Source: a virus. Taken from it: a DNA stretch of 50,202 nucleotides. Under the pieces are notes generated by a model. The model was not told where the DNA came from. It saw nothing but the letters and a program-made list of their open reading frames with translations, and made no database searches. Shown in pieces: positions 1 to 50,202 of this stretch. The translations under genes and the position numbers were made by a program. The DNA lies in the IMG/VR virus record IMGVR_UViG_3300045741_000124, positions 1-50,202 of that record. One strand, given 5' to 3'. Numbering within the stretch: the stretch's first letter is position 1; each line of letters begins with the position of its first letter.

Positions 1-127
1 AGTGTCCGAAGTGCGGGTATGAATGCGATTTGCACGATGGCCCTGTTGCCTCTGGTGTGTGGTGTTGGACGTTCTGCTGCGACTGCGACTGCCGCTACGA
101 GATCGAACACGCGGCCCGAGTCGCGGC
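1..127. repeat. Terminal overlap, copy 1 (identical to 50076-50202)
   Basis: The first 127 bases are identical to the last 127 bases of the window. A length of exactly 127 is a common assembler k-mer size, so the simplest reading is a circular assembly with one redundant k-mer. A true 127-bp direct terminal repeat cannot be excluded from sequence alone. The last 23 bases (105-127) also occur at 300-322 inside the same gene, so the contig end coincides with the end of a short internal repeat. Confidence 0.9.
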
Positions 128-824
128 AGAGATAGCATACGAAGCAGCCTTCAAGAAGATGGATCAACCTAATAGGCCGACTCTTGGGGAGATAAGGGCT
201 CAAGAGGAGGTGCTATTCCTACGCCAAGAATTGGCCGCCGCGAAGTGCTGTGACTCGCATCAGAACATCGTTGATCAGTTGCAGGGACAGATTGACGTTG
301 AACACGCGGCCCGAGTCGCGGCGGAGGCCGACGTCCTGCGACTGAACAATGACTGTGAGGCGGACAACCTCGCACGACTCAGGGCAGAGTTGCGAGCGCG
401 GGAGCTTGAGACCGAGCATCAAGCAACAATCGGAGTCGGCAACGGTGACGGGAAACTGTTTGTTCACGGCTCCTATGATGCGGTAAAGGTATTGCAGGAT
501 AAACTAATCCGGCTTGGCGAGCTTGAGGCCAAGCTAGCCGACGCTGACCGCGTGTTCGGTGAGCAGATTCGAGACGGCCACATTGATTCAGGCATGACGA
601 TTGACGAGGTATTCTCGCAACCCGGCCCGATGTTCAACCGTGAAGTGGGGCATGGGTTGGGTGTGAAATATTCTGATGAACAGGTCATTACGCCGCAACT
701 CCCCCCGCTCGTCGTCGAGGCTCTGCGGGCGGCGGATTCGCTGTGTGGGGACTTGGCTATAGATCGCGAGGCCCCACTGTTGCGTTGCCTCGCCGCCCTC
801 CGAGATAGCGGGGTGAAGTGGTGA
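1..824 (+). CDS. Zinc-ribbon/coiled-coil protein, 3' part of a gene spanning the circular join
   Basis: This is the continuation of the gene that starts at 50060 and gives 279 residues in the circle. The N-terminus has CPKCGYEC and then CCDCDC, a probable zinc ribbon. The rest is rich in Ala, Glu, Arg and Leu and looks like a long coiled coil. The nine-residue word EHAARVAAE occurs twice (bases near 105-130 and 300-325), indicating an internal duplication. The function is unknown. It overlaps the next gene by 7 bases, suggesting translational coupling. Base use looks richer in C and CpG than in genes after 1.15 kb. A TTG at 30 is not needed as a start once the circle is closed. Confidence 0.75.
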   Translation, partial: CPKCGYECDLHDGPVASGVWCWTFCCDCDCRYEIEHAARVAAEIAYEAAFKKMDQPNRPTLGEIRAQEEVLFLRQELAAAKCCDSHQNIVDQLQGQIDVEHAARVAAEADVLRLNNDCEADNLARLRAELRARELETEHQATIGVGNGDGKLFVHGSYDAVKVLQDKLIRLGELEAKLADADRVFGEQIRDGHIDSGMTIDEVFSQPGPMFNREVGHGLGVKYSDEQVITPQLPPLVVEALRAADSLCGDLAIDREAPLLRCLAALRDSGVKW

Positions 825-1051
825 AGGAAGAGACGTTCGAGGAGATGGTCGATGAGGCATACCGCGATCCAACGCTCTCCGATGTGGACTGCGATTGGGA
901 TTCTGTCAAATATGGAGCCCTCGCGATGGCCCGGAAGGCTGCGGAGATTGCGCGGACTGATACTTGCAAAGGCACGTGCCTTCACTCCGAATGCCGGAGG
1001 AGCAAACTGATCGCCCGAGCCATCCTCGACTTCGCGGGGATCAAAGCATGA
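818..1051 (+). CDS. Small acidic protein of unknown function
   Basis: It has 77 residues and starts at GTG 818 (or 821), overlapping the stop of the upstream gene. The N-terminus is acidic and the middle helical, followed by CKGTCLHSEC, which spaces three cysteines and a histidine as in a small metal site. I do not recognise a family. It belongs with its upstream neighbour in the GC-richer module that runs through the join. An ATG at 1048 overlaps its stop as ATGA and opens a frame that fuses into the next gene. Confidence 0.6.
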   Translation: MVKEETFEEMVDEAYRDPTLSDVDCDWDSVKYGALAMARKAAEIARTDTCKGTCLHSECRRSKLIARAILDFAGIKA

Positions 1052-1167
1052 CATCACGCGAGCGCGGCCAGCGAGCCGCGACAGAAGCTTCGGCCAGACT
1101 GTCGGTAGGTAGCCAATCCTGCCGCTCGCACTTATCGGGACATAGCTCAGTTTTGATGGAGGAAGGG

Positions 1168-1374
1168 ATGAAAGTAAAAACGACGACGGTAGTCAGGGTA
1201 AGGGTTTATCCAATGCTGATGGATGCTGTGGAGGGGTGGGTCAGGGGAGGCTATTATAGGGCGTATAAGCACAATGATAGTCCAAGTGAAGAGCAGATGG
1301 TGGAGGAGATAACAAGGTATGTTGAGAATGGACTCTGTGAGTTCTTCGACTTCGATGGGGATAACAATGAGTGA
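1168..1374 (+). CDS. Small protein of unknown function
   Basis: It has 68 residues when started at ATG 1168, which follows a strong GGAGGAAGG ribosome binding site. The same frame is open from ATG 1048, which would give 108 residues and an ATGA overlap with the upstream stop. The residues between 1048 and about 1150 are Ser/Arg-rich and of different composition, so this may be the remnant of a gene cut by a mosaic junction. The protein starts with a basic/valine strand (VKTTTVVRVRVYP) and ends acidic. No family is recognised. Confidence 0.6.
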   Translation: MKVKTTTVVRVRVYPMLMDAVEGWVRGGYYRAYKHNDSPSEEQMVEEITRYVENGLCEFFDFDGDNNE

Positions 1375-1552
1375 AGTGAGTAGGATCAAGGTACTGGAGC
1401 GGAGATTGGATCATCTAGCACGGAGGGTGGCTGAGAGAAGGGCGCTTGGAACACTTCGTGAGGATACGGATTGGGACAAGAGTGAGATGCTTGCTCTCAG
1501 GTGGGCGATTGAGAAGTTGACTCCCTTCGTTAGCAATGATAGAATGGAGTAG
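1367..1552 (+). CDS. Small charged helical protein
   Basis: It has 61 residues from ATG 1367, overlapping the previous gene's stop by eight bases. The sequence is Arg/Glu/Leu-rich (RIKVLERRLDHLARRV) and predicts a coiled coil. Function is unknown. It is the last gene before the tRNA-Gln spacer. Confidence 0.55.
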   Translation: MSEVSRIKVLERRLDHLARRVAERRALGTLREDTDWDKSEMLALRWAIEKLTPFVSNDRME

Positions 1553-1726
1553 TACCCCGGAGGCATCGACCTTGGACTACTCTATCGCGCTCCGGTGGCC
1601 ACTGTGACCTCTGTGCTTACCACTCCCCCTAGTAGGGCTACGTGCCTTTCCGCGTGGCGCTCGTCGCGGCGGCTATTAGGGTGGGTGGGAGTGACGGGTG
1701 TGGGGGGTAGTCACGGGGTACATTAT
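1553..1726 (+). other. Non-coding spacer with G-quadruplex motif
   Basis: No convincing gene lies in these 174 bases. At 1679-1707 there are three GGG runs separated by single T residues, a fourth GGG six bases on, and then six G residues, which fits the canonical intramolecular G-quadruplex pattern. It sits just upstream of tRNA-Gln. I see no clear sigma70 promoter. Confidence 0.4.
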
Positions 1727-1800
1727 TACGGGTTCGTCTAATGGCAGGACCCGTGGCTTTGGACCACGTTATTGGGGTTCGAATCCCTGACCCGTAGCCA
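1727..1800 (+). tRNA. tRNA-Gln (anticodon TTG)
   Basis: A full cloverleaf can be drawn. The acceptor TACGGGT pairs with ACCCGTA and is followed by G and an encoded CCA. The D stem is GTCT/GGAC. The anticodon stem CGTGG/CCACG closes the loop CTTTGGA, giving anticodon TTG (reads CAA). The T arm has loop TTCGAAT. The next gene starts three bases after the CCA, so the tRNA is probably processed from the same transcript. Confidence 0.93.
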
Positions 1801-1802
1801 GT

Positions 1803-1997
1803 GTGAGGATGATGATGGGTGAACATTCAAGACAGTATAGGTATCAGTTGCGGCATCTGGAACAGGGATTGTGCAGGACTTGTTCGCGCCCTCATTCCCC
1901 CACGAGTAAGCAATACTGTGAGGAGCACGCGAGGAAGCATAATAAGTTGACAATAGGGTGGCGACAGCGCCGGAAAGCTAAGCAGGGTGGGGAATGA
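1803..1997 (+). CDS. Small basic zinc-knuckle protein
   Basis: It has up to 64 residues. GTG 1803 gives the longest form, and ATG 1809, 1812 or 1815 are equally possible. The pattern CRTCSRPH followed by CEEHARKH gives a C-x2-C...C-x2-H metal site flanked by a basic C-terminus (RQRRKAK), as in many small phage nucleic-acid-binding proteins. It directly follows tRNA-Gln and overlaps the next start by four bases (ATGA). The actual target is unknown. Confidence 0.7.
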   Translation: MRMMMGEHSRQYRYQLRHLEQGLCRTCSRPHSPTSKQYCEEHARKHNKLTIGWRQRRKAKQGGE

Positions 1998-2263
1998 AAG
2001 AGGAGCAGTTTGATATAAGAGGTATGCGGAGGTTGGCTAATGCCATTATCCATAGCGCACTCAAGGGGATTGAGCGGCCCATCTGTGAGCGGGACTTCGG
2101 AAGCGCACTGAGGTTCTTCAATGAACCCCTCTCCTCATTCCAGTGGTGCTGCGATGTGCTTGAGTTGAATACGGGAGTGATGAGAGATAGGGTCGAGGAG
2201 CGGTTGGCGACGGTTGAGAGAAGGGTGCCAATGCACGATTGGAAGTGCGTGTGTGATATTTAA
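1994..2263 (+). CDS. Conserved-type small phage protein
   Basis: It has 89 residues from ATG 1994, coupled to the upstream gene by ATGA. The middle contains FNEPLSSFQWCCDVLELNTG followed by an Arg/Glu helix. This resembles a recurrent phage protein type in which an aromatic-WC-Asp segment precedes a 'LDPDYVR'-like helix. That similarity is from memory. Molecular role unknown. It immediately precedes the DNA polymerase. Confidence 0.7.
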   Translation: MKEEQFDIRGMRRLANAIIHSALKGIERPICERDFGSALRFFNEPLSSFQWCCDVLELNTGVMRDRVEERLATVERRVPMHDWKCVCDI

Positions 2264-2277
2264 CGAGGGGGGAAAGG

Positions 2278-4725
2278 GTGATTGATTGGCGGAATTTTGA
2301 CAAGAAGCAGTGGCCATTGTGCCAGCAGTGCCCGTCGCTGAAGAACAAGTTCGTCCCCCCTGATATCGTGATTGGGGCACCACTGATGGAGGTTGGGGAG
2401 AGACCGGGGGAGACTGAGGTTAATGGTGGGAGAGTGTTCATTGGAGATGCTGGGAGAATAAACGATGGATTATTGGCTAAAGCTGGGACTCATCGGCGGT
2501 TTGTTAGTATTGCCAACACTGTTGCTTGTTACGCTAAGGGTAATACGACACCGACAACAGAGGAGATTGAGTGCTGCGCTCCAGTCCTTGAACAAGCAAT
2601 TGCAGATGCTAACCCCCGAGCCTTACTTGCTCTCGGCGGTACAGCTACCAGACGGCTCATTGGTGATCGACCGATCACGACATGGCGTGGAAGTATTATT
2701 GCCCGGTCGCGCCTTGTCCAGCTTGGAGAAGGCAGAGTGCTTGGGCCGGATACGTTCAAGTCAGGGCCACGAAGAGGTCAACTGAAGCCGCATAAGGTGA
2801 TGAAGGAAGTGGTGCAGCCGGAGGGGCTTCCGGTTGTACTGACACTGCACCCCGCTTCGCTGCCACGGACGGGGTTCGTTACGTATCCACTCGTGGTGCG
2901 GGACTTCAGGAAGGCAGTGAAGGTTGCCACGGGGAGTGAGTTGGTTGAGGTGGGGTCGGTGTTGGCACTCCAGCAGTCAGCGGAAGTGCTGGGGAATGTA
3001 TTGAGTAGGGTAAAGGAGGTGGTGCTGGATGTCGAAACGAACGGTCGTAGAGGCGAACTCACAATTGTCGGTGTGGCTCCAGATGTTCAACGCGGATTCA
3101 CCTTTCAGCCTACTCCAGAAGTTCTCTCAGTTCTCCGCCGTTGGCTCTCTCTACCCACCAATAGACTTATTGGTCACAACATCGGGTATGACGTTGCGGT
3201 TCTTGAGGACAACGGCATTCGAACTACTGCAAGTCTATGGGACACCATGCACGCCGCCCACTTTGACCGGGCCGATCTGTCAGGTGGAAAGACCGCTACC
3301 GACGACAGCGATTGGCGGAGGACGAAAGGGACGCAGCCCGCGAAAGCCCTAGATATGGTTGCCTCTCGACTGGGCGGGTATTACTATTACAATTGGAAGG
3401 AGCAGTTTCGGAGTGGATTGGAGCGCAATCCACACCGTTACTGTGCGCTCGATTGTACGTGGACCCGTGCGATATATGATGAACTCAGGCCCAAGTTTGA
3501 GCGTGAGCGACGACTTGAGGCGTTTGAGCAGGGGATTATGCCCGCTGTGCCGGTGCTACTCAGGATGCAGGAGGATGGGGTCAGGGTGGATGAGGAGCTT
3601 CGGGCTGAGTTGTATGGGTTGATGTGGAAGGGATGGCAGGAGGTTGAGGATCAGTGGACAGTGAAGGTGCCCACGGTGAGACCGGGGCAATCGGTTGCGC
3701 TCATGGATTGGTTCTACAATCATGAGGGACTTGAGCAGCAGTACAATGGACGTGGGGCTGAGAAGCGGAGGACGTTGGATGATGGGGCACTGGAGAAGCT
3801 GTTGCGGAAGTATCCCAAGCGGCAGGAGTTGCGGCTGCTCGCGGAGTGGCGTCACCTCAAGGGGATCATGGATAAGTACTTGAGCCCGGAGTTGTTCCGC
3901 AACGGACGCTTATATCCACAGTACAACTTGAGCGGCACGTTCACGGGGCGGCTCAGTGGTGGAGGTGAGGATGGATTCAACTTTCAAAATATCCCTCGGA
4001 CAGGGAAAGCTAATGAGTGTCCCAAGGGAATTGTGGCGTGTCAGTGTCACCGGCTCCGGGGACTCTTTCTCGCTGACGCTGGTGATTGGATGGTCGGATG
4101 TGCGGACTGGTCGCAGTTGGAGTACAGACTTGTCGCGATCTTGGCTGGAGAAGGGTGGCTCATTGACAGTTTCAAGGATCGTGCCTTCGACATCCACACC
4201 TTCACTTCCAGTGAACTCGGGGTGGCCCGCAATCCCGTCGCGAAGAACGTCAATTTCGCAATGATCAACTGGGCCGGGGCGGATAAGATTGCCGCGACGG
4301 CGAAGGTGGATATGGAGACGGCGATGGGGTTTCTCCAGCGGATCAGGGCGCGGATTCCTGCGATCAGCCAGTATCAGGCGGGGCTGTTGGACTTCGTAAG
4401 GAAGAATGGGTATGTGCAGACACCATTCGGGTGGAGGATGCACCACCGGGTGCAAAGGGATGGACTCTACAAACCCACAGAGGTAGTGGCGGGGCCGCAT
4501 CAGTCTTGTGGTGGTAGCATGATGAAGATTGCTCTGGCGAGAGCGGCTGAGGCTGGGTTGAAGTTGAGGGTCACGGTGCATGACGAGTTGGTGGTTAGCT
4601 TAAGGGGGCCGGAGGAGTTGCCCAAGCTGAAGGAGGTAATGGAACGTGGATATGAAGAAGTTGGAGGATGGGGATGCTATGCGGAGGAGGGAAGTGGGAG
4701 AAGTTGGGCCGAGGCTAAGCACTGA
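2278..4725 (+). CDS. Family A DNA polymerase with N-terminal uracil-DNA-glycosylase-like domain
   Basis: An 815-residue replicative polymerase with three modules. Residues about 10-215 match family 4 UDGs: paired Cys (CQQCPSL), GERPGETE, VFIGDAG, further Cys in NTVACYA and EIECCAP (probable Fe-S ligands), RG and a HPAS motif. Next comes a DEDD 3'-5' proofreading exonuclease: DVETN, HNIGYD and YCALD. The palm and fingers follow: motif A ADWSQLEYR, motif B with RNPVAKNVNFAMINWAG, motif C VTVHDELVVS. The usual Tyr-Gly of the O helix reads Asn-Trp-Ala-Gly. GTG 2278 follows a purine-rich GGGGGGAAAGGG stretch. It should copy the phage genome. Confidence 0.95.
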   Translation: MIDWRNFDKKQWPLCQQCPSLKNKFVPPDIVIGAPLMEVGERPGETEVNGGRVFIGDAGRINDGLLAKAGTHRRFVSIANTVACYAKGNTTPTTEEIECCAPVLEQAIADANPRALLALGGTATRRLIGDRPITTWRGSIIARSRLVQLGEGRVLGPDTFKSGPRRGQLKPHKVMKEVVQPEGLPVVLTLHPASLPRTGFVTYPLVVRDFRKAVKVATGSELVEVGSVLALQQSAEVLGNVLSRVKEVVLDVETNGRRGELTIVGVAPDVQRGFTFQPTPEVLSVLRRWLSLPTNRLIGHNIGYDVAVLEDNGIRTTASLWDTMHAAHFDRADLSGGKTATDDSDWRRTKGTQPAKALDMVASRLGGYYYYNWKEQFRSGLERNPHRYCALDCTWTRAIYDELRPKFERERRLEAFEQGIMPAVPVLLRMQEDGVRVDEELRAELYGLMWKGWQEVEDQWTVKVPTVRPGQSVALMDWFYNHEGLEQQYNGRGAEKRRTLDDGALEKLLRKYPKRQELRLLAEWRHLKGIMDKYLSPELFRNGRLYPQYNLSGTFTGRLSGGGEDGFNFQNIPRTGKANECPKGIVACQCHRLRGLFLADAGDWMVGCADWSQLEYRLVAILAGEGWLIDSFKDRAFDIHTFTSSELGVARNPVAKNVNFAMINWAGADKIAATAKVDMETAMGFLQRIRARIPAISQYQAGLLDFVRKNGYVQTPFGWRMHHRVQRDGLYKPTEVVAGPHQSCGGSMMKIALARAAEAGLKLRVTVHDELVVSLRGPEELPKLKEVMERGYEEVGGWGCYAEEGSGRSWAEAKH

Positions 4726-4888
4726 GGAGTTGCTGGAGAAAGCGGCAATGGACTTTGATGCTATTACTACCAGTGGTACTATTAAGGAGAGTGGGTATCA
4801 TCTGGTTCACGGATTGAGGAAGTTGAGTGAGGCACTTCGACTAATGAAGGAGCAGAATAGTGTCCATAGCCGCACAGATACTAAGTGA
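4646..4888 (+). CDS. Small helical protein overlapping the polymerase end
   Basis: It has 80 residues from GTG 4646, which has GGAGGT about ten bases upstream. ATG 4679 is an alternative and would give 69 residues. It overlaps the polymerase 3' end by about 80 bases in another frame and the next gene by 29 bases. The body (STEELLEKAAMDFDAI, then LVHGLRKLSEALRLM) is strongly helical. No family recognised. The tight packing suggests a co-translated replication accessory, but that is inference. Confidence 0.6.
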   Translation: MDMKKLEDGDAMRRREVGEVGPRLSTEELLEKAAMDFDAITTSGTIKESGYHLVHGLRKLSEALRLMKEQNSVHSRTDTK

Positions 4889-6188
4889 TCTCAAGACGAA
4901 GCAACTCACCCCGGAGATGGCCCGCTCGTTGGTTAAGGATCTGGAGGGCAAGGGCGATACGGGGGAGGTGGCGGCGATTCTGGCGCTCGCTAGTGCGATT
5001 GAGATTGAGCAGGCACTACCGAGGACTACGCTATTTGAACTGGTGCCCCCGGGGTGGCTGCGGGACTATCTCAGCTTTCACCAACTATCCGAAGCGCCGG
5101 ACTCGTTCCACCTCTTCGCGGGGATTGCCCTCTTAACCAATGCACTAGGTAAGCAAATGCGATATCTAGTTGGAACGGAATTCATCTACGCACCCCTCTC
5201 CATTTTCATCATCAGCCCAGCGGGGCAGGCGCGACGGGGCGATGTGATTCGGGGAGTGAAGGCAATTGCGGCACAGGCAGGGCTGAGTACACTGAATGGG
5301 GCGGTGACACCGGAGGGACTGGTGAATCACATGGAGGGGGAGCCACATACACTACTGCTCGCGGAGGAGGCTGCGGCACTGTTGAGTAAGGTTGAGTACA
5401 TGAAGGATATGCCGAGGCTGCTGTGTGAGCTTATTGACATGACTCCCGTTGATCGGAAGCTGAAGGGGGAGCGGATTAATATACCCAACCCAGTGTTCAG
5501 TTGCATTCTCTCGTGTGCGCCATCGTGGATTACGGATGCAATGCCTAAGACTGCGGTTGGGGGCGGGTTGTTCAGTAGAGTGGTGCTGGTGGTGGAGGAT
5601 GCGCGGCAGAGGCTACATCCGTTCCCATATAAGTTGGCCACGGCTGAGGCAGTGGTTAACATGCAGATGAAGTTGGGGCGGGACTTGCGGGATGCTGTGG
5701 ATCAGTCGGCGGGGCAATTAACGTGGAGCACTGAGGCGGAGAAGGTGTGGGAGGATTTCTACAATGACAATGACAGGTCAATGCGCTCGGCGGATGACAA
5801 GAAAGCAATCTACTACGCTAGGAAGCCGGTGCATGTCATTAAGATGGTGATGGGGTTGACGGCTAGTGCTGGGTTGGGGATGGAGTGTAGTGAGGGGACA
5901 CTGGAGACTGCACTGGCACTACTCAGGATGGTTGAGGAGCGGATGGATTCGATTTACGTTGGGGCAGGGATGGATCAAGTGGGACAGAGAAGAGCGAGAG
6001 TACTAAAAATTATTGAGAAGAGTGGGGGACGGATTCAGAGGTGGCAATTGACGAAGAAGGCTGGGGATTTCGTGGTGGCGGATGACTTGGAGCGGATACT
6101 GACGCAACTCATTGAGGAAAGGACACTGAAAGTGACTGCGACAATTGCTGGAGGTAAGGTGGTGAAGTGGTATGAGGTGCAGCGGTGA
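4860..6188 (+). CDS. DUF3987-like AAA ATPase/helicase with degenerate Walker A
   Basis: A 442-residue protein starting at GTG 4860 behind AAGGAG. Its order of features matches the primase-associated helicases grouped as DUF3987: a helical lead-in, a P-loop region, a TPEGL segment, an acidic Walker B-like LLLAEEAAALL, NPVFSCILSCAPSW, and GGGLFSRVVLV (candidate arginine finger). The P-loop reads SPAGQARRGDVI, without the usual GKS/T, so ATP binding may be altered or lost. A winged-helix-like C-terminus follows. It lies directly after the polymerase, supporting a replication role. Confidence 0.75.
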   Translation: MSIAAQILSDLKTKQLTPEMARSLVKDLEGKGDTGEVAAILALASAIEIEQALPRTTLFELVPPGWLRDYLSFHQLSEAPDSFHLFAGIALLTNALGKQMRYLVGTEFIYAPLSIFIISPAGQARRGDVIRGVKAIAAQAGLSTLNGAVTPEGLVNHMEGEPHTLLLAEEAAALLSKVEYMKDMPRLLCELIDMTPVDRKLKGERINIPNPVFSCILSCAPSWITDAMPKTAVGGGLFSRVVLVVEDARQRLHPFPYKLATAEAVVNMQMKLGRDLRDAVDQSAGQLTWSTEAEKVWEDFYNDNDRSMRSADDKKAIYYARKPVHVIKMVMGLTASAGLGMECSEGTLETALALLRMVEERMDSIYVGAGMDQVGQRRARVLKIIEKSGGRIQRWQLTKKAGDFVVADDLERILTQLIEERTLKVTATIAGGKVVKWYEVQR

Positions 6189-6382
6189 GCCACACTCTAA
6201 TTGACAAGTATGGATGTGATAAGTGCGGGGTTGAGGCTATTAAGGATCTAACTAATAGTGCATCGACAGCGTGGATGTCGGGATTGCCAATTGGGTGGAG
6301 TTCGCTCTATAGGGTCGCATTGGTGACTAAGATATTCTGCCCTGTTTGCACTCGCAGGATAATGACACTGGAGAAGCCATGA
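6185..6382 (+). CDS. Small zinc-ribbon protein
   Basis: It has 65 residues from GTG 6185, overlapping the helicase stop by four bases. Two CxxC pairs (CDKCGVE near the N-terminus and FCPVCTRRI near the C-terminus) predict one zinc ribbon. Function unknown. Similar zinc ribbons recur throughout this arm. Confidence 0.7.
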   Translation: MSHTLIDKYGCDKCGVEAIKDLTNSASTAWMSGLPIGWSSLYRVALVTKIFCPVCTRRIMTLEKP

Positions 6383-6573
6383 GCCACGGTGGTGGGGATA
6401 TTGCAGTGAGGTTGGAGCGAGCCGCGAGAGTGCTAATGGCAGCACATCGGGGGCTATTGGGGCAAGTGGGGATTAGTGAAGGGCAGCGGCAGGAGATTGT
6501 TACTACTATCAGGGAGGCGGCACTGTACTTGAAACCAGTCGGTGAGAAGCTGAACCCGTGGGGGGAGGGGTAG
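6379..6573 (+). CDS. Small helical protein
   Basis: It has 64 residues from ATG 6379, coupled by ATGA to the preceding zinc-ribbon gene. It is Ala/Arg/Leu-rich and predicted all-helical (RLERAARVLMAAHRGLLG). No family recognised. Confidence 0.6.
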   Translation: MSHGGGDIAVRLERAARVLMAAHRGLLGQVGISEGQRQEIVTTIREAALYLKPVGEKLNPWGEG

Positions 6574-6935
6574 TGGAGACTAAAGGGTTGCTTGGGCCGC
6601 TGATTACTCCAGATGTTCAGTGGTTCGCCCCGTTTACGAAACATGGACAAGGAGGAAGAATGGTTGAGCACACTATTACAGTTACTATTAGTTGCCATTA
6701 TTGTGACCACCGGGGTGTGATCCATGTCAGCGCCCCGACTCAGTGGAACTACTTGGGGGAGAAGCTAGTGTGTCCCGATCATACTATCGTCGTGGACCCC
6801 CCACCAACGGTCGATACTGCCGGGAGAGTTGAGCAGACCCCGGAGCAAGAGTGTTACCCGAGAGGTGGGACAGAGCATCCGCCGCAACTCGACCCGGATA
6901 GCTCGTCACCGCCCCAAGGATATTTTGCTGTTTAA
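6573..6935 (+). CDS. Zinc-finger protein whose 3' end overlaps the convergent virion gene
   Basis: It has 120 residues from GTG 6573, which overlaps the previous stop by one base behind GGGGGAGG. An internal ATG 6660 with AAGGAGG would give 91 residues. SCHYCDHRG and LVCPDH make a CxxC...CxxH site. The last 50 residues are Pro/Asp/Ser-rich and lie antisense to the 3' end of the giant minus-strand gene (6784 onward), a 152-base tail-to-tail overlap. The N-terminal part is convincing. The tail may simply be read-through sequence. Confidence 0.55.
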   Translation: METKGLLGPLITPDVQWFAPFTKHGQGGRMVEHTITVTISCHYCDHRGVIHVSAPTQWNYLGEKLVCPDHTIVVDPPPTVDTAGRVEQTPEQECYPRGGTEHPPQLDPDSSSPPQGYFAV

Positions 6936-9900
6936 TTGGGCCGGGGTAGATGTAGGGTTTGAAGCCGAGGGCAGCGGTGAGGTGGTCCCAGTCGTTGTCA
7001 ACAGGGCGAGGGAAGCCGAGGGCGTAGTTCCACGATTGGGATGAGTGGCCGAACTTGCTCCGAAGGAAGTCAATGGTCTCCTTCCCCGCCACCTGTGCGT
7101 AGTAGTCCTTCACGGAGTTCGGTGGGAAGGGGATGATGTTGCGGGCAAGGCGCAGGGCAGCGAGTCCGGGCTCCTTCGTCACCATCTTCGCTTGGGTCGA
7201 GTCGGTCAGCAACTCCTTGGCATCCTCGTATTGAGTGAGGGCGGGGCCACCAGTGAAGAAGAGGTTGTGGATGAAGGGAATCCAATCACTGGTGTCAATG
7301 TTGAGCATCGCTCCCACGGAGTAGACCAACTCAGCACCAATAGCCCAACGGGTTCCAATCTCAAGGTAGCGACGGGCAGCACGAGGGGTTGCTCCGTGGA
7401 CATCGAGAGGGGCACGGGTAAGGGAGTAGAGGGAGTTGAGCATGTTGACTGGCCAGCTACCATACTGACCAAGGAGGCGTCCAGTGGTGGAGTCATAGAA
7501 GGGGGCGGCATTGTGGCGAGCATAGGTGAATACATCATTGTCTTGGTGAAGAGAGGCAACGCGACGAAAGAACTCGTGGGAGTCCCGGGAGGCAAGGCCA
7601 CGGAGGCTGGCCAACTCGGTTGGGGAAGTGGCAAGGGTGTCGAGGCCAGTGGTTTCAATCAAGTCACTCCATGCGGCGTCGGTCTCTCCTGCTCGCTTGA
7701 ATCGTGTTATCCCACGCTCAGCGGCTCTCTCAGCAGTGCGGATCACGAAGAGCCGGTCGAGGGTATCGTTGAAGCGATAGGGGGCGGTCAGGATCTTCTG
7801 GATGCGGCGTATCCCAGCCCATGCGAATGGGTCCACGTTGACGTTGTGGACTTCGGTATCGGAGCGCATCAGTGCTTCTTGGTGGGTGTAGCGTTCTTGG
7901 AGCGACTTGAAGTTCTTGATTACATCCCACCACGCGGGGACCGAATCGACGGCACGGAAGCGCGGGGAGATTTGGAGAATGGAGGTGGCTGTGAGGTGGC
8001 GCACAGCACGCATTACGTTAGCACCAAAGACGGCAGTGCGGTTGGCCTGCATCCAAGCCTTTGCAAAGGAGAGCGAGTCACCCCGAATGGCATTAATCCC
8101 CATCTTCTTGGCAATCTCCGTGATCATGTCGGGGATGCCAGTGCGATCGACGAGGTGGGAGTCGAGTTTGTCCATCCACTTCGCGATGTTGTTGAGGTGA
8201 CGGGCAATAAACAGGGAGCGGTTGGAGCGTCCACGAACCTCGGCCACTTCATTATCGCTGGGCTGGTTGAGGAAGCGCCGCACCTGCTGGGTCAGGAACT
8301 CGCCCACCTGTTGAGGCATGATTGGAATGCCATCCTTGGAGGTGAACTTGATGATGTCACTGAGGTGGTTGATGTCCTTGGCAGTGTATTTATAGTTGTA
8401 GACCCCGTGGATGTAGGATTCGATGGTACGGAAGAAGTCCCCGTGGTTGCCAATGGCGAATTCGTTCTTGATGTGAGTGATCCACGGGTCCTCCGTGGCT
8501 TGACCCTTCGTGCGGGGCTTGGTGAAGTAGGGATTCTCCGCATCACGAGTGAGGGGGTTGGTGGGGGTGGGATCGTAGGCTGTGGGACCACGACTGTATT
8601 GGCGATTTTGAGGATAGTAGAAGAAGGGGATCTTCTTCGCAACCCTGTCGATGCCGCCCTCAGTGAAGAGTTCATCGGAGTGGCGCTTCCAAGTTACGAA
8701 GAGGGCCTTGTACTCGGAATCGGTGAGGCCGTGGTCATCGGCGGCTTTAGCAGCCAACTCCGCGAAGGCTTCCTGTTGATCCTCCCACGTTGCTCCCCCC
8801 TTGATCATGTCCCACATTGTGTTGTTGACTTGGCGAGCAGCAGCATCCATGCGGAGGCCACGACGGTAGCGTTTGAAGACCCCGCCCGTGCTGAACTCCT
8901 TGCCCAAGCTAGTGAGTCGCTCGTTCGTGGCAAGGTTAGCACGGTCAATGGCCTCGGAAATGGCACGGTGGGTCTCAACGATGCCGAAATCGTGGCCGAA
9001 GATGGCTTCGAAGGAGCGGCCAATGTACTTGACTGCATTGGAGGGGATTGCACCATAGTGGCGCACCCAGTAGTTCATGTCATTGACAGTGGGCTTGGAG
9101 GGGTCGAGAGGGGTGGTGGGGAGGTTGGTGAGATCGTCAGAGTTGCCACCGCCACTGGGGGTGAAGCGCGGACCATTGCCATCGAGACGGAGTTGGAACA
9201 AGAGTCCGGTTGGGGTGAGGTCGGGAGCGAGGTTACGCTCACCACGCAGGTAGTCCATCCCCATCGCGAGGGTCTCGGGAGTGGGATAGTCATGGGTTTC
9301 GCCGGTTGTGAGGTCGGTGAGACGGTAGTAATCCCGGCCCTTGCCCAACTTCGCCCCCGTCTTGCGGATCAGCGTCTCGGGGATAGACCGCTTACGCTCA
9401 ACCTTGAGGTCGGTGTCAAGGGAGGCATTGACGAGTGCTGGGAATACATCGGCGGGACGCTCAACTGACCCGGCGGCTGTGCTGAAGGGGTAGAGTTCGG
9501 CATCCTGTTTCCCAACCAGTGCGCGAGCGAAGCGGCGGAGAGTGAAGAAGGAGTGCTTGGCACCCATGGGGGTGTTGGACTCGGTGAGCATCTTCTTGGC
9601 GGTCAAGCGAAGGGCGGTGTGACGGGCCGCGAGATCGGCTGGCAGGGAGGCGAGGTGCTCAGCGGTCATTGCATTGGGACCCTTGGAGGCGTTGCCAATA
9701 CGATTCAGGGCTTCCTCGAATGTCTTGAGAGGGATATCACGGCGAGCCTTGATGGTCTCGTTCTCAACCTCATCAGGGAGAGTAGCACGAGCAGTGTTCT
9801 CATCCGCCAGTGCCTTGCGATAGCGGGCGTTGGTGAGATCGGAGATGGAATTGAGTGAGGTGATCCGACTCTTCAATGCCTCCATCTCAGCTTGGGTAGT

Positions 9901-12900
9901 CTTGAGCGCGGTAGAGGTCTCGTCGAGCTTGGCGAGAGCACGATTGCGCTCCTTCGGGCTCATCTTTGGGGCGCGTTCGTTGAGGTCACGGACGGCGGCG
10001 AGGTGAGCTTCGAACTTGGCCAGCTTCCCCTTCAGTTGGGCATTGAGAGTGTTGAGCTTCTTGATGGTAGTGAGATCGGGCTTGGGTTCACGAGGGGCCT
10101 TGGGGGTCTTAGTGGTCTCCTCGGTCTTGTTGACGGTGGGGCGAGGCTTCTTCTCAGCGGGGCGCTTGATGCGGTCGAGGTCCGCGAGACGCTGGGCATA
10201 GGAAGTGGGGACGAGGGGCTTGCGGCCACTGTCGCGCAGGAGGGCGAAGCGGGAGGCATCACCAGCCACGTAGGGGTGGATGCCATCGGCAATGAGGGTG
10301 GTCGTGAGGGAGAGGTGGCCCGTGAGGGGGTCCTCAAAGGTGGCGCGTTCGGTGGGACGGGAGCCAATGAGGATGGCGAGGGCACGGCGCTTCGCAGCTT
10401 CAAGGGCATCGGCTATGGGAGGCGGGGAAGTGCGAAGGGCAAGGGTGGAGGCATTGGTTTCGGGCGGGACACCACCATCTTCGGACGTGGGGATGAACTT
10501 CCGCGCCAATTGGAGCAGCATTCGCCAATCGTCTTGGGTTGGCTCTCCCTTAATGGCTTTGAGTTGCTCAAGGGCAGCCTCGGCTACGGGGATGTCATTC
10601 TCAAGAGGATCGCCCGCCTTGACATTGTAAGTAGCATCATCAACCTTCTCAATGTAGCGTTCGAAGTCGCTCTGACTGAGACCACTGACGGCAGCGAGGG
10701 CATCATCAGTGGTGCCCATTTCACTGGCATCGACGCTCTCCCCAGCGGCACTACTATTGCGGATGAATTTGAGCAACTCGCGGGCAGTGGCCTCGGGGAT
10801 ATCTGCGGTGAGGCGATAGGTATGGGTACCTTTGCTGACATGGGAGGAGAGGGGCTCACCGTAGTAAGCACGGGCAATGATCTCGTCGTCAGAGGGTGGG
10901 GGCTGGCCCTCGGTGGGCTCAATGGAGTGGTAGATGCGACTGAGTGTGGAGAAGGCGCGACGGAGGGATGCTTCCTCAGCAGGAGTTTCGCCACCGAAGC
11001 CGCTTCCCCCATTCTCCTCAGCGAAGCGAGCAGCGTGGAGGAGGTCAATGTATTCGCGACGCTTGAAGGTGAAGTGTGGGGGACTGAGGGGGACAGTGGG
11101 GCCGTTCAACTGTTGATCCCATAGCTTATACTCGTCGCTATCGTGGACGAGATCGAGGAATTGAGTGATGATGGGGTGCTGGGCAGGGTTGTCACCCAGC
11201 TTGAAACCAGCACGGTTGAGGATGTTGGAGGCCCATGCTACGCCAATGTTATCGGTGATGGCACGGTGGATGGTGGTGTAGTCGGCACGGGTGAGGGGGA
11301 TGGAGCCAGTGGGTTGGCGCAGTGACCACTCACCAGTGCTACGGTTGTAGATTATGGTGCCATCACGGAGGGTGATCTTCCCCTCTCCCCGGGGAAGTTC
11401 AACGGGGTGGGCGGTAGAGATGGTTCCTAGGGCAATCTCGGGATTGCCGCCCATGATGCGCTGGATGGGGCGGTCGACGAGGCGGCGCAGAGGGCCGGGG
11501 AGAAGGGAGCGCAGACGGGAGAGGCGGGAGTTGGCCCACTCATCGTCGGGGCGGTAGATGTGGCCCGTTGTATCGCTTGCGTCAGTAGGGGGAGTAGTGT
11601 CCTGCTTCCTCGTAGCTTCGCGTCGCTGAGCAGCCTCAGCGGGATAGGCGTCGTTGAGTTCCCGATCAAGTTGCTGGATTGCAGTGGTGGCGGACTGGAA
11701 GTCCTCGTCACTGGCATCGGGGTTACGGAGGGTGTCCCAGTTGCGCTGGAGGTCGGCGTTGATGTCTGTGAGGGGACGGGGGCCACTTCGGGTTGGAGTA
11801 GAATCTGGATGGTCTCTAAGATAGTTCTCTGCTCGGGTCTTAAAGTATTCTACCTCCTGTTTGGCTTGCGCTAAGGAGCGGACCCGGGTATCATTCCCCC
11901 ACTCCTTACTCCAATCAATTGTCTTTTCATCTCGCCCGCTTAAAGCTGCAAGTTTGGCCTCATACTCCTGAACTGTTTGTTTATTCTCCCATTTTATATA
12001 GGCTATTCTTTCAGATGAATCTGGCTCGCCCCTTGGGGGGCGATTTTGGGCAACGGGGGTGGGTTCGGTGGGCGTTGGAGCCGTCTCTGCGGGCGGAATG
12101 GTAATATCATTCTTCGCTTTAATAGTCTTGAGTATGAACTCCTGCTCACTCTTGGTGAAATTCCTGCGGATACCCCCAGTATCACCAGCTACGAGCATTT
12201 TATACGCAGCTTCACCCTTCTTCTTCCCCATTGCCTGCGTGAACTGGTCCTTCATCCAATCTAGCTGGTATTCGATGGGGCCGCGATCTGATTTTGCGGG
12301 GCTGATTGGCTCTGGTGGAACTGGAGCGGGTGCAGTGGAAGTGGGGGTTGGAGTTACATCAGGAGTAGGAGTGGGAACGGGACGGAACCCCGCATTCCAC
12401 GCATCATTAACATTACCCTCCCCCAGCTTCTTACCCTTTGAGCCAACGACGGAACCATCCGGGGCAATGGTGAACTCGACCTTCCCATTCGACCACTTTT
12501 CACCGGGAGTGAAGGTGGTGGGGCGACCATCGGGAACGGGAGTGGCTGCGGGGGGTGCAAGGGGGATGGCTGTGGTGCCCTTGGTGGTCTTCTTGGGAAC
12601 GGGAATGATGTCCGCTTTGGTTAGCTCAGGGAGATCAATGTGGGTCTGCTCGGGTGGGGCGGCAGAGGCAATGGACTTGAGCTTGGCTCGGACACTCACA
12701 CCATAGTCGCGGACCTGTTTCTCCGACATCCCAGTGTGCTTCATTACGAAGGTCAGGTAGTCGGCGTCACGACGGGAGGGCGTCTGCTGTGCGGTGATAT
12801 AAGCGGCACGGTCGAGGTCACTCTCGAACTTGGTAGTGAAGCGCCGAGTGCCGTAGCTGTAGCGAGGGGCGGCTTTGGGGAGATCGGCAGGGAGAGTGGG

Positions 12901-14151
12901 GCCAGTGGGGGCAGTGAGAGTCGCCGGAGCCGCCCCCGCCGAAGTGGGAGTGGCTTCGGGGGTAGTTGTGGTCGGAGTGGGCGCAGTTACAGTCGGCTCA
13001 GGTGCAGTGGGGGTCACTGGGGTGGGAGTGGGAGTGGGAGTGGGGACAGGAGTAGTGGCTGGAGTGGGAGCAGACTCAACCGGGGCCGCAGCAGTAGTAA
13101 CTGGGGCGTTGGTAGTGAGCACACCCCGGAGAGCCGCAATCTGATTCTGCTGTTCGGGGGTGGGGTTGGGGATCTTGCTCAACGCATCAAGGGCAATTTG
13201 GGCATTGGCAATGGGGTTGGTGGCGGCGGCAGTGGCATCCTTGACGGCTTGCTTCTCCACCTTCTTCCGCACCGCGACTACTTCGGGATCAAGGGGTGGG
13301 CGCTCCCGGGGTGTGGCCCCCGTTGCAGGGGGCATGGTGATGCGCTCACGGGGTGTTGGCTTCGGAGCAGCCTCGGGGGTGCCGTAGGATTCCTTTGCCA
13401 GATCAAATGCTCCGAAGACGGCACCACCAATGGCACCACTGATAACGTCGGGGAGAGGGGTCTTGACTGGGGGCTGACCCAACGCGCCAGTTGCGGTACC
13501 AGCGAGTACCTCTCTACCAAACTTACCAACCCCTTTGAGTCCCTCGGGAGCGCCGAGGGCACCGAAGATGGCACCACTCTTCAGCCCCTCGTAAGCACCG
13601 CGAAGGCGATCCTCGGCACTCCCCGGTTGCAGTGCGCCCAGTGCGCCGAGGGAGGCCGCAGTGGTAACGGCGCGACTGGCAGTACCGGCTGCGGAGAAGC
13701 CACCAAGGATGCCTGTTGCGGCTTTGTCAGCCTTGGCTCCAGCGGCGAGTAGTTCCCCAACCTTGGGGATTGCACTCAATCCCTCTTCAACTGCCCCGCC
13801 GCCAGTAGCGAGAGCGGCAATGGTTGGGACTATTCCCCCAATACCAGCAGCATAGGGATGGGCCTTCTCGACTGCACTCCGCTCCGCTTGGCCGAAGTAG
13901 TTGAGAGTGGGGTTCTTGGAGAGGAGAGTAAGAGGGGAGACAGCAAGAGACCCAGCACCCCGAATGAGATCACCACCGCCGTGGAGTAGGCCAAGGAAAG
14001 CGGCCTCTCCCATTCCAAGAGCACCAGAGTCGGGTTGGGGACCAATGTCGATACCAGCGGAAGCGAGGCGGTCGGCAAACCCCGGCTTATCAGGGTCTAG
14101 GCCGTAGCCCTTGATCTTCTCTCGCAGCTTGTCGTCGGTAACGTAGGACAT
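6784..14151 (-). CDS. Giant internal virion protein (2,455 aa)
   Basis: The largest gene, about 15% of the genome, and last in the virion operon, three bases after the preceding gene. From its size and place it is probably an internal or ejected virion protein. The N-terminus has Gly/Ala-rich, possibly membrane-active helices (residues about 40-260). Residues about 340-425 are a low-complexity Pro/Thr/Ala linker with PTPTPTP runs, with a shorter one near 590-620. Residues about 1340-1440 form a coiled coil. The C-terminal third, from about 1690, is globular. I see no RNA polymerase or clear muralytic motif. The end SRQYRPLVGGPRR looks like a genuine C-terminus. Confidence 0.8.
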   Translation of the reverse strand: MSYVTDDKLREKIKGYGLDPDKPGFADRLASAGIDIGPQPDSGALGMGEAAFLGLLHGGGDLIRGAGSLAVSPLTLLSKNPTLNYFGQAERSAVEKAHPYAAGIGGIVPTIAALATGGGAVEEGLSAIPKVGELLAAGAKADKAATGILGGFSAAGTASRAVTTAASLGALGALQPGSAEDRLRGAYEGLKSGAIFGALGAPEGLKGVGKFGREVLAGTATGALGQPPVKTPLPDVISGAIGGAVFGAFDLAKESYGTPEAAPKPTPRERITMPPATGATPRERPPLDPEVVAVRKKVEKQAVKDATAAATNPIANAQIALDALSKIPNPTPEQQNQIAALRGVLTTNAPVTTAAAPVESAPTPATTPVPTPTPTPTPVTPTAPEPTVTAPTPTTTTPEATPTSAGAAPATLTAPTGPTLPADLPKAAPRYSYGTRRFTTKFESDLDRAAYITAQQTPSRRDADYLTFVMKHTGMSEKQVRDYGVSVRAKLKSIASAAPPEQTHIDLPELTKADIIPVPKKTTKGTTAIPLAPPAATPVPDGRPTTFTPGEKWSNGKVEFTIAPDGSVVGSKGKKLGEGNVNDAWNAGFRPVPTPTPDVTPTPTSTAPAPVPPEPISPAKSDRGPIEYQLDWMKDQFTQAMGKKKGEAAYKMLVAGDTGGIRRNFTKSEQEFILKTIKAKNDITIPPAETAPTPTEPTPVAQNRPPRGEPDSSERIAYIKWENKQTVQEYEAKLAALSGRDEKTIDWSKEWGNDTRVRSLAQAKQEVEYFKTRAENYLRDHPDSTPTRSGPRPLTDINADLQRNWDTLRNPDASDEDFQSATTAIQQLDRELNDAYPAEAAQRREATRKQDTTPPTDASDTTGHIYRPDDEWANSRLSRLRSLLPGPLRRLVDRPIQRIMGGNPEIALGTISTAHPVELPRGEGKITLRDGTIIYNRSTGEWSLRQPTGSIPLTRADYTTIHRAITDNIGVAWASNILNRAGFKLGDNPAQHPIITQFLDLVHDSDEYKLWDQQLNGPTVPLSPPHFTFKRREYIDLLHAARFAEENGGSGFGGETPAEEASLRRAFSTLSRIYHSIEPTEGQPPPSDDEIIARAYYGEPLSSHVSKGTHTYRLTADIPEATARELLKFIRNSSAAGESVDASEMGTTDDALAAVSGLSQSDFERYIEKVDDATYNVKAGDPLENDIPVAEAALEQLKAIKGEPTQDDWRMLLQLARKFIPTSEDGGVPPETNASTLALRTSPPPIADALEAAKRRALAILIGSRPTERATFEDPLTGHLSLTTTLIADGIHPYVAGDASRFALLRDSGRKPLVPTSYAQRLADLDRIKRPAEKKPRPTVNKTEETTKTPKAPREPKPDLTTIKKLNTLNAQLKGKLAKFEAHLAAVRDLNERAPKMSPKERNRALAKLDETSTALKTTQAEMEALKSRITSLNSISDLTNARYRKALADENTARATLPDEVENETIKARRDIPLKTFEEALNRIGNASKGPNAMTAEHLASLPADLAARHTALRLTAKKMLTESNTPMGAKHSFFTLRRFARALVGKQDAELYPFSTAAGSVERPADVFPALVNASLDTDLKVERKRSIPETLIRKTGAKLGKGRDYYRLTDLTTGETHDYPTPETLAMGMDYLRGERNLAPDLTPTGLLFQLRLDGNGPRFTPSGGGNSDDLTNLPTTPLDPSKPTVNDMNYWVRHYGAIPSNAVKYIGRSFEAIFGHDFGIVETHRAISEAIDRANLATNERLTSLGKEFSTGGVFKRYRRGLRMDAAARQVNNTMWDMIKGGATWEDQQEAFAELAAKAADDHGLTDSEYKALFVTWKRHSDELFTEGGIDRVAKKIPFFYYPQNRQYSRGPTAYDPTPTNPLTRDAENPYFTKPRTKGQATEDPWITHIKNEFAIGNHGDFFRTIESYIHGVYNYKYTAKDINHLSDIIKFTSKDGIPIMPQQVGEFLTQQVRRFLNQPSDNEVAEVRGRSNRSLFIARHLNNIAKWMDKLDSHLVDRTGIPDMITEIAKKMGINAIRGDSLSFAKAWMQANRTAVFGANVMRAVRHLTATSILQISPRFRAVDSVPAWWDVIKNFKSLQERYTHQEALMRSDTEVHNVNVDPFAWAGIRRIQKILTAPYRFNDTLDRLFVIRTAERAAERGITRFKRAGETDAAWSDLIETTGLDTLATSPTELASLRGLASRDSHEFFRRVASLHQDNDVFTYARHNAAPFYDSTTGRLLGQYGSWPVNMLNSLYSLTRAPLDVHGATPRAARRYLEIGTRWAIGAELVYSVGAMLNIDTSDWIPFIHNLFFTGGPALTQYEDAKELLTDSTQAKMVTKEPGLAALRLARNIIPFPPNSVKDYYAQVAGKETIDFLRSKFGHSSQSWNYALGFPRPVDNDWDHLTAALGFKPYIYPGPIKQQNILGAVTSYPGRVAADALSHLSGNTLAPGSAQLSRQYRPLVGGPRR
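13019..13046. repeat. GTGGGA tandem repeat with G-quadruplex potential
   Basis: Plus-strand G runs of three to four bases are spaced by T or AGT, forming a near-perfect hexanucleotide repeat. On the minus strand it encodes the Pro-Thr dipeptide run of the giant virion protein. At least four G3+ runs with loops of 1-3 bases meet the canonical G-quadruplex pattern. Confidence 0.6.
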
Positions 14152-14153
14152 TA

Positions 14154-15830
14154 CTAGGGTCCGGTTTCAGGGGCGGCAGGGGCGGGGGCGTTGTAGAGAC
14201 TCATGATCTTTTTCTTGGTCTCATCATCTCCAGCGGGGAGATGGAGCATCTTGGTGACCATTGCGATCTGCGCGTCGGCATCGGCGGCAGCTTGTTGGTA
14301 ACCATTGATTATCTCACCATTGTAGAAGTAGGTCTTGCGAATGGACGCGAGGTGACCCAAGAGAGATTCATAATCCTTGGGAGTCATTTGGCCGCGCTTC
14401 AACTGGAACTGCTGGAGTTCGTCGGCGGTTTGCGAGAGGGTCTTGTAGTTCAAGCCGCCAAAGAGATCGGGCTTGGTGAGCTTTTGGGCAATGTCACTGG
14501 CAAGGGCGGGAGCGGAGGAGAGGCCACCAGTGCGCTGGTCAATGAGGGTTTGGAAGATGTTGGCCTCAAGTTGCTGCCGATTAAGATTATAATGAGCCCA
14601 GCCCAGTTCATTACCCTCTGCACCTTGGTTCCGCTCATACTCTAGACGCTGGTTCTCAAGATCGTTGTGCGCGAGATCCATCGTCTTCTGCCAACCGAAC
14701 TGCTTGACTTGGAGATTGAAGGTGTCGCGGAACTCCTTGCGACGCTGTTCAATCTGATCCCGCGACAGACCCAAGTTCTTAGCCTGTGCGATACCATCGA
14801 AGTTGTGCATCCTCCGGGCGAGTTCGGCAACCTGATCGGGGCCGCCCTTGGAGTCGAAGGAGTTGAAGGCGGCATCGTTGCGCTTGCGGTCCTCAGCGGT
14901 GTTCTTAAACTCCGTGAGGTGTTCAATGAGGGATTGGGCCTTCCCCGCATTGTCAATGTTATTCAAGTCCCCGGACTGGTTGGCACGAATGGCGGCATCC
15001 GCCAGCCCCGGGGTATAGCGGCTGACGAGGATTGCCCCAAGGGTGGAGAGGGGGTTGCGAGTGGTGAAGGCATCGTTGAAGAGCTTCTGGAGTCCGTGCT
15101 TCGCAGCAGGGTGATGGAGGGAGTCCATCACCAACTGTTGCATCTGCTGTTCCTCGGGGTCGAGCGAGGAGGGTGGGAAGCCCCCACCTTGCTCCATTGT
15201 TCCACCACCCATTGGGATTGAGGGAGGCTGATCTGGACCCTGATTAGGGGGTAGGAGATAGGCTCCCCCCATATCTGCTCCCGGGTCGGGACCATTGGCG
15301 GGAGTAAAGTCAACTGGGGCTGGAGAGGGGCTGAAACCATTGGGGAGGCCAGCCGGGGGAGCAGCGGAGGCACCATCAATCTTGAGGGACTTCTGCCCCG
15401 CAGTATTAGTAATCTTGGTGGTCTTGATCGAGCCCCCAGCGGCATCAGTCTTATGAGTGATGGTCTTGGTGTGTCCCGGGGGGACAAAATCGGGGCTGTT
15501 GGTGTGGGCCATTTGGGCAATGAGATCGTGGCTCACTGGGGCTGATTGCTGGGGACCCTGCGGGACATAGTTATCTTTATAGGCACCCAAGACCATCGCC
15601 CCCGGAGAGGTGGGGAGAGTGGCTTGGGAAGTGTCCATCCCACCGGGGCTGACTGGTCTACCAGCACCCAAACCAGCAGCACCAAGGAGGGCGAGCAGGT
15701 TCGATGAGGGCTGAGGGTAGTTAGTATTAGGGGGAATGGTTAGTGCATTCACGTTGGGCGATGGGCCAAACGAGTTGGGGCGCGGGGGGAGATGGTTCAG
15801 GAAGTCGAAGATGTCGGCAGGATTAGCCAT
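14154..15830 (-). CDS. Internal virion protein (558 aa)
   Basis: The N-terminal 230 residues are Pro/Gly/Asn-rich and disordered-looking. From about residue 230 to the end it is helical and Gln/Leu-rich (for example DQIEQRRKEFRDTFNLQVKQ), as expected of an elongated core protein. It overlaps the upstream gene by one base and lies three bases before the giant virion gene. Assignment rests on position and composition rather than a domain hit. Confidence 0.65.
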   Translation of the reverse strand: MANPADIFDFLNHLPPRPNSFGPSPNVNALTIPPNTNYPQPSSNLLALLGAAGLGAGRPVSPGGMDTSQATLPTSPGAMVLGAYKDNYVPQGPQQSAPVSHDLIAQMAHTNSPDFVPPGHTKTITHKTDAAGGSIKTTKITNTAGQKSLKIDGASAAPPAGLPNGFSPSPAPVDFTPANGPDPGADMGGAYLLPPNQGPDQPPSIPMGGGTMEQGGGFPPSSLDPEEQQMQQLVMDSLHHPAAKHGLQKLFNDAFTTRNPLSTLGAILVSRYTPGLADAAIRANQSGDLNNIDNAGKAQSLIEHLTEFKNTAEDRKRNDAAFNSFDSKGGPDQVAELARRMHNFDGIAQAKNLGLSRDQIEQRRKEFRDTFNLQVKQFGWQKTMDLAHNDLENQRLEYERNQGAEGNELGWAHYNLNRQQLEANIFQTLIDQRTGGLSSAPALASDIAQKLTKPDLFGGLNYKTLSQTADELQQFQLKRGQMTPKDYESLLGHLASIRKTYFYNGEIINGYQQAAADADAQIAMVTKMLHLPAGDDETKKKIMSLYNAPAPAAPETGP

Positions 15831-16123
15831 TAACTAGCCCCCTTCGATGCAACATGGGCAATAGCGGCAGCAACCGGGTGCTTGGCTTGGAGTTGCTGGA
15901 GGAAGTAGCCACCAATGTGAGCAGCCATGGGGTGGGTGGAGTATTTGGACTGGAGGAGGTTGCCCGTGCTGGCATCCGTGGTCATCCCGGTGGGAGTGGG
16001 GACGGTGGGTTGCTGAACCATGATGGCAGTGGGGGCAACGGCAGGCATCATCATAGCCTGCGCGGGCTGTTGCTCCCAAGGCCAGTATTGGGGCTGTCCA
16101 GTAGTGGGGTCAGTGTAGGGCAT
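15830..16123 (-). CDS. Small Pro/Gln-rich virion-module protein
   Basis: It has 97 residues from ATG 16123, one base after the preceding gene's stop codon. The first 60 residues are Pro/Met/Gln/Thr-rich and probably disordered. A short Ala/His helix ends the protein (HPVAAAIAHVAS). No family recognised. Its place between two internal virion proteins suggests a structural or assembly role. Confidence 0.6.
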   Translation of the reverse strand: MPYTDPTTGQPQYWPWEQQPAQAMMMPAVAPTAIMVQQPTVPTPTGMTTDASTGNLLQSKYSTHPMAAHIGGYFLQQLQAKHPVAAAIAHVASKGAS

Positions 16124-16732
16124 TTAGGTTGTGAATCCAGTGTTACCTCCCGCTGAGTGGGAGCGGGAGGAGCTACCCGGGGAGGGGAAGGAGGTGGCGA
16201 ATTGTATCATCCGCTGGAGGTCGTTCTGCGCCAGTCCACCAACTTGATTGAACAAGCCTTGGGCGAAGCTACCTCTCATCTGCTGCTCTTGCAATCCAGC
16301 CCCGAGGGATTGGTTGAGGAGATTGTTCTGAATATCACTGCCCGCGCGACCAATCTGATTCCCGAGGTCGGTGGAGAAGCGCAACCCCGACGCTCCCAAG
16401 TTGGAGCGAATCCCCGAGGAGACATTCTGGAAAGCACGGTCAGCCTCGGGCTTCATCTGATCGTAGGCAAGTTGGATGTTCTTCCCAAGGCCCGCACCAC
16501 TCAAGGAGTCTTGGAGGGCACCACGGGCACCAAGGAAGTCCTCGCTCCCATTTTGGTCGAAGAGGTTCTTGTAGATGTTACCAATGAAACCCCCCGGCTG
16601 GTTGAGGCCGGTCTGACCAATGCTACTCTGATAGCCCGAACTGAGTTGTTGACCCAGTTGACGCAAATAGCGGGGGATCTTTAGAGAGGGGGTAGAGCCC
16701 TCATGAGATGATTGACCGCTGGACCAGCCCAT
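16124..16732 (-). CDS. Internal virion protein-like (202 aa)
   Basis: Gln/Gly/Ser/Asn-rich, with helical segments such as LGNQIGRAGSDIQNNLLNQ and QEQQMRGSFAQGLFNQVGG, typical of small core proteins in podovirus internal-protein clusters. The C-terminal 25 residues are Ser/Gly-rich and flexible. It is packed tightly with its neighbours on both sides. Function by position only. Confidence 0.6.
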   Translation of the reverse strand: MGWSSGQSSHEGSTPSLKIPRYLRQLGQQLSSGYQSSIGQTGLNQPGGFIGNIYKNLFDQNGSEDFLGARGALQDSLSGAGLGKNIQLAYDQMKPEADRAFQNVSSGIRSNLGASGLRFSTDLGNQIGRAGSDIQNNLLNQSLGAGLQEQQMRGSFAQGLFNQVGGLAQNDLQRMIQFATSFPSPGSSSRSHSAGGNTGFTT

Positions 16733-16734
16733 TG

Positions 16735-17229
16735 TTAGTTACCTCGCATGTATGAGTATATCACTAGGGAACGGGGCTGTCCACCCCAGCTATTGTAGGC
16801 TGGGATTACACCAGTTGGGATGAAACCAATGCGCTTGAGCCACCCAATAGCCATGGTGTTATGCTCGGGGACCATACAGTTAATACACACTAGGTTGCCA
16901 TCATGGATGAGGAAGTCGAGGAGTTGGCGCACTGTGTAGTCACGGGTGGGGTCACCACGACGGTCGAAGGTGGAGCCGTGGAGTTCGGTTGAGGCACCAG
17001 CGTGGAAGTTGTCGAACCGCAGCCACCCACTCTCATCTTCGAAGTAGAGTGAACTGGTGACCATGTTGACGAAATCAACCCAAGTGTTGGAATCGGCACG
17101 GAAGGGCTCGACGCTCTCGTAGGCACGGCCCACTTGAGCGGGGGTTGGGCGGGGGAAGAAGCGCCATCCCTCGACTCCGGGCATTGTGACGCCACCATCA
17201 CTATCAATGACTGGTTGTTCGTTAGACAT
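16735..17229 (-). CDS. GNAT-like acyltransferase in the internal virion cluster
   Basis: A 164-residue protein whose C-terminal half fits the GNAT fold: a strand LVCINCMVPEHN, then an Asn-containing helix (TMAIGWLKRIGFIPTG) and a final strand. The canonical R/QxxGxG/A acetyl-CoA loop is not obvious, so activity is uncertain. GNAT-like proteins occur at the equivalent place among internal virion proteins of T7-type phages. It overlaps the upstream gene by 8 bases. Confidence 0.6.
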   Translation of the reverse strand: MSNEQPVIDSDGGVTMPGVEGWRFFPRPTPAQVGRAYESVEPFRADSNTWVDFVNMVTSSLYFEDESGWLRFDNFHAGASTELHGSTFDRRGDPTRDYTVRQLLDFLIHDGNLVCINCMVPEHNTMAIGWLKRIGFIPTGVIPAYNSWGGQPRSLVIYSYMRGN

Positions 17230-17734
17230 AGGGAACGAAATCCTCGTAGCTTACTTCGACTGTGACACTGGACCAGTCTCCGATTGCAAATACCTCTAAC
17301 CGCCACCCCTGAGCGGTACTCACGTAGTCTTTACCAGCATTCACTACGGTAGAGGTGCGGCCTGATTTTGGCGAACCCGGTGCAGTACCCGTTAGAGCCA
17401 TGTCGAAGATTCGGTCAGTTGAATCGTTACCACTATTGTAGAGAGTTACAAGGAGTTGGTTCCCGTTCAACGCCGAGTAACCACTTGCTTGGAGTTGCAA
17501 GTAACGGCGATTGCGGTAGGGATAGAAGGGGGCAGTGGAGGTGTGAACTCCAGGCCCTAATGATCCAAGTTCAATGGCCTCCCCATCAAGAATGGTATCA
17601 CGGAAGAAGAAGTTTGAGTAGACGTTGGTGCTCTCACGGAACAAGCGCCGGAGGTAGTATTCCAGACTATCCTTGGCCTGATCCCACTTGTCGGGAATGG
17701 CTACGGAGAGGGGGCGTTTGCCAGTGGAGGGCAT
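17222..17734 (-). CDS. Tail-module structural protein (170 aa)
   Basis: A helical N-terminal 50 residues is followed by a beta-rich domain (residues about 50-170) with aromatic strands such as YPYRNRRYLQLQASGYSALN and WRLEVFAIGDW. It overlaps its upstream neighbour, the nozzle gene, by one base. It is probably a virion component, since every flanking gene is structural. No specific family is recognised. Confidence 0.6.
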   Translation of the reverse strand: MPSTGKRPLSVAIPDKWDQAKDSLEYYLRRLFRESTNVYSNFFFRDTILDGEAIELGSLGPGVHTSTAPFYPYRNRRYLQLQASGYSALNGNQLLVTLYNSGNDSTDRIFDMALTGTAPGSPKSGRTSTVVNAGKDYVSTAQGWRLEVFAIGDWSSVTVEVSYEDFVPYV

Positions 17735-19446
17735 TAGTAGTTCAAGTCCTCCCGCTTGGTCATCACAGGGGCGAGGGCAGTGATATAAGCAGGGCCACCG
17801 GCTGAGCCACTAGTGGTACACCTAATCGTATGCTTGGAGCCGGTTACGGAGAAGGGGAAGTAGAGACGGTTGGGGCCAGCGGCGGCTGCTTTAGTTATAC
17901 TCTGACTCACAGTGCCACCAGTTGTGGAAGTGGAGGCAACAGTGATGGTTATTTGCGTAGCATAGGGGGAGTAGCTCTCAACCCACACACCATAGACAGT
18001 GGCCTCGCCAGAGTCGGAGAAGCGATATTCCTTGGAGAGGTTGGTGTAGTCGATGTAACTATTGCCAACTGAGGTAATGTTCTCGACCCCGGTTGCGGAT
18101 GCGGCAATCGTATTAACTCGACTATCACTGGTGTTATAATCGTTGGCAATGACAGGGAAGTAGGCAGAGGCACCACCAACTGGGAGACCGGACCATGCTA
18201 GAGTCTCGGGATTGGTGCCCGAGTTCCAATTCCCAGTGATGCTGGTCCACGTTAAGGTTGAGCTAATGTTGGTGGTGGTGGCTGCGGTAGCGGGACCACT
18301 ATAAGGGAGATTGTATTCACTGATCCATTTCTCCTCAAGCCAGTTGTAGACGAAGAACTCAATGGCGTAGGAGGAGTAGCCAGTGGAGGCAGTGGGAATC
18401 CCAATGTGGTACTCGGAGAGTGAAGGGATCTTGAAGGAGACGATCTGGCGGATGCGGTCGTAGGCAAGGGTGGTGAGGATGCGATTGCGGATCTTCCCAC
18501 CAATGGGGGTGGTGCCACCATTCCCCAACATGTAGATGTCATCGAAGCCGAGGAAGATGATATTTTGAGGGTCAATCGCTTGGATTGAACCCTGACTGAT
18601 ACACCCGGTCTTGAGGTAGGTGGGGAAGGCGATGGGAGTGCGGGCGTCGCCGGTCTCTTGGGCTAGAACAATGGCATCACTCTTGAAGATGGCCATGAGT
18701 TCAGGAGTTGCAATGGCCCCAGTGATATAACCGGGGGTGTCTTCAAGGTCCACTGCTCCCGCTCCGGTGCCTGAAGAGGGGTCCCAATCAAGGAGGTTAC
18801 TGTCGGCACACCAGCGCCCCCGCTGAAGGAGGGAGTTACCACCCTCAACGGTGGACCAGAGGAAGCATCGGCCAGCGAAGCCCACGATGTAGCGGCCAAT
18901 GAGTGGGACCCCCGGGGTGATGAAGCCACCAAGGTTCTTAACATGATCCGCGCTCACCGCCGCCCCATCCCAATAAGCAAGCTCCATCGCACCATTACTG
19001 AATACGTAGTAGCCACCAGTGACACTGGCGGGACCAGCAGTATAAGCACCACTATAGGGGGTGTCATCAGAGGAAGCACCAAAAGCAAGGGCACCAGTTC
19101 GATCCGTGACAGTGGTGCCATCGAAGGACCAGAAGTGGGCCTTGTCATGGATCATTAGGTGGTTGTTGCCGCTCTCAAAGACGTTATGGAAGAGACCATT
19201 AATGCGCCCGGTGGGGTTGTGAAGGGCGGCGAATTTAAAGAGGTAGGAGGAGGAGGAGGGACCGATTAGGGGGGTGAATTCGGCGCGGGGTTCCAGAATC
19301 CCCCGGCGGTGCTTGAAATTGTAGGTCTGTTGCGATTCCATGTCACCAATCTCGGTGGCATTGATCACAGTGCGCCCGGCAAGGTCGTAATTGAGTCCCC
19401 CACCGGGGGCCATTGAGCCGACGTTAATATGGTCCAGCCCGGGCAT
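17734..19446 (-). CDS. Tail nozzle, T7 gp12-like (570 aa)
   Basis: It follows the adaptor gene by one small structural gene, matching the gp11-gp12 order of T7-type phages. It is rich in repeated beta-strand blades (GYYVFSNGAMELAYWDG, YIVGFAGRCFLWSTVE, IIFLGFDDIYMLGNGG), typical of the beta-propeller of tubular nozzle proteins. The N-terminus carries a PGG...NYDL segment as in other nozzles. The C-terminal 150 residues are Thr/Ser-rich beta sandwich-like. It should form the tail tip through which DNA leaves. Confidence 0.8.
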   Translation of the reverse strand: MPGLDHINVGSMAPGGGLNYDLAGRTVINATEIGDMESQQTYNFKHRRGILEPRAEFTPLIGPSSSSYLFKFAALHNPTGRINGLFHNVFESGNNHLMIHDKAHFWSFDGTTVTDRTGALAFGASSDDTPYSGAYTAGPASVTGGYYVFSNGAMELAYWDGAAVSADHVKNLGGFITPGVPLIGRYIVGFAGRCFLWSTVEGGNSLLQRGRWCADSNLLDWDPSSGTGAGAVDLEDTPGYITGAIATPELMAIFKSDAIVLAQETGDARTPIAFPTYLKTGCISQGSIQAIDPQNIIFLGFDDIYMLGNGGTTPIGGKIRNRILTTLAYDRIRQIVSFKIPSLSEYHIGIPTASTGYSSYAIEFFVYNWLEEKWISEYNLPYSGPATAATTTNISSTLTWTSITGNWNSGTNPETLAWSGLPVGGASAYFPVIANDYNTSDSRVNTIAASATGVENITSVGNSYIDYTNLSKEYRFSDSGEATVYGVWVESYSPYATQITITVASTSTTGGTVSQSITKAAAAGPNRLYFPFSVTGSKHTIRCTTSGSAGGPAYITALAPVMTKREDLNY

Positions 19447-20291
19447 TAGGGGTAGTCCACTTCAATGACGAGGGAGAGGGCGATTTGGTGCTTGGCAGTT
19501 GCGGCGTAGGTTACAACAAAGACATCACCACCACTGACGGAAGGAGTGGAGATGGTTGTAGTAGTGCCGGATTGAGCACAACGATAACCAGTGTAAGTGG
19601 AGAGGAAGGTGAAGGCTCCGGAGAGGATCGAGGAAGCAGAAGCGTTGATGTCAGCAGTGGTTGAGGACCCGGAGTTGAGAAAGCTGGCGTTAGCGTACTT
19701 CTTCAAGTTTACTGAAGTAATATCAGCGAGGTTGGTGTCAGTGGTACCACCGGGGGCAACTCGGACCCGAGTAAAGACAGCCTCAACGACATTACCCGTG
19801 TAGGGGGTGCCCGTGCCACCCGGACCAAGGGGCATGTAGAGGATGATGTAGTTGAGGGCGGGGCGATCTTCAGAGGCAGTGAAGGTGGAGGCAGTTGGGT
19901 AGGTAACGGAACCAGCGGCGTTGAGGACGATGATACGCTTGGCACTCTTCAGCACCGCTCGCGTTCCACTCTCGCTCAATGTAGTCGCATTGAGGGCACC
20001 ACAAGTTACGGAGGAGGCAGTGTTGAGAGTGAAGGCAGTGTCAGTGGCAGTGAAGAGCTTGGTAGTGAGGTCACTCTTGTAGAGGGACCACTCATTGGCT
20101 ACGTAGTTATTGGCACTGACACAGTGAATACCACTCTTCGCGTCAGTGGAGCCGGATTGGGGCCAGTAGTGGCCCCCGTTGATAGTGCGCTCTCGGGTCC
20201 CCTGTTTGTCATCACGGATACGGGAAGCACCCGCACTTACAGCGTCCCCGTTGGCGGGGAGAGTCTCATCCCAAGCTATAGTGATTGCCAC
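19446..20291 (-). CDS. Tail fibre or tail-associated structural protein (281 aa)
   Basis: The N-terminus reads as a familiar fibre-type start: PANGDAVSAGASRIRDDK then an RERTINGGHYW segment. The rest is Ser/Thr/Ala-rich beta structure with a C-terminal strand pair. It lies between adaptor and nozzle, overlapping the nozzle start by one base. Receptor binding or fibre attachment is likely from these features but not proved. Confidence 0.65.
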   Translation of the reverse strand: MAITIAWDETLPANGDAVSAGASRIRDDKQGTRERTINGGHYWPQSGSTDAKSGIHCVSANNYVANEWSLYKSDLTTKLFTATDTAFTLNTASSVTCGALNATTLSESGTRAVLKSAKRIIVLNAAGSVTYPTASTFTASEDRPALNYIILYMPLGPGGTGTPYTGNVVEAVFTRVRVAPGGTTDTNLADITSVNLKKYANASFLNSGSSTTADINASASSILSGAFTFLSTYTGYRCAQSGTTTTISTPSVSGGDVFVVTYAATAKHQIALSLVIEVDYP

Positions 20292-20302
20292 GCTTTACCT
20301 CA

Positions 20303-20962
20303 TTACTGGGAGAGAGGCATTTGGGTGTAGGTGGAGAGTTGCTTTCCACCGTAGTACTTCAACTCCTCAGCGAACTCCACCCGTTGGGACTTAATCCAGC
20401 CCTGCCAATCACGGAAAGCCATGTTGGCTCGCTCGGGTTCGTTGCGCTCCCTCAGCATACGATAGACTGCACCCAGCACTACGCCCTCGTCACAGTAGGG
20501 CGGGAGGTCGTTAACGTCGGTATCAGCGGCCAGAGTCAGGGGGACCTTCTGATAGCGACACCGAACGATGTGTCCGTTATAGGTACTGGTGGGTGGGGCG
20601 AAGATACTGATGTTGGAGGATGCAGTGGCTCCGTAGCGGATATAACCGAAGGGGGCACCTTGGGTTGATTCGTCGAGTGCCTCTGCTTCGCGGAGGGGGA
20701 TGGGACGCAGGGAAAGGCGGTCCACTACCACCTTCATGGAGCGGATGGCGAGGAGATCGGAGGGACCAGCGTAGGAGAGTTGGCCAGTGACAAGAGTAAT
20801 GTTGCTACTCGCCTCAAGCTCAGGGATGTAGAGCAACTGGGCGAGGTTGTAGTTGGTCCAGTTGATACGACGGTCAATGCGCCCGGGAAGGCCACTTTCC
20901 CCATCCCGGTTGAGCCGATACTGGACCTCATCTCGGAGGGTTGCTAGTGTCGTATTAGCCAT
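20303..20962 (-). CDS. Head-tail adaptor, T7 gp11-like (219 aa)
   Basis: A helical N-terminus (LRDEVQYRLNRDGESG...RIDRRINWTNYNLAQ) is followed by a beta domain and a C-terminal helix with QGWIKSQRVEFAEE, the usual plan of gp11-type tubular adaptors that dock to the portal. Size and position before the nozzle agree. The start ATG 20962 lies 9 bases after the preceding stop. Confidence 0.78.
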   Translation of the reverse strand: MANTTLATLRDEVQYRLNRDGESGLPGRIDRRINWTNYNLAQLLYIPELEASSNITLVTGQLSYAGPSDLLAIRSMKVVVDRLSLRPIPLREAEALDESTQGAPFGYIRYGATASSNISIFAPPTSTYNGHIVRCRYQKVPLTLAADTDVNDLPPYCDEGVVLGAVYRMLRERNEPERANMAFRDWQGWIKSQRVEFAEELKYYGGKQLSTYTQMPLSQ

Positions 20963-20971
20963 CAGTGGCTC

Positions 20972-21205
20972 CTAGTAGTAGATGAGGTCGGGATTGACAA
21001 CGTAGGGAACAGGAGGCTGGACGGGGATTCTCACGGGCAGGTTGCGGGGGAGGATCTCCTGCCAGCCCTTCTGATCCACTGCGACTCGGTTGACCCAACG
21101 GAAGCGATCCCACTTCAACTCCGTGACGGGGGTGTGGATACCCGTGACGGGGCACACGACATAGGGTTCGTGGCGAAGGGGCAATACGGTGGGGAGGCCG
21201 AGCAT
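20972..21205 (-). CDS. Small virion-module protein
   Basis: It has 77 residues, Pro/Val-rich with many basic and aromatic residues (LKWDRFRWVNRVAVDQKGW). It starts one base into the upstream stop. A single VCPVTG segment does not make a complete metal site. A structural or joining role is likely from position. Family unknown. Confidence 0.55.
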   Translation of the reverse strand: MLGLPTVLPLRHEPYVVCPVTGIHTPVTELKWDRFRWVNRVAVDQKGWQEILPRNLPVRIPVQPPVPYVVNPDLIYY

Positions 21206-21636
21206 TAGTCATCCGCTCGGTCAGCATTGACGTGACCGTTGCCGTAGAGAGTGACATCGACGGTGGTACCAGTTGTGGTGATACCAGTGCAGTCAATGGT
21301 GATTGTGAGAGTGTCACCCTTGGCCAAGTCGCGAGTCGTGGTTCCAAGACTCGCAGCACCCTCAAGAACACCAAGAACACCAGTGGCACCGAAGGCGGTA
21401 CCAGTGGTGATGACGTTACCAGCAGTGGTGACAACACCCCAAGTTGCGGAGCCAGCGGAGAAGGTGGAACAGTTGCTAATACTCACAACACGACACGCGA
21501 AGGGGGCTTTCCACTTCTTGGTTGTGGTTGCGGTGAGAGTAGTAGAGGCTGGAACGAAGTGACTTACGACGAAATAGCCACCACTGACGGGACCCTCACG
21601 CGCACTGGATTGAGTCTTGAAACTTGTTCGTGCCAT
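21205..21636 (-). CDS. Putative virion decoration protein (143 aa)
   Basis: Thr/Gly/Val-rich, predicted all-beta, with alternating strands such as RVVSISNCSTFSAGSATWG and DTLTITIDCTG. It follows the major capsid gene after a hairpin-bearing spacer. All-beta proteins at this place are often head decoration or fibre-type proteins. This is inference from composition and position. Confidence 0.55.
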   Translation of the reverse strand: MARTSFKTQSSAREGPVSGGYFVVSHFVPASTTLTATTTKKWKAPFACRVVSISNCSTFSAGSATWGVVTTAGNVITTGTAFGATGVLGVLEGAASLGTTTRDLAKGDTLTITIDCTGITTTGTTVDVTLYGNGHVNADRADD

Positions 21637-21651
21637 TGTTTATCGCTCCTG

Positions 21652-21725
21652 CCACTTCTTCTTCCCCGGAAGTGGTGTCATTCCCACCATGTCAAGGAGT
21701 AGGGCCACCCATTTGCGAGTGGCCC
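21652..21725 (-). terminator. Two hairpins downstream of the major capsid gene
   Basis: The 102-base gap between the capsid gene and the next gene holds two perfect 7-bp stems. GGGCCAC (21702-21708) pairs with GTGGCCC (21719-21725), and CCACTTC (21652-21658) pairs with GAAGTGG (21669-21675). Neither has a good U tract on the minus strand. They may act as partial terminators or RNA-stability elements that set capsid message level. Confidence 0.45.
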
Positions 21726-21738
21726 CATTTAGTGCTAG

Positions 21739-22707
21739 TTAGGCACCCGGAGTTCCAACCCAACCACGCCAGTCGTGGAAGCCGAACCCATAGCGCATCA
21801 CACCTTCCATGAGTTCATCCCATGTGCCATCATTAGCGTCCTTGTTCTGGACTGCCATGGGCATACGGTCGAACCACTGGAGGTCGTGGTCTTGGCACTG
21901 GACGAACCACGCGTCAGAGTCGAGCAGGTAGGGCCACACTTGGACATCAACGAAGTTACGGATGACGTTATCCGCACGGTTCGCAGTGTCGGGGCGGGTC
22001 GCGGACTTGAAGAGTTCCTCAGCGATGAACGCCAACTCAGGCGGCACCCAAAGAGTCTTGGGGGTCATCTGGATGTAGTTACCCTGCTCGTTGGCGGTGC
22101 GTCGAATGAGGGTGATTGAATCTTGGAAGGAGACGTAATCGAGGTCACTGTCTGTGGCGAGACGATTAGAAGCAGTAAGAGTGGTCTTTGCAGGGACAGT
22201 GGTGAGGTTGGGGGTCGAGGCACGAGTCGCCCCATACGATCCACCCTTGATGGGGTGGCCCGTGTCGAAGAGAGCCTTACCATCATGGCCAGTGACGGAG
22301 ACACCAGCGGTGGCGAAGCCAAGGTTCAGCACGTTGGCCCCATCCGTCTCCTTGCGGATCTGGAACGCCTCACCAAGCTGTCCCGAGAGCTTCTTGAGCG
22401 GCTGATAGAGGTTGTCTTGCTGAGCCTCCATCGTGATCCGCATTCCGAGACCGAAGGTGGTCATCGTGACGCGCTTCGGGGTGAGCACGGCGGGATCGGC
22501 ATAGACGATTGCCGTTCCCTCGGGCTTCTCCTGAGCGAGACCAATGACACCAGTAACGCCGGTCCACTCCTCGAAAGCCCTATCCGAAGTGTTCATGTTA
22601 AACACATCCTGATAGTAAGTGGGGTAGCGCATGTACTTCTCATACCAGACCTTCTTCAGTCCGGGGGCGAGGAGCGCGCCAAAATTAGGTAGTGAGCGAT
22701 TAATCAT
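21739..22707 (-). CDS. Major capsid protein, Mu gpT-like HK97-fold type
   Basis: A 322-residue protein starting NRSLPNFGALLAPGLKKVW. The body has FEEWTGVTGVIGLAQEKPEG, a long basic helix MEAQQDNLYQPLKKLSG and a C-terminal YGFGFHDWRGW. This pattern and length fit Mu-like gpT major head subunits. It lies after the scaffold and two head-module genes, as expected. Its abundance would explain the isolated hairpins just downstream. Confidence 0.82.
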   Translation of the reverse strand: MINRSLPNFGALLAPGLKKVWYEKYMRYPTYYQDVFNMNTSDRAFEEWTGVTGVIGLAQEKPEGTAIVYADPAVLTPKRVTMTTFGLGMRITMEAQQDNLYQPLKKLSGQLGEAFQIRKETDGANVLNLGFATAGVSVTGHDGKALFDTGHPIKGGSYGATRASTPNLTTVPAKTTLTASNRLATDSDLDYVSFQDSITLIRRTANEQGNYIQMTPKTLWVPPELAFIAEELFKSATRPDTANRADNVIRNFVDVQVWPYLLDSDAWFVQCQDHDLQWFDRMPMAVQNKDANDGTWDELMEGVMRYGFGFHDWRGWVGTPGA

Positions 22708-22719
22708 TTACGTAGCTCC

Positions 22720-23346
22720 TTAGTTCGCTTGGAGAGCACAAGCGGTGTCGAGGACTGTGCAGAGGACCCGCACGTTGGTATCACCGAGAACACCCTTCGC
22801 GGGATCGGCAGTGAAGGCCGAGCCAGCGGTTCGGGTAGTGGAAGTAGCCCCAATGAAGGGCCGGATCTGGAAGTCGTAGGAGTTACTGAAACCAAAGGGC
22901 CGGACAGCACCATTGGTGGTAGTCGCATTGGTCGCAGTGAGAATGTGGGTAGTGGAGGAGAGTGTGTCGTCAGCAGTGATGACAGCAACACCCATGAGGG
23001 CTTGGGAGTTCGTCCCCGCCTGATTCATCTCGTAGATGAAGTGGGGCAAGAAGATGGAGACGGGGTAGAGGTCGAGGGAGACAGAAGTAGCAGTGAGTGT
23101 CCCCTCAAAGAGTCCAAGGGAGGGCGCGGCATTGGTGTTATTCGGCAGGTTCGCGGCCCGAACATCACCCTTGATCACGTTAGGAGCCGCCATATCAGCG
23201 ATAAGCCCTGAGACGAGTCTACACGCCTGCCCAGTAACGAGGCTGGTCGTGGAAATTGAACCCGTGATAGGGAACATTAGCGGCGCAGGTCCCATACCAA
23301 GGCGGTAGAGGGAAACAGCACGAGTGGAAGTAATTGTTGTAGCCAT
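22720..23346 (-). CDS. Head-module structural protein (208 aa)
   Basis: Predicted beta-rich, Thr/Ala/Ser-rich (TSRAVSLYRLGMGPAPLM, then many short strands). It lies between the scaffold region and the major capsid gene, with a 12-base gap to the capsid start. It is a candidate capsid decoration or minor head protein. No defining motif seen. Confidence 0.55.
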   Translation of the reverse strand: MATTITSTRAVSLYRLGMGPAPLMFPITGSISTTSLVTGQACRLVSGLIADMAAPNVIKGDVRAANLPNNTNAAPSLGLFEGTLTATSVSLDLYPVSIFLPHFIYEMNQAGTNSQALMGVAVITADDTLSSTTHILTATNATTTNGAVRPFGFSNSYDFQIRPFIGATSTTRTAGSAFTADPAKGVLGDTNVRVLCTVLDTACALQAN

Positions 23347-23358
23347 TGTGAGAGTCTC

Positions 23359-23940
23359 CTACAGTCGAGTGACTGTTTCCTTTGCAGTGACTAGGGACTG
23401 GGGGACCCCAGCCTTGGTTGATTCGAGTGCCGCGACAACAGTGGCCTTTGATTTCCCGGCCAGCTCCAACGCTCGGGTGACCTTCATCTGTTCCCGTTCC
23501 TCACTCGCCTTCCGGGGACGCTTGAGTAACTGGAGTCCCTGAGATTTGGCAGTGCGACCAATCGTGATCTCCCGCCCCTTGGGATCGAGAGCGGCTTGGT
23601 AGCCGGCTTGGCGGGTACGGAAGAGCATGGCAGGGTTGGAGAGAGAACCGAAGCGGTAATCGTCGTCCCACTCGGGGACACCATCACCGTTAACTCGGTC
23701 GGGGGGGATGTAGAGACGGTGGTCGAGCACTAGTCCCACCCCGTTCTGCTGAACGTGGGTGAAAACATGCTCGATCTTCGGTCCCTTTTCACTATCCTCA
23801 ACAACATCACGGAGGACAGAGGCGGGGGCCATTGTAGCCATCACATCGGGCTTGGCCCGGTGAACGGTCTTGCTCCCCGCTGGGCGACCACGTTTCTTCG
23901 CCGTTGGGGTGGGCATTTCAGAGGGGGAAATATCGCTCAT
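23359..23940 (-). CDS. Head-module protein with AT-hook-like N-terminus (193 aa)
   Basis: KKRGRPAGSK near the N-terminus resembles an AT-hook minor-groove binding motif. A compact middle (residues about 55-120) and a helical, Lys/Glu-rich C-terminus follow. It overlaps the scaffold stop by one base. It could be a DNA-contacting head protein or an assembly factor. Family unknown. Confidence 0.55.
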   Translation of the reverse strand: MSDISPSEMPTPTAKKRGRPAGSKTVHRAKPDVMATMAPASVLRDVVEDSEKGPKIEHVFTHVQQNGVGLVLDHRLYIPPDRVNGDGVPEWDDDYRFGSLSNPAMLFRTRQAGYQAALDPKGREITIGRTAKSQGLQLLKRPRKASEEREQMKVTRALELAGKSKATVVAALESTKAGVPQSLVTAKETVTRL

Positions 23941-24743
23941 TACCGCTTACCTCCTGCGCTTCGCTTCTGAACGAACTTCATATAGTCGGTGACGTTGCCA
24001 GAGTTGAGGGCGGTGAGTTCATCATCATCAACGTCAACACCAATTGTATTGCGGAGTCGTTCCCGATCCTCAGTGGCAATCCGCGCTGGACCTTCGCGAA
24101 GTCCGGTGGAGCGGCCACTCATACCAAGGGCTGGAGCACGGCGCTCCTCTGAAACCAACTCCTCGTGTCGCTGCTTACCAAGAGCGACGTAGTAGGCGTC
24201 AGTGTAGATCCCGGGACGGGCCGCACTCTTCGGGTCCTTACGCCGGATGGGATCAATGATGGCTTCAATATCACCCTCAAGTTCCTCGAACTTCTTCCCG
24301 AGTTTAGCCTTAGCTCGGTCCCGCTCAAGGGTAGAGCGGTAGTCGAAGTCCTCGTTGCGGTCACGAGTGTAGACCTCATCGAACTTACTAACGAGGTTCT
24401 GGAGAGCACCATTGACCCGGCGCTCAATACGATCCTCAATACGCTTGGTCAGCTTCTTGAGGCCCGCTCCGGTGTCAGCGAGGTCAATGTCACTGAAATC
24501 TTCCTCGATCTCAGCAACAGGAGCCACTTCCCGACGCTGCTCCTGCGGTCTCTGCTCCAATGCTTGTTGGGCCAGCTTGATGGCTCGCTCGGAGGATTGA
24601 GTGGTCTGCTCAATAATCCTCCGAGTGTGCTCAATAAGAGCGGCGGTGGGGTCGGGTTTTTCTGCGGGCTTCTCGGTCCCCTCACTAGTCTCTTCAGAGA
24701 TAGTGGGGTCGAGTTCGGTGTCAGTAAGGTCAGCCATGTCCAT
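23940..24743 (-). CDS. Putative capsid scaffold protein (267 aa)
   Basis: Start ATG 24743 follows AGGAG. The protein is highly charged, with an acidic disordered N-terminus, Gln/Glu/Arg coiled coil (RRIIEQTTQSSERAIKLAQQ) and a helical C-terminus. This composition and its place between portal and major capsid are typical of scaffolding proteins, which guide procapsid assembly and then leave. Identification is by character and order, not by a specific motif. Confidence 0.65.
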   Translation of the reverse strand: MDMADLTDTELDPTISEETSEGTEKPAEKPDPTAALIEHTRRIIEQTTQSSERAIKLAQQALEQRPQEQRREVAPVAEIEEDFSDIDLADTGAGLKKLTKRIEDRIERRVNGALQNLVSKFDEVYTRDRNEDFDYRSTLERDRAKAKLGKKFEELEGDIEAIIDPIRRKDPKSAARPGIYTDAYYVALGKQRHEELVSEERRAPALGMSGRSTGLREGPARIATEDRERLRNTIGVDVDDDELTALNSGNVTDYMKFVQKRSAGGKR

Positions 24744-24773
24744 TATTCTCCTATGGTTACTATTAATTGTCAA
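24744..24773 (-). promoter_or_regulatory. Possible promoter before scaffold/capsid genes
   Basis: Reading leftward, a perfect TTGACA (24768-24773) followed by AATTAAT lies upstream of the scaffold start. A matching -10 box is weak (GAGAAT or AATAAT at 17-20 bases). This is the most promoter-like -35 seen inside the virion operon. Confidence 0.3.
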
Positions 24774-24786
24774 CCGTTAAATGACG

Positions 24787-25131
24787 TTAATAGGGGTCAC
24801 TCTCCATGCCCACTATTTCCGTCTGCTCCAACCTAGCCTTATCCTGCTGCCTCTTCAGGTCAATATCCTGAATTAGGGTAGTAGGAAGGGTTGAAACCCA
24901 CTTAAGTGCCAATTTGCGAGCCGCCAACTGGACCGACTTGTGGGAGGGGTTGAGGGCCTCCACCTCCAATTGCGCCCCCACCGCCGCCATCTCCACCCGG
25001 AGGCGAGCTAGGAGGAGCGCCCAAAATTGGCTGTTGAGGCCCAACTCCAGCGCCTCCCGGGAGAGGAGGAGAGTATCGTTCGATAGTTCGGGACCAGTCG
25101 GGGAAGGTGGTAGTGGATCTAGTTTCTCCAT
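24787..25131 (-). CDS. Small helical head-module protein overlapping the portal gene
   Basis: It has 114 residues from ATG 25131, with TTGGAG just upstream. It shares 230 bases with the portal C-terminus in a different frame. Its product is helical (LNSQFWALLLARLRVEMAA, LAARKLALKWVS), whereas the portal frame there is Pro/Gly-rich. It may be a small connector or portal accessory. If the portal really ends upstream, this is its downstream neighbour. Confidence 0.55.
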   Translation of the reverse strand: MEKLDPLPPSPTGPELSNDTLLLSREALELGLNSQFWALLLARLRVEMAAVGAQLEVEALNPSHKSVQLAARKLALKWVSTLPTTLIQDIDLKRQQDKARLEQTEIVGMESDPY

Positions 25132-26908
25132 AAGTCTCCAAGAAGCGGCGAGTTCTGAGGATAGTATCCTCGCCAATCTCATCAATGAGCATTACCTTGC
25201 CGGGGTTCGGGGGGAGCCCCTCTTGGGCATTACCTGCGAGAGCTATCATCCGCATGTCAGCCAGTGCCAATAGTTGCTGGTAGATGGAGCCAATTGTGGC
25301 CAGCTTAGCCTGTTCCTCTTGGCGAGCCAGTTCCCGGGTGGCGGCGGTGTTACTGAAGCTGACATAAACCCCGATGCGCTTGTGAAGGTCCCCCGGGGGG
25401 AGCATGAGGGCGGCAATGAGGGGATCAGCCTTATCCCCCAATACCTGTTTAATGCGGTCGAATGGGCGCTGTTGGATGATGAGGTAGAGCCACTGGACTA
25501 GGGCACCCTTGAGGCAGACTCGGATATCCCGGCTGATGTTATCGAAATACGAACCACTTTCCTGCAACAGTGCAAGGGTTGAAGTGGCGGTTGCTTGACG
25601 ACCCAAGGCTTGGGACTCCCGCCCAAGGTTGTAGTCACTCAGCTTAACCACCCTCTCCCCATATTCCCGCAGTATGTTGCCCGCTTCGAACAGGTCACTT
25701 CCCACGGAGCCCATCATCTCGGGAACTAGATCATTGGGGTCATCGAGGGGAACGACCATGTTGGGGTAGATTGAGGTCATTGCCTCAATTGCCGTGCTCC
25801 CCGCCTTGCCCTTCCAGATGCGGGTATTGGCAACGGTGGTGTTATCAATAATCTGATTGATGTTAGTGCTAATCCCCTCATCAATGGCTTCGCACCGCTC
25901 AATAATTCCCATCCCGTAGATGCGCTTGCGACGCCGGATATAACGAGCCAAGTGGTAGGGAAGTTGACCGTGCTCATAAGGCCACGGGATGATGCGGAAG
26001 ATGAAATTGTAGTCGTCGAAAGCGTGCTCAATCAGTATCCGCGACTCATAGCCATTGCCATCCAAATCGAGTCTAGCCCACGTTTCCCCAATTGCCAACT
26101 CCGGGGTCTGGTAGTAGACGGTATCACCCGTCTTCTCAATATTGGATTGCTCCTCTTGGAGTGGGCTGATACGGGTTCCAATCCCAGTAGGGTCCCCATA
26201 CTTCTCAAGGAACTCCATCACCACGGACTTCTTCCACCCCTTCGGTCCATCCCCAACCATCTGGAGAATCTCGGAGGGGCGCATATTGTATTCTTCGGTG
26301 ATGAAGGGAATGCGGTCGAAGGAGTCGTAACCGGAAGGGAAGTAGAGCTTCTCAATAGCGGGGACACTGAAACGAACATTGTCCTTGGTTACTCGGTCAG
26401 TGTAAGAACCATCAGTGTGGTAGTCGCGCTCCTTGATGGTCTCCCAGCCCACCTTGAGGATACCAGTGCCGAATTGGGTAGTATCATCGAGGAGTTCATT
26501 GATTGCTCCCTCGAAGTCAACATCACCATTGGGGCCAACCTCGTAGAGAAGGTAGGTTTCGAGTAGCTCAGCGATATCTCGCCACGTTATTGGGTTCCCA
26601 TTCTCATCCTGAATTCCCAACGGCTCCTCAGTGAGGGGCTCCGTGACGATGAGCTTGTCTTGTGCTTTGAGGGCATTGAGGATACGAGTCTTGATGGAGT
26701 CAACTGCGGTAGCAGCGAAGGGGATGTGAAGGGAGGATGCACCCACGAAGGGCCACGTTTTGGGCTTAGTCTTGGCCTCATAGCGGCGAAGCATCCCCTT
26801 GAAGGATTCAATGCGGGCGGTTCGGGAGGCACTACGGACGACGGAATCAAGCTGGTCGTTGAGATACTTCTTGATCCGTTCCTCACGATTGGGGGTTAGG
26901 GTTAGCAT
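24902..26908 (-). CDS. Portal protein (668 aa)
   Basis: Start ATG 26908, overlapping the preceding gene. It has the typical long helical portal plan: an N-terminal region with KTWPFVGASSLHIPF, a wing with WETIKERDYHTDG, IPWPYEHGQLPYH, then the stem helices (IDEGISTNINQIIDN) and a crown segment. Length suits a podovirus portal. The last 60 residues are Pro/Gly/Ser low complexity. The dodecameric ring should sit at the capsid vertex, bind terminase during packaging and later the adaptor. Confidence 0.88.
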   Translation of the reverse strand: MLTLTPNREERIKKYLNDQLDSVVRSASRTARIESFKGMLRRYEAKTKPKTWPFVGASSLHIPFAATAVDSIKTRILNALKAQDKLIVTEPLTEEPLGIQDENGNPITWRDIAELLETYLLYEVGPNGDVDFEGAINELLDDTTQFGTGILKVGWETIKERDYHTDGSYTDRVTKDNVRFSVPAIEKLYFPSGYDSFDRIPFITEEYNMRPSEILQMVGDGPKGWKKSVVMEFLEKYGDPTGIGTRISPLQEEQSNIEKTGDTVYYQTPELAIGETWARLDLDGNGYESRILIEHAFDDYNFIFRIIPWPYEHGQLPYHLARYIRRRKRIYGMGIIERCEAIDEGISTNINQIIDNTTVANTRIWKGKAGSTAIEAMTSIYPNMVVPLDDPNDLVPEMMGSVGSDLFEAGNILREYGERVVKLSDYNLGRESQALGRQATATSTLALLQESGSYFDNISRDIRVCLKGALVQWLYLIIQQRPFDRIKQVLGDKADPLIAALMLPPGDLHKRIGVYVSFSNTAATRELARQEEQAKLATIGSIYQQLLALADMRMIALAGNAQEGLPPNPGKVMLIDEIGEDTILRTRRFLETYGETRSTTTFPDWSRTIERYSPPLPGGAGVGPQQPILGAPPSSPPGGDGGGGGAIGGGGPQPLPQVGPVGGSQIGT

Positions 26909-27312
26909 TGGCGGTTCCACTTGCGCCAGAACTCAGCGCACATCAGGCCACAGCGTTCAGCAATCCGCTCATCAGCATCCATCACTGGACGAGAGGAGGC
27001 GGAAGGGGGGAGAGAGTGTAGGGCAGCGTGGGTCATTTCGTGTGTAACTGTATCATGAGTCACACCATCTGCATAGAGGTATATCTCACCGAGTTGAGGT
27101 AGCTTACGTCGGCCATTACCATCACACTCATAGTGGTTATCACGGTGGGTGACAGCTTCAAAGGTGAATACTGTTTGAGCATCCTCGGGACTCCACTTCC
27201 TTCTCCTCTTCCACCCCTTAGCCATTGACTCATAGGTGGGGTAGATGAGGACACGGTAGAAAGGGGTGTTCCCGGGAACGGGGTGGATCAGGAAGGTGCG
27301 GAACTTAGCCAC
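26902..27312 (-). CDS. HExxH metallopeptidase-like protein (136 aa)
   Basis: VTHEMTHAALH contains a HExxH zinc motif, with a downstream acidic helix (DADERIAERCG) that could give the third ligand. It lies directly before the portal and overlaps it. It could be a head-maturation protease or an inactive structural relative. No classic prohead-protease motif is seen. The N-terminus is beta-rich. Confidence 0.6.
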   Translation of the reverse strand: MAKFRTFLIHPVPGNTPFYRVLIYPTYESMAKGWKRRRKWSPEDAQTVFTFEAVTHRDNHYECDGNGRRKLPQLGEIYLYADGVTHDTVTHEMTHAALHSLPPSASSRPVMDADERIAERCGLMCAEFWRKWNRQC

Positions 27313-28307
27313 TATTTCAACCTATCGGCCAAGTCACGGATGGTGAACCACAGGGAGTGCTGGGCAATGGGGACGAGGAAACCGGGGCCGGTTGGGTCAC
27401 TGGGACGCCTCAAGATAAGCCCCATTCCCCTGACTTGCTCGGGGAATGATGAGGGCTTCTCGTGGATGTAGCGGTAGCGGTCCTTGTCACAGGCATGACC
27501 CACGGTGAATGCCACATCCTCGGCACTATTGTCGAACCCAACGGCGAATAGGTGCGAATTAGCCCCAATGACTGACTGCCGGTGCTTGTGGATCATCGCT
27601 CGTTCGTGAGCCGGGGGGGTGCGACTCGCCCCCGCGTGCATTATCCTCCAACGACCATTGACAATGAGTTCGGGGAGCCGCACAACTTGAACCTTGTCGG
27701 ATTGGACGAAGTGCTGGATATACGATTCGGCGAGCGCCGCCATGTCCTCCGGGTCGAATCGCTGCCCCATCCGGGCCGCGAGAAGGTCGAGCATATTGCG
27801 CCCACCCTTGGTCTCGGAAGCCTTGGCAAACTGCCTCTCGATCCGTTGGTCGTGATTGCCGTACATCAGGATAATGCGGTCGAAGGTCTCAAGGAGCACA
27901 TCGAGAACACCCTTCAGCGTCAATAACTCATCACTGATGCTGGTCGTAGCCCCCACTTGATCATACTTGGATAGGCGGTCGGCTTGGAGGAAGTCCCCGG
28001 CGACGATCAGGGTGGGGATGTTGAGCCTGTTGGCTGTCTCACAAACCTCAAGGACCCAATCCACGGAGTAGAAGGGGTTGTGGAAGCACGCCACCACTAC
28101 TGCCTCCCCATCATATTCGTCAATATTGATACGCGGAGGGGCCACCAACTGCCCCTCCTCCAGCACCTTCCTCGTCCTATCCCTGCCCCGTGACTCCCAC
28201 CGCTTCAGTGCTCGCTTTTTCCTCTCCCCTGTATCACATGCCCTACACAATACACCTTGGGTCTTGTTCCCACACTGGGGATTCCCACACTTCTTTGTGA
28301 ATGGCAT
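27312..28307 (-). CDS. Metallophosphoesterase with N-terminal zinc ribbon (331 aa)
   Basis: Residues 7-24 hold CGNPQCG and CRAC, a zinc ribbon. The calcineurin-like fold follows: VVACFHNPFY, GDFLQ, YGNHDQR, then MHAG and a late His. The usual first-motif DxH reads CxH, so one metal ligand is changed. It sits between lysis/tail genes and head genes, an unusual place for a phosphoesterase. A DNA-end or nucleotide phosphatase role is possible but unproved. Confidence 0.78.
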   Translation of the reverse strand: MPFTKKCGNPQCGNKTQGVLCRACDTGERKKRALKRWESRGRDRTRKVLEEGQLVAPPRINIDEYDGEAVVVACFHNPFYSVDWVLEVCETANRLNIPTLIVAGDFLQADRLSKYDQVGATTSISDELLTLKGVLDVLLETFDRIILMYGNHDQRIERQFAKASETKGGRNMLDLLAARMGQRFDPEDMAALAESYIQHFVQSDKVQVVRLPELIVNGRWRIMHAGASRTPPAHERAMIHKHRQSVIGANSHLFAVGFDNSAEDVAFTVGHACDKDRYRYIHEKPSSFPEQVRGMGLILRRPSDPTGPGFLVPIAQHSLWFTIRDLADRLK

Positions 28308-28315
28308 CCATTCTC

Positions 28316-28642
28316 CTATTTACACTTACCACTAATACAATCCTCATGGGCCTTGATAAGTGCATCCTTGATATTATCTATCTTGGTCTCCTCAGTATCT
28401 TGCTGAGCGTTAGTGTGCTCGATTGCGGTGAATAGTGCCGCGTGGGCTTTATCACTAGCCACAATATGGTCATCGAGTTGACGTTGGATAACGGCAAGGT
28501 GGATGGATTCAATTACCAGTGCGGGTACTGCAATCATTATCAGTGACCCCAATATCCCCGCAACACCCTTGAGTACGTTACTGACTTGAATATAGTCATG
28601 ACCGTCCCCATTCCTAACAATCTTAATCCCCCCAGCAGCCAT
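28316..28642 (-). CDS. Membrane-anchored coiled-coil protein (spanin/holin-like)
   Basis: It has 108 residues from ATG 28642 (TAATG overlap with the upstream stop). One strong membrane segment (GILGSLIMIAVPALVIESI) is followed by a charged helix with NAQQDTEETKIDNIKDALI and a short Cys-containing tail. This topology fits an inner-membrane spanin or accessory holin. No partner lipoprotein is obvious. Confidence 0.5.
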   Translation of the reverse strand: MAAGGIKIVRNGDGHDYIQVSNVLKGVAGILGSLIMIAVPALVIESIHLAVIQRQLDDHIVASDKAHAALFTAIEHTNAQQDTEETKIDNIKDALIKAHEDCISGKCK

Positions 28643-28785
28643 TACTGCCCCCTCTTCACGCGCTGCGGGAGCCTTTTTCCCTTTGACGCTTTATCGAACT
28701 CTTTGACTTCTTTCGCTGTGATACCTGAGCGGCGAGCGGTGGCGGTGTGGAAGAACCGTCGTTGGGCGTTTGACTTATATGGCAT
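28642..28785 (-). CDS. Conserved-type small basic phage protein (47 aa)
   Basis: The frame from ATG 28785 starts MPYKSNAQRRFFHTATA and continues AKEVKEFDKASKGK to a basic end. This 'PYKS-QRRFFH...EFDKASKG' type is widespread in phages, from memory, with no agreed function. A longer overlapping frame (28656-28859) is far less protein-like and is rejected. It ends at the start of the next gene. Confidence 0.8.
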   Translation of the reverse strand: MPYKSNAQRRFFHTATARRSGITAKEVKEFDKASKGKRLPQRVKRGQ

Positions 28786-28858
28786 AGGGGGGCCTCGGAG
28801 GGAGCACGGAAACCAATCTCAATCTGCTTGATCCAATAACCAAACTGATCGTAGAACA

Positions 28859-30094
28859 TTATCGGCTCACACAGTAGGTGTTGATTGCAGTGCGGAGGAG
28901 GTTGAGGTAGGTGGTCCAGTTGGGCATTTCGTGGGTAGCAGTGGCAACATTGTTGACTTGAGTTAAGAGAGTCTGCCCACTGAACATCAACTTATTGTAA
29001 TACTCATCTTGTTGTTGGGGAGCGCGGCTACAAGCGGGATCACTATTGGTATCAACACAAGTGCGGTCGAGTATCCCATTAGCCATCCACACATAAGTAT
29101 GGGGGTAGTAGAAGATCCCCCGGCCATTGTAGAGTAAGCTATCCTTCTTCCATGCCGCATCCGCCGTCAACCCCGCGTTCTCCCCCGTCCCACTCAGTAC
29201 CACTGTCCCATCCCCCGCTCCACCAACCGCCATATTAGCCCGGTAGTCACAATGGCTATCCAAGTTGGCATCGTTGCAACATGGTCCAGTTCCCTGAACC
29301 CGATCCCCCCATGCCCTGTCCGTGACAACACGACCGGGGGAGGGGAAACCGACGAATACGCCACTGTCGTTGTTGGTTCGCTCACAGCCACAATCAACCC
29401 GACTCCCATAGGCGCCACTCCCCAAGAAAACAGCATCCATCTTGGTTCCACTATAGTAGGCCAATAAATAGGCCCACGTTTGGGTGCCTTGGGAGTTCCC
29501 GACGCCGCAGAATGCGCTTGTGCCATCCTCGGTGAAGAAGTTATCGTAGATCCACTGCACTACAGTATCATTACGCGCTGCCAATACTAGGTAGCCATCC
29601 CGCTCATCCTCCGTCCCCGTATCAGCAACACCATTGAAGGAGGCATCATCCCATGCCACTTGCCACAACCTCCACCCATCGTTGCGGAGATCATCGAACA
29701 AACCGGGGCTACTACTAACCGTATAGCCATCCCCATCACCATCACAGTAACCGGGAGCATAAGAGGCGGAGCAGCCCTGATTGTCGTAGTTCCCCGCTGA
29801 GGTGCCACCAGTGAAGAATATCAGATCCCCTTTGGGGGCACCGATTGGGGCGGAGCGCCAGATGGTAACCTGTTCCGCTGCCGCAATCCCCTGCACTTGC
29901 ACATTCAACACATACTTGTTGGTGACGGCGTAGTTACCACAGAGGGCGGAGAGGCCACAGTTTTGGGTTGTGGTGGGGGTGGTGGAGGAGACGATGCTAA
30001 CGCGGCCACCATGGCGGGGCATGGTGTCAATGGCGGGTCCCTTGAGGGTGATTCCAGTGAGGGTTGAGGCGAGGAGGATACTAGTAAGGAGCAT
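28859..30094 (-). CDS. Secreted alpha/beta hydrolase (411 aa)
   Basis: The N-terminus (MLLTSILLASTLTGITLKG) looks like a Sec signal or anchor. The alpha/beta-hydrolase fold follows: strand and oxyanion region FFTGGTSAGN, nucleophile elbow GVGNSQGTQTW (Ser in GxSxG), and a late THEMPNW that could hold the catalytic His. More than ten cysteines suggest disulfides outside the cytoplasm. It lies between a holin-like gene and another secreted protein. Possible roles are envelope or surface-polymer esterase. The substrate cannot be read. Confidence 0.75.
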   Translation of the reverse strand: MLLTSILLASTLTGITLKGPAIDTMPRHGGRVSIVSSTTPTTTQNCGLSALCGNYAVTNKYVLNVQVQGIAAAEQVTIWRSAPIGAPKGDLIFFTGGTSAGNYDNQGCSASYAPGYCDGDGDGYTVSSSPGLFDDLRNDGWRLWQVAWDDASFNGVADTGTEDERDGYLVLAARNDTVVQWIYDNFFTEDGTSAFCGVGNSQGTQTWAYLLAYYSGTKMDAVFLGSGAYGSRVDCGCERTNNDSGVFVGFPSPGRVVTDRAWGDRVQGTGPCCNDANLDSHCDYRANMAVGGAGDGTVVLSGTGENAGLTADAAWKKDSLLYNGRGIFYYPHTYVWMANGILDRTCVDTNSDPACSRAPQQQDEYYNKLMFSGQTLLTQVNNVATATHEMPNWTTYLNLLRTAINTYCVSR

Positions 30095-31002
30095 TAGTTA
30101 CTAACCTCCAATAGCACTGTCTCCCCTTGGAGTGTACCCGCATTAGTGGAGATAGTTGCAGTGACATCAATAGTCTCAGCGACAGTGGTATCGAAGGATT
30201 GGTTGGAGGCGGTGGTGCCGGTGAGGAAGTTCTCGCTGGAGGATGTGGCGAAGAAGGTGGTTCCACCCATACAGGCAACCTTACCATTTGATCCTGAACC
30301 AGCAACCCTGACAAAACAACGAATGTCTGTAACGAAGGGGGCGTTGACGGCAGCTGTTGAAGTAAGCGCGATGGCAGTATTCTGAGTGAGTGTCTGGCTT
30401 GTCCCAATTAACTTAATCTGCCATGTTGGTGCGACAGTGGTCTGGTAGAAGCCCCCAACCAAAATGTGAATCATCGAACCAACATGGAGGTAACCAGCGG
30501 GGATTGTTAGTGATCCATTACCCACAGTTGGGAGTATCGAGTGGGCCGTGTTATCCCCAGTGAGGGAGGAGTTAGTGGTACCAGCGGTGTAAAGGCACTG
30601 GGGGAGGGTAGCTCCGGGTGTGCCACCAGAACCAGTGGAGTCCATGAAGCGAACGGTGTGGTCATTGAAGGCGTGGATAAGGGCGGTGCCAGCGGAGGGG
30701 GTTGACGGGTTGACAGTATTGAGGGTGAAGAGAGCCCCATAGCTACCATCCGTTCCATCCGTTGTATTGGGGGGGACCCGAGTCCATACTCCCGCAATAC
30801 AAGCATTGATCTTCCCAGTCCCAACCACCGTCTCCATCACATTCCCACTACACGCTTGGGCATTGTGATCGGTGGTCGTATACTGCATCGTACTAGCCGC
30901 GCTCCCCCCTCCACTCACCCCACTTCCGGGGGCCAGCATCAGGGGCAGGGTGAGGAAAGCAGCGGTGAGGAGGACGGCGGGAGCGAGTCCTCTGAGATTC
31001 AT
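30094..31002 (-). CDS. Secreted beta-rich protein with signal peptide (302 aa)
   Basis: The N-terminus is a textbook signal peptide: basic start MNLRGLAPA, hydrophobic VLLTAAFLTLPLML and a small-residue region. The mature part is Thr/Ser/Gly/Asn-rich, predicted beta sandwich, and its C-terminal half (about 170-302) resembles jelly-roll-like virion domains. It overlaps the secreted hydrolase by one base, suggesting the pair works together outside the cell. Function unknown. Confidence 0.65.
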   Translation of the reverse strand: MNLRGLAPAVLLTAAFLTLPLMLAPGSGVSGGGSAASTMQYTTTDHNAQACSGNVMETVVGTGKINACIAGVWTRVPPNTTDGTDGSYGALFTLNTVNPSTPSAGTALIHAFNDHTVRFMDSTGSGGTPGATLPQCLYTAGTTNSSLTGDNTAHSILPTVGNGSLTIPAGYLHVGSMIHILVGGFYQTTVAPTWQIKLIGTSQTLTQNTAIALTSTAAVNAPFVTDIRCFVRVAGSGSNGKVACMGGTTFFATSSSENFLTGTTASNQSFDTTVAETIDVTATISTNAGTLQGETVLLEVSN

Positions 31003-31004
31003 AA

Positions 31005-31298
31005 TTAGCGCCAGTAGGCAATATAAGCGGTGCTATTGCCAACAGTGTAGAGGTAGACAATGGGTGAGGACCAGTTGATTCCCTCAAATGTAACGGACCC
31101 CCCAATCGGCACCGTCATGTAGGTTGAGCCAGTGGTGCCGTTAGCAACGAAGGCGACGCGGAAGGCGGTTCCGTCGTTGAGAATCCCAATGGTGATCTTG
31201 CTAATGGTGGTCGTTGGTCCCGTCCACGTTGCCTCGGTGGCAGCAGTGAGTGAGACCTGCTCAATCACCGGATTCGCACTAAGCCCATAACTGCTCAT
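31005..31298 (-). CDS. Small beta-rich structural protein (97 aa)
   Basis: All-beta predicted, with strands such as TISKITIGILNDGTAFRVAF and SPIVYLYTVGN. It starts as TAATG on the preceding stop. It lies just before the secreted pair. It may be a virion surface or decoration component. No family recognised. Confidence 0.55.
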   Translation of the reverse strand: MSSYGLSANPVIEQVSLTAATEATWTGPTTTISKITIGILNDGTAFRVAFVANGTTGSTYMTVPIGGSVTFEGINWSSPIVYLYTVGNSTAYIAYWR

Positions 31299-31426
31299 TA
31301 CTTACCTCGCTTCTTGGAAACATGACGCTGAAGGGGCCGTCCACGCATATGCTTGAACGACCCCGGACGAGTGCGCTTCTTCTCGGACAATCGCGGTACA
31401 TAACGGTTGCCACCTTTGGGAAGCAC
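31298..31426 (-). CDS. Very basic small protein (42 aa)
   Basis: A frame from GTG 31426 to TAA 31298 encodes a Lys/Arg-rich peptide (RLSEKKRTRPGSFKHMRG...VSKKRGK) that shares its last bases with the next start. It fills the 130-base gap between the holin-like gene and the next gene. It is probably nucleic-acid binding. The start lacks a strong ribosome binding site. Confidence 0.5.
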   Translation of the reverse strand: MLPKGGNRYVPRLSEKKRTRPGSFKHMRGRPLQRHVSKKRGK

Positions 31427-31431
31427 CTCAG

Positions 31432-31623
31432 TTAGCCCTTGTGAGCGGCAACTGCATCAACCACACCTTGGGCACCAACATAGGTCGCGGCCAGCCCGAT
31501 GAGCCAACTCACCACTGTGGTGGGAATACCCCAACTAATGAGAGCGGGGGACACAATACCAGTGAGGATGGTGATGAAGAGCTTCTTGGAGATGAAAGTT
31601 TTGAGTTTGTCTATAATAACCAT
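31432..31623 (-). CDS. Holin-like membrane protein (63 aa)
   Basis: Two hydrophobic stretches (KLFITILTGIVSPALISW and VVSWLIGLAATYVGAQ) with a basic start and a short charged end. Size and place next to the M15 endolysin fit a class II holin, which would permeabilise the inner membrane at the time of lysis. Some phage proteins of this size are only membrane anchors. Confidence 0.65.
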   Translation of the reverse strand: MVIIDKLKTFISKKLFITILTGIVSPALISWGIPTTVVSWLIGLAATYVGAQGVVDAVAAHKG

Positions 31624-31671
31624 TAGATCCTCCAGTTAGTAATGGTAAGGGGAAAGACTAGGAAAGTCAAC

Positions 31672-32022
31672 CTACTTCACTCCCGTAGCCGGGTTCTCAA
31701 AGCTGTAGTGGTTCCCATCCCCCCATCTCCCACCCCACCTAGCGAGGGGATGCTGCTTCTCCCACCATTCCCCCAACCGTTGGTGATCGCTAGTTTGGCG
31801 CAACCACTGGTAGTTGGAATCGTAGAGGTTCAGATCGAGAGCGAGCTTCAGAATGTGGTTACTGTTCCTGATCCCAACCCCAATCGACGCATAATAGGCT
31901 GCAACTTCGGGGGGGCGGTAGCACCAGTCGAGGTTGTAGTGGAAGCCGAGGAGAGTGGCTTGGTTGAGGAGAGCGGGAACATGGGAGGCGAACTCACACT
32001 GAAGGACTAGTAGAGCGGACAT
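31672..32022 (-). CDS. Endolysin, peptidase M15-like (116 aa)
   Basis: Start ATG 32022 with GGAG upstream. The order SNHILKLALDLNLY (SxH...D) and then LGEWWEKQHPLARWGGRWGD followed by NHYSFENP matches the zinc-binding S-x-H...D...G-x-x-x-W-G-G...H of M15 D-Ala-D-Ala or L-Ala-D-Glu peptidases. It should cleave peptide cross-links of host peptidoglycan at lysis. A holin-like gene is 48 bases downstream in the same operon. Confidence 0.82.
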   Translation of the reverse strand: MSALLVLQCEFASHVPALLNQATLLGFHYNLDWCYRPPEVAAYYASIGVGIRNSNHILKLALDLNLYDSNYQWLRQTSDHQRLGEWWEKQHPLARWGGRWGDGNHYSFENPATGVK

Positions 32023-32357
32023 TCCCTGATCTCCTCCAGCTTCGCGCAAATACAACACCCATCAACATGCCTCGGCTTCCCCGTCTTGAAGTGACTCCCC
32101 TCAACGAGTCCTCGAAGCTCCTCCAACTTGTTATTGCGAATGCGATTGGATAGCCGTGCAATCTCCGCATGGGCCTCATCTGCCAACCGCCGCTCAATCT
32201 TCCACAACTCCTTGTACTTCCCCCCCGTTGGCTGTTCCGTAGCGAAGGTCATCCCAATCTCCCTTTCCGGCTCACCATCCTCATATGAGTCGGGGAAATC
32301 CATCGTCTCGTGTTCCAATTGCGTGAACTCCCAATATGGATCTCCAAGTTGTCCCAT
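32007..32357 (-). CDS. Small helical protein with C-terminal Cys cluster
   Basis: It has 116 residues, with an acidic N-terminus, a charged helix (KIERRLADEAHAEIARLSNR) and a C-terminal GCCICAKLEEIREC that could hold a metal. It overlaps the endolysin start by 16 bases and the upstream gene by one. Function unknown. Confidence 0.6.
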   Translation of the reverse strand: MGQLGDPYWEFTQLEHETMDFPDSYEDGEPEREIGMTFATEQPTGGKYKELWKIERRLADEAHAEIARLSNRIRNNKLEELRGLVEGSHFKTGKPRHVDGCCICAKLEEIRECPLY

Positions 32358-32722
32358 TATGGTCTCAGTATCTCCATGCTCCCATCTGCCTTGACCTTAA
32401 CAACCGGAGTCCCTCTCACCTGTCCCGTTACCCCCGGCGTATATGCTTCCTCACAATCCCGCCCCTCATCCATCTCAAATGGGACCATGAGGTACCACGA
32501 GCAGCCACGGAGATCGGGACGCAGTGGGTCGCCGGGGCACACCATTATGGTGCGGCCCATGATATGGCGGATCTTGAGCCCATTCCCACACGACGGACAC
32601 CTTCGATCCCGCCACGTTGCCCGGTAGGAGGCGGCAATTCGACGCTTCTCCGCCGCTTCCCACAATGAGTTCTTGAGGGTGTCAACGATATTGAGCGGCT
32701 CCCCACCCATCTTGACTATCAC
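32357..32722 (-). CDS. Zinc-ribbon protein (121 aa)
   Basis: The start chosen is GTG 32722, which overlaps the upstream stop as GTGA and has AGGTG before it. RRCPSCGNGLKIRH then MVCPGDPLRPDLRGC makes a four-cysteine ribbon of topoisomerase/transcription-factor type. The middle is basic. It may bind nucleic acid. No family name given. Confidence 0.65.
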   Translation of the reverse strand: MIVKMGGEPLNIVDTLKNSLWEAAEKRRIAASYRATWRDRRCPSCGNGLKIRHIMGRTIMVCPGDPLRPDLRGCSWYLMVPFEMDEGRDCEEAYTPGVTGQVRGTPVVKVKADGSMEILRP

Positions 32723-33264
32723 GATTGCACCTGAATTGTGTCCAAGTTGATTGACAGGTCGTAGGGGCAAGTGGAGAGAGTGAACTTGATATATTGGATC
32801 GTATTGCCGGGGTTGTCGGGAGTTGCAATCCCCCCGATTCTGGTGAACGGGACTACAACATTCTCCCAGTAGCCAGCACGAAGGGAATAACCAAGGGGGC
32901 TGGTGGAGAAGGGGGCGTAGAAGGAGTAGAGGGTATCGTTGAAGTCGGTGTTGTTAATCTCAATCTTGAAGAATGTCGATGCGCTCTGCCCATTCAATGC
33001 TTGATCCACATTGTTGTTATTGGCGCGGAGGCGAAAGAAGAGGTTGGAGTAATCTGTGAAATTGGGCTGGGGAGTGAAGGCAATGCGGACAGCAGCTACA
33101 GCGGGGCTGACATTACCCGGAATGCTCAAAAGACATGAGGTGGTGCCTGAAGCGGGGAGAGTAGTGGTATCGAGTTGAGCCACCGATCCAGTTCCAGTGG
33201 TGATGAAGGATAGTGAGTAGGTAGTCTCGGATGGTTCAAAGTCACACAGTGCTAGTTTATTCAC
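32719..33264 (-). CDS. Beta-sandwich protein, possible virion surface protein (181 aa)
   Basis: It starts at GTG 33264, overlapping the terminase stop as GTGA. The predicted all-beta body (SLSFITTGTGSVAQLD, LFFRLRANNNNVDQALNG, YSLRAGYWENVVVPFTR) resembles carbohydrate-binding or laminin-G-like sandwiches. A receptor or glycan-binding role is plausible. Its position after the large terminase is unusual for a tail protein, and the fold call is uncertain. Confidence 0.5.
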   Translation of the reverse strand: MNKLALCDFEPSETTYSLSFITTGTGSVAQLDTTTLPASGTTSCLLSIPGNVSPAVAAVRIAFTPQPNFTDYSNLFFRLRANNNNVDQALNGQSASTFFKIEINNTDFNDTLYSFYAPFSTSPLGYSLRAGYWENVVVPFTRIGGIATPDNPGNTIQYIKFTLSTCPYDLSINLDTIQVQS

Positions 33265-34913
33265 GCGAGTGCGCTCCCATAACCAGTGATCCCACGATCC
33301 ATCTCATTCCTCTTCCTCACCCTGTCCAGTTGCTCCCGCTCCTTCGTTGCCATTGGACGAGTGAAGAGTTGGGTGGCGTAGGCGAAACAATCCATGAGAT
33401 CGTTGGTGGCATCAGGCACCCCGAATAGCCCATACTCCTCAAGGAACTTAACCAGCCCCTTTCGCACATAAACCCGACCATCCGCGAACAGTGTCCCCGC
33501 CCACGCCCTGATGCGCTGGTCCTTCGTCTTTTGGGGCACCTTGAGTTTACGGATGGGTAGGTAGAGGGACCTCAATTTGGCCTTATCAATCAATAGTCCC
33601 TTGAGCACTGTGGCAAACATCACCTCCTCCACCCCTACCGCCTTCAAGTAACCCTTGTAGGTGTTGGTAAGGTCGAGGAAGTTCTCCACTGTCACTCGTG
33701 GATCTTCCTTCTTGGCATACTCCTTCAGCACCACGATCCGCCCCTTGGGATCAATCCCAGTGATGAGCATTGCATTGCGGCTCCTACCACTCTTGCTCTC
33801 AATCGCGGGGTCCCATGTGAGGTAGAGGTTGAGGTTGAGAAATGAAACGGGCTCCGGGTCGCCGTCGAATAGTACCCACGGCAAACCATTGGCGTCAACC
33901 CACATTTCACAATACTTAACCCACTCCATCTTAAAGTCAACGGCATCCGGATCAGCAGGGTTATTGAGTAGCTGGGCGCTGAACAATCGAGGACCCAGTT
34001 TCGCAAGCTGCCGCCCCAAGCTCTCGCGATCAAACCGCTCGGGCCACAGTGGTTCGCCGTTGGGGAAGCGGGCCAGTAGTTCCTTCACTACCTCGGGCAG
34101 TCCACGGGACTTGAACTCCCCCTCAATGTTGGGACCCCAACAGGAGCGACTGAAGATGGCGGTGGCGGGCTCGTTCTTGTGGATATGGTGGTTGAGATCC
34201 CTCATGGTCCACCGATTCCCCACCGCCACAATGATCCCCTCGGCTTCCGATTCGAGGAGCTTCTCCGTCAACAAGTAATACTCAATGGCCTTCTCAATCG
34301 CTGTCGGTGAATCGCAGTTCTCCTCGTTGATCATGTCATCCACGAACATTATGTCGTAGTGCCGACTCGTAGCCTTCCCCCCGCCGAGGCAATCAAAGGT
34401 GGGCTCCTTGGGGTTGTAGGCGCGGGGAACAATCCCCTCACTCTCATTCCACACTTTAGCGTTGCGGAAATCAGGGATCAACTCGGGGATGAGGAATTGG
34501 AACCACTCATTCCCCTCATATTCGCCCTTGGTTTCGCGCCAGAAGCGTTGCGAGTTGGTCATCGTCGAGGAGTAGAGAGCGTTGCGTAGTGATGGGTCCT
34601 CACCCCTGACGACTCGCCTCACGAGCAGCCAATTCGGCCCACCCTTCGTAACCATCGTACTCTTCATGAATCCCCGGGGGTCCTCAATCAGAGTGCGGCT
34701 CCCCGGGATCAATAGCTGGTGTTGGATGAACAAGGAGAGGGGGAGGTGGCAACTCGCCGTGATGAGGTTGCGGTTGGCGGGACGGGTGGTGAAGATGGAC
34801 TTGTTGAAGAAGTAGTGTGACTCCGCACACGCCTCCCGAATGAGATTCCACGTCGATCCGCCTTGGTCGATGGCGCGGAGGTCAGTCAGGGAGAGCTGCT
34901 CAAGAACCGACAC
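33261..34913 (-). CDS. terL: Terminase large subunit (550 aa)
   Basis: The ATPase and nuclease motifs of packaging motors are visible. Walker A is an EDPRGFMKST variant, Walker B is HYDIMFVDDMINEEN, the coupling region has AVGNRW, and the RNase-H-like nuclease starts LTWDPA and ends near PDATNDLMDCFAYA. It should pump and cut phage DNA at the portal. The start is GTG 34913 and overlaps the upstream stop. Terminase type (headful or specific ends) cannot be settled here. Confidence 0.93.
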   Translation of the reverse strand: MSVLEQLSLTDLRAIDQGGSTWNLIREACAESHYFFNKSIFTTRPANRNLITASCHLPLSLFIQHQLLIPGSRTLIEDPRGFMKSTMVTKGGPNWLLVRRVVRGEDPSLRNALYSSTMTNSQRFWRETKGEYEGNEWFQFLIPELIPDFRNAKVWNESEGIVPRAYNPKEPTFDCLGGGKATSRHYDIMFVDDMINEENCDSPTAIEKAIEYYLLTEKLLESEAEGIIVAVGNRWTMRDLNHHIHKNEPATAIFSRSCWGPNIEGEFKSRGLPEVVKELLARFPNGEPLWPERFDRESLGRQLAKLGPRLFSAQLLNNPADPDAVDFKMEWVKYCEMWVDANGLPWVLFDGDPEPVSFLNLNLYLTWDPAIESKSGRSRNAMLITGIDPKGRIVVLKEYAKKEDPRVTVENFLDLTNTYKGYLKAVGVEEVMFATVLKGLLIDKAKLRSLYLPIRKLKVPQKTKDQRIRAWAGTLFADGRVYVRKGLVKFLEEYGLFGVPDATNDLMDCFAYATQLFTRPMATKEREQLDRVRKRNEMDRGITGYGSALA

Positions 34914-35122
34914 TACTCACTCGTTGGGGCGTTGGTGGTGGTGGTGGAGGTGAAGTAGTAAGGCCGAGTGTAGTAGTTAGAGCGTCCACAAGTTGGGCAG
35001 TGACCACACGAGGGACACGGACTCGGGGCACCCCAATAGCCATAGTGGGGTCCCGCATTATACTTACAATCTGCCCGCGCCGCCGCCTCTCTCAGTTTGC
35101 TCATCGTATCGTCACTACTCAT
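34913..35122 (-). CDS. Small zinc-ribbon protein with Tyr/Thr-rich tail
   Basis: It has 69 residues from ATG 35122 behind GGGAGG. The order is a helix, then CPSCGHCPTCG giving four closely spaced cysteines, then YYTRPYYFTSTTTT. Directly before the large terminase, it overlaps it by one base. Role unknown. Confidence 0.65.
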   Translation of the reverse strand: MSSDDTMSKLREAAARADCKYNAGPHYGYWGAPSPCPSCGHCPTCGRSNYYTRPYYFTSTTTTNAPTSE

Positions 35123-35240
35123 CACTGTCCTCCCGTCGAGGGTCATACATCCTGCACTTACAACCCGGTGTTAAGCACTCCGCGCTCAACTCATGCTGAT
35201 GAAACTCGTGGCCACACTTACCGCAACTTGGATGTCCCAC
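35115..35240 (-). CDS. Small zinc-ribbon protein (41 aa)
   Basis: A frame from GTG 35240, preceded by GAAGGAGAAGAAGG, reads VGHPSCGKCGHEFH then CLTPGCKCR, a clear C-x2-C...C-x4-C-x-C site, and ends acidic. It overlaps the end of the upstream basic protein in another frame and the next start. The metal motif and ribosome site make it convincing in spite of its size. Confidence 0.65.
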   Translation of the reverse strand: MGHPSCGKCGHEFHQHELSAECLTPGCKCRMYDPRREDSDE

Positions 35241-35403
35241 CCTTCTTCTCCTTCTTCACTGTGGGCCGCCGCATCAGCCCCATCTGCATCATTGTCAATT
35301 GCACTTGTGAGCGCCCAGTCTCCGCCATCGCTTCCATCGCTGTGGCAATCCGCTCATCAAGTTCAACCTTCCTTCGCAACAGCTTAAGTGGATTCAGTGT
35401 CAC
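35218..35403 (-). CDS. Small basic helical protein (61 aa)
   Basis: Starts at GTG 35403 on the last base of the small terminase stop. The helix KLLRRKVELDERIATAMEAM is followed by a Lys-rich tail (TVKKEKKGG). It may assist packaging given its neighbours. No family recognised. Confidence 0.6.
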   Translation of the reverse strand: MTLNPLKLLRRKVELDERIATAMEAMAETGRSQVQLTMMQMGLMRRPTVKKEKKGGTSKLR

Positions 35404-35933
35404 TATCCCCTCCGTGTATCCAGTATCTCCCGCAGTGTTGCGGTGAGGTGCTCCTTCTTATCCCCACTCACTGTGAATGAAACCGATTGGATCTTCCTGA
35501 CCGGCGTATACCCAGCCTGTGCCAATAACTCCTTAGCCGCCGCCAACCTCACCTCACTCTTCCCCGAGTCCCGCAGATATGAGAGAGTGTCAATGGAGGC
35601 CGCGACTTGTGACTCAAACCTCAACCTCACCTCATCGGGGGTGGGGAGTGAATCGCGGACGAGATCGGTGAAGTCGGGGCGGTGCATCAACTCCGCCACT
35701 GCCGCTGGGGTTAGTCCCAACTCTGTCGCTGCTTCTTTTGGGGGGGTGCCGATAGCGATGAGTTGAGCAAGGGGGCGCAACTCCGCTGGCTCATCAACCA
35801 CCTCGGACTCCGGAATCAACATGGGTAGGTCGTCGGGGGTTTCGAGAGGGGAGGTGAGGGAGGAAGGTGGACCACCCTCAGTCGGGGAGACCAAGGGTGG
35901 CCCTGAGCGGAAGGAGGTGGACGGCGGAACCAT
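35403..35933 (-). CDS. Probable terminase small subunit (176 aa)
   Basis: A disordered Pro/Ser-rich start (1-45) leads to a helix-turn-helix (KEAATELGLTPAAVAELMH), a central helical region (SQVAASIDTLSYLRDSG) and a basic end. DNA-recognition HTH followed by an oligomerising helix is the small terminase plan, and it lies 0.5 kb upstream of the large subunit. It should recognise the packaging site. Confidence 0.7.
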   Translation of the reverse strand: MVPPSTSFRSGPPLVSPTEGGPPSSLTSPLETPDDLPMLIPESEVVDEPAELRPLAQLIAIGTPPKEAATELGLTPAAVAELMHRPDFTDLVRDSLPTPDEVRLRFESQVAASIDTLSYLRDSGKSEVRLAAAKELLAQAGYTPVRKIQSVSFTVSGDKKEHLTATLREILDTRRG

Positions 35934-35967
35934 TATACTCCCACCTCCCTAGAGGTGTCAACAAGCA

Positions 35968-36351
35968 TTACTGAGCCGCGTCAATCGCCTGAGCCTTCGC
36001 TGCGACGGAATCGTTGGAAGCGGTAGCTGAGGAGAGTCCCGTTGCGATGGAGTCGGCGGTGGCGAAGAGAGCATCAATCGCGCTCTGATTAACCTGTCCG
36101 CTGAGCGTCGCAATCTGCATCTTGAGGTTGTCGAGATCCGCACTAATCCCATCGAGGGCCGCACCCGTGATGGTGGCGTCGTTGGTGAGGGCGGTGATTT
36201 GGGGAGCAATGAGGTCGAGCTTAGCCTGAACATCTGCGAGAGTAGTCATGATTTGTCCGATCTGCCCGCTGAGCGAGCGCAATAGGTTGAGGAGATCCGG
36301 GGAGAGTGAGATGGTGACGTTAATGTTCACAGCGGGAGTATTGCACCCCAT
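35968..36351 (-). CDS. Coiled-coil protein, first gene of the virion arm (about 127 aa)
   Basis: A long heptad-like helix (LLNLLRSLSGQIGQIMTTL, ADVQAKLDLIAPQITAL, ISADLDNLKMQIATLSGQ) covers nearly the whole protein. ATG 36351 is the start chosen; codons to 36396 are also open and an internal GTG or ATG is possible because no strong ribosome site is seen. Function unknown. Similar coiled coils near terminase genes are common in phages. Confidence 0.55.
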   Translation of the reverse strand: MGCNTPAVNINVTISLSPDLLNLLRSLSGQIGQIMTTLADVQAKLDLIAPQITALTNDATITGAALDGISADLDNLKMQIATLSGQVNQSAIDALFATADSIATGLSSATASNDSVAAKAQAIDAAQ

Positions 36352-36396
36352 TGGGGAGAGTGCAAGCCAAATCGTCGAAATTTCCCGAGCGGCCAC

Positions 36397-36957
36397 ATTG
36401 CGGCCCCCCAGCCCGGGTGGTCATCTTAATATGCGCGAGCGGGACAGCCCAGCACGAGCAGTGCGGCGGGGGTGCCCACAGGGCGGTCAAGTTAGACCCG
36501 ACCCCAGAAAATTTAGCGCGCGGGAGGGGGTCATTGTTTGCGCGGTCGGCCGCCGGGGCGGGGGGGTGGCCGGGGTCGCGGCGGGAATGGCGGGCAGTCG
36601 AGCGGCGAGGCCGGAGCATGGGACCGACAATATGATACACTGACCGGCACCGCCGATACACACCGGGCGGTCAGTGAGGGCAAAGGGTGAGACGCTGACG
36701 CTGCGCATTAGGAAGGCGACCGTTGACCCCGCTAGTCCGTAACGGTATCGGGATCGCTCCTTGAGGGGCCACTCCGAATCGCTCACGGTAACGTGCCCCA
36801 CAGTATCAACCCCGGCGGGGGTCTCTCATACAATAACGTAATGAGGGGCGAACGCTCACCTAACGTGCGGGGTACTACGCTGGCTGACATTGACCATCAC
36901 GGTCCTAGTCAGTGGTGTAGTGCCACCGTACGCCACGGGACATGGAGATACACGACA
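36397..36957. other. GC-rich non-coding region between the two transcription arms
   Basis: Transcription diverges here. The sequence is unusually rich in GC and CpG, with G- and C-runs near 36530-36600. A TATGAT box (36631-36636) is followed at once by a perfect inverted repeat (36638-36676). A TACAAT box lies near 36829. Clear TTGACA partners are lacking. Open frames here look spurious. Confidence 0.5.
36631..36676 (+). promoter_or_regulatory. -10-like box followed by inverted repeat (candidate operator)
   Basis: TATGAT at 36631-36636 is a good -10 match. CACTGACCG (36638-36646) and CGGTCAGTG (36668-36676) are perfect 9-base complements 21 bases apart, starting where transcription would begin. 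A repressor covering the start site would fit. The -35 position is poor, so the promoter itself is doubtful. Confidence 0.35.
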
Positions 36958-37362
36958 ATGGCTACTGAAACGGAAGTTCAGAAGGCGATGCAGGACGCAC
37001 GTGAGGCCGCTGACAAGCGGACCGTCTTGGGTCCAACAGTCAAGACGGCTGGCCCGAAATCCAAGAACGCTGGCAAGACGGTTACGGACTACCTCACAAT
37101 CCCGATGCCGGCGGACGTGCAGGCGCAGTGTGACAGCGCCCTCACGGTCCTGCGCAAGGCTGTGGCGGGTGCTGATAAATGGATCCGTTCGCAGTACAAG
37201 GCGCGTCCTGGGTGCAAACTGGTCGTTAACCACAACAGTTTCGCGCTCGCAGGGCTGGCGAAGTTTGAATTGCAGTACAGTGTCGTCGAGGACGCGAACG
37301 CATCCAGTGATGTGGTGCGAGTGAACTTCGATTCACTCGGTACGTCGTGGGACGTGAAGTAG
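36958..37362 (+). CDS. Unknown protein, first gene of the rightward arm (134 aa)
   Basis: ATG 36958 has GGAG about nine bases upstream. The frame is open from 36793, but the earlier part is not protein-like. The N-terminus is charged and helical, the middle has LTIPMPADVQAQCDSALTVL, and the C-terminus ends in beta strands (KFELQYSVVEDAN, VVRVNFDS). No family recognised. Base use is C/CpG-rich, unlike the plus-arm genes after 38 kb. It is a single-gene unit with its own terminator and may be an early or host-directed protein. Confidence 0.65.
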   Translation: MATETEVQKAMQDAREAADKRTVLGPTVKTAGPKSKNAGKTVTDYLTIPMPADVQAQCDSALTVLRKAVAGADKWIRSQYKARPGCKLVVNHNSFALAGLAKFELQYSVVEDANASSDVVRVNFDSLGTSWDVK

Positions 37363-37374
37363 TAAGTTTCGAGG

Positions 37375-37421
37375 GGCGCGGTTCGGTTCGCCGGTTCGCC
37401 GGTGGATCGACCGCGCCTTTT
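37375..37421 (+). terminator. Rho-independent terminator
   Basis: GGCGCGGT (37375-37382) pairs perfectly with ACCGCGCC (37410-37417), with further pairing possible in the loop, followed by TTTT. It begins 12 bases after the stop of the 134-residue gene, so that gene is a separate unit. Confidence 0.8.
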
Positions 37422-37555
37422 CGATTCTGAGCAGCCTAGCCGGCCCGCCACGCGATTTTCTGTGACGGAGGGCTGGTTCGGGTCGGGTCGGGTCGTTTTC
37501 GCGGCCCGGGTGTGAAATTCGTGCCGTTTTGGCGCGGTTTCAATGGAGGTAGAGT

Positions 37556-37750
37556 ATGCAGTGTGAATGTAAGTATCGGTATTGCAGTGGTCATGATGGT
37601 AGTATAGATAACAGACTTGGACCCGTCCGTCTCTCTCCTGATACGGGCAAGCGGTGCCAAGTTTCTGCTGGACTACTCAAAGTTACTGAACCGGAAGGAT
37701 CATTAACATTGTGTAGACAATGCTGGAGAGATGTAATTTTCAGCAAATAG
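37556..37750 (+). CDS. Small Cys-rich protein (64 aa)
   Basis: ATG 37556 follows GGAGG. The protein begins MQCECKYRYCSGHDG and ends LCRQCWRD, giving five or six Cys and a His for metal binding, a type common among small phage proteins. It lies directly before the CCGAAA repeat array, so it is a candidate binder of that DNA, though this is inference. Confidence 0.65.
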   Translation: MQCECKYRYCSGHDGSIDNRLGPVRLSPDTGKRCQVSAGLLKVTEPEGSLTLCRQCWRDVIFSK

Positions 37751-37801
37751 CTGTTTCGGATCTTTCGGTAAAGTAACCCGAAACAACCTAAGTCATTTAG
37801 A

Positions 37802-37867
37802 ATCAACAGTTTAGAGTTAAAGAGCGAGATGTTTCGGATTTTAGGTCCGAAACTCTAAAGTGTTGAT
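37802..37867. repeat. Nested dyad I of the control region
   Basis: The outer arms ATCAACAGTTTAGAG (37802-37816) and CTCTAAAGTGTTGAT (37853-37867) match at 14 of 15 positions. Inside lies a perfect 8-base pair GTTTCGGA (37831-37838) and TCCGAAAC (37846-37853) with a 7-base spacer. The inner arm touches the outer right arm. Confidence 0.75.
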
Positions 37868-38034
37868 ACTATTAGACTTAGATAGGTATTTCGGAGAGAG
37901 AGAGAGACTAAGTTATGGTGTTAAATGTGTGTGAACTACTACAATTAATAGCCTCATTCTCTCCCTAAAAATATACTACCCGACTCGAACCCTACTACCC
38001 CCTCCAAAATCCGAAACACCCCGCTAACTCGTTT

Positions 38035-38107
38035 AGAATCAACAAGTTAATGCTTCGGCTCAAGTTTCCGAAACACCTACGGAATGAGCGGCTAACTTGT
38101 TGATTCT
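38035..38107. repeat. Nested dyad II of the control region
   Basis: AGAATCAACAAGTTA (38035-38049) and TAACTTGTTGATTCT (38093-38107) are perfect 15-base complements. The interior carries TCCGAAAC (38067-38074) and TTCCG/CGGAA arms. It shares the ATCAACA element and the CCGAAA core with dyad I, so the two are probably bound by the same protein. Confidence 0.8.
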
Positions 38108-38211
38108 GAAGGACTTAGCTATGGTTTGCGGTAGAATCCGAAACTCCCGAAATACCTTTACAGTTCATGGTTGTCCACCAATGTTCACACTCTCTCGAAT
38201 GGAGGTGCCAA

Positions 38212-38430
38212 GTGAAGATTCTGACTTACCACTGTGATGTCTGCGATAAGGATGTCTCGGAGGAGCGTGCGAGGAAGGATAGTGCGATCATGAGGAAGTG
38301 GTGGGAGGATAGAGTGTATGATAAGCCTCCCAAGATGGTTGCGGCTACTTACGACATCTGCCGCGATTGCTACGAGAACAAGATCATGCCTGTGGTAGCG
38401 AGGTATATTATCTTGAGGCAGACCAGCTAA
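38212..38430 (+). CDS. Zinc-ribbon protein (72 aa)
   Basis: GTG 38212 follows GGAGGTG, and an upstream in-frame extension to 38167 is less likely. CDVCDKDVS and then ICRDCYENK give two CxxC pairs around a Lys/Arg/Trp-rich helix. It is the first gene rightward of the control region. Function unknown, but DNA or RNA contact is plausible. Confidence 0.7.
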   Translation: MKILTYHCDVCDKDVSEERARKDSAIMRKWWEDRVYDKPPKMVAATYDICRDCYENKIMPVVARYIILRQTS

Positions 38431-38444
38431 CTGGAGGGAAGACA

Positions 38445-38609
38445 GTGAAAGATTCCACGGATGTAGTTATTGGTGCCACAGTGGAACGTGAGTTGTATGA
38501 TGCGATAAAAGATATCGCAGAACGTGAAGATCGCAGTATTTCCTCAGTGATTCGCATCGCTATTCGGGATTACATTAGAGTTCAGGTAACTCGTAACAGT
38601 AACTCGTAA
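38445..38609 (+). CDS. Ribbon-helix-helix DNA-binding protein (54 aa)
   Basis: GTG 38445 follows GGAGGGAA. A short strand (TDVVIGATVERELYDAI) is followed by a helix-turn-helix of RHH type (AEREDRSISSVIRIAIRDYI), matching Arc/CopG-family repressors, which dimerise and insert strands in the major groove. It lies 290 bases right of the CCGAAA array, making it the best local candidate to bind it. Direct evidence is lacking. Confidence 0.78.
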   Translation: MKDSTDVVIGATVERELYDAIKDIAEREDRSISSVIRIAIRDYIRVQVTRNSNS

Positions 38610-38624
38610 CGGGGTAGGAAAGAG

Positions 38625-38688
38625 GGTCTATCAAATTGGACTCCCCACAATGGAGTCCAGTTTAACAGACCTTCCCAATTGTTGGGAA
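38625..38688 (+). promoter_or_regulatory. Two tandem RNA hairpins in a spacer
   Basis: The first is a roughly 20-bp stem from GGTCT (38625) to AGACC (38671), with core GGACTCC/GGAGTCC, a 7-base loop and two mismatches. The second follows at once: TTCCCAA (38672-38678) and TTGGGAA (38682-38688) with a 3-base loop. The next gene's ribosome site starts two bases later. They may terminate, protect mRNA or control translation. Confidence 0.6.
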
Positions 38689-38701
38689 CTGGAGGTGTTC
38701 A

Positions 38702-38866
38702 GTGAGTGGAGTCCTTGATAAGAATGGGGTCCAGTGGGAACACTGTAGTGTGTGCGGGGGTTGGGTTGATCTCGATAAACTGCACTACGCTCCACACCCT
38801 AAGTATCCGAATTACCCCAAGGGTGTGGATCTGTGTGACTCGTGCTACAAGGAGACCCAGAGATGA
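38702..38866 (+). CDS. Zinc-ribbon protein (54 aa)
   Basis: GTG 38702 follows GGAGGTG. HCSVCGGWVD and LCDSCYKE give a clean four-cysteine ribbon, and the middle is Pro/Tyr-rich (HYAPHPKYPNYPKG). The stop overlaps the next start as ATGA. Function unknown. Confidence 0.7.
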   Translation: MSGVLDKNGVQWEHCSVCGGWVDLDKLHYAPHPKYPNYPKGVDLCDSCYKETQR

Positions 38867-38994
38867 TGACCAAGGTGTATCAGCGCGTTCCATCGACTAC
38901 CACTGATAAGGTGGTGGTGGTGGTAATGGTGGTGCTCAATGTCATGGTGTGGGGAGTGATTGTGCCGCTCGCCACCTACATGGCGGGGAGGTGA
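38863..38994 (+). CDS. Single-span membrane protein (43 aa)
   Basis: ATG 38863 is coupled by ATGA to the upstream gene. A hydrophobic stretch (KVVVVVMVVLNVMVWGVIVP) of about 22 residues spans a membrane after a short polar N-terminus. Small early phage membrane proteins can modify the host envelope. No homology claimed. Confidence 0.55.
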   Translation: MMTKVYQRVPSTTTDKVVVVVMVVLNVMVWGVIVPLATYMAGR

Positions 38995-38996
38995 TA

Positions 38997-39194
38997 ATGA
39001 CAGCACGGGAGGTGAGACAGGAGTTGCTCAACATTCTCCAGCACCTTGAGCATCACGATGAGGTGAAGGTGAATGCTACTATCATCATTACTCAGTGGGA
39101 GGAGGTGGGAGATGGTAGTGGGAATCGGAAGGTGGGGGAAGTGCTGAAGATCACTGAAGCGGACTATAATCCGTGGTGGGCAATGACTCGTTAA
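38997..39194 (+). CDS. Small protein, unknown (65 aa)
   Basis: ATG 38997 has GGGGAGG upstream. The N-terminal helix (AREVRQELLNILQHLEHHD) is followed by beta strands (KVNATIIITQWEEV) and an aromatic end. No family recognised. A 236-base structured spacer follows. Confidence 0.6.
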   Translation: MTAREVRQELLNILQHLEHHDEVKVNATIIITQWEEVGDGSGNRKVGEVLKITEADYNPWWAMTR

Positions 39195-39430
39195 GACTCA
39201 GCAATCCCCCACACTGGCATATTGGTGGGGTGAGCGAGGAGAGTCAAGGGTTATTGCCCATCCCACTGCCCCACTTAGTGAGGTAGTGGTGAGTAGTAGT
39301 AGTTGGGACATTAGGATGTAAGAAGAGCCATTGAGGGTGGACGCTGACGAGTGTTGTCACCTATATATGGTCCCCATGATTACTACTACTCACTACTGTC
39401 CCACTCTCGGGACTACTGGAGGGTAATACA
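39195..39430 (+). other. Structured non-coding spacer
   Basis: No gene is seen. The 13-base arms GTGAGTAGTAGTA (39289-39301) and TACTACTACTCAC (39381-39393) are perfect complements about 80 bases apart. GTCCC (39398-39402) and GGGAC (39409-39413) form a small hairpin, and a CCCCAC/GTGGGG hairpin lies near 39207-39231. The TTGGGAC after the left arm can also pair with GTCCC after the right arm. It could be an untranslated leader, an attenuator or a small RNA. Confidence 0.5.
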
Positions 39431-39607
39431 GTGAGCATGACCAAGCGTATCAAGCGCAATATGGAGCACGTTGATGGTACTACTCGTCAGCGGAAGTTGA
39501 AGCGATTCATGCGGGCACTGAGGAAGGCTAATGGTAATCCCAATGAGTCCACCAATACGGTGGGGGAGGTGAAGAGTGAAGGCGAAGAAGCAACTCAGAC
39601 AGCGTAA
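39431..39607 (+). CDS. Small basic protein (58 aa)
   Basis: GTG 39431 (or ATG 39437) follows GGAGGG. The Arg/Lys-rich helix (TTRQRKLKRFMRALRKANG) precedes an acidic tail. It overlaps the next start by 32 bases. It probably binds nucleic acid. No family recognised. Confidence 0.55.
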   Translation: MSMTKRIKRNMEHVDGTTRQRKLKRFMRALRKANGNPNESTNTVGEVKSEGEEATQTA

Positions 39608-39812
39608 GAGCGACCTGAGTGCGAGGAGAAGTGGACTGGTGGCAATGGATGGGGGCTATAGGCCACCCACTACCACCTACACCAAGTCCATGGCTCAGGA
39701 AGAGCAGGAACGGCTGATGCGGAATAGTGCCCGCAATGTCAGTGCAAGGCAGAGGAGAAGTGCGGGGAAGGCAAGGAATGGTGGTAAGCCCGTCAATGGT
39801 GGATGGGCTTGA
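39576..39812 (+). CDS. Small basic protein (78 aa)
   Basis: GTG 39576 follows GGGGGAGG. Arg/Lys/Gln-rich throughout (KAKKQLRQRKSDLSARRSG, RNVSARQRRSAGKARNGG) with a Tyr/Thr-rich stretch between. It is likely RNA- or DNA-binding. It ends in GGWA, though with no sign of ubiquitin-like structure. Confidence 0.55.
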   Translation: MKAKKQLRQRKSDLSARRSGLVAMDGGYRPPTTTYTKSMAQEEQERLMRNSARNVSARQRRSAGKARNGGKPVNGGWA

Positions 39813-39834
39813 GTAGAACGTGAGATGGCAGGCT

Positions 39835-39962
39835 CCCCGCTCTACAGAGTGTGGAGTGGGGAACCTAGCATCACACTTAAGTTAGCCCGAGTGCATGGAG
39901 CGTTGCGAGCAGCAGAAGTCCATGGCTACCTTGCCAGTTCATGGTGCAAGTGGGAACTGGCA
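39835..39962 (+). promoter_or_regulatory. Two hairpins in a 180-base spacer
   Basis: CCCCGCTC (39835-39842) pairs with GAGTGGGG (39854-39861) with one G-U, and TGCCAGTTC (39932-39940) pairs perfectly with GAACTGGCA (39954-39962), loop 13 bases. Neither has a U tract. The second lies just before a strong ribosome site, as in other spacers here. Confidence 0.5.
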
Positions 39963-39992
39963 CTACTAATACTATAGGAAAGGGGGTTGGAG

Positions 39993-40406
39993 ATGGAACT
40001 GATTAAGACTAGGCTGAAGGGTGGGCAGATTATATTTGCCCATCACTGGTCACAGTGCTTCGATAGTGCGAAGTGTTGCATTCATCGACCCTCGAATCAC
40101 CATATGGTGGAGTGGGAGCAGAATTGGCGCTCCGACCGCCATATGATGGAGAGGGTGTGTGAGCATGGAATAGGGCATCCTGATCCGGATGACCCCTCTA
40201 CTGATCGCATTCATGGGTGTGATGGGTGCTGTATTACGCCTACTTTCCCCAATACAACGATCAAGACAACGAGTAAGTTCACTCCCGACTCTGCACCTGA
40301 TTGTGAGACACCACAGCGGCCAGTAAGTGAGACTCTCCGTGGTAGGATGAGGGAACTGTGGTGTGGGTGTGTTGTGATCAGAGGGGAGAGGTGTGGGCAC
40401 AAGTAG
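39993..40406 (+). CDS. Cys/His-rich protein (137 aa)
   Basis: ATG 39993 follows GGGGGTTGGAG. It has many Cys and His (CFDSAKCCIHRPSNHH, CEHGIGHPDPDD, GCDGCC, WCGCVVIRGERCGH), suggesting two or more metal sites. I do not recognise it. The C-terminal CGC...CGH motif resembles other small proteins of this arm. Confidence 0.6.
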   Translation: MELIKTRLKGGQIIFAHHWSQCFDSAKCCIHRPSNHHMVEWEQNWRSDRHMMERVCEHGIGHPDPDDPSTDRIHGCDGCCITPTFPNTTIKTTSKFTPDSAPDCETPQRPVSETLRGRMRELWCGCVVIRGERCGHK

Positions 40407-40469
40407 CAATCAATGGATGATATCCAGAAAGGAGGTTGGATTGCGGGGGAAGTAATCACTGGAGCTTAA

Positions 40470-40583
40470 ATGGACTGGACTCTGGCTGGTAGGTTGTTCG
40501 GATTCCTAGCACTCATTTTCATCTCCATAATGATAACTATTGATATTAAGCGAATGAGAGATGATGGTGGTGGTGGGAAGTGA
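40470..40583 (+). CDS. Single-span membrane protein (37 aa)
   Basis: ATG 40470 begins one base after the stop of an 18-codon frame (40413-40469). A membrane helix (LFGFLALIFISIMITI) is followed by a basic and Gly-rich tail. Another 17-codon frame (40583-40636) follows. The tiny flanking frames are not listed as genes. Confidence 0.5.
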   Translation: MDWTLAGRLFGFLALIFISIMITIDIKRMRDDGGGGK

Positions 40584-40655
40584 TGACAATTGATCCCAAC
40601 TGGCAATTATGCTGGTGGGACTATGAACCCTCATGAGGGGTAGGAGAAGTAGAGT

Positions 40656-40982
40656 ATGGAGAATACGAAGATCACGTTCAGTATCAACGCGGGACCGAGA
40701 TTGGAGTTGGAACTCGACTCCGCACACTCGTTCAGCACCTTCCACGATCTCGTCGAGAGACTGAAGGAGCGTGGGGCTACGGGTATCAAGGTCAATGGCT
40801 TCACTTCTGAAGAGAAGCCCAATGAGGTGGAAGCGGTGGCAAACTCCATCATCCGTGAGTTTGAACGGAAGGGTGTGAGTATCAGGATGAATGGGGCGAG
40901 AGTGGGGCTGGATAGTCCCATTCCTACCAGTGGGGGTGTTGTGACCACCAGTGGTGAAGCCAAGGGTGGACGCCGAGCATAG
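40656..40982 (+). CDS. Candidate ubiquitin-like modifier (108 aa, Gly-Gly near C-terminus)
   Basis: ATG 40656 follows a GTAGGAGAAG site. The N-terminus predicts strand (KITFSI), strand (RLELEL), helix (STFHDLVERLKERG), strand (GIKVNGF), then a second helix and a strand. This is a beta-grasp-like start with an extra helix. It ends GEAKGGRRA, so residues 104-105 are Gly-Gly followed by three residues that a JAB peptidase could remove. No downstream ribosome site explains the GG codons. It lies just upstream of E2-, JAB- and E1-like genes. The fold is not proved, and it may be unrelated. Confidence 0.4.
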   Translation: MENTKITFSINAGPRLELELDSAHSFSTFHDLVERLKERGATGIKVNGFTSEEKPNEVEAVANSIIREFERKGVSIRMNGARVGLDSPIPTSGGVVTTSGEAKGGRRA

Positions 40983-40992
40983 TTGGGAGTTT

Positions 40993-41235
40993 GTGTTGTG
41001 AGTAGTTGAGGACAACACTATCACACATACGATGGCACTAGTCGACGGTAGCACTCAGTACCAAGTATCCAAGTTGGGAGAAAGGGAAAAGTCAGACCAA
41101 GCACTAGGCACATACGATGTAAATGGTGGTGGTAGGGGAGCACCAGTTAAGAACTGGGCTAGATTATTGGTGGTGGTGGTTGGATTCAATGTCCAGCCAC
41201 CACCACTCTCTTCTTTGAGCCCCCCAATAGTGGGG
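40993..41235 (+). promoter_or_regulatory. Hairpin-rich spacer before the E2-like gene
   Basis: The 282-base gap has four hairpins. They are GTGTTGT/ACAACAC (40993-41018), CCAGTT-AAG-AACTGG (41143-41157), a 13-bp stem with one G-U (41171-41183 with 41193-41205), and CCCC/GGGG (41222-41235). No gene is seen. It separates the candidate modifier from the conjugation enzymes and could set their relative expression. Confidence 0.55.
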
Positions 41236-41264
41236 AGTTGAGACAAGAGAGGAGGTGAGAATAA

Positions 41265-42347
41265 GTGAGAGCAGGGACTTTTGTTAATCGACAGCGATTG
41301 CAGGACTCCAACCGTATTGGTGAGCAGATTACTGCCTTCGTCAGGCAGCATGAACAACACCTCAGACGAGCCAATGAGTTGTTACAAGAGGCTGAACGGA
41401 TGAAGGTGGAGCGGGAGAAGGTTGGGGAAAAGTGGGAAGAGCACAGGAAGAGATTGAGGGAGTTGAAAGGGTTTGCTGGGCAACTGCAAGGGCAAGTGTT
41501 GAAAGTGCCCTTCCCACGGCAAACGGTGGGAAGTGTGGAGTTTGAGGGTGAGATACAGTTTAATTACTCGTTTAGGGAGGGGAGGTTTAATCTCCCTACC
41601 TACTCGGGTAACGCTATTCTCCCCGATGGGACCCGGGGATATGAGAGAGCCCCCCACTATTATGTTCATAGCCCGGAAGAGCCAAAGATATGCCTTGGGA
41701 GTGCTGCTGGAACGGTTGAACTGTTGCTACAACAGTGGCGTCTCAATGAGGCAGTTGATATGGTTCTGAGGGTTATGACTAGGGCACCACAAGTTGGGGA
41801 TTCTCCATTTCACAGTGTGGCTGAGTATCAGAACTTGGTGAAGTGTGAGTGTGGGTTTGTTTACTCACTGCTTTGTAGTGGGGAATGTCGAATGTGTAAT
41901 GTCTCGGGGAGAAGCAGGGTTGGGTTGTATCTTCCCGAGTTGACACGGGTTGCGACTACTGATGTGGTTGAGACTGCGACTGCCACTGTGGCATCTGTGG
42001 AAGAGCGGGATAGTTGGGGACCGGGAGTTTGCCCTGAGTGTGGTTTAAGCAGTAACAATTTGCGGAGTTTCCCCACTTCCAACTACCCACGCAATCGTTA
42101 TTGTGTGGAGAGGTGCTTTGACCAGAGGATGCTTTGTAGCTGTGGGGCTATCATCAGGACGGATACGGTAAATCGAGTGGAAGGTAGACAATTGTGTAGG
42201 AATTGTTTCGGTGCGCTTTACTTCATATGCCGTCATTGTGCGGTTACTTATCTCAGAACACATGCACACTATGGGAATAGGGATAATCAGTTCATTGCCT
42301 GTAGTGAAGCGTGTGTGATGGCATTGGTCATTAATCAGAACTTCTAG
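41265..42347 (+). CDS. E2-like (UBC-fold) protein with C-terminal zinc-finger cluster (360 aa)
   Basis: GTG 41265 follows GGAGGTGAG. Residues 10-75 are coiled coil. Residues about 80-175 fit a prokaryotic E2-like fold: strands GSVEFEGEIQFNYSFREG, a proline-containing loop, PHYYVHSPEEPKICLGSA with candidate active Cys143, then helices with LLLQQWRLNEAVDMVL. Residues 194-350 hold over a dozen Cys in CxC and CxxC pairs (CECG, CPECG, CSCG, CRNC, CRHC), a possible E3-like or substrate-binding part. The JAB and E1 genes follow directly. The E2 call is by motif and context, not by search. Confidence 0.6.
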   Translation: MRAGTFVNRQRLQDSNRIGEQITAFVRQHEQHLRRANELLQEAERMKVEREKVGEKWEEHRKRLRELKGFAGQLQGQVLKVPFPRQTVGSVEFEGEIQFNYSFREGRFNLPTYSGNAILPDGTRGYERAPHYYVHSPEEPKICLGSAAGTVELLLQQWRLNEAVDMVLRVMTRAPQVGDSPFHSVAEYQNLVKCECGFVYSLLCSGECRMCNVSGRSRVGLYLPELTRVATTDVVETATATVASVEERDSWGPGVCPECGLSSNNLRSFPTSNYPRNRYCVERCFDQRMLCSCGAIIRTDTVNRVEGRQLCRNCFGALYFICRHCAVTYLRTHAHYGNRDNQFIACSEACVMALVINQNF

Positions 42348-42386
42348 CTTCACTTCTAGAATAACCTAGAGGAACAGGAGGTGTGA

Positions 42387-43382
42387 GTGGGTATCAGGAT
42401 TATTTACAAGAGGACGGAGTGGCTCAAGACTCAGCAATGGTGTAAGTGGGCTGGGTTGAGTCCAGAGGGGAAAGGCTCGGTCACTGAGGTAATGTGGCTG
42501 GGGAGAGCGGTTAGGGATGGGGGGAGTGAGGATATCTGGATTGATGAGGTGAGGTTCCTCCACAAGCAGAACAAGGCAACTGGGGGAGAGTGCTCCATCA
42601 GTGCTGATGAAATGGCGGATTTTATTGCCATGATCATTGCTGAGGGTGGAGATCCAATGGAGTGGAACTACTGGGGACACTCCCATGCATCAATGGGGGC
42701 GTTCCAGAGTGGACAGGATATCAGCAATACGAGAGAGAGGTTTGAGCAGAAGCCTTGGGCTGTTGCGGTTACTCATAATGCCAAGGGTGATGCTTATGGG
42801 GAACTCACTATGTTCCAACCCTTCTATGTCAGGGTGGAGAAGGTTCCAGTGCTCATTGAGTCCGTGGAAGAGGTGCTGAGTCCAGAGGAACAGATGGCGA
42901 AGAGTGAGGTTCAGGCGTGGAATGATCGCGTCAGTAAGGAGGTGACTGCTACTCACTATGCTGGGGCAGTCACTTACTTTCCCGGGGAAGGAGGGTGGGG
43001 TAGTGGAGGCACCGAGAGGGTTGACAAGAAACGAGAAGAGAAAGTGGTGGGCGAAGCAAAGGGAAGCCCGTCAAAAGCGGAAGACCTCCGGAGTGCTACC
43101 CTGTCTTTCGTAGGTGAGATGGATGAGGGGCAGACGGATGCTACACTCAAGGAGTATGAAGGGGAGGAGATTGAGGTTGATCTCCCTACCGACTACGTTG
43201 AGTATAGGGTAAGGGCAGGGGAGTTGGAGTGGAATTCACTCACCTTCAATGGTGGATTCAAGAGAGTGAGTGGGCTCTTGAGGAAGCAACATGCGCTGAG
43301 TGCATTCATCAGGAGAGAGATGGAGGGGAAAGAGGTGCAGTATAGGGAGTTCACCATAGGAGGGGATTTCCTTGTCGATTAG
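42387..43382 (+). CDS. JAB/MPN-domain metallopeptidase (331 aa)
   Basis: GTG 42387 follows AGGAGGTG. The JAMM signature is complete: Glu34 in VTEVMWLG, then WGHSHASMGAFQSGQD with His98, His100, Ser108 and Asp111 (HxHx7SxxD). JAB proteins cleave ubiquitin-like modifiers from precursors or conjugates. After about 160, a charged linker leads to a second, unidentified domain (about 245-331). The E1-like gene overlaps its end by 11 bases. It probably matures or removes the modifier. Confidence 0.85.
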   Translation: MGIRIIYKRTEWLKTQQWCKWAGLSPEGKGSVTEVMWLGRAVRDGGSEDIWIDEVRFLHKQNKATGGECSISADEMADFIAMIIAEGGDPMEWNYWGHSHASMGAFQSGQDISNTRERFEQKPWAVAVTHNAKGDAYGELTMFQPFYVRVEKVPVLIESVEEVLSPEEQMAKSEVQAWNDRVSKEVTATHYAGAVTYFPGEGGWGSGGTERVDKKREEKVVGEAKGSPSKAEDLRSATLSFVGEMDEGQTDATLKEYEGEEIEVDLPTDYVEYRVRAGELEWNSLTFNGGFKRVSGLLRKQHALSAFIRREMEGKEVQYREFTIGGDFLVD

Positions 43383-44103
43383 CAACCTTATCAGTAGTGA
43401 TGAGGGAGTGGAGGTAGTGGGAGAGGGGCAGCAGTTTGCCCCTCTTTCCATCGTCATTGATTACAGCAGGCAACAGGAGTTTGTGCCACCACTGTTGAGG
43501 GAATCGCCTGTTGCGATAGTGGGAGTGGGGACTACGGGGAGTTGGCTCACAATGATGCTGGTGAGGATGGGGTTTACTAATATCACTGTGTTTGATAATG
43601 ATGTGGTGGAGAGCCATAATATTCCCGCTCAATGGCACTCCCCCCTTGAGATTGGGGAGAGTAAGATCATGTCGGTGAGGAAGGGGATCAGGAAGATGGG
43701 ATTCCCTACTCTCGTTTCAATCGACAATGCTGTTAATGAGTTTACTAATATGCTGGACTTCGGGACAGTGTTCGTCTGCACTGACTCGGTTGAGTCAAGG
43801 CGAGTGATTGCAACACAGGTGTTCAAGGATCAGGGTGAGTTGGTGGATTTGCGAATGGGGTTGGAATATGGTAGTGTGTTGTTCAGCCCCCCTCTGTCAC
43901 ACGAGGGTTATCTCAAGACACTGGAAGTGGAGATGGAACCGGAGCCTACTTGTGGCAGGCGGGCACTGTTGACGGATGCTCTAGCGCTCACTTCCAATGT
44001 GTTGGCAATGTGGTTGCACTCGAAGCGCACTAATGAGCCGCTCCCCCAACGCTACTATTGGAACTTCGGGAATGGGGGCGGGGAAAGGCAGAGTGAGGAA
44101 TGA
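43372..44103 (+). CDS. ThiF/E1-like adenylating enzyme (243 aa)
   Basis: TTG 43372 lies behind AGGAGGGG. The E1 nucleotide fold is clear: VAIVGVGTTGSWL, the ATP/Mg motif FDNDVVESHNIPAQ, GESKI (catalytic Lys) and VFVCTDSVESRR (Asp). PTCGRRALLTDALAL contains a candidate thioester Cys. The zinc-binding CxxC pairs of ThiF/MoeB are absent, as in many conjugation-type E1s. It should adenylate the C-terminal Gly of a ubiquitin-like protein. It overlaps both neighbours. Confidence 0.85.
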   Translation: MSISNLISSDEGVEVVGEGQQFAPLSIVIDYSRQQEFVPPLLRESPVAIVGVGTTGSWLTMMLVRMGFTNITVFDNDVVESHNIPAQWHSPLEIGESKIMSVRKGIRKMGFPTLVSIDNAVNEFTNMLDFGTVFVCTDSVESRRVIATQVFKDQGELVDLRMGLEYGSVLFSPPLSHEGYLKTLEVEMEPEPTCGRRALLTDALALTSNVLAMWLHSKRTNEPLPQRYYWNFGNGGGERQSEE

Positions 44104-44291
44104 CAGTTAAGGAATTGATTGAGAAGTTACAGATGATTCCACAAGACCTACCAGTGGTGATAGAGAGCTTCATGAATGCTCTTGATCTCACTGATGATCC
44201 TCTCCTCTCTGTAAGAGTTGAGGAATGTGTGGTAGAAAAGGATTCAACAGAACTATCCCCAAAACAGTGTGTATTGAGTTTAATACCATAA
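44100..44291 (+). CDS. Conserved-type small phage protein (63 aa)
   Basis: ATG 44100 overlaps the E1 stop as ATGA. It begins MTVKELIEKLQMIPQDLPVV, a pattern I recall from many phages (a helix, then 'PxDxPVV'), and ends in strands (SVRVEECVVEKD). Role unknown. The overlap puts it in the conjugation operon, but this family occurs elsewhere without E1 genes, so it need not be part of the system. Confidence 0.65.
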   Translation: MTVKELIEKLQMIPQDLPVVIESFMNALDLTDDPLLSVRVEECVVEKDSTELSPKQCVLSLIP

Positions 44292-44353
44292 AAGAGTAGT
44301 CCACCTAAGACCCTCCGGAGTGGAAGCCGTTGAAGGGTTGGAGAGAGCACCCG

Positions 44354-44390
44354 TGGTAGCAGGGGTGGGTGGGAACTGCTACCAACTTTT
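44354..44390 (+). terminator. Terminator-like hairpin after the conjugation operon
   Basis: TGGTAGCAG (44354-44362) pairs perfectly with CTGCTACCA (44376-44384), 9 bp with a 13-base loop, followed by AC and TTTT. It lies 63 bases after the last gene of the cassette. Confidence 0.6.
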
Positions 44391-44391
44391 C

Positions 44392-44426
44392 CCGATTACT
44401 CCCATTTTTGGTGGGGAGTGATTCGG
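44392..44426 (+). promoter_or_regulatory. Second hairpin overlapping the tRNA-like start
   Basis: CCGATTACTCCC (44392-44403) pairs with GGGAGTGATTCGG (44414-44426) with one G-U and one bulge. Its last bases are the first of the tRNA-Ser-like element, so the two structures exclude each other. Confidence 0.5.
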
Positions 44427-44522
44427 AGAGGTTACTATGGGAGGTGTATGGTATGGGATTCGAGTTCCCACACCCTACTGGTCAGGGGTGAATGGTAGCG
44501 GGTTCGATCCCCGCCCCTTCCA
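44425..44522 (+). tRNA. tRNA-Ser-like gene (anticodon CGA)
   Basis: A class II cloverleaf can be drawn. The acceptor GGAGAGG pairs with CCCTTCC with one A-C mismatch, and the D stem is ACTA/TGGT. The anticodon stem TGGGA/TCCCA is perfect with loop TTCGAGT, so the anticodon is CGA. A long variable arm (CACCC...GGGTG) follows. The T stem GCGGG/CCCGC closes TTCGATC. Discriminator A is followed by CTA, not CCA. The variable region is long (27 bases) and the acceptor imperfect, so it may be non-functional. Confidence 0.5.
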
Positions 44523-44612
44523 CTACTACTATTACTACTATTGTTACTATAACTACTATGGAACAACTAATGCACTAATAAGGGTGCATTGGTATGGAAT
44601 GGAGAGCGGAAG
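44523..44612 (+). other. ACT trinucleotide-rich spacer
   Basis: After the tRNA-like element comes a pyrimidine-rich run of CTA/ACT triplets (44523-44560), then a short spacer to the next ribosome site. No gene or clear promoter is seen. Confidence 0.5.
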
Positions 44613-44975
44613 ATGGTTGAGCCAATTGCAGGACAGTGTAGGATGTGCCCTCGGGATGGTCAGCATCCCGTGGTTGAGGACAGGAAGGTGTGTGAGAAGC
44701 ACTTGAGACGGCTGAAGAAGTGTGCGGCTGTGGCGAGGGCTGGGCGGGCTAAGATACAGCGTAGGAATAAGAGGAATGGGAAGATTGTGGTGGGGAAGAG
44801 GAAAGTTAGGCGACCACGGAAGGAAACTACTGTGGGCGCAGGAGTTGCGGAGGCGATGGGGGTGGTCCTTTCAATGCGTGGGAAGATTGGAGTGGTTCCA
44901 CGCATCAAGGATGGTTTCATGGTCAGGACGGTCAAGGGACAGTGCGAGGTTTGGAAAGTGGAGAGGATTGTATGA
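44613..44975 (+). CDS. Basic zinc-finger protein (120 aa)
   Basis: ATG 44613 with GGAG nine bases upstream is preferred over the in-frame TTG 44589. CRMCPRDGQH with CEKHLRR forms a CxxC...CxxH finger, followed by a strongly basic region (QRRNKRNGKIVVGKRKVRRP) and a small beta domain. It probably binds nucleic acid and shares an ATGATGA overlap with the next gene. Confidence 0.65.
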   Translation: MVEPIAGQCRMCPRDGQHPVVEDRKVCEKHLRRLKKCAAVARAGRAKIQRRNKRNGKIVVGKRKVRRPRKETTVGAGVAEAMGVVLSMRGKIGVVPRIKDGFMVRTVKGQCEVWKVERIV

Positions 44976-45358
44976 TGAACAGTCGAGTGAGAATATTTCG
45001 CAGGATGTGTGGTGAGAAAAGGGTGTTGAGGGATAAGAGGTTACAGAGAAAGTGGATTAAGGCACTGAGAAGTGGGAAGTTCACACAGGGTACGGGGTCA
45101 CTACGGGAAGAACAACCCGATGGGGTTGATTACTGTTGCTTGGGGGTACTGTGTGAAGTGGCGGGGGTGTCGAAGAGGAGATGGCATCAGCGTATACTAC
45201 CGGGGTTGCATCTGACACGGGAGTTGGGGTTGAACTTGGACTTAGTATGGTCTCTCGCGGATATGAATGATCGTGGCTGTTCGTTCAACGTGATTGCCAA
45301 CGAGTTGGAGAGGAATCTAGAGGCAAAGTGGAAGGGGGATACGATAGATGCGAGGTAA
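44972..45358 (+). CDS. Conserved-type phage protein with CCLGVLC motif (128 aa)
   Basis: ATG 44972 overlaps the previous stop. Segment DGVDYCCLGVLCEVAGV is typical of a broadly distributed phage protein family of unknown function (from memory), usually preceded by a basic helix like WIKALRSGKFTQG and followed by a MNDRG-F-IA segment as here (DMNDRGCSFNVIANELE). Function unknown. Confidence 0.75.
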   Translation: MMNSRVRIFRRMCGEKRVLRDKRLQRKWIKALRSGKFTQGTGSLREEQPDGVDYCCLGVLCEVAGVSKRRWHQRILPGLHLTRELGLNLDLVWSLADMNDRGCSFNVIANELERNLEAKWKGDTIDAR

Positions 45359-45638
45359 GAAAGTGGTGAAGAAGGAGCGCCCCTGTGGTTATGGGTGCTT
45401 CTATAGAGATGGCAAGCCGAGGATGACTACTCGGGAGAATGGGATTTGTAGTGCATGTTGGCAGTCGAATAAGTATCACTGGGAACGTGGGATGGAGCAC
45501 ATTGTGTTCAGGGGACAGCAGTTGGCCGTGTGGAGTGGGAGGATTGGGACATTGGTGGTTGCGGGACAGCGAGCGACTATGGATCGGCGTAATAGTGTGG
45601 GTCGCGGTCGTGGGGGAGTAAGGAAGCGGAGGAAGTGA
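45348..45638 (+). CDS. Zinc-finger protein with basic tail (96 aa)
   Basis: It starts at ATG 45348, 11 bases inside the preceding gene. CGYGCFYRDG and ICSACWQSN give CxxxC and CxxC pairs. The C-terminus (GRGRGGVRKRRK) is basic. It is probably nucleic-acid binding. Family unknown. Confidence 0.65.
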   Translation: MRGKKVVKKERPCGYGCFYRDGKPRMTTRENGICSACWQSNKYHWERGMEHIVFRGQQLAVWSGRIGTLVVAGQRATMDRRNSVGRGRGGVRKRRK

Positions 45639-45946
45639 TGCAAGAGGGTGAAGAGCGGATTCTAGCAATGATCAGCGGACTCAAGCGGGCGGTTACGACT
45701 AGCCTACTCAGTGGGTGGGAGTTCGAACTGAATACACTGGATGGGTTGGCAACAGCGAGGGAATATCTCAAGGCTAGGGAGATGGAAGTGGGCTATCTCA
45801 TTGACTTGATGGAGCTTAGGGTCGTGCTCTTCACCCCCATTCCCACCGCCATCCCACTCGGGGACGCAGGGGGCGCCGCAGGGGGCGAGGGGAAAAGTGA
45901 AGGGGATGGTGAGAAAGTGGTTGACATCCCCCCGGAGAAGGGGTAG
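45635..45946 (+). CDS. Small helical protein with acidic/Gly-rich tail
   Basis: It has about 103 residues from GTG 45635 (or ATG 45638), coupled to the previous stop as GTGA. A helical N-terminal 65 residues (ERILAMISGLKRAV...ELRVVLF) is followed by a Gly/Glu/Asp-rich tail (GDAGGAAGGEGKSEGDGEK). No family recognised. Confidence 0.6.
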   Translation: MMQEGEERILAMISGLKRAVTTSLLSGWEFELNTLDGLATAREYLKAREMEVGYLIDLMELRVVLFTPIPTAIPLGDAGGAAGGEGKSEGDGEKVVDIPPEKG

Positions 45947-45976
45947 ATTAGTGGGATCAAAAAAGCGGAGGACTGA

Positions 45977-46183
45977 GTGAGCAGTGGGCGATTGGTACTA
46001 ATGGCACGGAGAGAGGCACTTAATCTAGAGTTCGTGAGGTTCATCAAGTTCAACACATCGGGTAGGCCGGACTCGGCACTGATTGTGTTCGATGACGGGG
46101 CTGAGGTGATGCTTGGGGAAGAGGAGGCGGCGGATTTATACCGCTATCTGTTCAACAAGGGAACAGCGAGGGACCTGCAATGA
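45977..46183 (+). CDS. Small protein, unknown (68 aa)
   Basis: GTG 45977 follows GCGGAGGACTGA; ATG 46001 is an alternative. Strands (FVRFIKFNT, SALIVFDDGAEVML) are followed by a helix EEEAADLYRYLFNKG. This small beta-beta-helix shape is common among phage proteins. No role assigned. Confidence 0.6.
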   Translation: MSSGRLVLMARREALNLEFVRFIKFNTSGRPDSALIVFDDGAEVMLGEEEAADLYRYLFNKGTARDLQ

Positions 46184-46290
46184 CACTGATTGAGGTGGCA
46201 CTGGGGGCGGCAATCATTGGGCTACTGTGCTTCTCCATCGGCTACTTCGTTGGGTTTGTTAGCGGGTGGAGTTACAGGGGGCGGCAATGA
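46180..46290 (+). CDS. Single-span membrane protein (36 aa)
   Basis: ATG 46180 is coupled to the upstream stop (ATGA). Most of the protein is one Gly-rich membrane helix (GAAIIGLLCFSIGYFVGFVS). The stop couples the next gene in the same way. Confidence 0.6.
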   Translation: MTLIEVALGAAIIGLLCFSIGYFVGFVSGWSYRGRQ

Positions 46291-46394
46291 CATTTGGGCT
46301 TGGGGTGTGGATTGTGGTGATTGGGTGTGTGTGGTCATTCGCGGTTCTACTGTTTGGATTCAAGTTGGGCCACGATGAGAGGGGGAAGAAGTGA
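46287..46394 (+). CDS. Single-span membrane protein (35 aa)
   Basis: ATG 46287, ATGA-coupled to its twin upstream. A membrane helix (WIVVIGCVWSFAVLLFGF) is followed by a basic and acidic tail. Paired tiny membrane proteins may form a complex or are early envelope modifiers. They precede the RecB/Cas4-like gene, coupled as GTGA. Confidence 0.6.
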   Translation: MTFGLGVWIVVIGCVWSFAVLLFGFKLGHDERGKK

Positions 46395-47257
46395 TCACTA
46401 ATGTAAGCAGGCTCAATGAGTTCGCATCGTGTGAACAGCGATATCAATATAAGTATGAACTGAATCTGCGGCCAGCCCGCGAGGACACGGATAACATGGA
46501 CTTTGGGAGTGCTATCCATGCGGGGCTGGCGGAGTTCTATAGCACTGGCTCACAAGAGAGGGCACTGTTGGCATTTGAGCAGTGCCCCGTGTTGCCGCCT
46601 GAGCAGTTGGGGTATGGGAAGGTGATGTTGGAGGAGTATTGGAAGCACTATGGGGATGATGGGCAGTGGAAGTTGATGGGCGCGGAGCGCACTTTATCAG
46701 CGGATATTGAGGGGCATCAGTTGGTGGGGCGGCTTGATTTGGTTGTTGAGGATACGGCAATGGGTGGGCTGTGGCATGTACAGCACAAGACCGTGGGGAA
46801 TACTGTTGGCACTGTTAATTATTGTCAACGCTTCATGCTCAGTTGGCACGAGCGGGCTTATGCACTGCTGGGGCAACTCAATGGACTCCCAATCAGGGGT
46901 TCCATAATCAACATACTGCGGAAGGTGCCCTTTGATAACAGGAAGAGTAAGTGGCGGGATGGAGAGAATCCTGTTTTCTACAGACATCGGGTTGTGATTG
47001 GGAAGGAGTTGGTCGAGAGGTTCAAGCAGGACTTTCTGGTGCTCGCGGCAAGGATGGAGCAGCCAGTGAGGACACAGAATCCCAACTCGTGCATGGATTA
47101 TAATAGGGTTTGTGCGTTCCTCCAGTTGTGTCGGGGGTTGCCGGTTGAGACGTTTGAGTGGGAAACGAGGAAGGATGACTATGTTGATCTGCTTCGCAGT
47201 GGGAATGGTGATGATGGCAGTAGGAGTGGGAGTGTTGATGATGTGGTTGTTGGATGA
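46391..47257 (+). CDS. PD-(D/E)XK nuclease, Cas4/RecB type with Fe-S cysteines (288 aa)
   Basis: The first Cys (FASCEQRYQYKY) and a distant triad (SCMDYNRVCAFLQLC) match the Fe-S cluster of Cas4 and AddB-type exonucleases. Between them, GRLDLVVED and WHVQHKTVG give the D...(Q)xK catalytic core and WHERAYALL the later QxxxY-like motif. No CRISPR array is present, so a recombination exonuclease making single strands for the Sak4-like partner is most likely. Confidence 0.82.
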   Translation: MITNVSRLNEFASCEQRYQYKYELNLRPAREDTDNMDFGSAIHAGLAEFYSTGSQERALLAFEQCPVLPPEQLGYGKVMLEEYWKHYGDDGQWKLMGAERTLSADIEGHQLVGRLDLVVEDTAMGGLWHVQHKTVGNTVGTVNYCQRFMLSWHERAYALLGQLNGLPIRGSIINILRKVPFDNRKSKWRDGENPVFYRHRVVIGKELVERFKQDFLVLAARMEQPVRTQNPNSCMDYNRVCAFLQLCRGLPVETFEWETRKDDYVDLLRSGNGDDGSRSGSVDDVVVG

Positions 47258-47360
47258 TCTCCCACAGTGGCACGAGGAGGAGGAAGATGAGTTCGACTTC
47301 CCCGATTGTTTGGTCTGTGGACTGCAATATGATGAGAGCGGGAGGTGTGAGTGCCGATAA
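47175..47360 (+). CDS. Small membrane protein with zinc site (61 aa)
   Basis: ATG 47175, with GAGGAAGG upstream, lies inside the end of the nuclease gene. A membrane helix (LICFAVGMVMMAVGVGVLMM) is followed by an acidic stretch (HEEEEDEFDF) and CLVCG...CEC. It overlaps the next start. A membrane-tethered metal-binding protein of unknown role. Confidence 0.6.
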   Translation: MTMLICFAVGMVMMAVGVGVLMMWLLDDLPQWHEEEEDEFDFPDCLVCGLQYDESGRCECR

Positions 47361-48265
47361 TTAAACGGAGTGATACACAGAGTGGGGCGATTTATGGTGT
47401 GAGTGCGGATGCGGGAATGGGCAAGGATGCCTGCTTGGGAGCGGGATTCGCACGGGCACTGTTCAAGCGCACGGGAAAGCCGGTGCTGTATGCGGATTGT
47501 GAGAATGGGGAGACCAGTATCCCCGGATGGGTGGAGAAGGATCTGTGGCAGCCCGGGGATGGGGATATCATCGATGAGAGCTACGATATTCTTAAGTGTG
47601 CGGACTCAGCTGCGTATAGTGGACTGGTTATCAGCACGATTAGTTCACTGGGGGACCTCATTCTCCAGAGCGTTACGAAGAAGAACTATAAGAGTGATCC
47701 GACCAAGGAAGTGAGCAGGATGAATTTCCGCACTCGTGGGGGGAATACACTCATGGGGCCGAGTCAGACGGACTATCTCATGGCTCAGAGTTGGTTCAAG
47801 GAGTGGTTCGCCGCTCACGCTACACTGCTCAGGGCGGGGAAGTTTGTGTTGTGGCTGTCGCATCAGAAGATCATTGAGATTGAGCACCCCAATGGGACAA
47901 CGGAGGTGATGGGCGGGCCACTGATTATTGGGAGTGCTTTGACGAGAGAAGCGCCCAAGATCATGCAGGAGTTGTTCAGGATCGAGGCACGATTGATGAA
48001 GGCCGGGGAGCAGCCCCGGAGGATACTGCAAGTGGAGAATAGTGGGGTGTGGCAGGCGAAGGATAGGTATAGGGCGTTTCCCCCAACGGGAGTGGAGATT
48101 GGGGTAGTTAGGGAGGCCACGGATACTGCGGACTCGTTTGAGAGGAAGATCGTGGCTAAGGGGGAAGCGGTGTGGGATACGATGTTCAAGGCAATGGACC
48201 GCATTCGTGGTGGCAATGGTGCTCCTGCGATTAGTGGGACTACAGTTACGACTGGAGGTAAGTAG
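47351..48265 (+). CDS. Sak4-like RecA-fold ATPase (304 aa)
   Basis: It has SADAGMGKDACLG (Walker A), a second strand VLYADCENG, a Walker B-like strand YSGLVISTISSLGDL, then HQKIIEI and GGPLIIGSALTREAPK, which fits the 'GP.L.GkAl' of phage Sak4 single-strand annealing/recombination ATPases. The Walker B acidic residue is not at its usual place. It starts at GTG 47351 and ends on the start of the next gene. With the nuclease and SSB-like gene it forms a recombination set. Confidence 0.75.
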   Translation: MPIIKRSDTQSGAIYGVSADAGMGKDACLGAGFARALFKRTGKPVLYADCENGETSIPGWVEKDLWQPGDGDIIDESYDILKCADSAAYSGLVISTISSLGDLILQSVTKKNYKSDPTKEVSRMNFRTRGGNTLMGPSQTDYLMAQSWFKEWFAAHATLLRAGKFVLWLSHQKIIEIEHPNGTTEVMGGPLIIGSALTREAPKIMQELFRIEARLMKAGEQPRRILQVENSGVWQAKDRYRAFPPTGVEIGVVREATDTADSFERKIVAKGEAVWDTMFKAMDRIRGGNGAPAISGTTVTTGGK

Positions 48266-48768
48266 TGAGTGAAGAACTGGTTGCAGCAACACAGATGGAA
48301 CCCGGGGATGATGACTTTATCACTCCCGAAGAAGCAAAGAAGCTGCTGGAGGGGAATCTCTTCCCGATTGGTCAGTACGTGGTGAAGGCCACCGGGTTTG
48401 AGGCTCTCCCGTTTGAGGAGGGTCAGGGGGGGTATAAGTTGACTGCTCTGATCTCGTCAGCGCCGACCGAGGCCCCCGAGGGTGGGTGGAGGCCGGTGGT
48501 GATTACGTTCCGGCGGTGGGAACAGCCCACGGAACCGCAGAAGACCATGCAGAGGATGGATCGGGAGGCCATGACCAAGATGTTCGCCGCATTCGGGGTG
48601 GATGTTGCGGCTGGGTTCGCTCCCAAAGCTGCTGGGGCTGTGATCGTGGGGGTGGAGGCACTCGCGACCTCGACTCACAGGGCTGGGGCCAAGAAGGACG
48701 AGAGTGGGAAGAAGGTGCTCACGGGGAAGAGTTACCAGCAGTGGGACTTCGCCCCGATTACTAACTAG
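48265..48768 (+). CDS. Putative ssDNA-binding protein (167 aa)
   Basis: GTG 48265 overlaps the ATPase stop. The product has an acidic start, a helix PEEAKKLLEG, then strands GQYVVKATGFEAL, GGYKLTALISSAP and PVVITFRRWE like an OB-type fold, and an end rich in Lys, Ser and Gly. DUF669-type SSBs usually sit beside Sak4-like genes. Assigned by fold and context, not motif. Confidence 0.55.
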   Translation: MSEELVAATQMEPGDDDFITPEEAKKLLEGNLFPIGQYVVKATGFEALPFEEGQGGYKLTALISSAPTEAPEGGWRPVVITFRRWEQPTEPQKTMQRMDREAMTKMFAAFGVDVAAGFAPKAAGAVIVGVEALATSTHRAGAKKDESGKKVLTGKSYQQWDFAPITN

Positions 48769-48884
48769 TGCTTGCAAGACCCCACGGATTGGGGTGGTGA
48801 GTCCAAAGGGCTGTGATACGGCCAGCCACACCACCACTGGGGTTGGTTATGGGAGATCCGTTACCATTACCATCCGTAGGTTGG

Positions 48885-48956
48885 ACTAGTGTAGCTTAAT
48901 TGGTAGAGCAATCACTGTACAAGTGGGAGATGCAGATTCGATCCCTGCCACTAGCT
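48885..48956 (+). tRNA. tRNA-like gene, apparent tRNA-Val (anticodon TAC)
   Basis: Acceptor ACTAGTG/CACTAGC pairs at six of seven positions. D stem GCTT/GAGC holds AATTGGTA. Anticodon arm ATCAC/GTGGG has one mismatch and one G-U around loop TGTACAA, which gives TAC but puts G where T33 is expected. T stem GCAGA/CCTGC has one mismatch, loop TTCGATC. No encoded CCA. Folds strongly resemble a tRNA, but the loop may be degenerate. The 116 bases before it (48769-48884) are gene-free. Confidence 0.5.
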
Positions 48957-48993
48957 ACGGAGATTGGTGTAGGGTGCAACTTTTGGAGCAACT

Positions 48994-49212
48994 ATGATGT
49001 TCAAGGAGGGTGGATGGTGGACGTTCGTGGATTACAGGGCGGGGTGCGGGCACTGGAAGTTGGATACTATGCAGATAGTACCAAAGATACCAATACAGTT
49101 GCGACTATTCTGCCTCCAGTGCGACAACAGTTCAATATGGGCTGGTGCGGAGTTCACTTCTCAGTGGGTGACGGACCCAACGGAAAGTGTAGATGGTGCA
49201 ATAGGAGATTAG
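48994..49212 (+). CDS. Small protein with CGH...CxxC (72 aa)
   Basis: ATG 48994 (or 48997) follows TTGGAGC. The product starts MMFKEGGWWTFVDYRAGCGHW and has FCLQCDN, a small metal site. A competing frame, stop at 49220, contains KCRWCNRRLER and would overlap the next gene as ATGA, which is the usual coupling. I prefer the first frame on its aromatic/Cys pattern, but the choice is uncertain. Confidence 0.45.
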   Translation: MMFKEGGWWTFVDYRAGCGHWKLDTMQIVPKIPIQLRLFCLQCDNSSIWAGAEFTSQWVTDPTESVDGAIGD

Positions 49213-49216
49213 AGAG

Positions 49217-49411
49217 ATGACTTATGATATGGGATTTGAGCGGGCGCAGTCGGAGTATGAGAATAGGGAGCCGGATGAGTGGGACTGCCCTAATTGGCAC
49301 GGGGCGGCGAGGTGGTGTAGGAGGTGTGATGAGATGTACTGTGAGGATTGTGGGGAGGGGTGCCCGAGGTGCCCGGCTACAGTGAATGAGGAAGATGAGG
49401 GGGGTGAGTGA
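49217..49411 (+). CDS. Zinc-binding protein (64 aa)
   Basis: ATG 49217. It begins with MGFERAQSEYENREPDEWD, a common opening among small phage proteins, then WCRRCDEMYCEDCGEGCPRC gives seven metal-binding cysteines. The tail is acidic. Function unknown. Confidence 0.7.
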   Translation: MTYDMGFERAQSEYENREPDEWDCPNWHGAARWCRRCDEMYCEDCGEGCPRCPATVNEEDEGGE

Positions 49412-49701
49412 TGGCGTGCAAGGATCTGTTGCATACCAGCGGCGCGGCCTGTGATACCGAGTGCATCGTCTCCGCGCTCGACCGGCAGACGGAGCAGATG
49501 CGTCTGTTGGAAGAGCGACTTCGTAGTGTCGTCAACGCGCAGGTAGTGGGGATGGGGGCGATGGTCAAGGCCGTGCGCGAGGCGGGGGAGTTGCAGGCGG
49601 CGGCGGTGCTGGCAACACACGACTGGGATATCGGATCGGAAACTATTAATGCTGTCCGCGACCTTCGCGCCGCGCTCAAGGGGGATGGCGATGGAAAGTG
49701 A
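49408..49701 (+). CDS. Helical protein with two N-terminal Cys (97 aa)
   Basis: GTG 49408 overlaps the previous stop by four bases. The N-terminus (ACKDLLHTSGAACDTEC) is followed by a long helix (LDRQTEQMRLLEERLRSVVN) and more helix. Codon use shifts here to GC/CpG-rich, marking one edge of a distinct module. No family recognised. Confidence 0.6.
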   Translation: MMACKDLLHTSGAACDTECIVSALDRQTEQMRLLEERLRSVVNAQVVGMGAMVKAVREAGELQAAAVLATHDWDIGSETINAVRDLRAALKGDGDGK

Positions 49702-49822
49702 TGCGGTAGAAAACCTCGGCTACTTCCTTATGGGTGGGGGCGTTGGGTTCCTGATCGGTCTAGTGGTTGGTATCTACCGAACGATAAACGAGAAGGAGGC
49801 CGACAATGCCGCGAGCAAGTAA
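49691..49822 (+). CDS. Single-span membrane protein (43 aa)
   Basis: ATG 49691 overlaps the previous gene by 11 bases. A Gly-rich membrane helix (GYFLMGGGVGFLIGLVVGIY) is followed by a short charged tail. It overlaps the next start by 17 bases. Confidence 0.55.
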   Translation: MESDAVENLGYFLMGGGVGFLIGLVVGIYRTINEKEADNAASK

Positions 49823-50063
49823 GCCTACCGCGTGTCAGATGTGGGACATAGGGCACGATCACATAGACGCTTGCTACCCGAAGAAGCGTCGCCTCGGGGG
49901 TGATCGAATGAGCAAATTCCAGATCGTGTGCTACGTCGCCGCTGCACTATTTCTGCTGATGAACCTGCTCATCTCGTTAGGTATGTTCGACCGGAGGCAG
50001 GAAGATCCACGGAAGATTCTCGCGGAAGTGCTGCGCGAGGCAATAAGGATCCCCCGCCCATGA
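49806..50063 (+). CDS. Small membrane protein (85 aa)
   Basis: ATG 49806 follows AAGGAGG. A soluble Cys/His-containing start (CQMWDIGHDHIDACYP) leads to a membrane helix (FQIVCYVAAALFLLMNLLIS) and a charged C-terminus. It is ATGA-coupled to the gene crossing the join. An internal ATG 49908 would leave only the membrane part. Function unknown. Confidence 0.55.
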   Translation: MPRASKPTACQMWDIGHDHIDACYPKKRRLGGDRMSKFQIVCYVAAALFLLMNLLISLGMFDRRQEDPRKILAEVLREAIRIPRP

Positions 50064-50202
50064 GCGAGACGACGAAGTGTCCGAAGTGCGGGTATGAATG
50101 CGATTTGCACGATGGCCCTGTTGCCTCTGGTGTGTGGTGTTGGACGTTCTGCTGCGACTGCGACTGCCGCTACGAGATCGAACACGCGGCCCGAGTCGCG
50201 GC
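50060..50202 (+). CDS. Zinc-ribbon/coiled-coil protein, 5' part of a gene spanning the circular join
   Basis: This is the true start (ATG 50060, coupled as ATGA) of the gene ending at base 824. The window stops in mid-gene. The first residues are MSETTKCPKCGYEC. Without circular closure the frame would look truncated at both window ends. Confidence 0.75.
   Translation, partial: MSETTKCPKCGYECDLHDGPVASGVWCWTFCCDCDCRYEIEHAARVA
50076..50202. repeat. Terminal overlap, copy 2 (identical to 1-127)
   Basis: Exact copy of bases 1-127. It lies inside a continuous reading frame, as expected when a circular map is cut open within a gene. Confidence 0.9.

Follow-up and report, generated by a model that had tools for sequence, protein, structure and literature searches.

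A predicted ubiquitin-like conjugation cassette with an E2-like zinc-finger protein in a tailed phage

Results

The window, by which we mean the whole stretch of 50,202 nt analysed here (IMGVR_UViG_3300045741_000124), is a complete-looking tailed-phage genome with 127-bp terminal repeats. Its + strand carries a cassette of four ORFs (40656-40982, 41265-42347, 42387-43382 and 43372-44103), for which the coordinates and motifs of the initial annotation were confirmed and which all have a Shine-Dalgarno-like AGGAG(G) on their 5' side. The described tight spacing also holds, as the JAB and E1 ORFs share an 11-nt overlap and the E2 and JAB ORFs are about 40 nt apart. A 283-nt gap separates the modifier ORF from the E2 ORF and contains a 17-bp hairpin with a T-rich tail (41169..41207, + strand), detected by its fold z-score of -5.07 and by a terminator scan. 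It is possible that this hairpin acts as a partial terminator, which would hold the modifier mRNA above the enzyme mRNA. A 69-aa ORF in the same gap (41032-41241) is probably not a gene, because part of it coincides with the hairpin and no ribosome site is evident in front of it. The identified neighbours of the cassette are replication genes, and the cassette opens this replication-gene block.

Judged by sequence, the two downstream ORFs certainly encode a JAMM/JAB peptidase and a ThiF/E1 enzyme. The JAMM/JAB metalloprotease (42387..43382, + strand, 331 aa), with a predicted role in Ubl processing and de-conjugation, was the top ORF for a JAB profile built without the window (E=1.8e-20), and the family profile including the window member found RPN11 as best solved match (5e-12). 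Its JAMM motif HSHASMGAFQSGQD (42678..42719, + strand; H98, H100, S108, D111) is the complete HxHx7SxxD initially noticed; each of the four residues is kept in 84 of 85 sequences and the general-base Glu is invariant in A9. The motif is the sole match among 270 window ORFs, with about 6% of whole-window residue shuffles yielding one anywhere and a chance of 5e-5 for the shuffled JAB ORF. The E1/ThiF-like adenylating enzyme (43372..44103, + strand, 243 aa) matches Pfam PF00899 (E=1e-18) and was the top ORF for a profile from relatives only (E=2.7e-36). It has the adenylation residues G51, G53, D75, D77, N83, Q87, K98, D138, R143 and R161 as well as a predicted catalytic cysteine, Cys194 (43951..43953, + strand), at a position where every one of the 85 phage E1s without a gap has Cys. 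The sequence profiles thus bear out the JAB fold and the E1 adenylation core with its ThiF fold.

The second ORF (41265..42347, + strand) encodes a 360-aa protein, a predicted E2-like conjugating enzyme with an N-terminal coiled coil and C-terminal zinc fingers. A leave-one-out E2 profile from relatives only ranked it best of 370 ORFs (E=0.0036), and P130, H131, C143 and G145, in line with the pattern PH...C[LF]G expected upstream of JAB, are invariant in the window protein and 14 phage relatives. The E2 active-site loop PHYYVHSPEEPKICLG (residues 130-145; 41652..41699, + strand) includes the predicted catalytic Cys143. In the family profile, the stretch around the Cys aligns with UBE2W and UBE2N. 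The chance of such a loop is 0.0017 in the shuffled ORF and about 20% window-wide; therefore, the motif alone is no proof. Preceding the loop, a long helix (residues 3-69; 41271..41471, + strand; AF2 pLDDT 75-93 for residues 11-60) is a probable coiled coil and is shared in kind with the relatives. The zinc region (41844..42314, + strand) has 17 Cys in its sequence, arranged as one CxC-x7-CxxxCxxC cluster, two CX2C-X20-CX3C with treble-clef/TRASH-like spacing and one CXC-X17-CX2C. With about four zinc sites, the protein may be an E2-E3-like fusion. This fusion had been proposed as new; it is rare but not unique, as Cys-rich tails are also present on E2-like proteins of PhiXhv-12 (L002) and L008-L010.

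The UBC fold expected around Cys143 was not shown by the AF2 model of the window protein (pLDDT 51), for which Foldseek found no match, and the protein has no Pfam match, which together with the window-wide chance of the motif would also fit a coiled-coil zinc-binding scaffold with a fortuitous CLG motif. We consider such a scaffold quite improbable: the protein tops the relatives-only profile, shares the invariant P, H, C and G with its phage relatives and is encoded at the right place of the cassette order, and hhalign gave E=0.0011 over residues 125-188, though with a low probability of 20%. The family profile itself points to E2s: 7 of 10 PDB matches of the core-trimmed profile are E2s, but at E>=0.07 and hence not significant; when the coiled coil was included, only coiled coils were matched. 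One family member matches Pfam UQ_con (0.0052). The assignment of the 41265 protein as E2-like is good, although weaker than that of E1 and JAB.

The first ORF (40656..40982, + strand, 108 aa) encodes the candidate ubiquitin-like modifier. Its C-terminus, SGEAKGG-RRA, has the Gly104-Gly105 plus three residues reported initially, but GG followed by 0-3 residues ends 14 of 270 window ORFs, so that this tail alone means little. Its AF2 model (pLDDT 61, pTM 0.46) had Ub/SUMO/NEDD8-type beta-grasp proteins as its 50 top Foldseek matches (best E 0.007), several of the matches being complexes or fusions, and the input alignment contained real Ubls, which favours a beta-grasp fold. At the sequence level, the Ubl profile of the relatives gave no significant match (sequence HMM, E=2.6). 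The anticipated beta-grasp is supported by a low-confidence model but not by the profile. This missing sequence match, the hairpin and 283 nt in front of the E2 gene and the frequency of chance GG tails would be expected if 40656-40982 were unrelated and the enzymes worked with some other modifier, either a Ubl of the host or a different phage protein. We hold this to be unlikely, because a small Ubl gene occupies the same position in the relatives, whose tails AKEGGR, AKGNK and VKGGS resemble AKGGRRA, and because the model is a beta-grasp. Besides, no other small cassette-adjacent protein fits; the ORF 44100-44291 beside the cassette was rejected as it has no Gly tail. The role of the 40656 protein as modifier is therefore supported by position, Gly-Gly tail and the low-confidence beta-grasp model, and not by a sequence score.

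One pattern scan found 177 E1 relatives in viral contigs. Among the 85 E1 loci examined, a JAB is present at 83 (73 at most 150 nt away, 79 upstream of E1), a [PH]...CxG motif occurs in 60 of 80 upstream genes, and many loci have a G- or GG-ended Ubl. Most relatives have the order Ubl-E2-JAB-E1, including crAss001 (gp79-gp76), FpV4 (gp53-gp50) and dozens of IMG/VR phages, so that the gene order, initially taken as new, is not. The carriers, many of them unrelated phages, include crAss-like, Flavobacterium and very large phages, and a further copy lies on a chromosome-sized contig of Allochromatium humboldtianum DSM 21881. The annotation of these phage cassettes goes no further than metalloprotease, thiamine biosynthesis/ThiF or hypothetical. 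The relatives' Ubls match Pfam ThiS (2.8e-5) and SAMP2 (2.3e-4), and their family profile matches SAMP2 among structures (1.2e-5). Some relatives, such as crAss001 gp78, seem to have no E2 cysteine, so that conjugation via E2 may not be family-wide. In the E1 tree, the phage cassette E1s split from MoeB-like and PRTRC E1s (support 100/98), and the window E1 forms a long branch with a highest identity of 31%. Single-sequence searches with the window E2 (phage records, IMG/VR) and JAB (phage records) returned no relatives, the E1 gave only weak matches in IMG/VR, and a TerL search for sister phages found one remote contig only.

Discussion

Taken together, we regard it as likely that the cassette is a phage-encoded, self-contained ubiquitin-like conjugation system, which agrees with the core of the initial annotation. 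This interpretation draws on the E1 and JAB families, the conserved catalytic residues, the gene order shared with relatives and the Ubl family of the latter. In the proposed mechanism, JAB would trim the modifier after Gly105 and thereby take off RRA. E1 would adenylate Gly105 with ATP and then hold the modifier as a thioester on Cys194, from which it would pass to Cys143 of E2. The coiled coil and zinc fingers of E2 may replace a separate E3 or target adaptor and position the enzyme, so that the 40656-40982 product, as substrate of these enzymes, would be transferred to proteins of the host or the phage, at their amino groups, and JAB could take it off again.

A sulfur-carrier pathway would explain several of the same genes: E1 would adenylate a ThiS/MoaD-like carrier to form a thiocarboxylate that thiolates a nucleotide or cofactor, and JAB would act on the carrier as a trimming protease, the role it has in CysO/Mec+ or siderophore operons. 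Among named families the window E1 does match ThiF/MoeB models best, albeit below the curated cut-offs (TIGR02356, 39.3 against 275.25 bits; TIGR02355, 33 against 376.55 bits), the relatives' Ubls match ThiS, and a functional Cys occurs in ThiF enzymes as well. Nevertheless, this pathway appears very improbable, as Pfam and NCBIfam scans found no rhodanese, cysteine desulfurase or sulfur-acceptor synthase in the cassette, the E2-like gene is a constant partner at the relatives' loci, the tree sets the phage E1s apart from MoeB-like ones and the JAB is nearest to Rpn11, a deubiquitinase. Moreover, Iyer et al. (2006; PMC1779556) note that operons for thiamine and molybdopterin lack JAB. The sulfur-transfer match named in the initial annotation as an argument against conjugation was not seen.

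As to its role in infection, the cassette opens a replication-gene block and so probably serves to take over the host or to regulate replication proteins. A defence or counter-defence module resembling Bil, Bub or the type II CBASS E1-E2/JAB would tag host immunity proteins or those of competing phages; such a module is compatible with a conjugation system and would specify its target. It uses the same enzyme types, and the window E1 matches PADLOC E1-E2 models; we judge it rather unlikely, since neither a CD-NTase nor an effector nor a Ubl with two domains as in Bil was seen near the cassette and the identified neighbours are replication genes. More tentatively, and with some doubt, the 41265 protein could be a phage E2-E3 fusion that reprograms host or viral proteins by means of its zinc fingers as ligase or target-binding part, within a large, unnamed viral class of conjugation systems that have HPH-type E2s. 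If so, a single protein would yield a compact ubiquitin-like machine acting during infection.

Compared with other phage Ubl-E2-JAB-E1 cassettes, the window has genes, order and catalytic residues in common, and differs by a short E2 with about four zinc sites. The order Ubl ... E2-JAB-ThiF is also that of PRTRC operons, the ParB-ThiF cassettes of plasmids, C(Ubl)-F-B(E2)-A(JAB)-ThiF, for which we know of no established role. PRTRC C is a Ubl with a G-x-KG tail, comparable to the Gly-tailed candidate here, and PRTRC B is E2-like (APFFNVWSQGKVCVGN in L115), whereas no zinc region was seen in the PRTRC B examined. The phage JAB profile matches PRTRC A (E=2.8e-6). With our own PRTRC profiles, ThiF alone matched among the window ORFs (3e-10) and A, B and C did not; the NCBIfam models stayed below all cut-offs (PRTRC_ThiF, 37 against 144.75 bits; none for A, B and C), and Pfam/NCBIfam scans of the cassette and nearby genes recognised no ParB, E or F. 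By our own equation, PRTRC corresponds to operon type 6d of Iyer et al. (2006; PMC1779556).

Bil (BilABCD) is a ubiquitination-like operon that likewise encodes Ubl, E2, JAB and E1 together (PMC11354881), the Ubl being a candidate in the window. In contrast, BilA has two Ubl domains and BilD paired adenylation domains plus a Cys domain (PMC11354881), whereas none of these was seen in the window, whose E1 of 243 aa has a single ThiF match. The Cys-Glu-His-His motif of BilB (PMC11354881) is not in the window E2 sequence after C143. Type II CBASS (Cap2/Cap3) shares E1, E2 and JAB functions, and the window E1 core is similar to PADLOC E1-E2 models, but CBASS joins E1 and E2 on one protein, while they are separate in the window, where no CD-NTase was recognised. 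Most E2s have HPN where UBE2W has HPH. UBE2W gives the best alignment of the phage E2 family profile, at HPHVYSNGHICL (HPH; E=0.07, not significant), and the window E2 reads APH there. Ube2W is described as attaching ubiquitin to the N-termini of proteins (PMC3778709).

Our literature search, which covered few subscription papers, found no paper naming a phage Ubl-E2-JAB-E1 cassette. The new elements are a widespread, apparently unnamed phage version of PRTRC-type conjugation and, in the window, the E2 with about four zinc sites. Bacterial ubiquitin-like tagging has so far been discussed mainly as anti-phage defence (Bil, CBASS) or is plasmid-borne (PRTRC). Here, it is the phages that carry the tagging kit, and they do so commonly, which makes it a testable question what phages tag and why; with the isolated phages crAss001 and FpV4 as well as A. 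humboldtianum DSM 21881, systems for such tests exist.

A probable conjugation cassette shared among phages

Our data support well that four plus-strand genes of the window form a phage-borne conjugation cassette, as the initial annotation proposed: relatives carry Ubl-E2-JAB-E1, catalytic residues are retained, and profiles built from relatives only rank the E1, JAB and E2 first. The E1 protein (43372-44103) shows the expected ThiF fold (Pfam ThiF, 1e-18). As single proteins, the JAB-like protein (42387-43382), the E2-like protein (41265-42347) and the candidate modifier (40656-40982) had no significant family match and would therefore be left unannotated. Using leave-window-out profiles against the 370 ORFs of the window, E1 (2.7e-36) and JAB (1.8e-20) each ranked first. 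E1 Cys194 is a cysteine in 85/85 non-gapped sequences, with adenylation residues also retained, and the JAMM residues H98, H100, S108 and D111 are each kept in 84/85. Together with an invariant Glu in the general-base column and the match of the JAB family profile to Rpn11 (5e-12), which bears out the JAB fold, this supports the prediction of adenylation, E1 thioester and JAB isopeptidase activity.

Searching phage records with E1 pointed to crAss001, FpV4, Xanthomonas phage PhiXhv-12 and one phage of 595 kb. Ubl-like, E2-like and JAB genes lie beside E1 in all of them except PhiXhv-12, which has Ubl-like and E2-like genes without JAB. An IMG/VR scan with an alignment of four E1s gave 177 relatives, 80 of which were kept. 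JAB is present in 83/85 E1-bearing loci (≤150 nt from E1 in 73, upstream of it in 79); as loci were collected by E1, these counts describe E1-bearing phages rather than phages at large, and near-identical contigs are counted repeatedly. The motif PH...C[LF]G or a related one occurs in 60/80 upstream genes, although it is loose and a few matches may be chance. The main alternative, sulfur transfer instead of conjugation, is less likely because E2 is a constant partner in the cassettes and sulfur enzymes are absent.

The E2-like protein and its zinc region

Conjugation also involves E2 transfer, for which the evidence is good but indirect. The relatives-only E2 profile placed the window protein first of 370 ORFs (0.0036; runner-up 1.4), and Pfam UQ_con matched one family member (0.0052). 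Seven of ten PDB matches of the trimmed family profile are E2 enzymes, and both printed alignments line up its active cysteine with UBE2W (HPHVYSNGHICL), all at E=0.07 or worse. The AlphaFold model is poor (pLDDT 51), with confidence limited to the helix at the N-terminus and roughly residues 131-173, and found no match in a structural search; the proposed UBC fold is suggested by the family profile and not by the model. In crAss001, gp78 (L004 992-2326) occupies the E2 position without the cysteine (TLAIG vs FCIG in FpV4), which suggests a dead E2. Eight loci, mostly large-phage contigs (L012, L013, L017, L020, L023, L024, L028, L035), encode a tandem E2-like pair, one of 580-700 aa with PH...CHG/CQG and one of 260-470 aa with [CSAP][GP]H...CLG or similar.

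In the window protein, 17 cysteines follow the E2 motif, arranged as a Cys cluster (residues 194-211), CX2C-X20-CX3C (256-284 and again 322-350) and CXC-X17-CX2C (291-314). From its place, this region may be an E3-like or substrate-binding part. The E2-zinc-finger fusion, initially considered new, is uncommon but not unique: among 31 E2-like proteins checked, only those of PhiXhv-12 (20 Cys, other spacing) and the relatives L008-L010 (five Cys) have a comparable part.

The candidate modifier

The relatives-only Ubl profile did not recover the modifier among the window ORFs (E=2.6). Ubls of relatives match ThiS and SAMP2. The proposed beta-grasp is supported at low confidence by its AlphaFold model (pLDDT 61, pTM 0.46), whose top 50 structural matches are all ubiquitin/SUMO/NEDD8-type (best E 0.007); since the input alignment included real Ubls, this is support and not proof. 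Small proteins preceding E2 in relatives end in KGNS, KGNK, EGGR, VEGGQ, VAGGF, DGGLY, KKKGG or ASGG. FpV4 gp53 (L003 655-1524) has a Ubl-like domain, SGGRG and a ~200-aa extension, and would need cleavage after Gly-Gly for maturation. Another relative (L022 3495-3911) has two tandem Ubl-like domains with GG near the end of each (VKGGS, VEGGQ). Between modifier and enzyme genes, a strong hairpin with a T-rich tail (z -5.07) could keep expression of the enzymes below that of the modifier, a balance that would fit a tagging system.

Genomic context

Because of its 127-bp direct terminal repeat, the 50,202-base IMG/VR virus record is probably a complete tailed-phage genome; no close kin was found in phage records or IMG/VR. 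The minus strand encodes terminase, portal, major head and structural proteins. Replication genes occupy the plus strand, namely those for a DNA polymerase A with a fused UDG domain, a primase/helicase-like protein, a PD-(D/E)XK exonuclease and a Sak4-like annealing protein. The cassette is located near the beginning of the plus-strand block, adjoining the structural genes. As identified neighbours in relatives are mostly DNA metabolism genes (UDG, PD-(D/E)XK, exonucleases, helicases), our guess is that it might regulate replication or host proteins early in infection.

The UDG domain forms the N-terminus of the family A polymerase at 2278-4725 (+) (Pfam UDG 3.8e-14, DNA_pol_A 1.8e-31); UDG genes likewise lie close to the cassette in crAss001 and FpV4 and are among the top neighbour families. 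A 2455-aa protein (6784-14151, minus strand) is probably a giant internal or tail protein of the phage. tRNA-Ser (CGA) follows shortly past the cassette (44425-44523, +), and tRNA-Gln lies at 1727-1800. Downstream of E1, six relatives (L015, L026, L036, L037, L040, L066) encode a ~380-aa protein with the reverse-transcriptase motif YTRYADD, and five cassette neighbours match Pfam RVT_1. Allochromatium humboldtianum DSM 21881 carries a rearranged copy, E1-JAB-E2, followed by a dCTP-deaminase-like ORF, on a 528-kb genome contig (L088 5986-8519); the viral contig L021 has the same proteins.

Comparison with known systems

Bacterial Ubl-JAB-E1-E2 operons are described by Iyer et al. (2006; PMC1779556), with a tail-assembly Ubl and JAB pair as a phage case given there; in the literature covered, which leaves out most subscription papers, we found none describing the four-gene cassette in phages. 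In a 33-kb Burkholderia phage, BgVeeders33 (L130), a ThiF-like gene lies two places after a PRTRC B-like gene. PRTRC operons on plasmids of Paraburkholderia, Cupriavidus, Sphingomonas, Methylomonas and Piscinibacter read ParB-E-C-F-B-A-ThiF, although some records leave E or F without a name; the part from C to ThiF corresponds to Ubl, F, E2, JAB, E1. Therefore the gene order, which is also that of crAss001 and FpV4, is not new, contrary to the initial suggestion. Despite this common order, the window falls outside PRTRC at the sequence level: its proteins did not reach the cut-offs of the NCBIfam PRTRC models, and ThiF was the sole match of custom PRTRC profiles. In the E1 tree, 27 of 28 phage E1s including the window (the exception being the 595-kb phage) and two genome copies separate from PRTRC and MoeB-like E1s (support 100/98), with window and PRTRC as long branches whose exact placement is unsure. 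We regard the window cassette as a divergent representative of a group that is widespread in phages and predicted to work like PRTRC and Bil.

Follow-up and report, generated by a model that had tools for sequence, protein, structure and literature searches.

One predicted phage protein, P0001, combines a long N-terminal helix, a UBC/E2-like core and a cysteine-rich tail, and this raises the question of whether a single viral chain may unite E2 and E3-like functions. The protein is encoded in a 50,202-base virus record (IMGVR_UViG_3300045741_000124, positions 1 to 50,202; here called the window), in which phage portal and capsid genes are also present. On the basis of sequence comparisons, we consider it probable that P0001 is the E2 of a phage four-gene module for conjugation of a ubiquitin-like protein (Ubl), composed of the Ubl (P0004), the E2-zinc protein, a JAB peptidase (P0002) and an E1 (P0003), in this order (Table 1).

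The gene of P0001 is genuine, as the earlier note had it: it begins with GTG, is preceded by AGGAGGT and encodes a product of 360 aa. The N-terminal coiled coil proposed in that note agrees with the AF2 model, where residues 2-73 form a helix of good confidence (block-mean pLDDT 63-95). Searched alone, P0001 gave weak matches to coiled-coil proteins only, while the same N-terminal layout recurs in its relatives. Cys143, in the motif KICLG, is the sole cysteine before residue 194, and the remaining 17 all lie within residues 194-350. Chance does not explain this arrangement, which puts 17 of 18 cysteines into the C-terminal 46% of P0001.

Table 1. Genes of the module and predicted parts of P0001, with positions in the window
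Feature	Position	Strand	Basis
P0004, probable ubiquitin-like modifier, 108 aa	40656..40982	+	Ubl HMM, phmmer
Shine-Dalgarno AGGAGGT, 8 bases 5' of the P0001 GTG	41250..41256	+	sequence
P0001, E2-like / zinc-tail protein, 360 aa	41265..42347	+	ORF list and profile matches
P0001 N-terminal long helix / coiled coil, residues 2-73	41268..41483	+	AF2, layout of relatives
P0001 UBC/E2-like core, about residues 77-187	41493..41825	+	E2-core HMM over residues 124-187; family profile vs human E2s
P0001 predicted catalytic Cys143, codon TGC	41691..41693	+	aligns with family invariant Cys = E2 active Cys
P0001 CxC/CxxC knuckle, Cys 194, 196, (204), 208, 211	41844..41897	+	Cys spacing
P0001 zinc finger 1, Cys 256/259/280/284	42030..42116	+	Cys spacing, finger profile
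P0001 zinc finger 2, Cys 291/293/311/314, closest to L155 finger	42135..42206	+	spacing, finger profile, L155 match
P0001 zinc finger 3, Cys 322/325/346/350	42228..42314	+	Cys spacing, finger profile
P0002, JAB/JAMM peptidase; JAMM HSHASMGAFQSGQD at residues 98-111, Glu34 upstream	42387..43382	+	motif, relatives
P0003, E1/ThiF; GxGxxG, DxD, candidate catalytic Cys194 (codon 43951-43953)	43372..44103	+	Pfam, alignment

The next two genes 3' of the P0001 gene encode the JAB and the E1. P0002 contains the JAMM pattern E...H-x-H-x7-S-x2-D, made up of HSHASMGAFQSGQD and the upstream Glu34, and has relatives among the ORFs of related loci (E 4e-14); taken alone, it gave no Pfam match, and direct searches for relatives were likewise empty. 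P0003 matched PF00899 (E 1e-18) and the CBASS E1-E2 models (E 2.9e-11), and its Cys194, in TCGRR, aligns with a cysteine of other phage ThiFs. P0003 possesses the ThiF fold, the ATP motifs and a candidate catalytic cysteine expected of an E1/ThiF protein.

Relatives were reached by searching with the P0003 E1 for phage ThiF genes and inspecting their neighbourhoods, where JABs, Ubl-like ORFs and candidate E2s with HSH..CLG or HPH..CLG were seen. Scans of viral contigs, made with a pair of E1 sequences and with JAMM DNA patterns, together with a scan of genome contigs, yielded 238 loci. HMMs recognised module genes in 233 of these 238, mostly uncultured phage contigs: E1 was found in 215 loci, JAB in 228, E2 in 163 and Ubl in 125, and all four parts occurred together in 104. 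Since the set was selected by JAMM/E1 patterns and contains a few duplicates and many truncated loci, these counts do not tell how frequent the genes are in nature. The gene orders seen most often were E2-JAB-E1 and UBL-E2-JAB-E1, and the window has this order. A 595-kb phage (L005) was set aside, as its ThiF and JAB genes are arranged otherwise and no E2 was recognised there. The JAB pattern also occurs in MAGs (loci L209-L239) assigned to Obscuribacterales/Melainabacteria, Patescibacteria, Firmicutes and Flavobacteria, and an E2-like gene is close by in most of them.

The identification of P0001 as an E2 depends on profiles of its relatives, as sequence identity to them is low and P0001 alone had no match in direct searches of Pfam, PHROGs, PDB, phage or IMG/VR sequences. 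An E2-core HMM was built from 89 viral proteins with P0001 left out. Its sequences had been picked by the C-x-G motif, so conservation of the motif is partly due to selection; the score on the following helix is not. Among the 376 window ORFs and 1000 shuffles P0001 ranked first, with 21.1 bits (E 1.1e-8 for a single sequence), the runner-up reaching 5.6 bits. In hhalign, P0001 was aligned on Cys143 with an 18-sequence viral E2 profile lacking P0001 (probability 70.7%, E 3.8e-5), and the JAB, used as a control against the same profile, obtained 0.1%. When compared with PDB, this 18-sequence profile matched only UBE2A/UBE2B at E<=0.01 (1.8e-3), covering the sheet and aligning HPH with HPN and the two cysteines with each other. 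With a 17-sequence profile including P0001, all 60 of the PDB matches listed were ubiquitin E2s or E2 fusions, and Pfam UQ_con matched two members of the E2 family (1.8e-4). The best phmmer match of P0001 among 8819 ORFs of related loci was the E2 of L155 (E 0.036), the similarity covering both the Cys motif and one zinc finger.

The surroundings of Cys143 are those of a divergent family member. Relatives carry HPH, APH or GPH before the catalytic cysteine, usually HPH; P0001 has A-P-H131 plus H135, in a loop 4 residues longer than theirs. The AF2 model, made from the 17-sequence alignment, has no UBC sheet, but its overall confidence is too low (mean pLDDT 53.6) for it to count for or against the fold; the pair of helices that follows Cys143 is modelled confidently. 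The viral profiles built without P0001 support the assignment of Cys143 to the E2 catalytic position, and P0001 combines significant profile similarity to the E2/UBC superfamily with a predicted catalytic cysteine in a C-x-[GD] site; the window contains no other E2 candidate. The UBC-like middle with candidate Cys143, as suggested in the earlier note, is thus upheld by the viral profiles, the E2-only PDB matches and the adjoining E1, JAB and probable Ubl genes.

The Ubl of the module is probably P0004. It lies directly 5' of the E2 gene, in the position that the Ubl occupies in relatives, with a gap to P0001 of 282 bp, compared with about 35-110 bp in the latter. P0004 scored highest of the 376 window ORFs against the Ubl HMM (E 3.4e-6 for a single sequence), and phmmer found six matches for it among the 8819 ORFs of related loci, all six being Ubls. 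The Ubl-like stretch comprises the C-terminal residues, approximately 69-106, ending in KGG; then RRA follows (...EAKGGRRA), a tail that a JAB could remove. The N-terminal half is atypical for a Ubl and the AF2 model is poor. In its first half P0004 is similar to the beginning of the L229 Ubl, and in its second half to the end of the Ubls in L188 and L064, as if it consisted of two merged Ubls.

Other phage Ubls showed variation of their own. Three tandem copies form a poly-Ubl in L181 (10543-11175), and two-copy tandems occur in L188 (1347-1775), L149 (74-520), L172 (8781-9557), L208, L178 and L074; these loci were found via the JAB of the module. Of 125 phage Ubl C-termini, 43 end exactly in GN (e.g., L098, L103, L141) and 17 exactly in GG. 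The Gly-Asn ends would require trimming or unusual E1 chemistry.

The tail of P0001 holds exactly eight close cysteine pairs (194/196, 208/211, 256/259, 280/284, 291/293, 311/314, 322/325 and 346/350), and C204 is left unpaired. The count of about eight CxC/CxxC pairs given in the earlier note is therefore right, except that two of them (280/284 and 346/350) are CxxxC. Three units of the form C-x1-2-C-x17-20-C-x2-3-C, separated by linkers of 6-7 residues, can be recognised, and the same unit is present in L155, L169, L172 and L077. A profile of the finger unit, which includes the three fingers of P0001, matched mostly LIM domains in PDB (CRP1, 2.5e-6). A LIM domain is made of two fingers, C-x2-C-x16-23-H-x2-C and C-x2-C-x16-21-C-x2-C, joined by x2. 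The spacing of 17-20 within the P0001 fingers fits this pattern, but the linkers are of 6-7 residues and not 2, so we call the fingers LIM-like rather than LIM, although the PDB matches of the profile are mostly LIM. Our preferred reading of the tail is a short CxC/CxxC knuckle and, after it, three LIM-like fingers of treble-clef type in tandem. We also considered a RING, whose cross-brace follows C-x2-C-x(9-39)-C-x(1-3)-H-x(2-3)-C-x2-C-x(4-48)-C-x2-C. This assignment was rejected for the P0001 fingers, where the spacing is 2-20-3-6-1-17-2-7-2-20-3 and the fourth ligand is not His; the remark in the earlier note that the pairs do not follow RING spacing was correct for this protein.

An E2 with a Cys-rich tail was found in at least 14 further loci (L003, L012, L030, L039, L064, L077, L102, L115, L124, L147, L155, L169, L172 and L213), thus the architecture recurs. 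Eight relatives have, directly after the E2 and instead of or in addition to LIM-like units, a binuclear module C-x2-C-x~11-C-x2-C-x4-C-x2-[C/H]-x9-14-C-x2-C, the profile of which matched FYVE, PHD and RING proteins in PDB, including UHRF1, RNF4, NOT4 and TRIM21. Within the family, then, it is credible that an E2 and an E3-like zinc module are joined.

Could the zinc tail of P0001 itself act as an E3 in cis, binding the E2~Ubl intermediate and speeding transfer? Such a single-chain E2-E3 would agree with the eight relatives just described and with FYVE, PHD and RING proteins among their PDB matches, and an E3 fused to its E2 in this way would be constitutive. However, P0001 is devoid of the binuclear signature, its three fingers align with the LIM type, and cysteine spacing by itself is no proof of E3 activity; we therefore judge this reading unlikely, though worth keeping in view. 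LIM-type fingers need not be E3s. The proposal that E2 and E3 functions are joined in this chain hence stands for its E2 part, while the E3-like part is less likely for P0001, whose own fingers resemble LIM-type treble clefs, even though sister proteins have a RING/PHD/FYVE-like binuclear module in the same position. A quite improbable alternative is an inactive, UEV/RWD-like scaffold, i.e., a zinc-finger DNA- or protein-binding subunit for which the E2 fold is a mere platform. It would suit the short, divergent core without canonical HPN, and inactive copies do exist, since in some loci there is an additional E2-like gene that lacks the Cys motif. Against it, Cys143 is the sole cysteine outside the zinc cluster and falls within the family motif, no alternative E2 candidate is present in the window, and the E1 and JAB motifs are intact. 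As an observation apart, adjacent E2-like pairs, at least one member lacking the CLG-type motif, occur in L072, L100, L132, L154, L164, L165, L171, L187 and L191, and possibly represent couples of an active and an inactive E2.

The remaining two explanations would dispense with conjugation. In a ThiS/MoaD-like sulfur carrier system, the Ubl and ThiF would deliver sulfur to the modification of tRNA or of a cofactor, with the Cys-rich protein serving as a metal or sulfur relay. The Ubls do look ThiS-like, ThiF is common to both systems and the module is closely followed by a tRNA gene; but most loci also have a JAB and a protein of an E2 family whose catalytic motif is conserved, and the Pfam sample of 67 flanking proteins revealed no rhodanese, thiamine or MoCo gene, which makes a sulfur carrier very unlikely. 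It is hardly probable at all that P0001 is an unrelated zinc-finger protein whose CLG resembles an E2 motif by chance: the lack of Pfam, PHROGs or PDB matches for P0001 alone would be expected then, yet the profile scores far exceed those of shuffles and other ORFs, and the gene order is conserved.

To return to P0001 as the E2 of a conjugation module, the sequence comparisons establish that E2, JAB and E1 are present, to which families they belong and in what order they stand, as well as the recurrence of both module and fusion, and they give good support to the Ubl; from these parts we infer the following chemistry. The JAB would trim RRA off the Ubl and expose the C-terminal Gly; the E1 would adenylate the Ubl and then load it on E1 Cys194; the Ubl would move from there to P0001 Cys143, and the E2 would pass it to a lysine of the target. 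Through its coiled coil, the E2 would dimerise or serve as an adaptor. As for the LIM-like tail, we infer that the fingers may bind the target or E1/Ubl, so that one chain would both select and conjugate. The JAB might additionally strip the tag off.

The genomic neighbourhood offers a hint about the target. In the window the module is near a PD-(D/E)XK nuclease and an AAA_24 ATPase, and in the Pfam sample of 67 proteins from the flanks of relatives the commonest were DnaB helicases (12), AAA_24 (9) and AAA_25 (6). Neighbours of this kind (DnaB, AAA_24, nuclease) point to an early-acting module, perhaps one directed at phage or host proteins of replication or recombination, though early phage genes cluster in any case. 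The window also contains a tRNA-Ser gene (anticodon cga, 44425-44523) shortly 3' of the E1 gene, and an 815-aa chain (2278-4725) in which a uracil-DNA glycosylase domain (PF03167) is joined to a family A DNA polymerase (PF00476).

Bacterial operons with Ub-like, E1, E2 and JAB genes were described in 2006 (Iyer et al., types 6a-6e, PMC1779556), including a Ubl-E2-JAB-E1 type in bacteria and phage tail genes with only a Ubl-JAB pair. The closest is type 6d (PMC1779556), an operon in which, as here, Ubl, E2-like, JAB and E1-like proteins are each encoded by a gene of their own. Type 6d is bacterial, its E2 is without the usual histidine and it includes an extra helical protein, whereas the module of the window is phage-borne, keeps PH before the cysteine, and has an E2 with coiled coil and zinc fingers. 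CBASS, with Cap2 (E1-E2) and Cap3 (JAB), shares the E1/E2/JAB logic and a related E1 domain; in contrast to it, the window has separate E1 and E2 genes and a Ubl candidate, and is carried by a phage. Reading the window ORFs by eye revealed no CD-NTase or CBASS effector, and E2s of the phage family did not match PADLOC models. Among eukaryotic E2s, the family profile matches UBE2A/UBE2B and UBC4/5 across the sheet and the HPN..C site, but P0001 itself has diverged too far to be matched directly, shows APH where they have HPN, and bears the coiled coil and zinc tail.

Closer parallels are found in phages. The zinc-tailed E2s of L155, L172, L115, L039, Xanthomonas phage PhiXhv-12 (892 aa) and Erwinia phage Ep032 have a coiled coil, an HPH..C-x-G core and a Cys cluster, the latter varying between LIM-like units, binuclear RING/FYVE-like modules and dense CxC/CxxC runs. 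The crAss-like/Flavobacterium phages cr126_1, FpV4 and Dulem virus 41 possess a Ubl-like ORF, E2 candidate (HSH..CLG or CIG), JAB and ThiF in the same order, but the E2 candidates, unlike P0001, have no zinc tail. A literature search, with preprints and subscription papers outside its scope, returned bacterial systems but no description of the phage family or of an E2-zinc fusion. Prokaryotic Ubl conjugation is thus known, and what appears unusual here is the single-chain E2-zinc architecture, in a phage.

Bacterial ubiquitin-like conjugation is mostly discussed as an anti-phage weapon (CBASS, Bil); here, Ubl, E2, JAB and E1 are carried by phages themselves. Since related kits are present in more than 100 other viral contigs, protein tagging seems to be much more widespread among bacterial viruses than is generally recorded. 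As a tentative and somewhat doubtful extension, tailed phages might hold a large unrecognised class of complete Ubl cascades, some of them with tandem poly-Ubls, in which E2s repeatedly gained LIM-like or RING/FYVE-like zinc modules as a built-in E3 and by which replication or host proteins are modified in the course of infection. The system is open to experiment, as related phages of cultured hosts have been sequenced (Xanthomonas PhiXhv-12, Flavobacterium FpV4). If active, it would be a viral protein-modification system with a small single-chain E2 carrying its own substrate-binding or E3-like zinc part, and it may help to explain how the link between E2s and the zinc domains of E3s arose.
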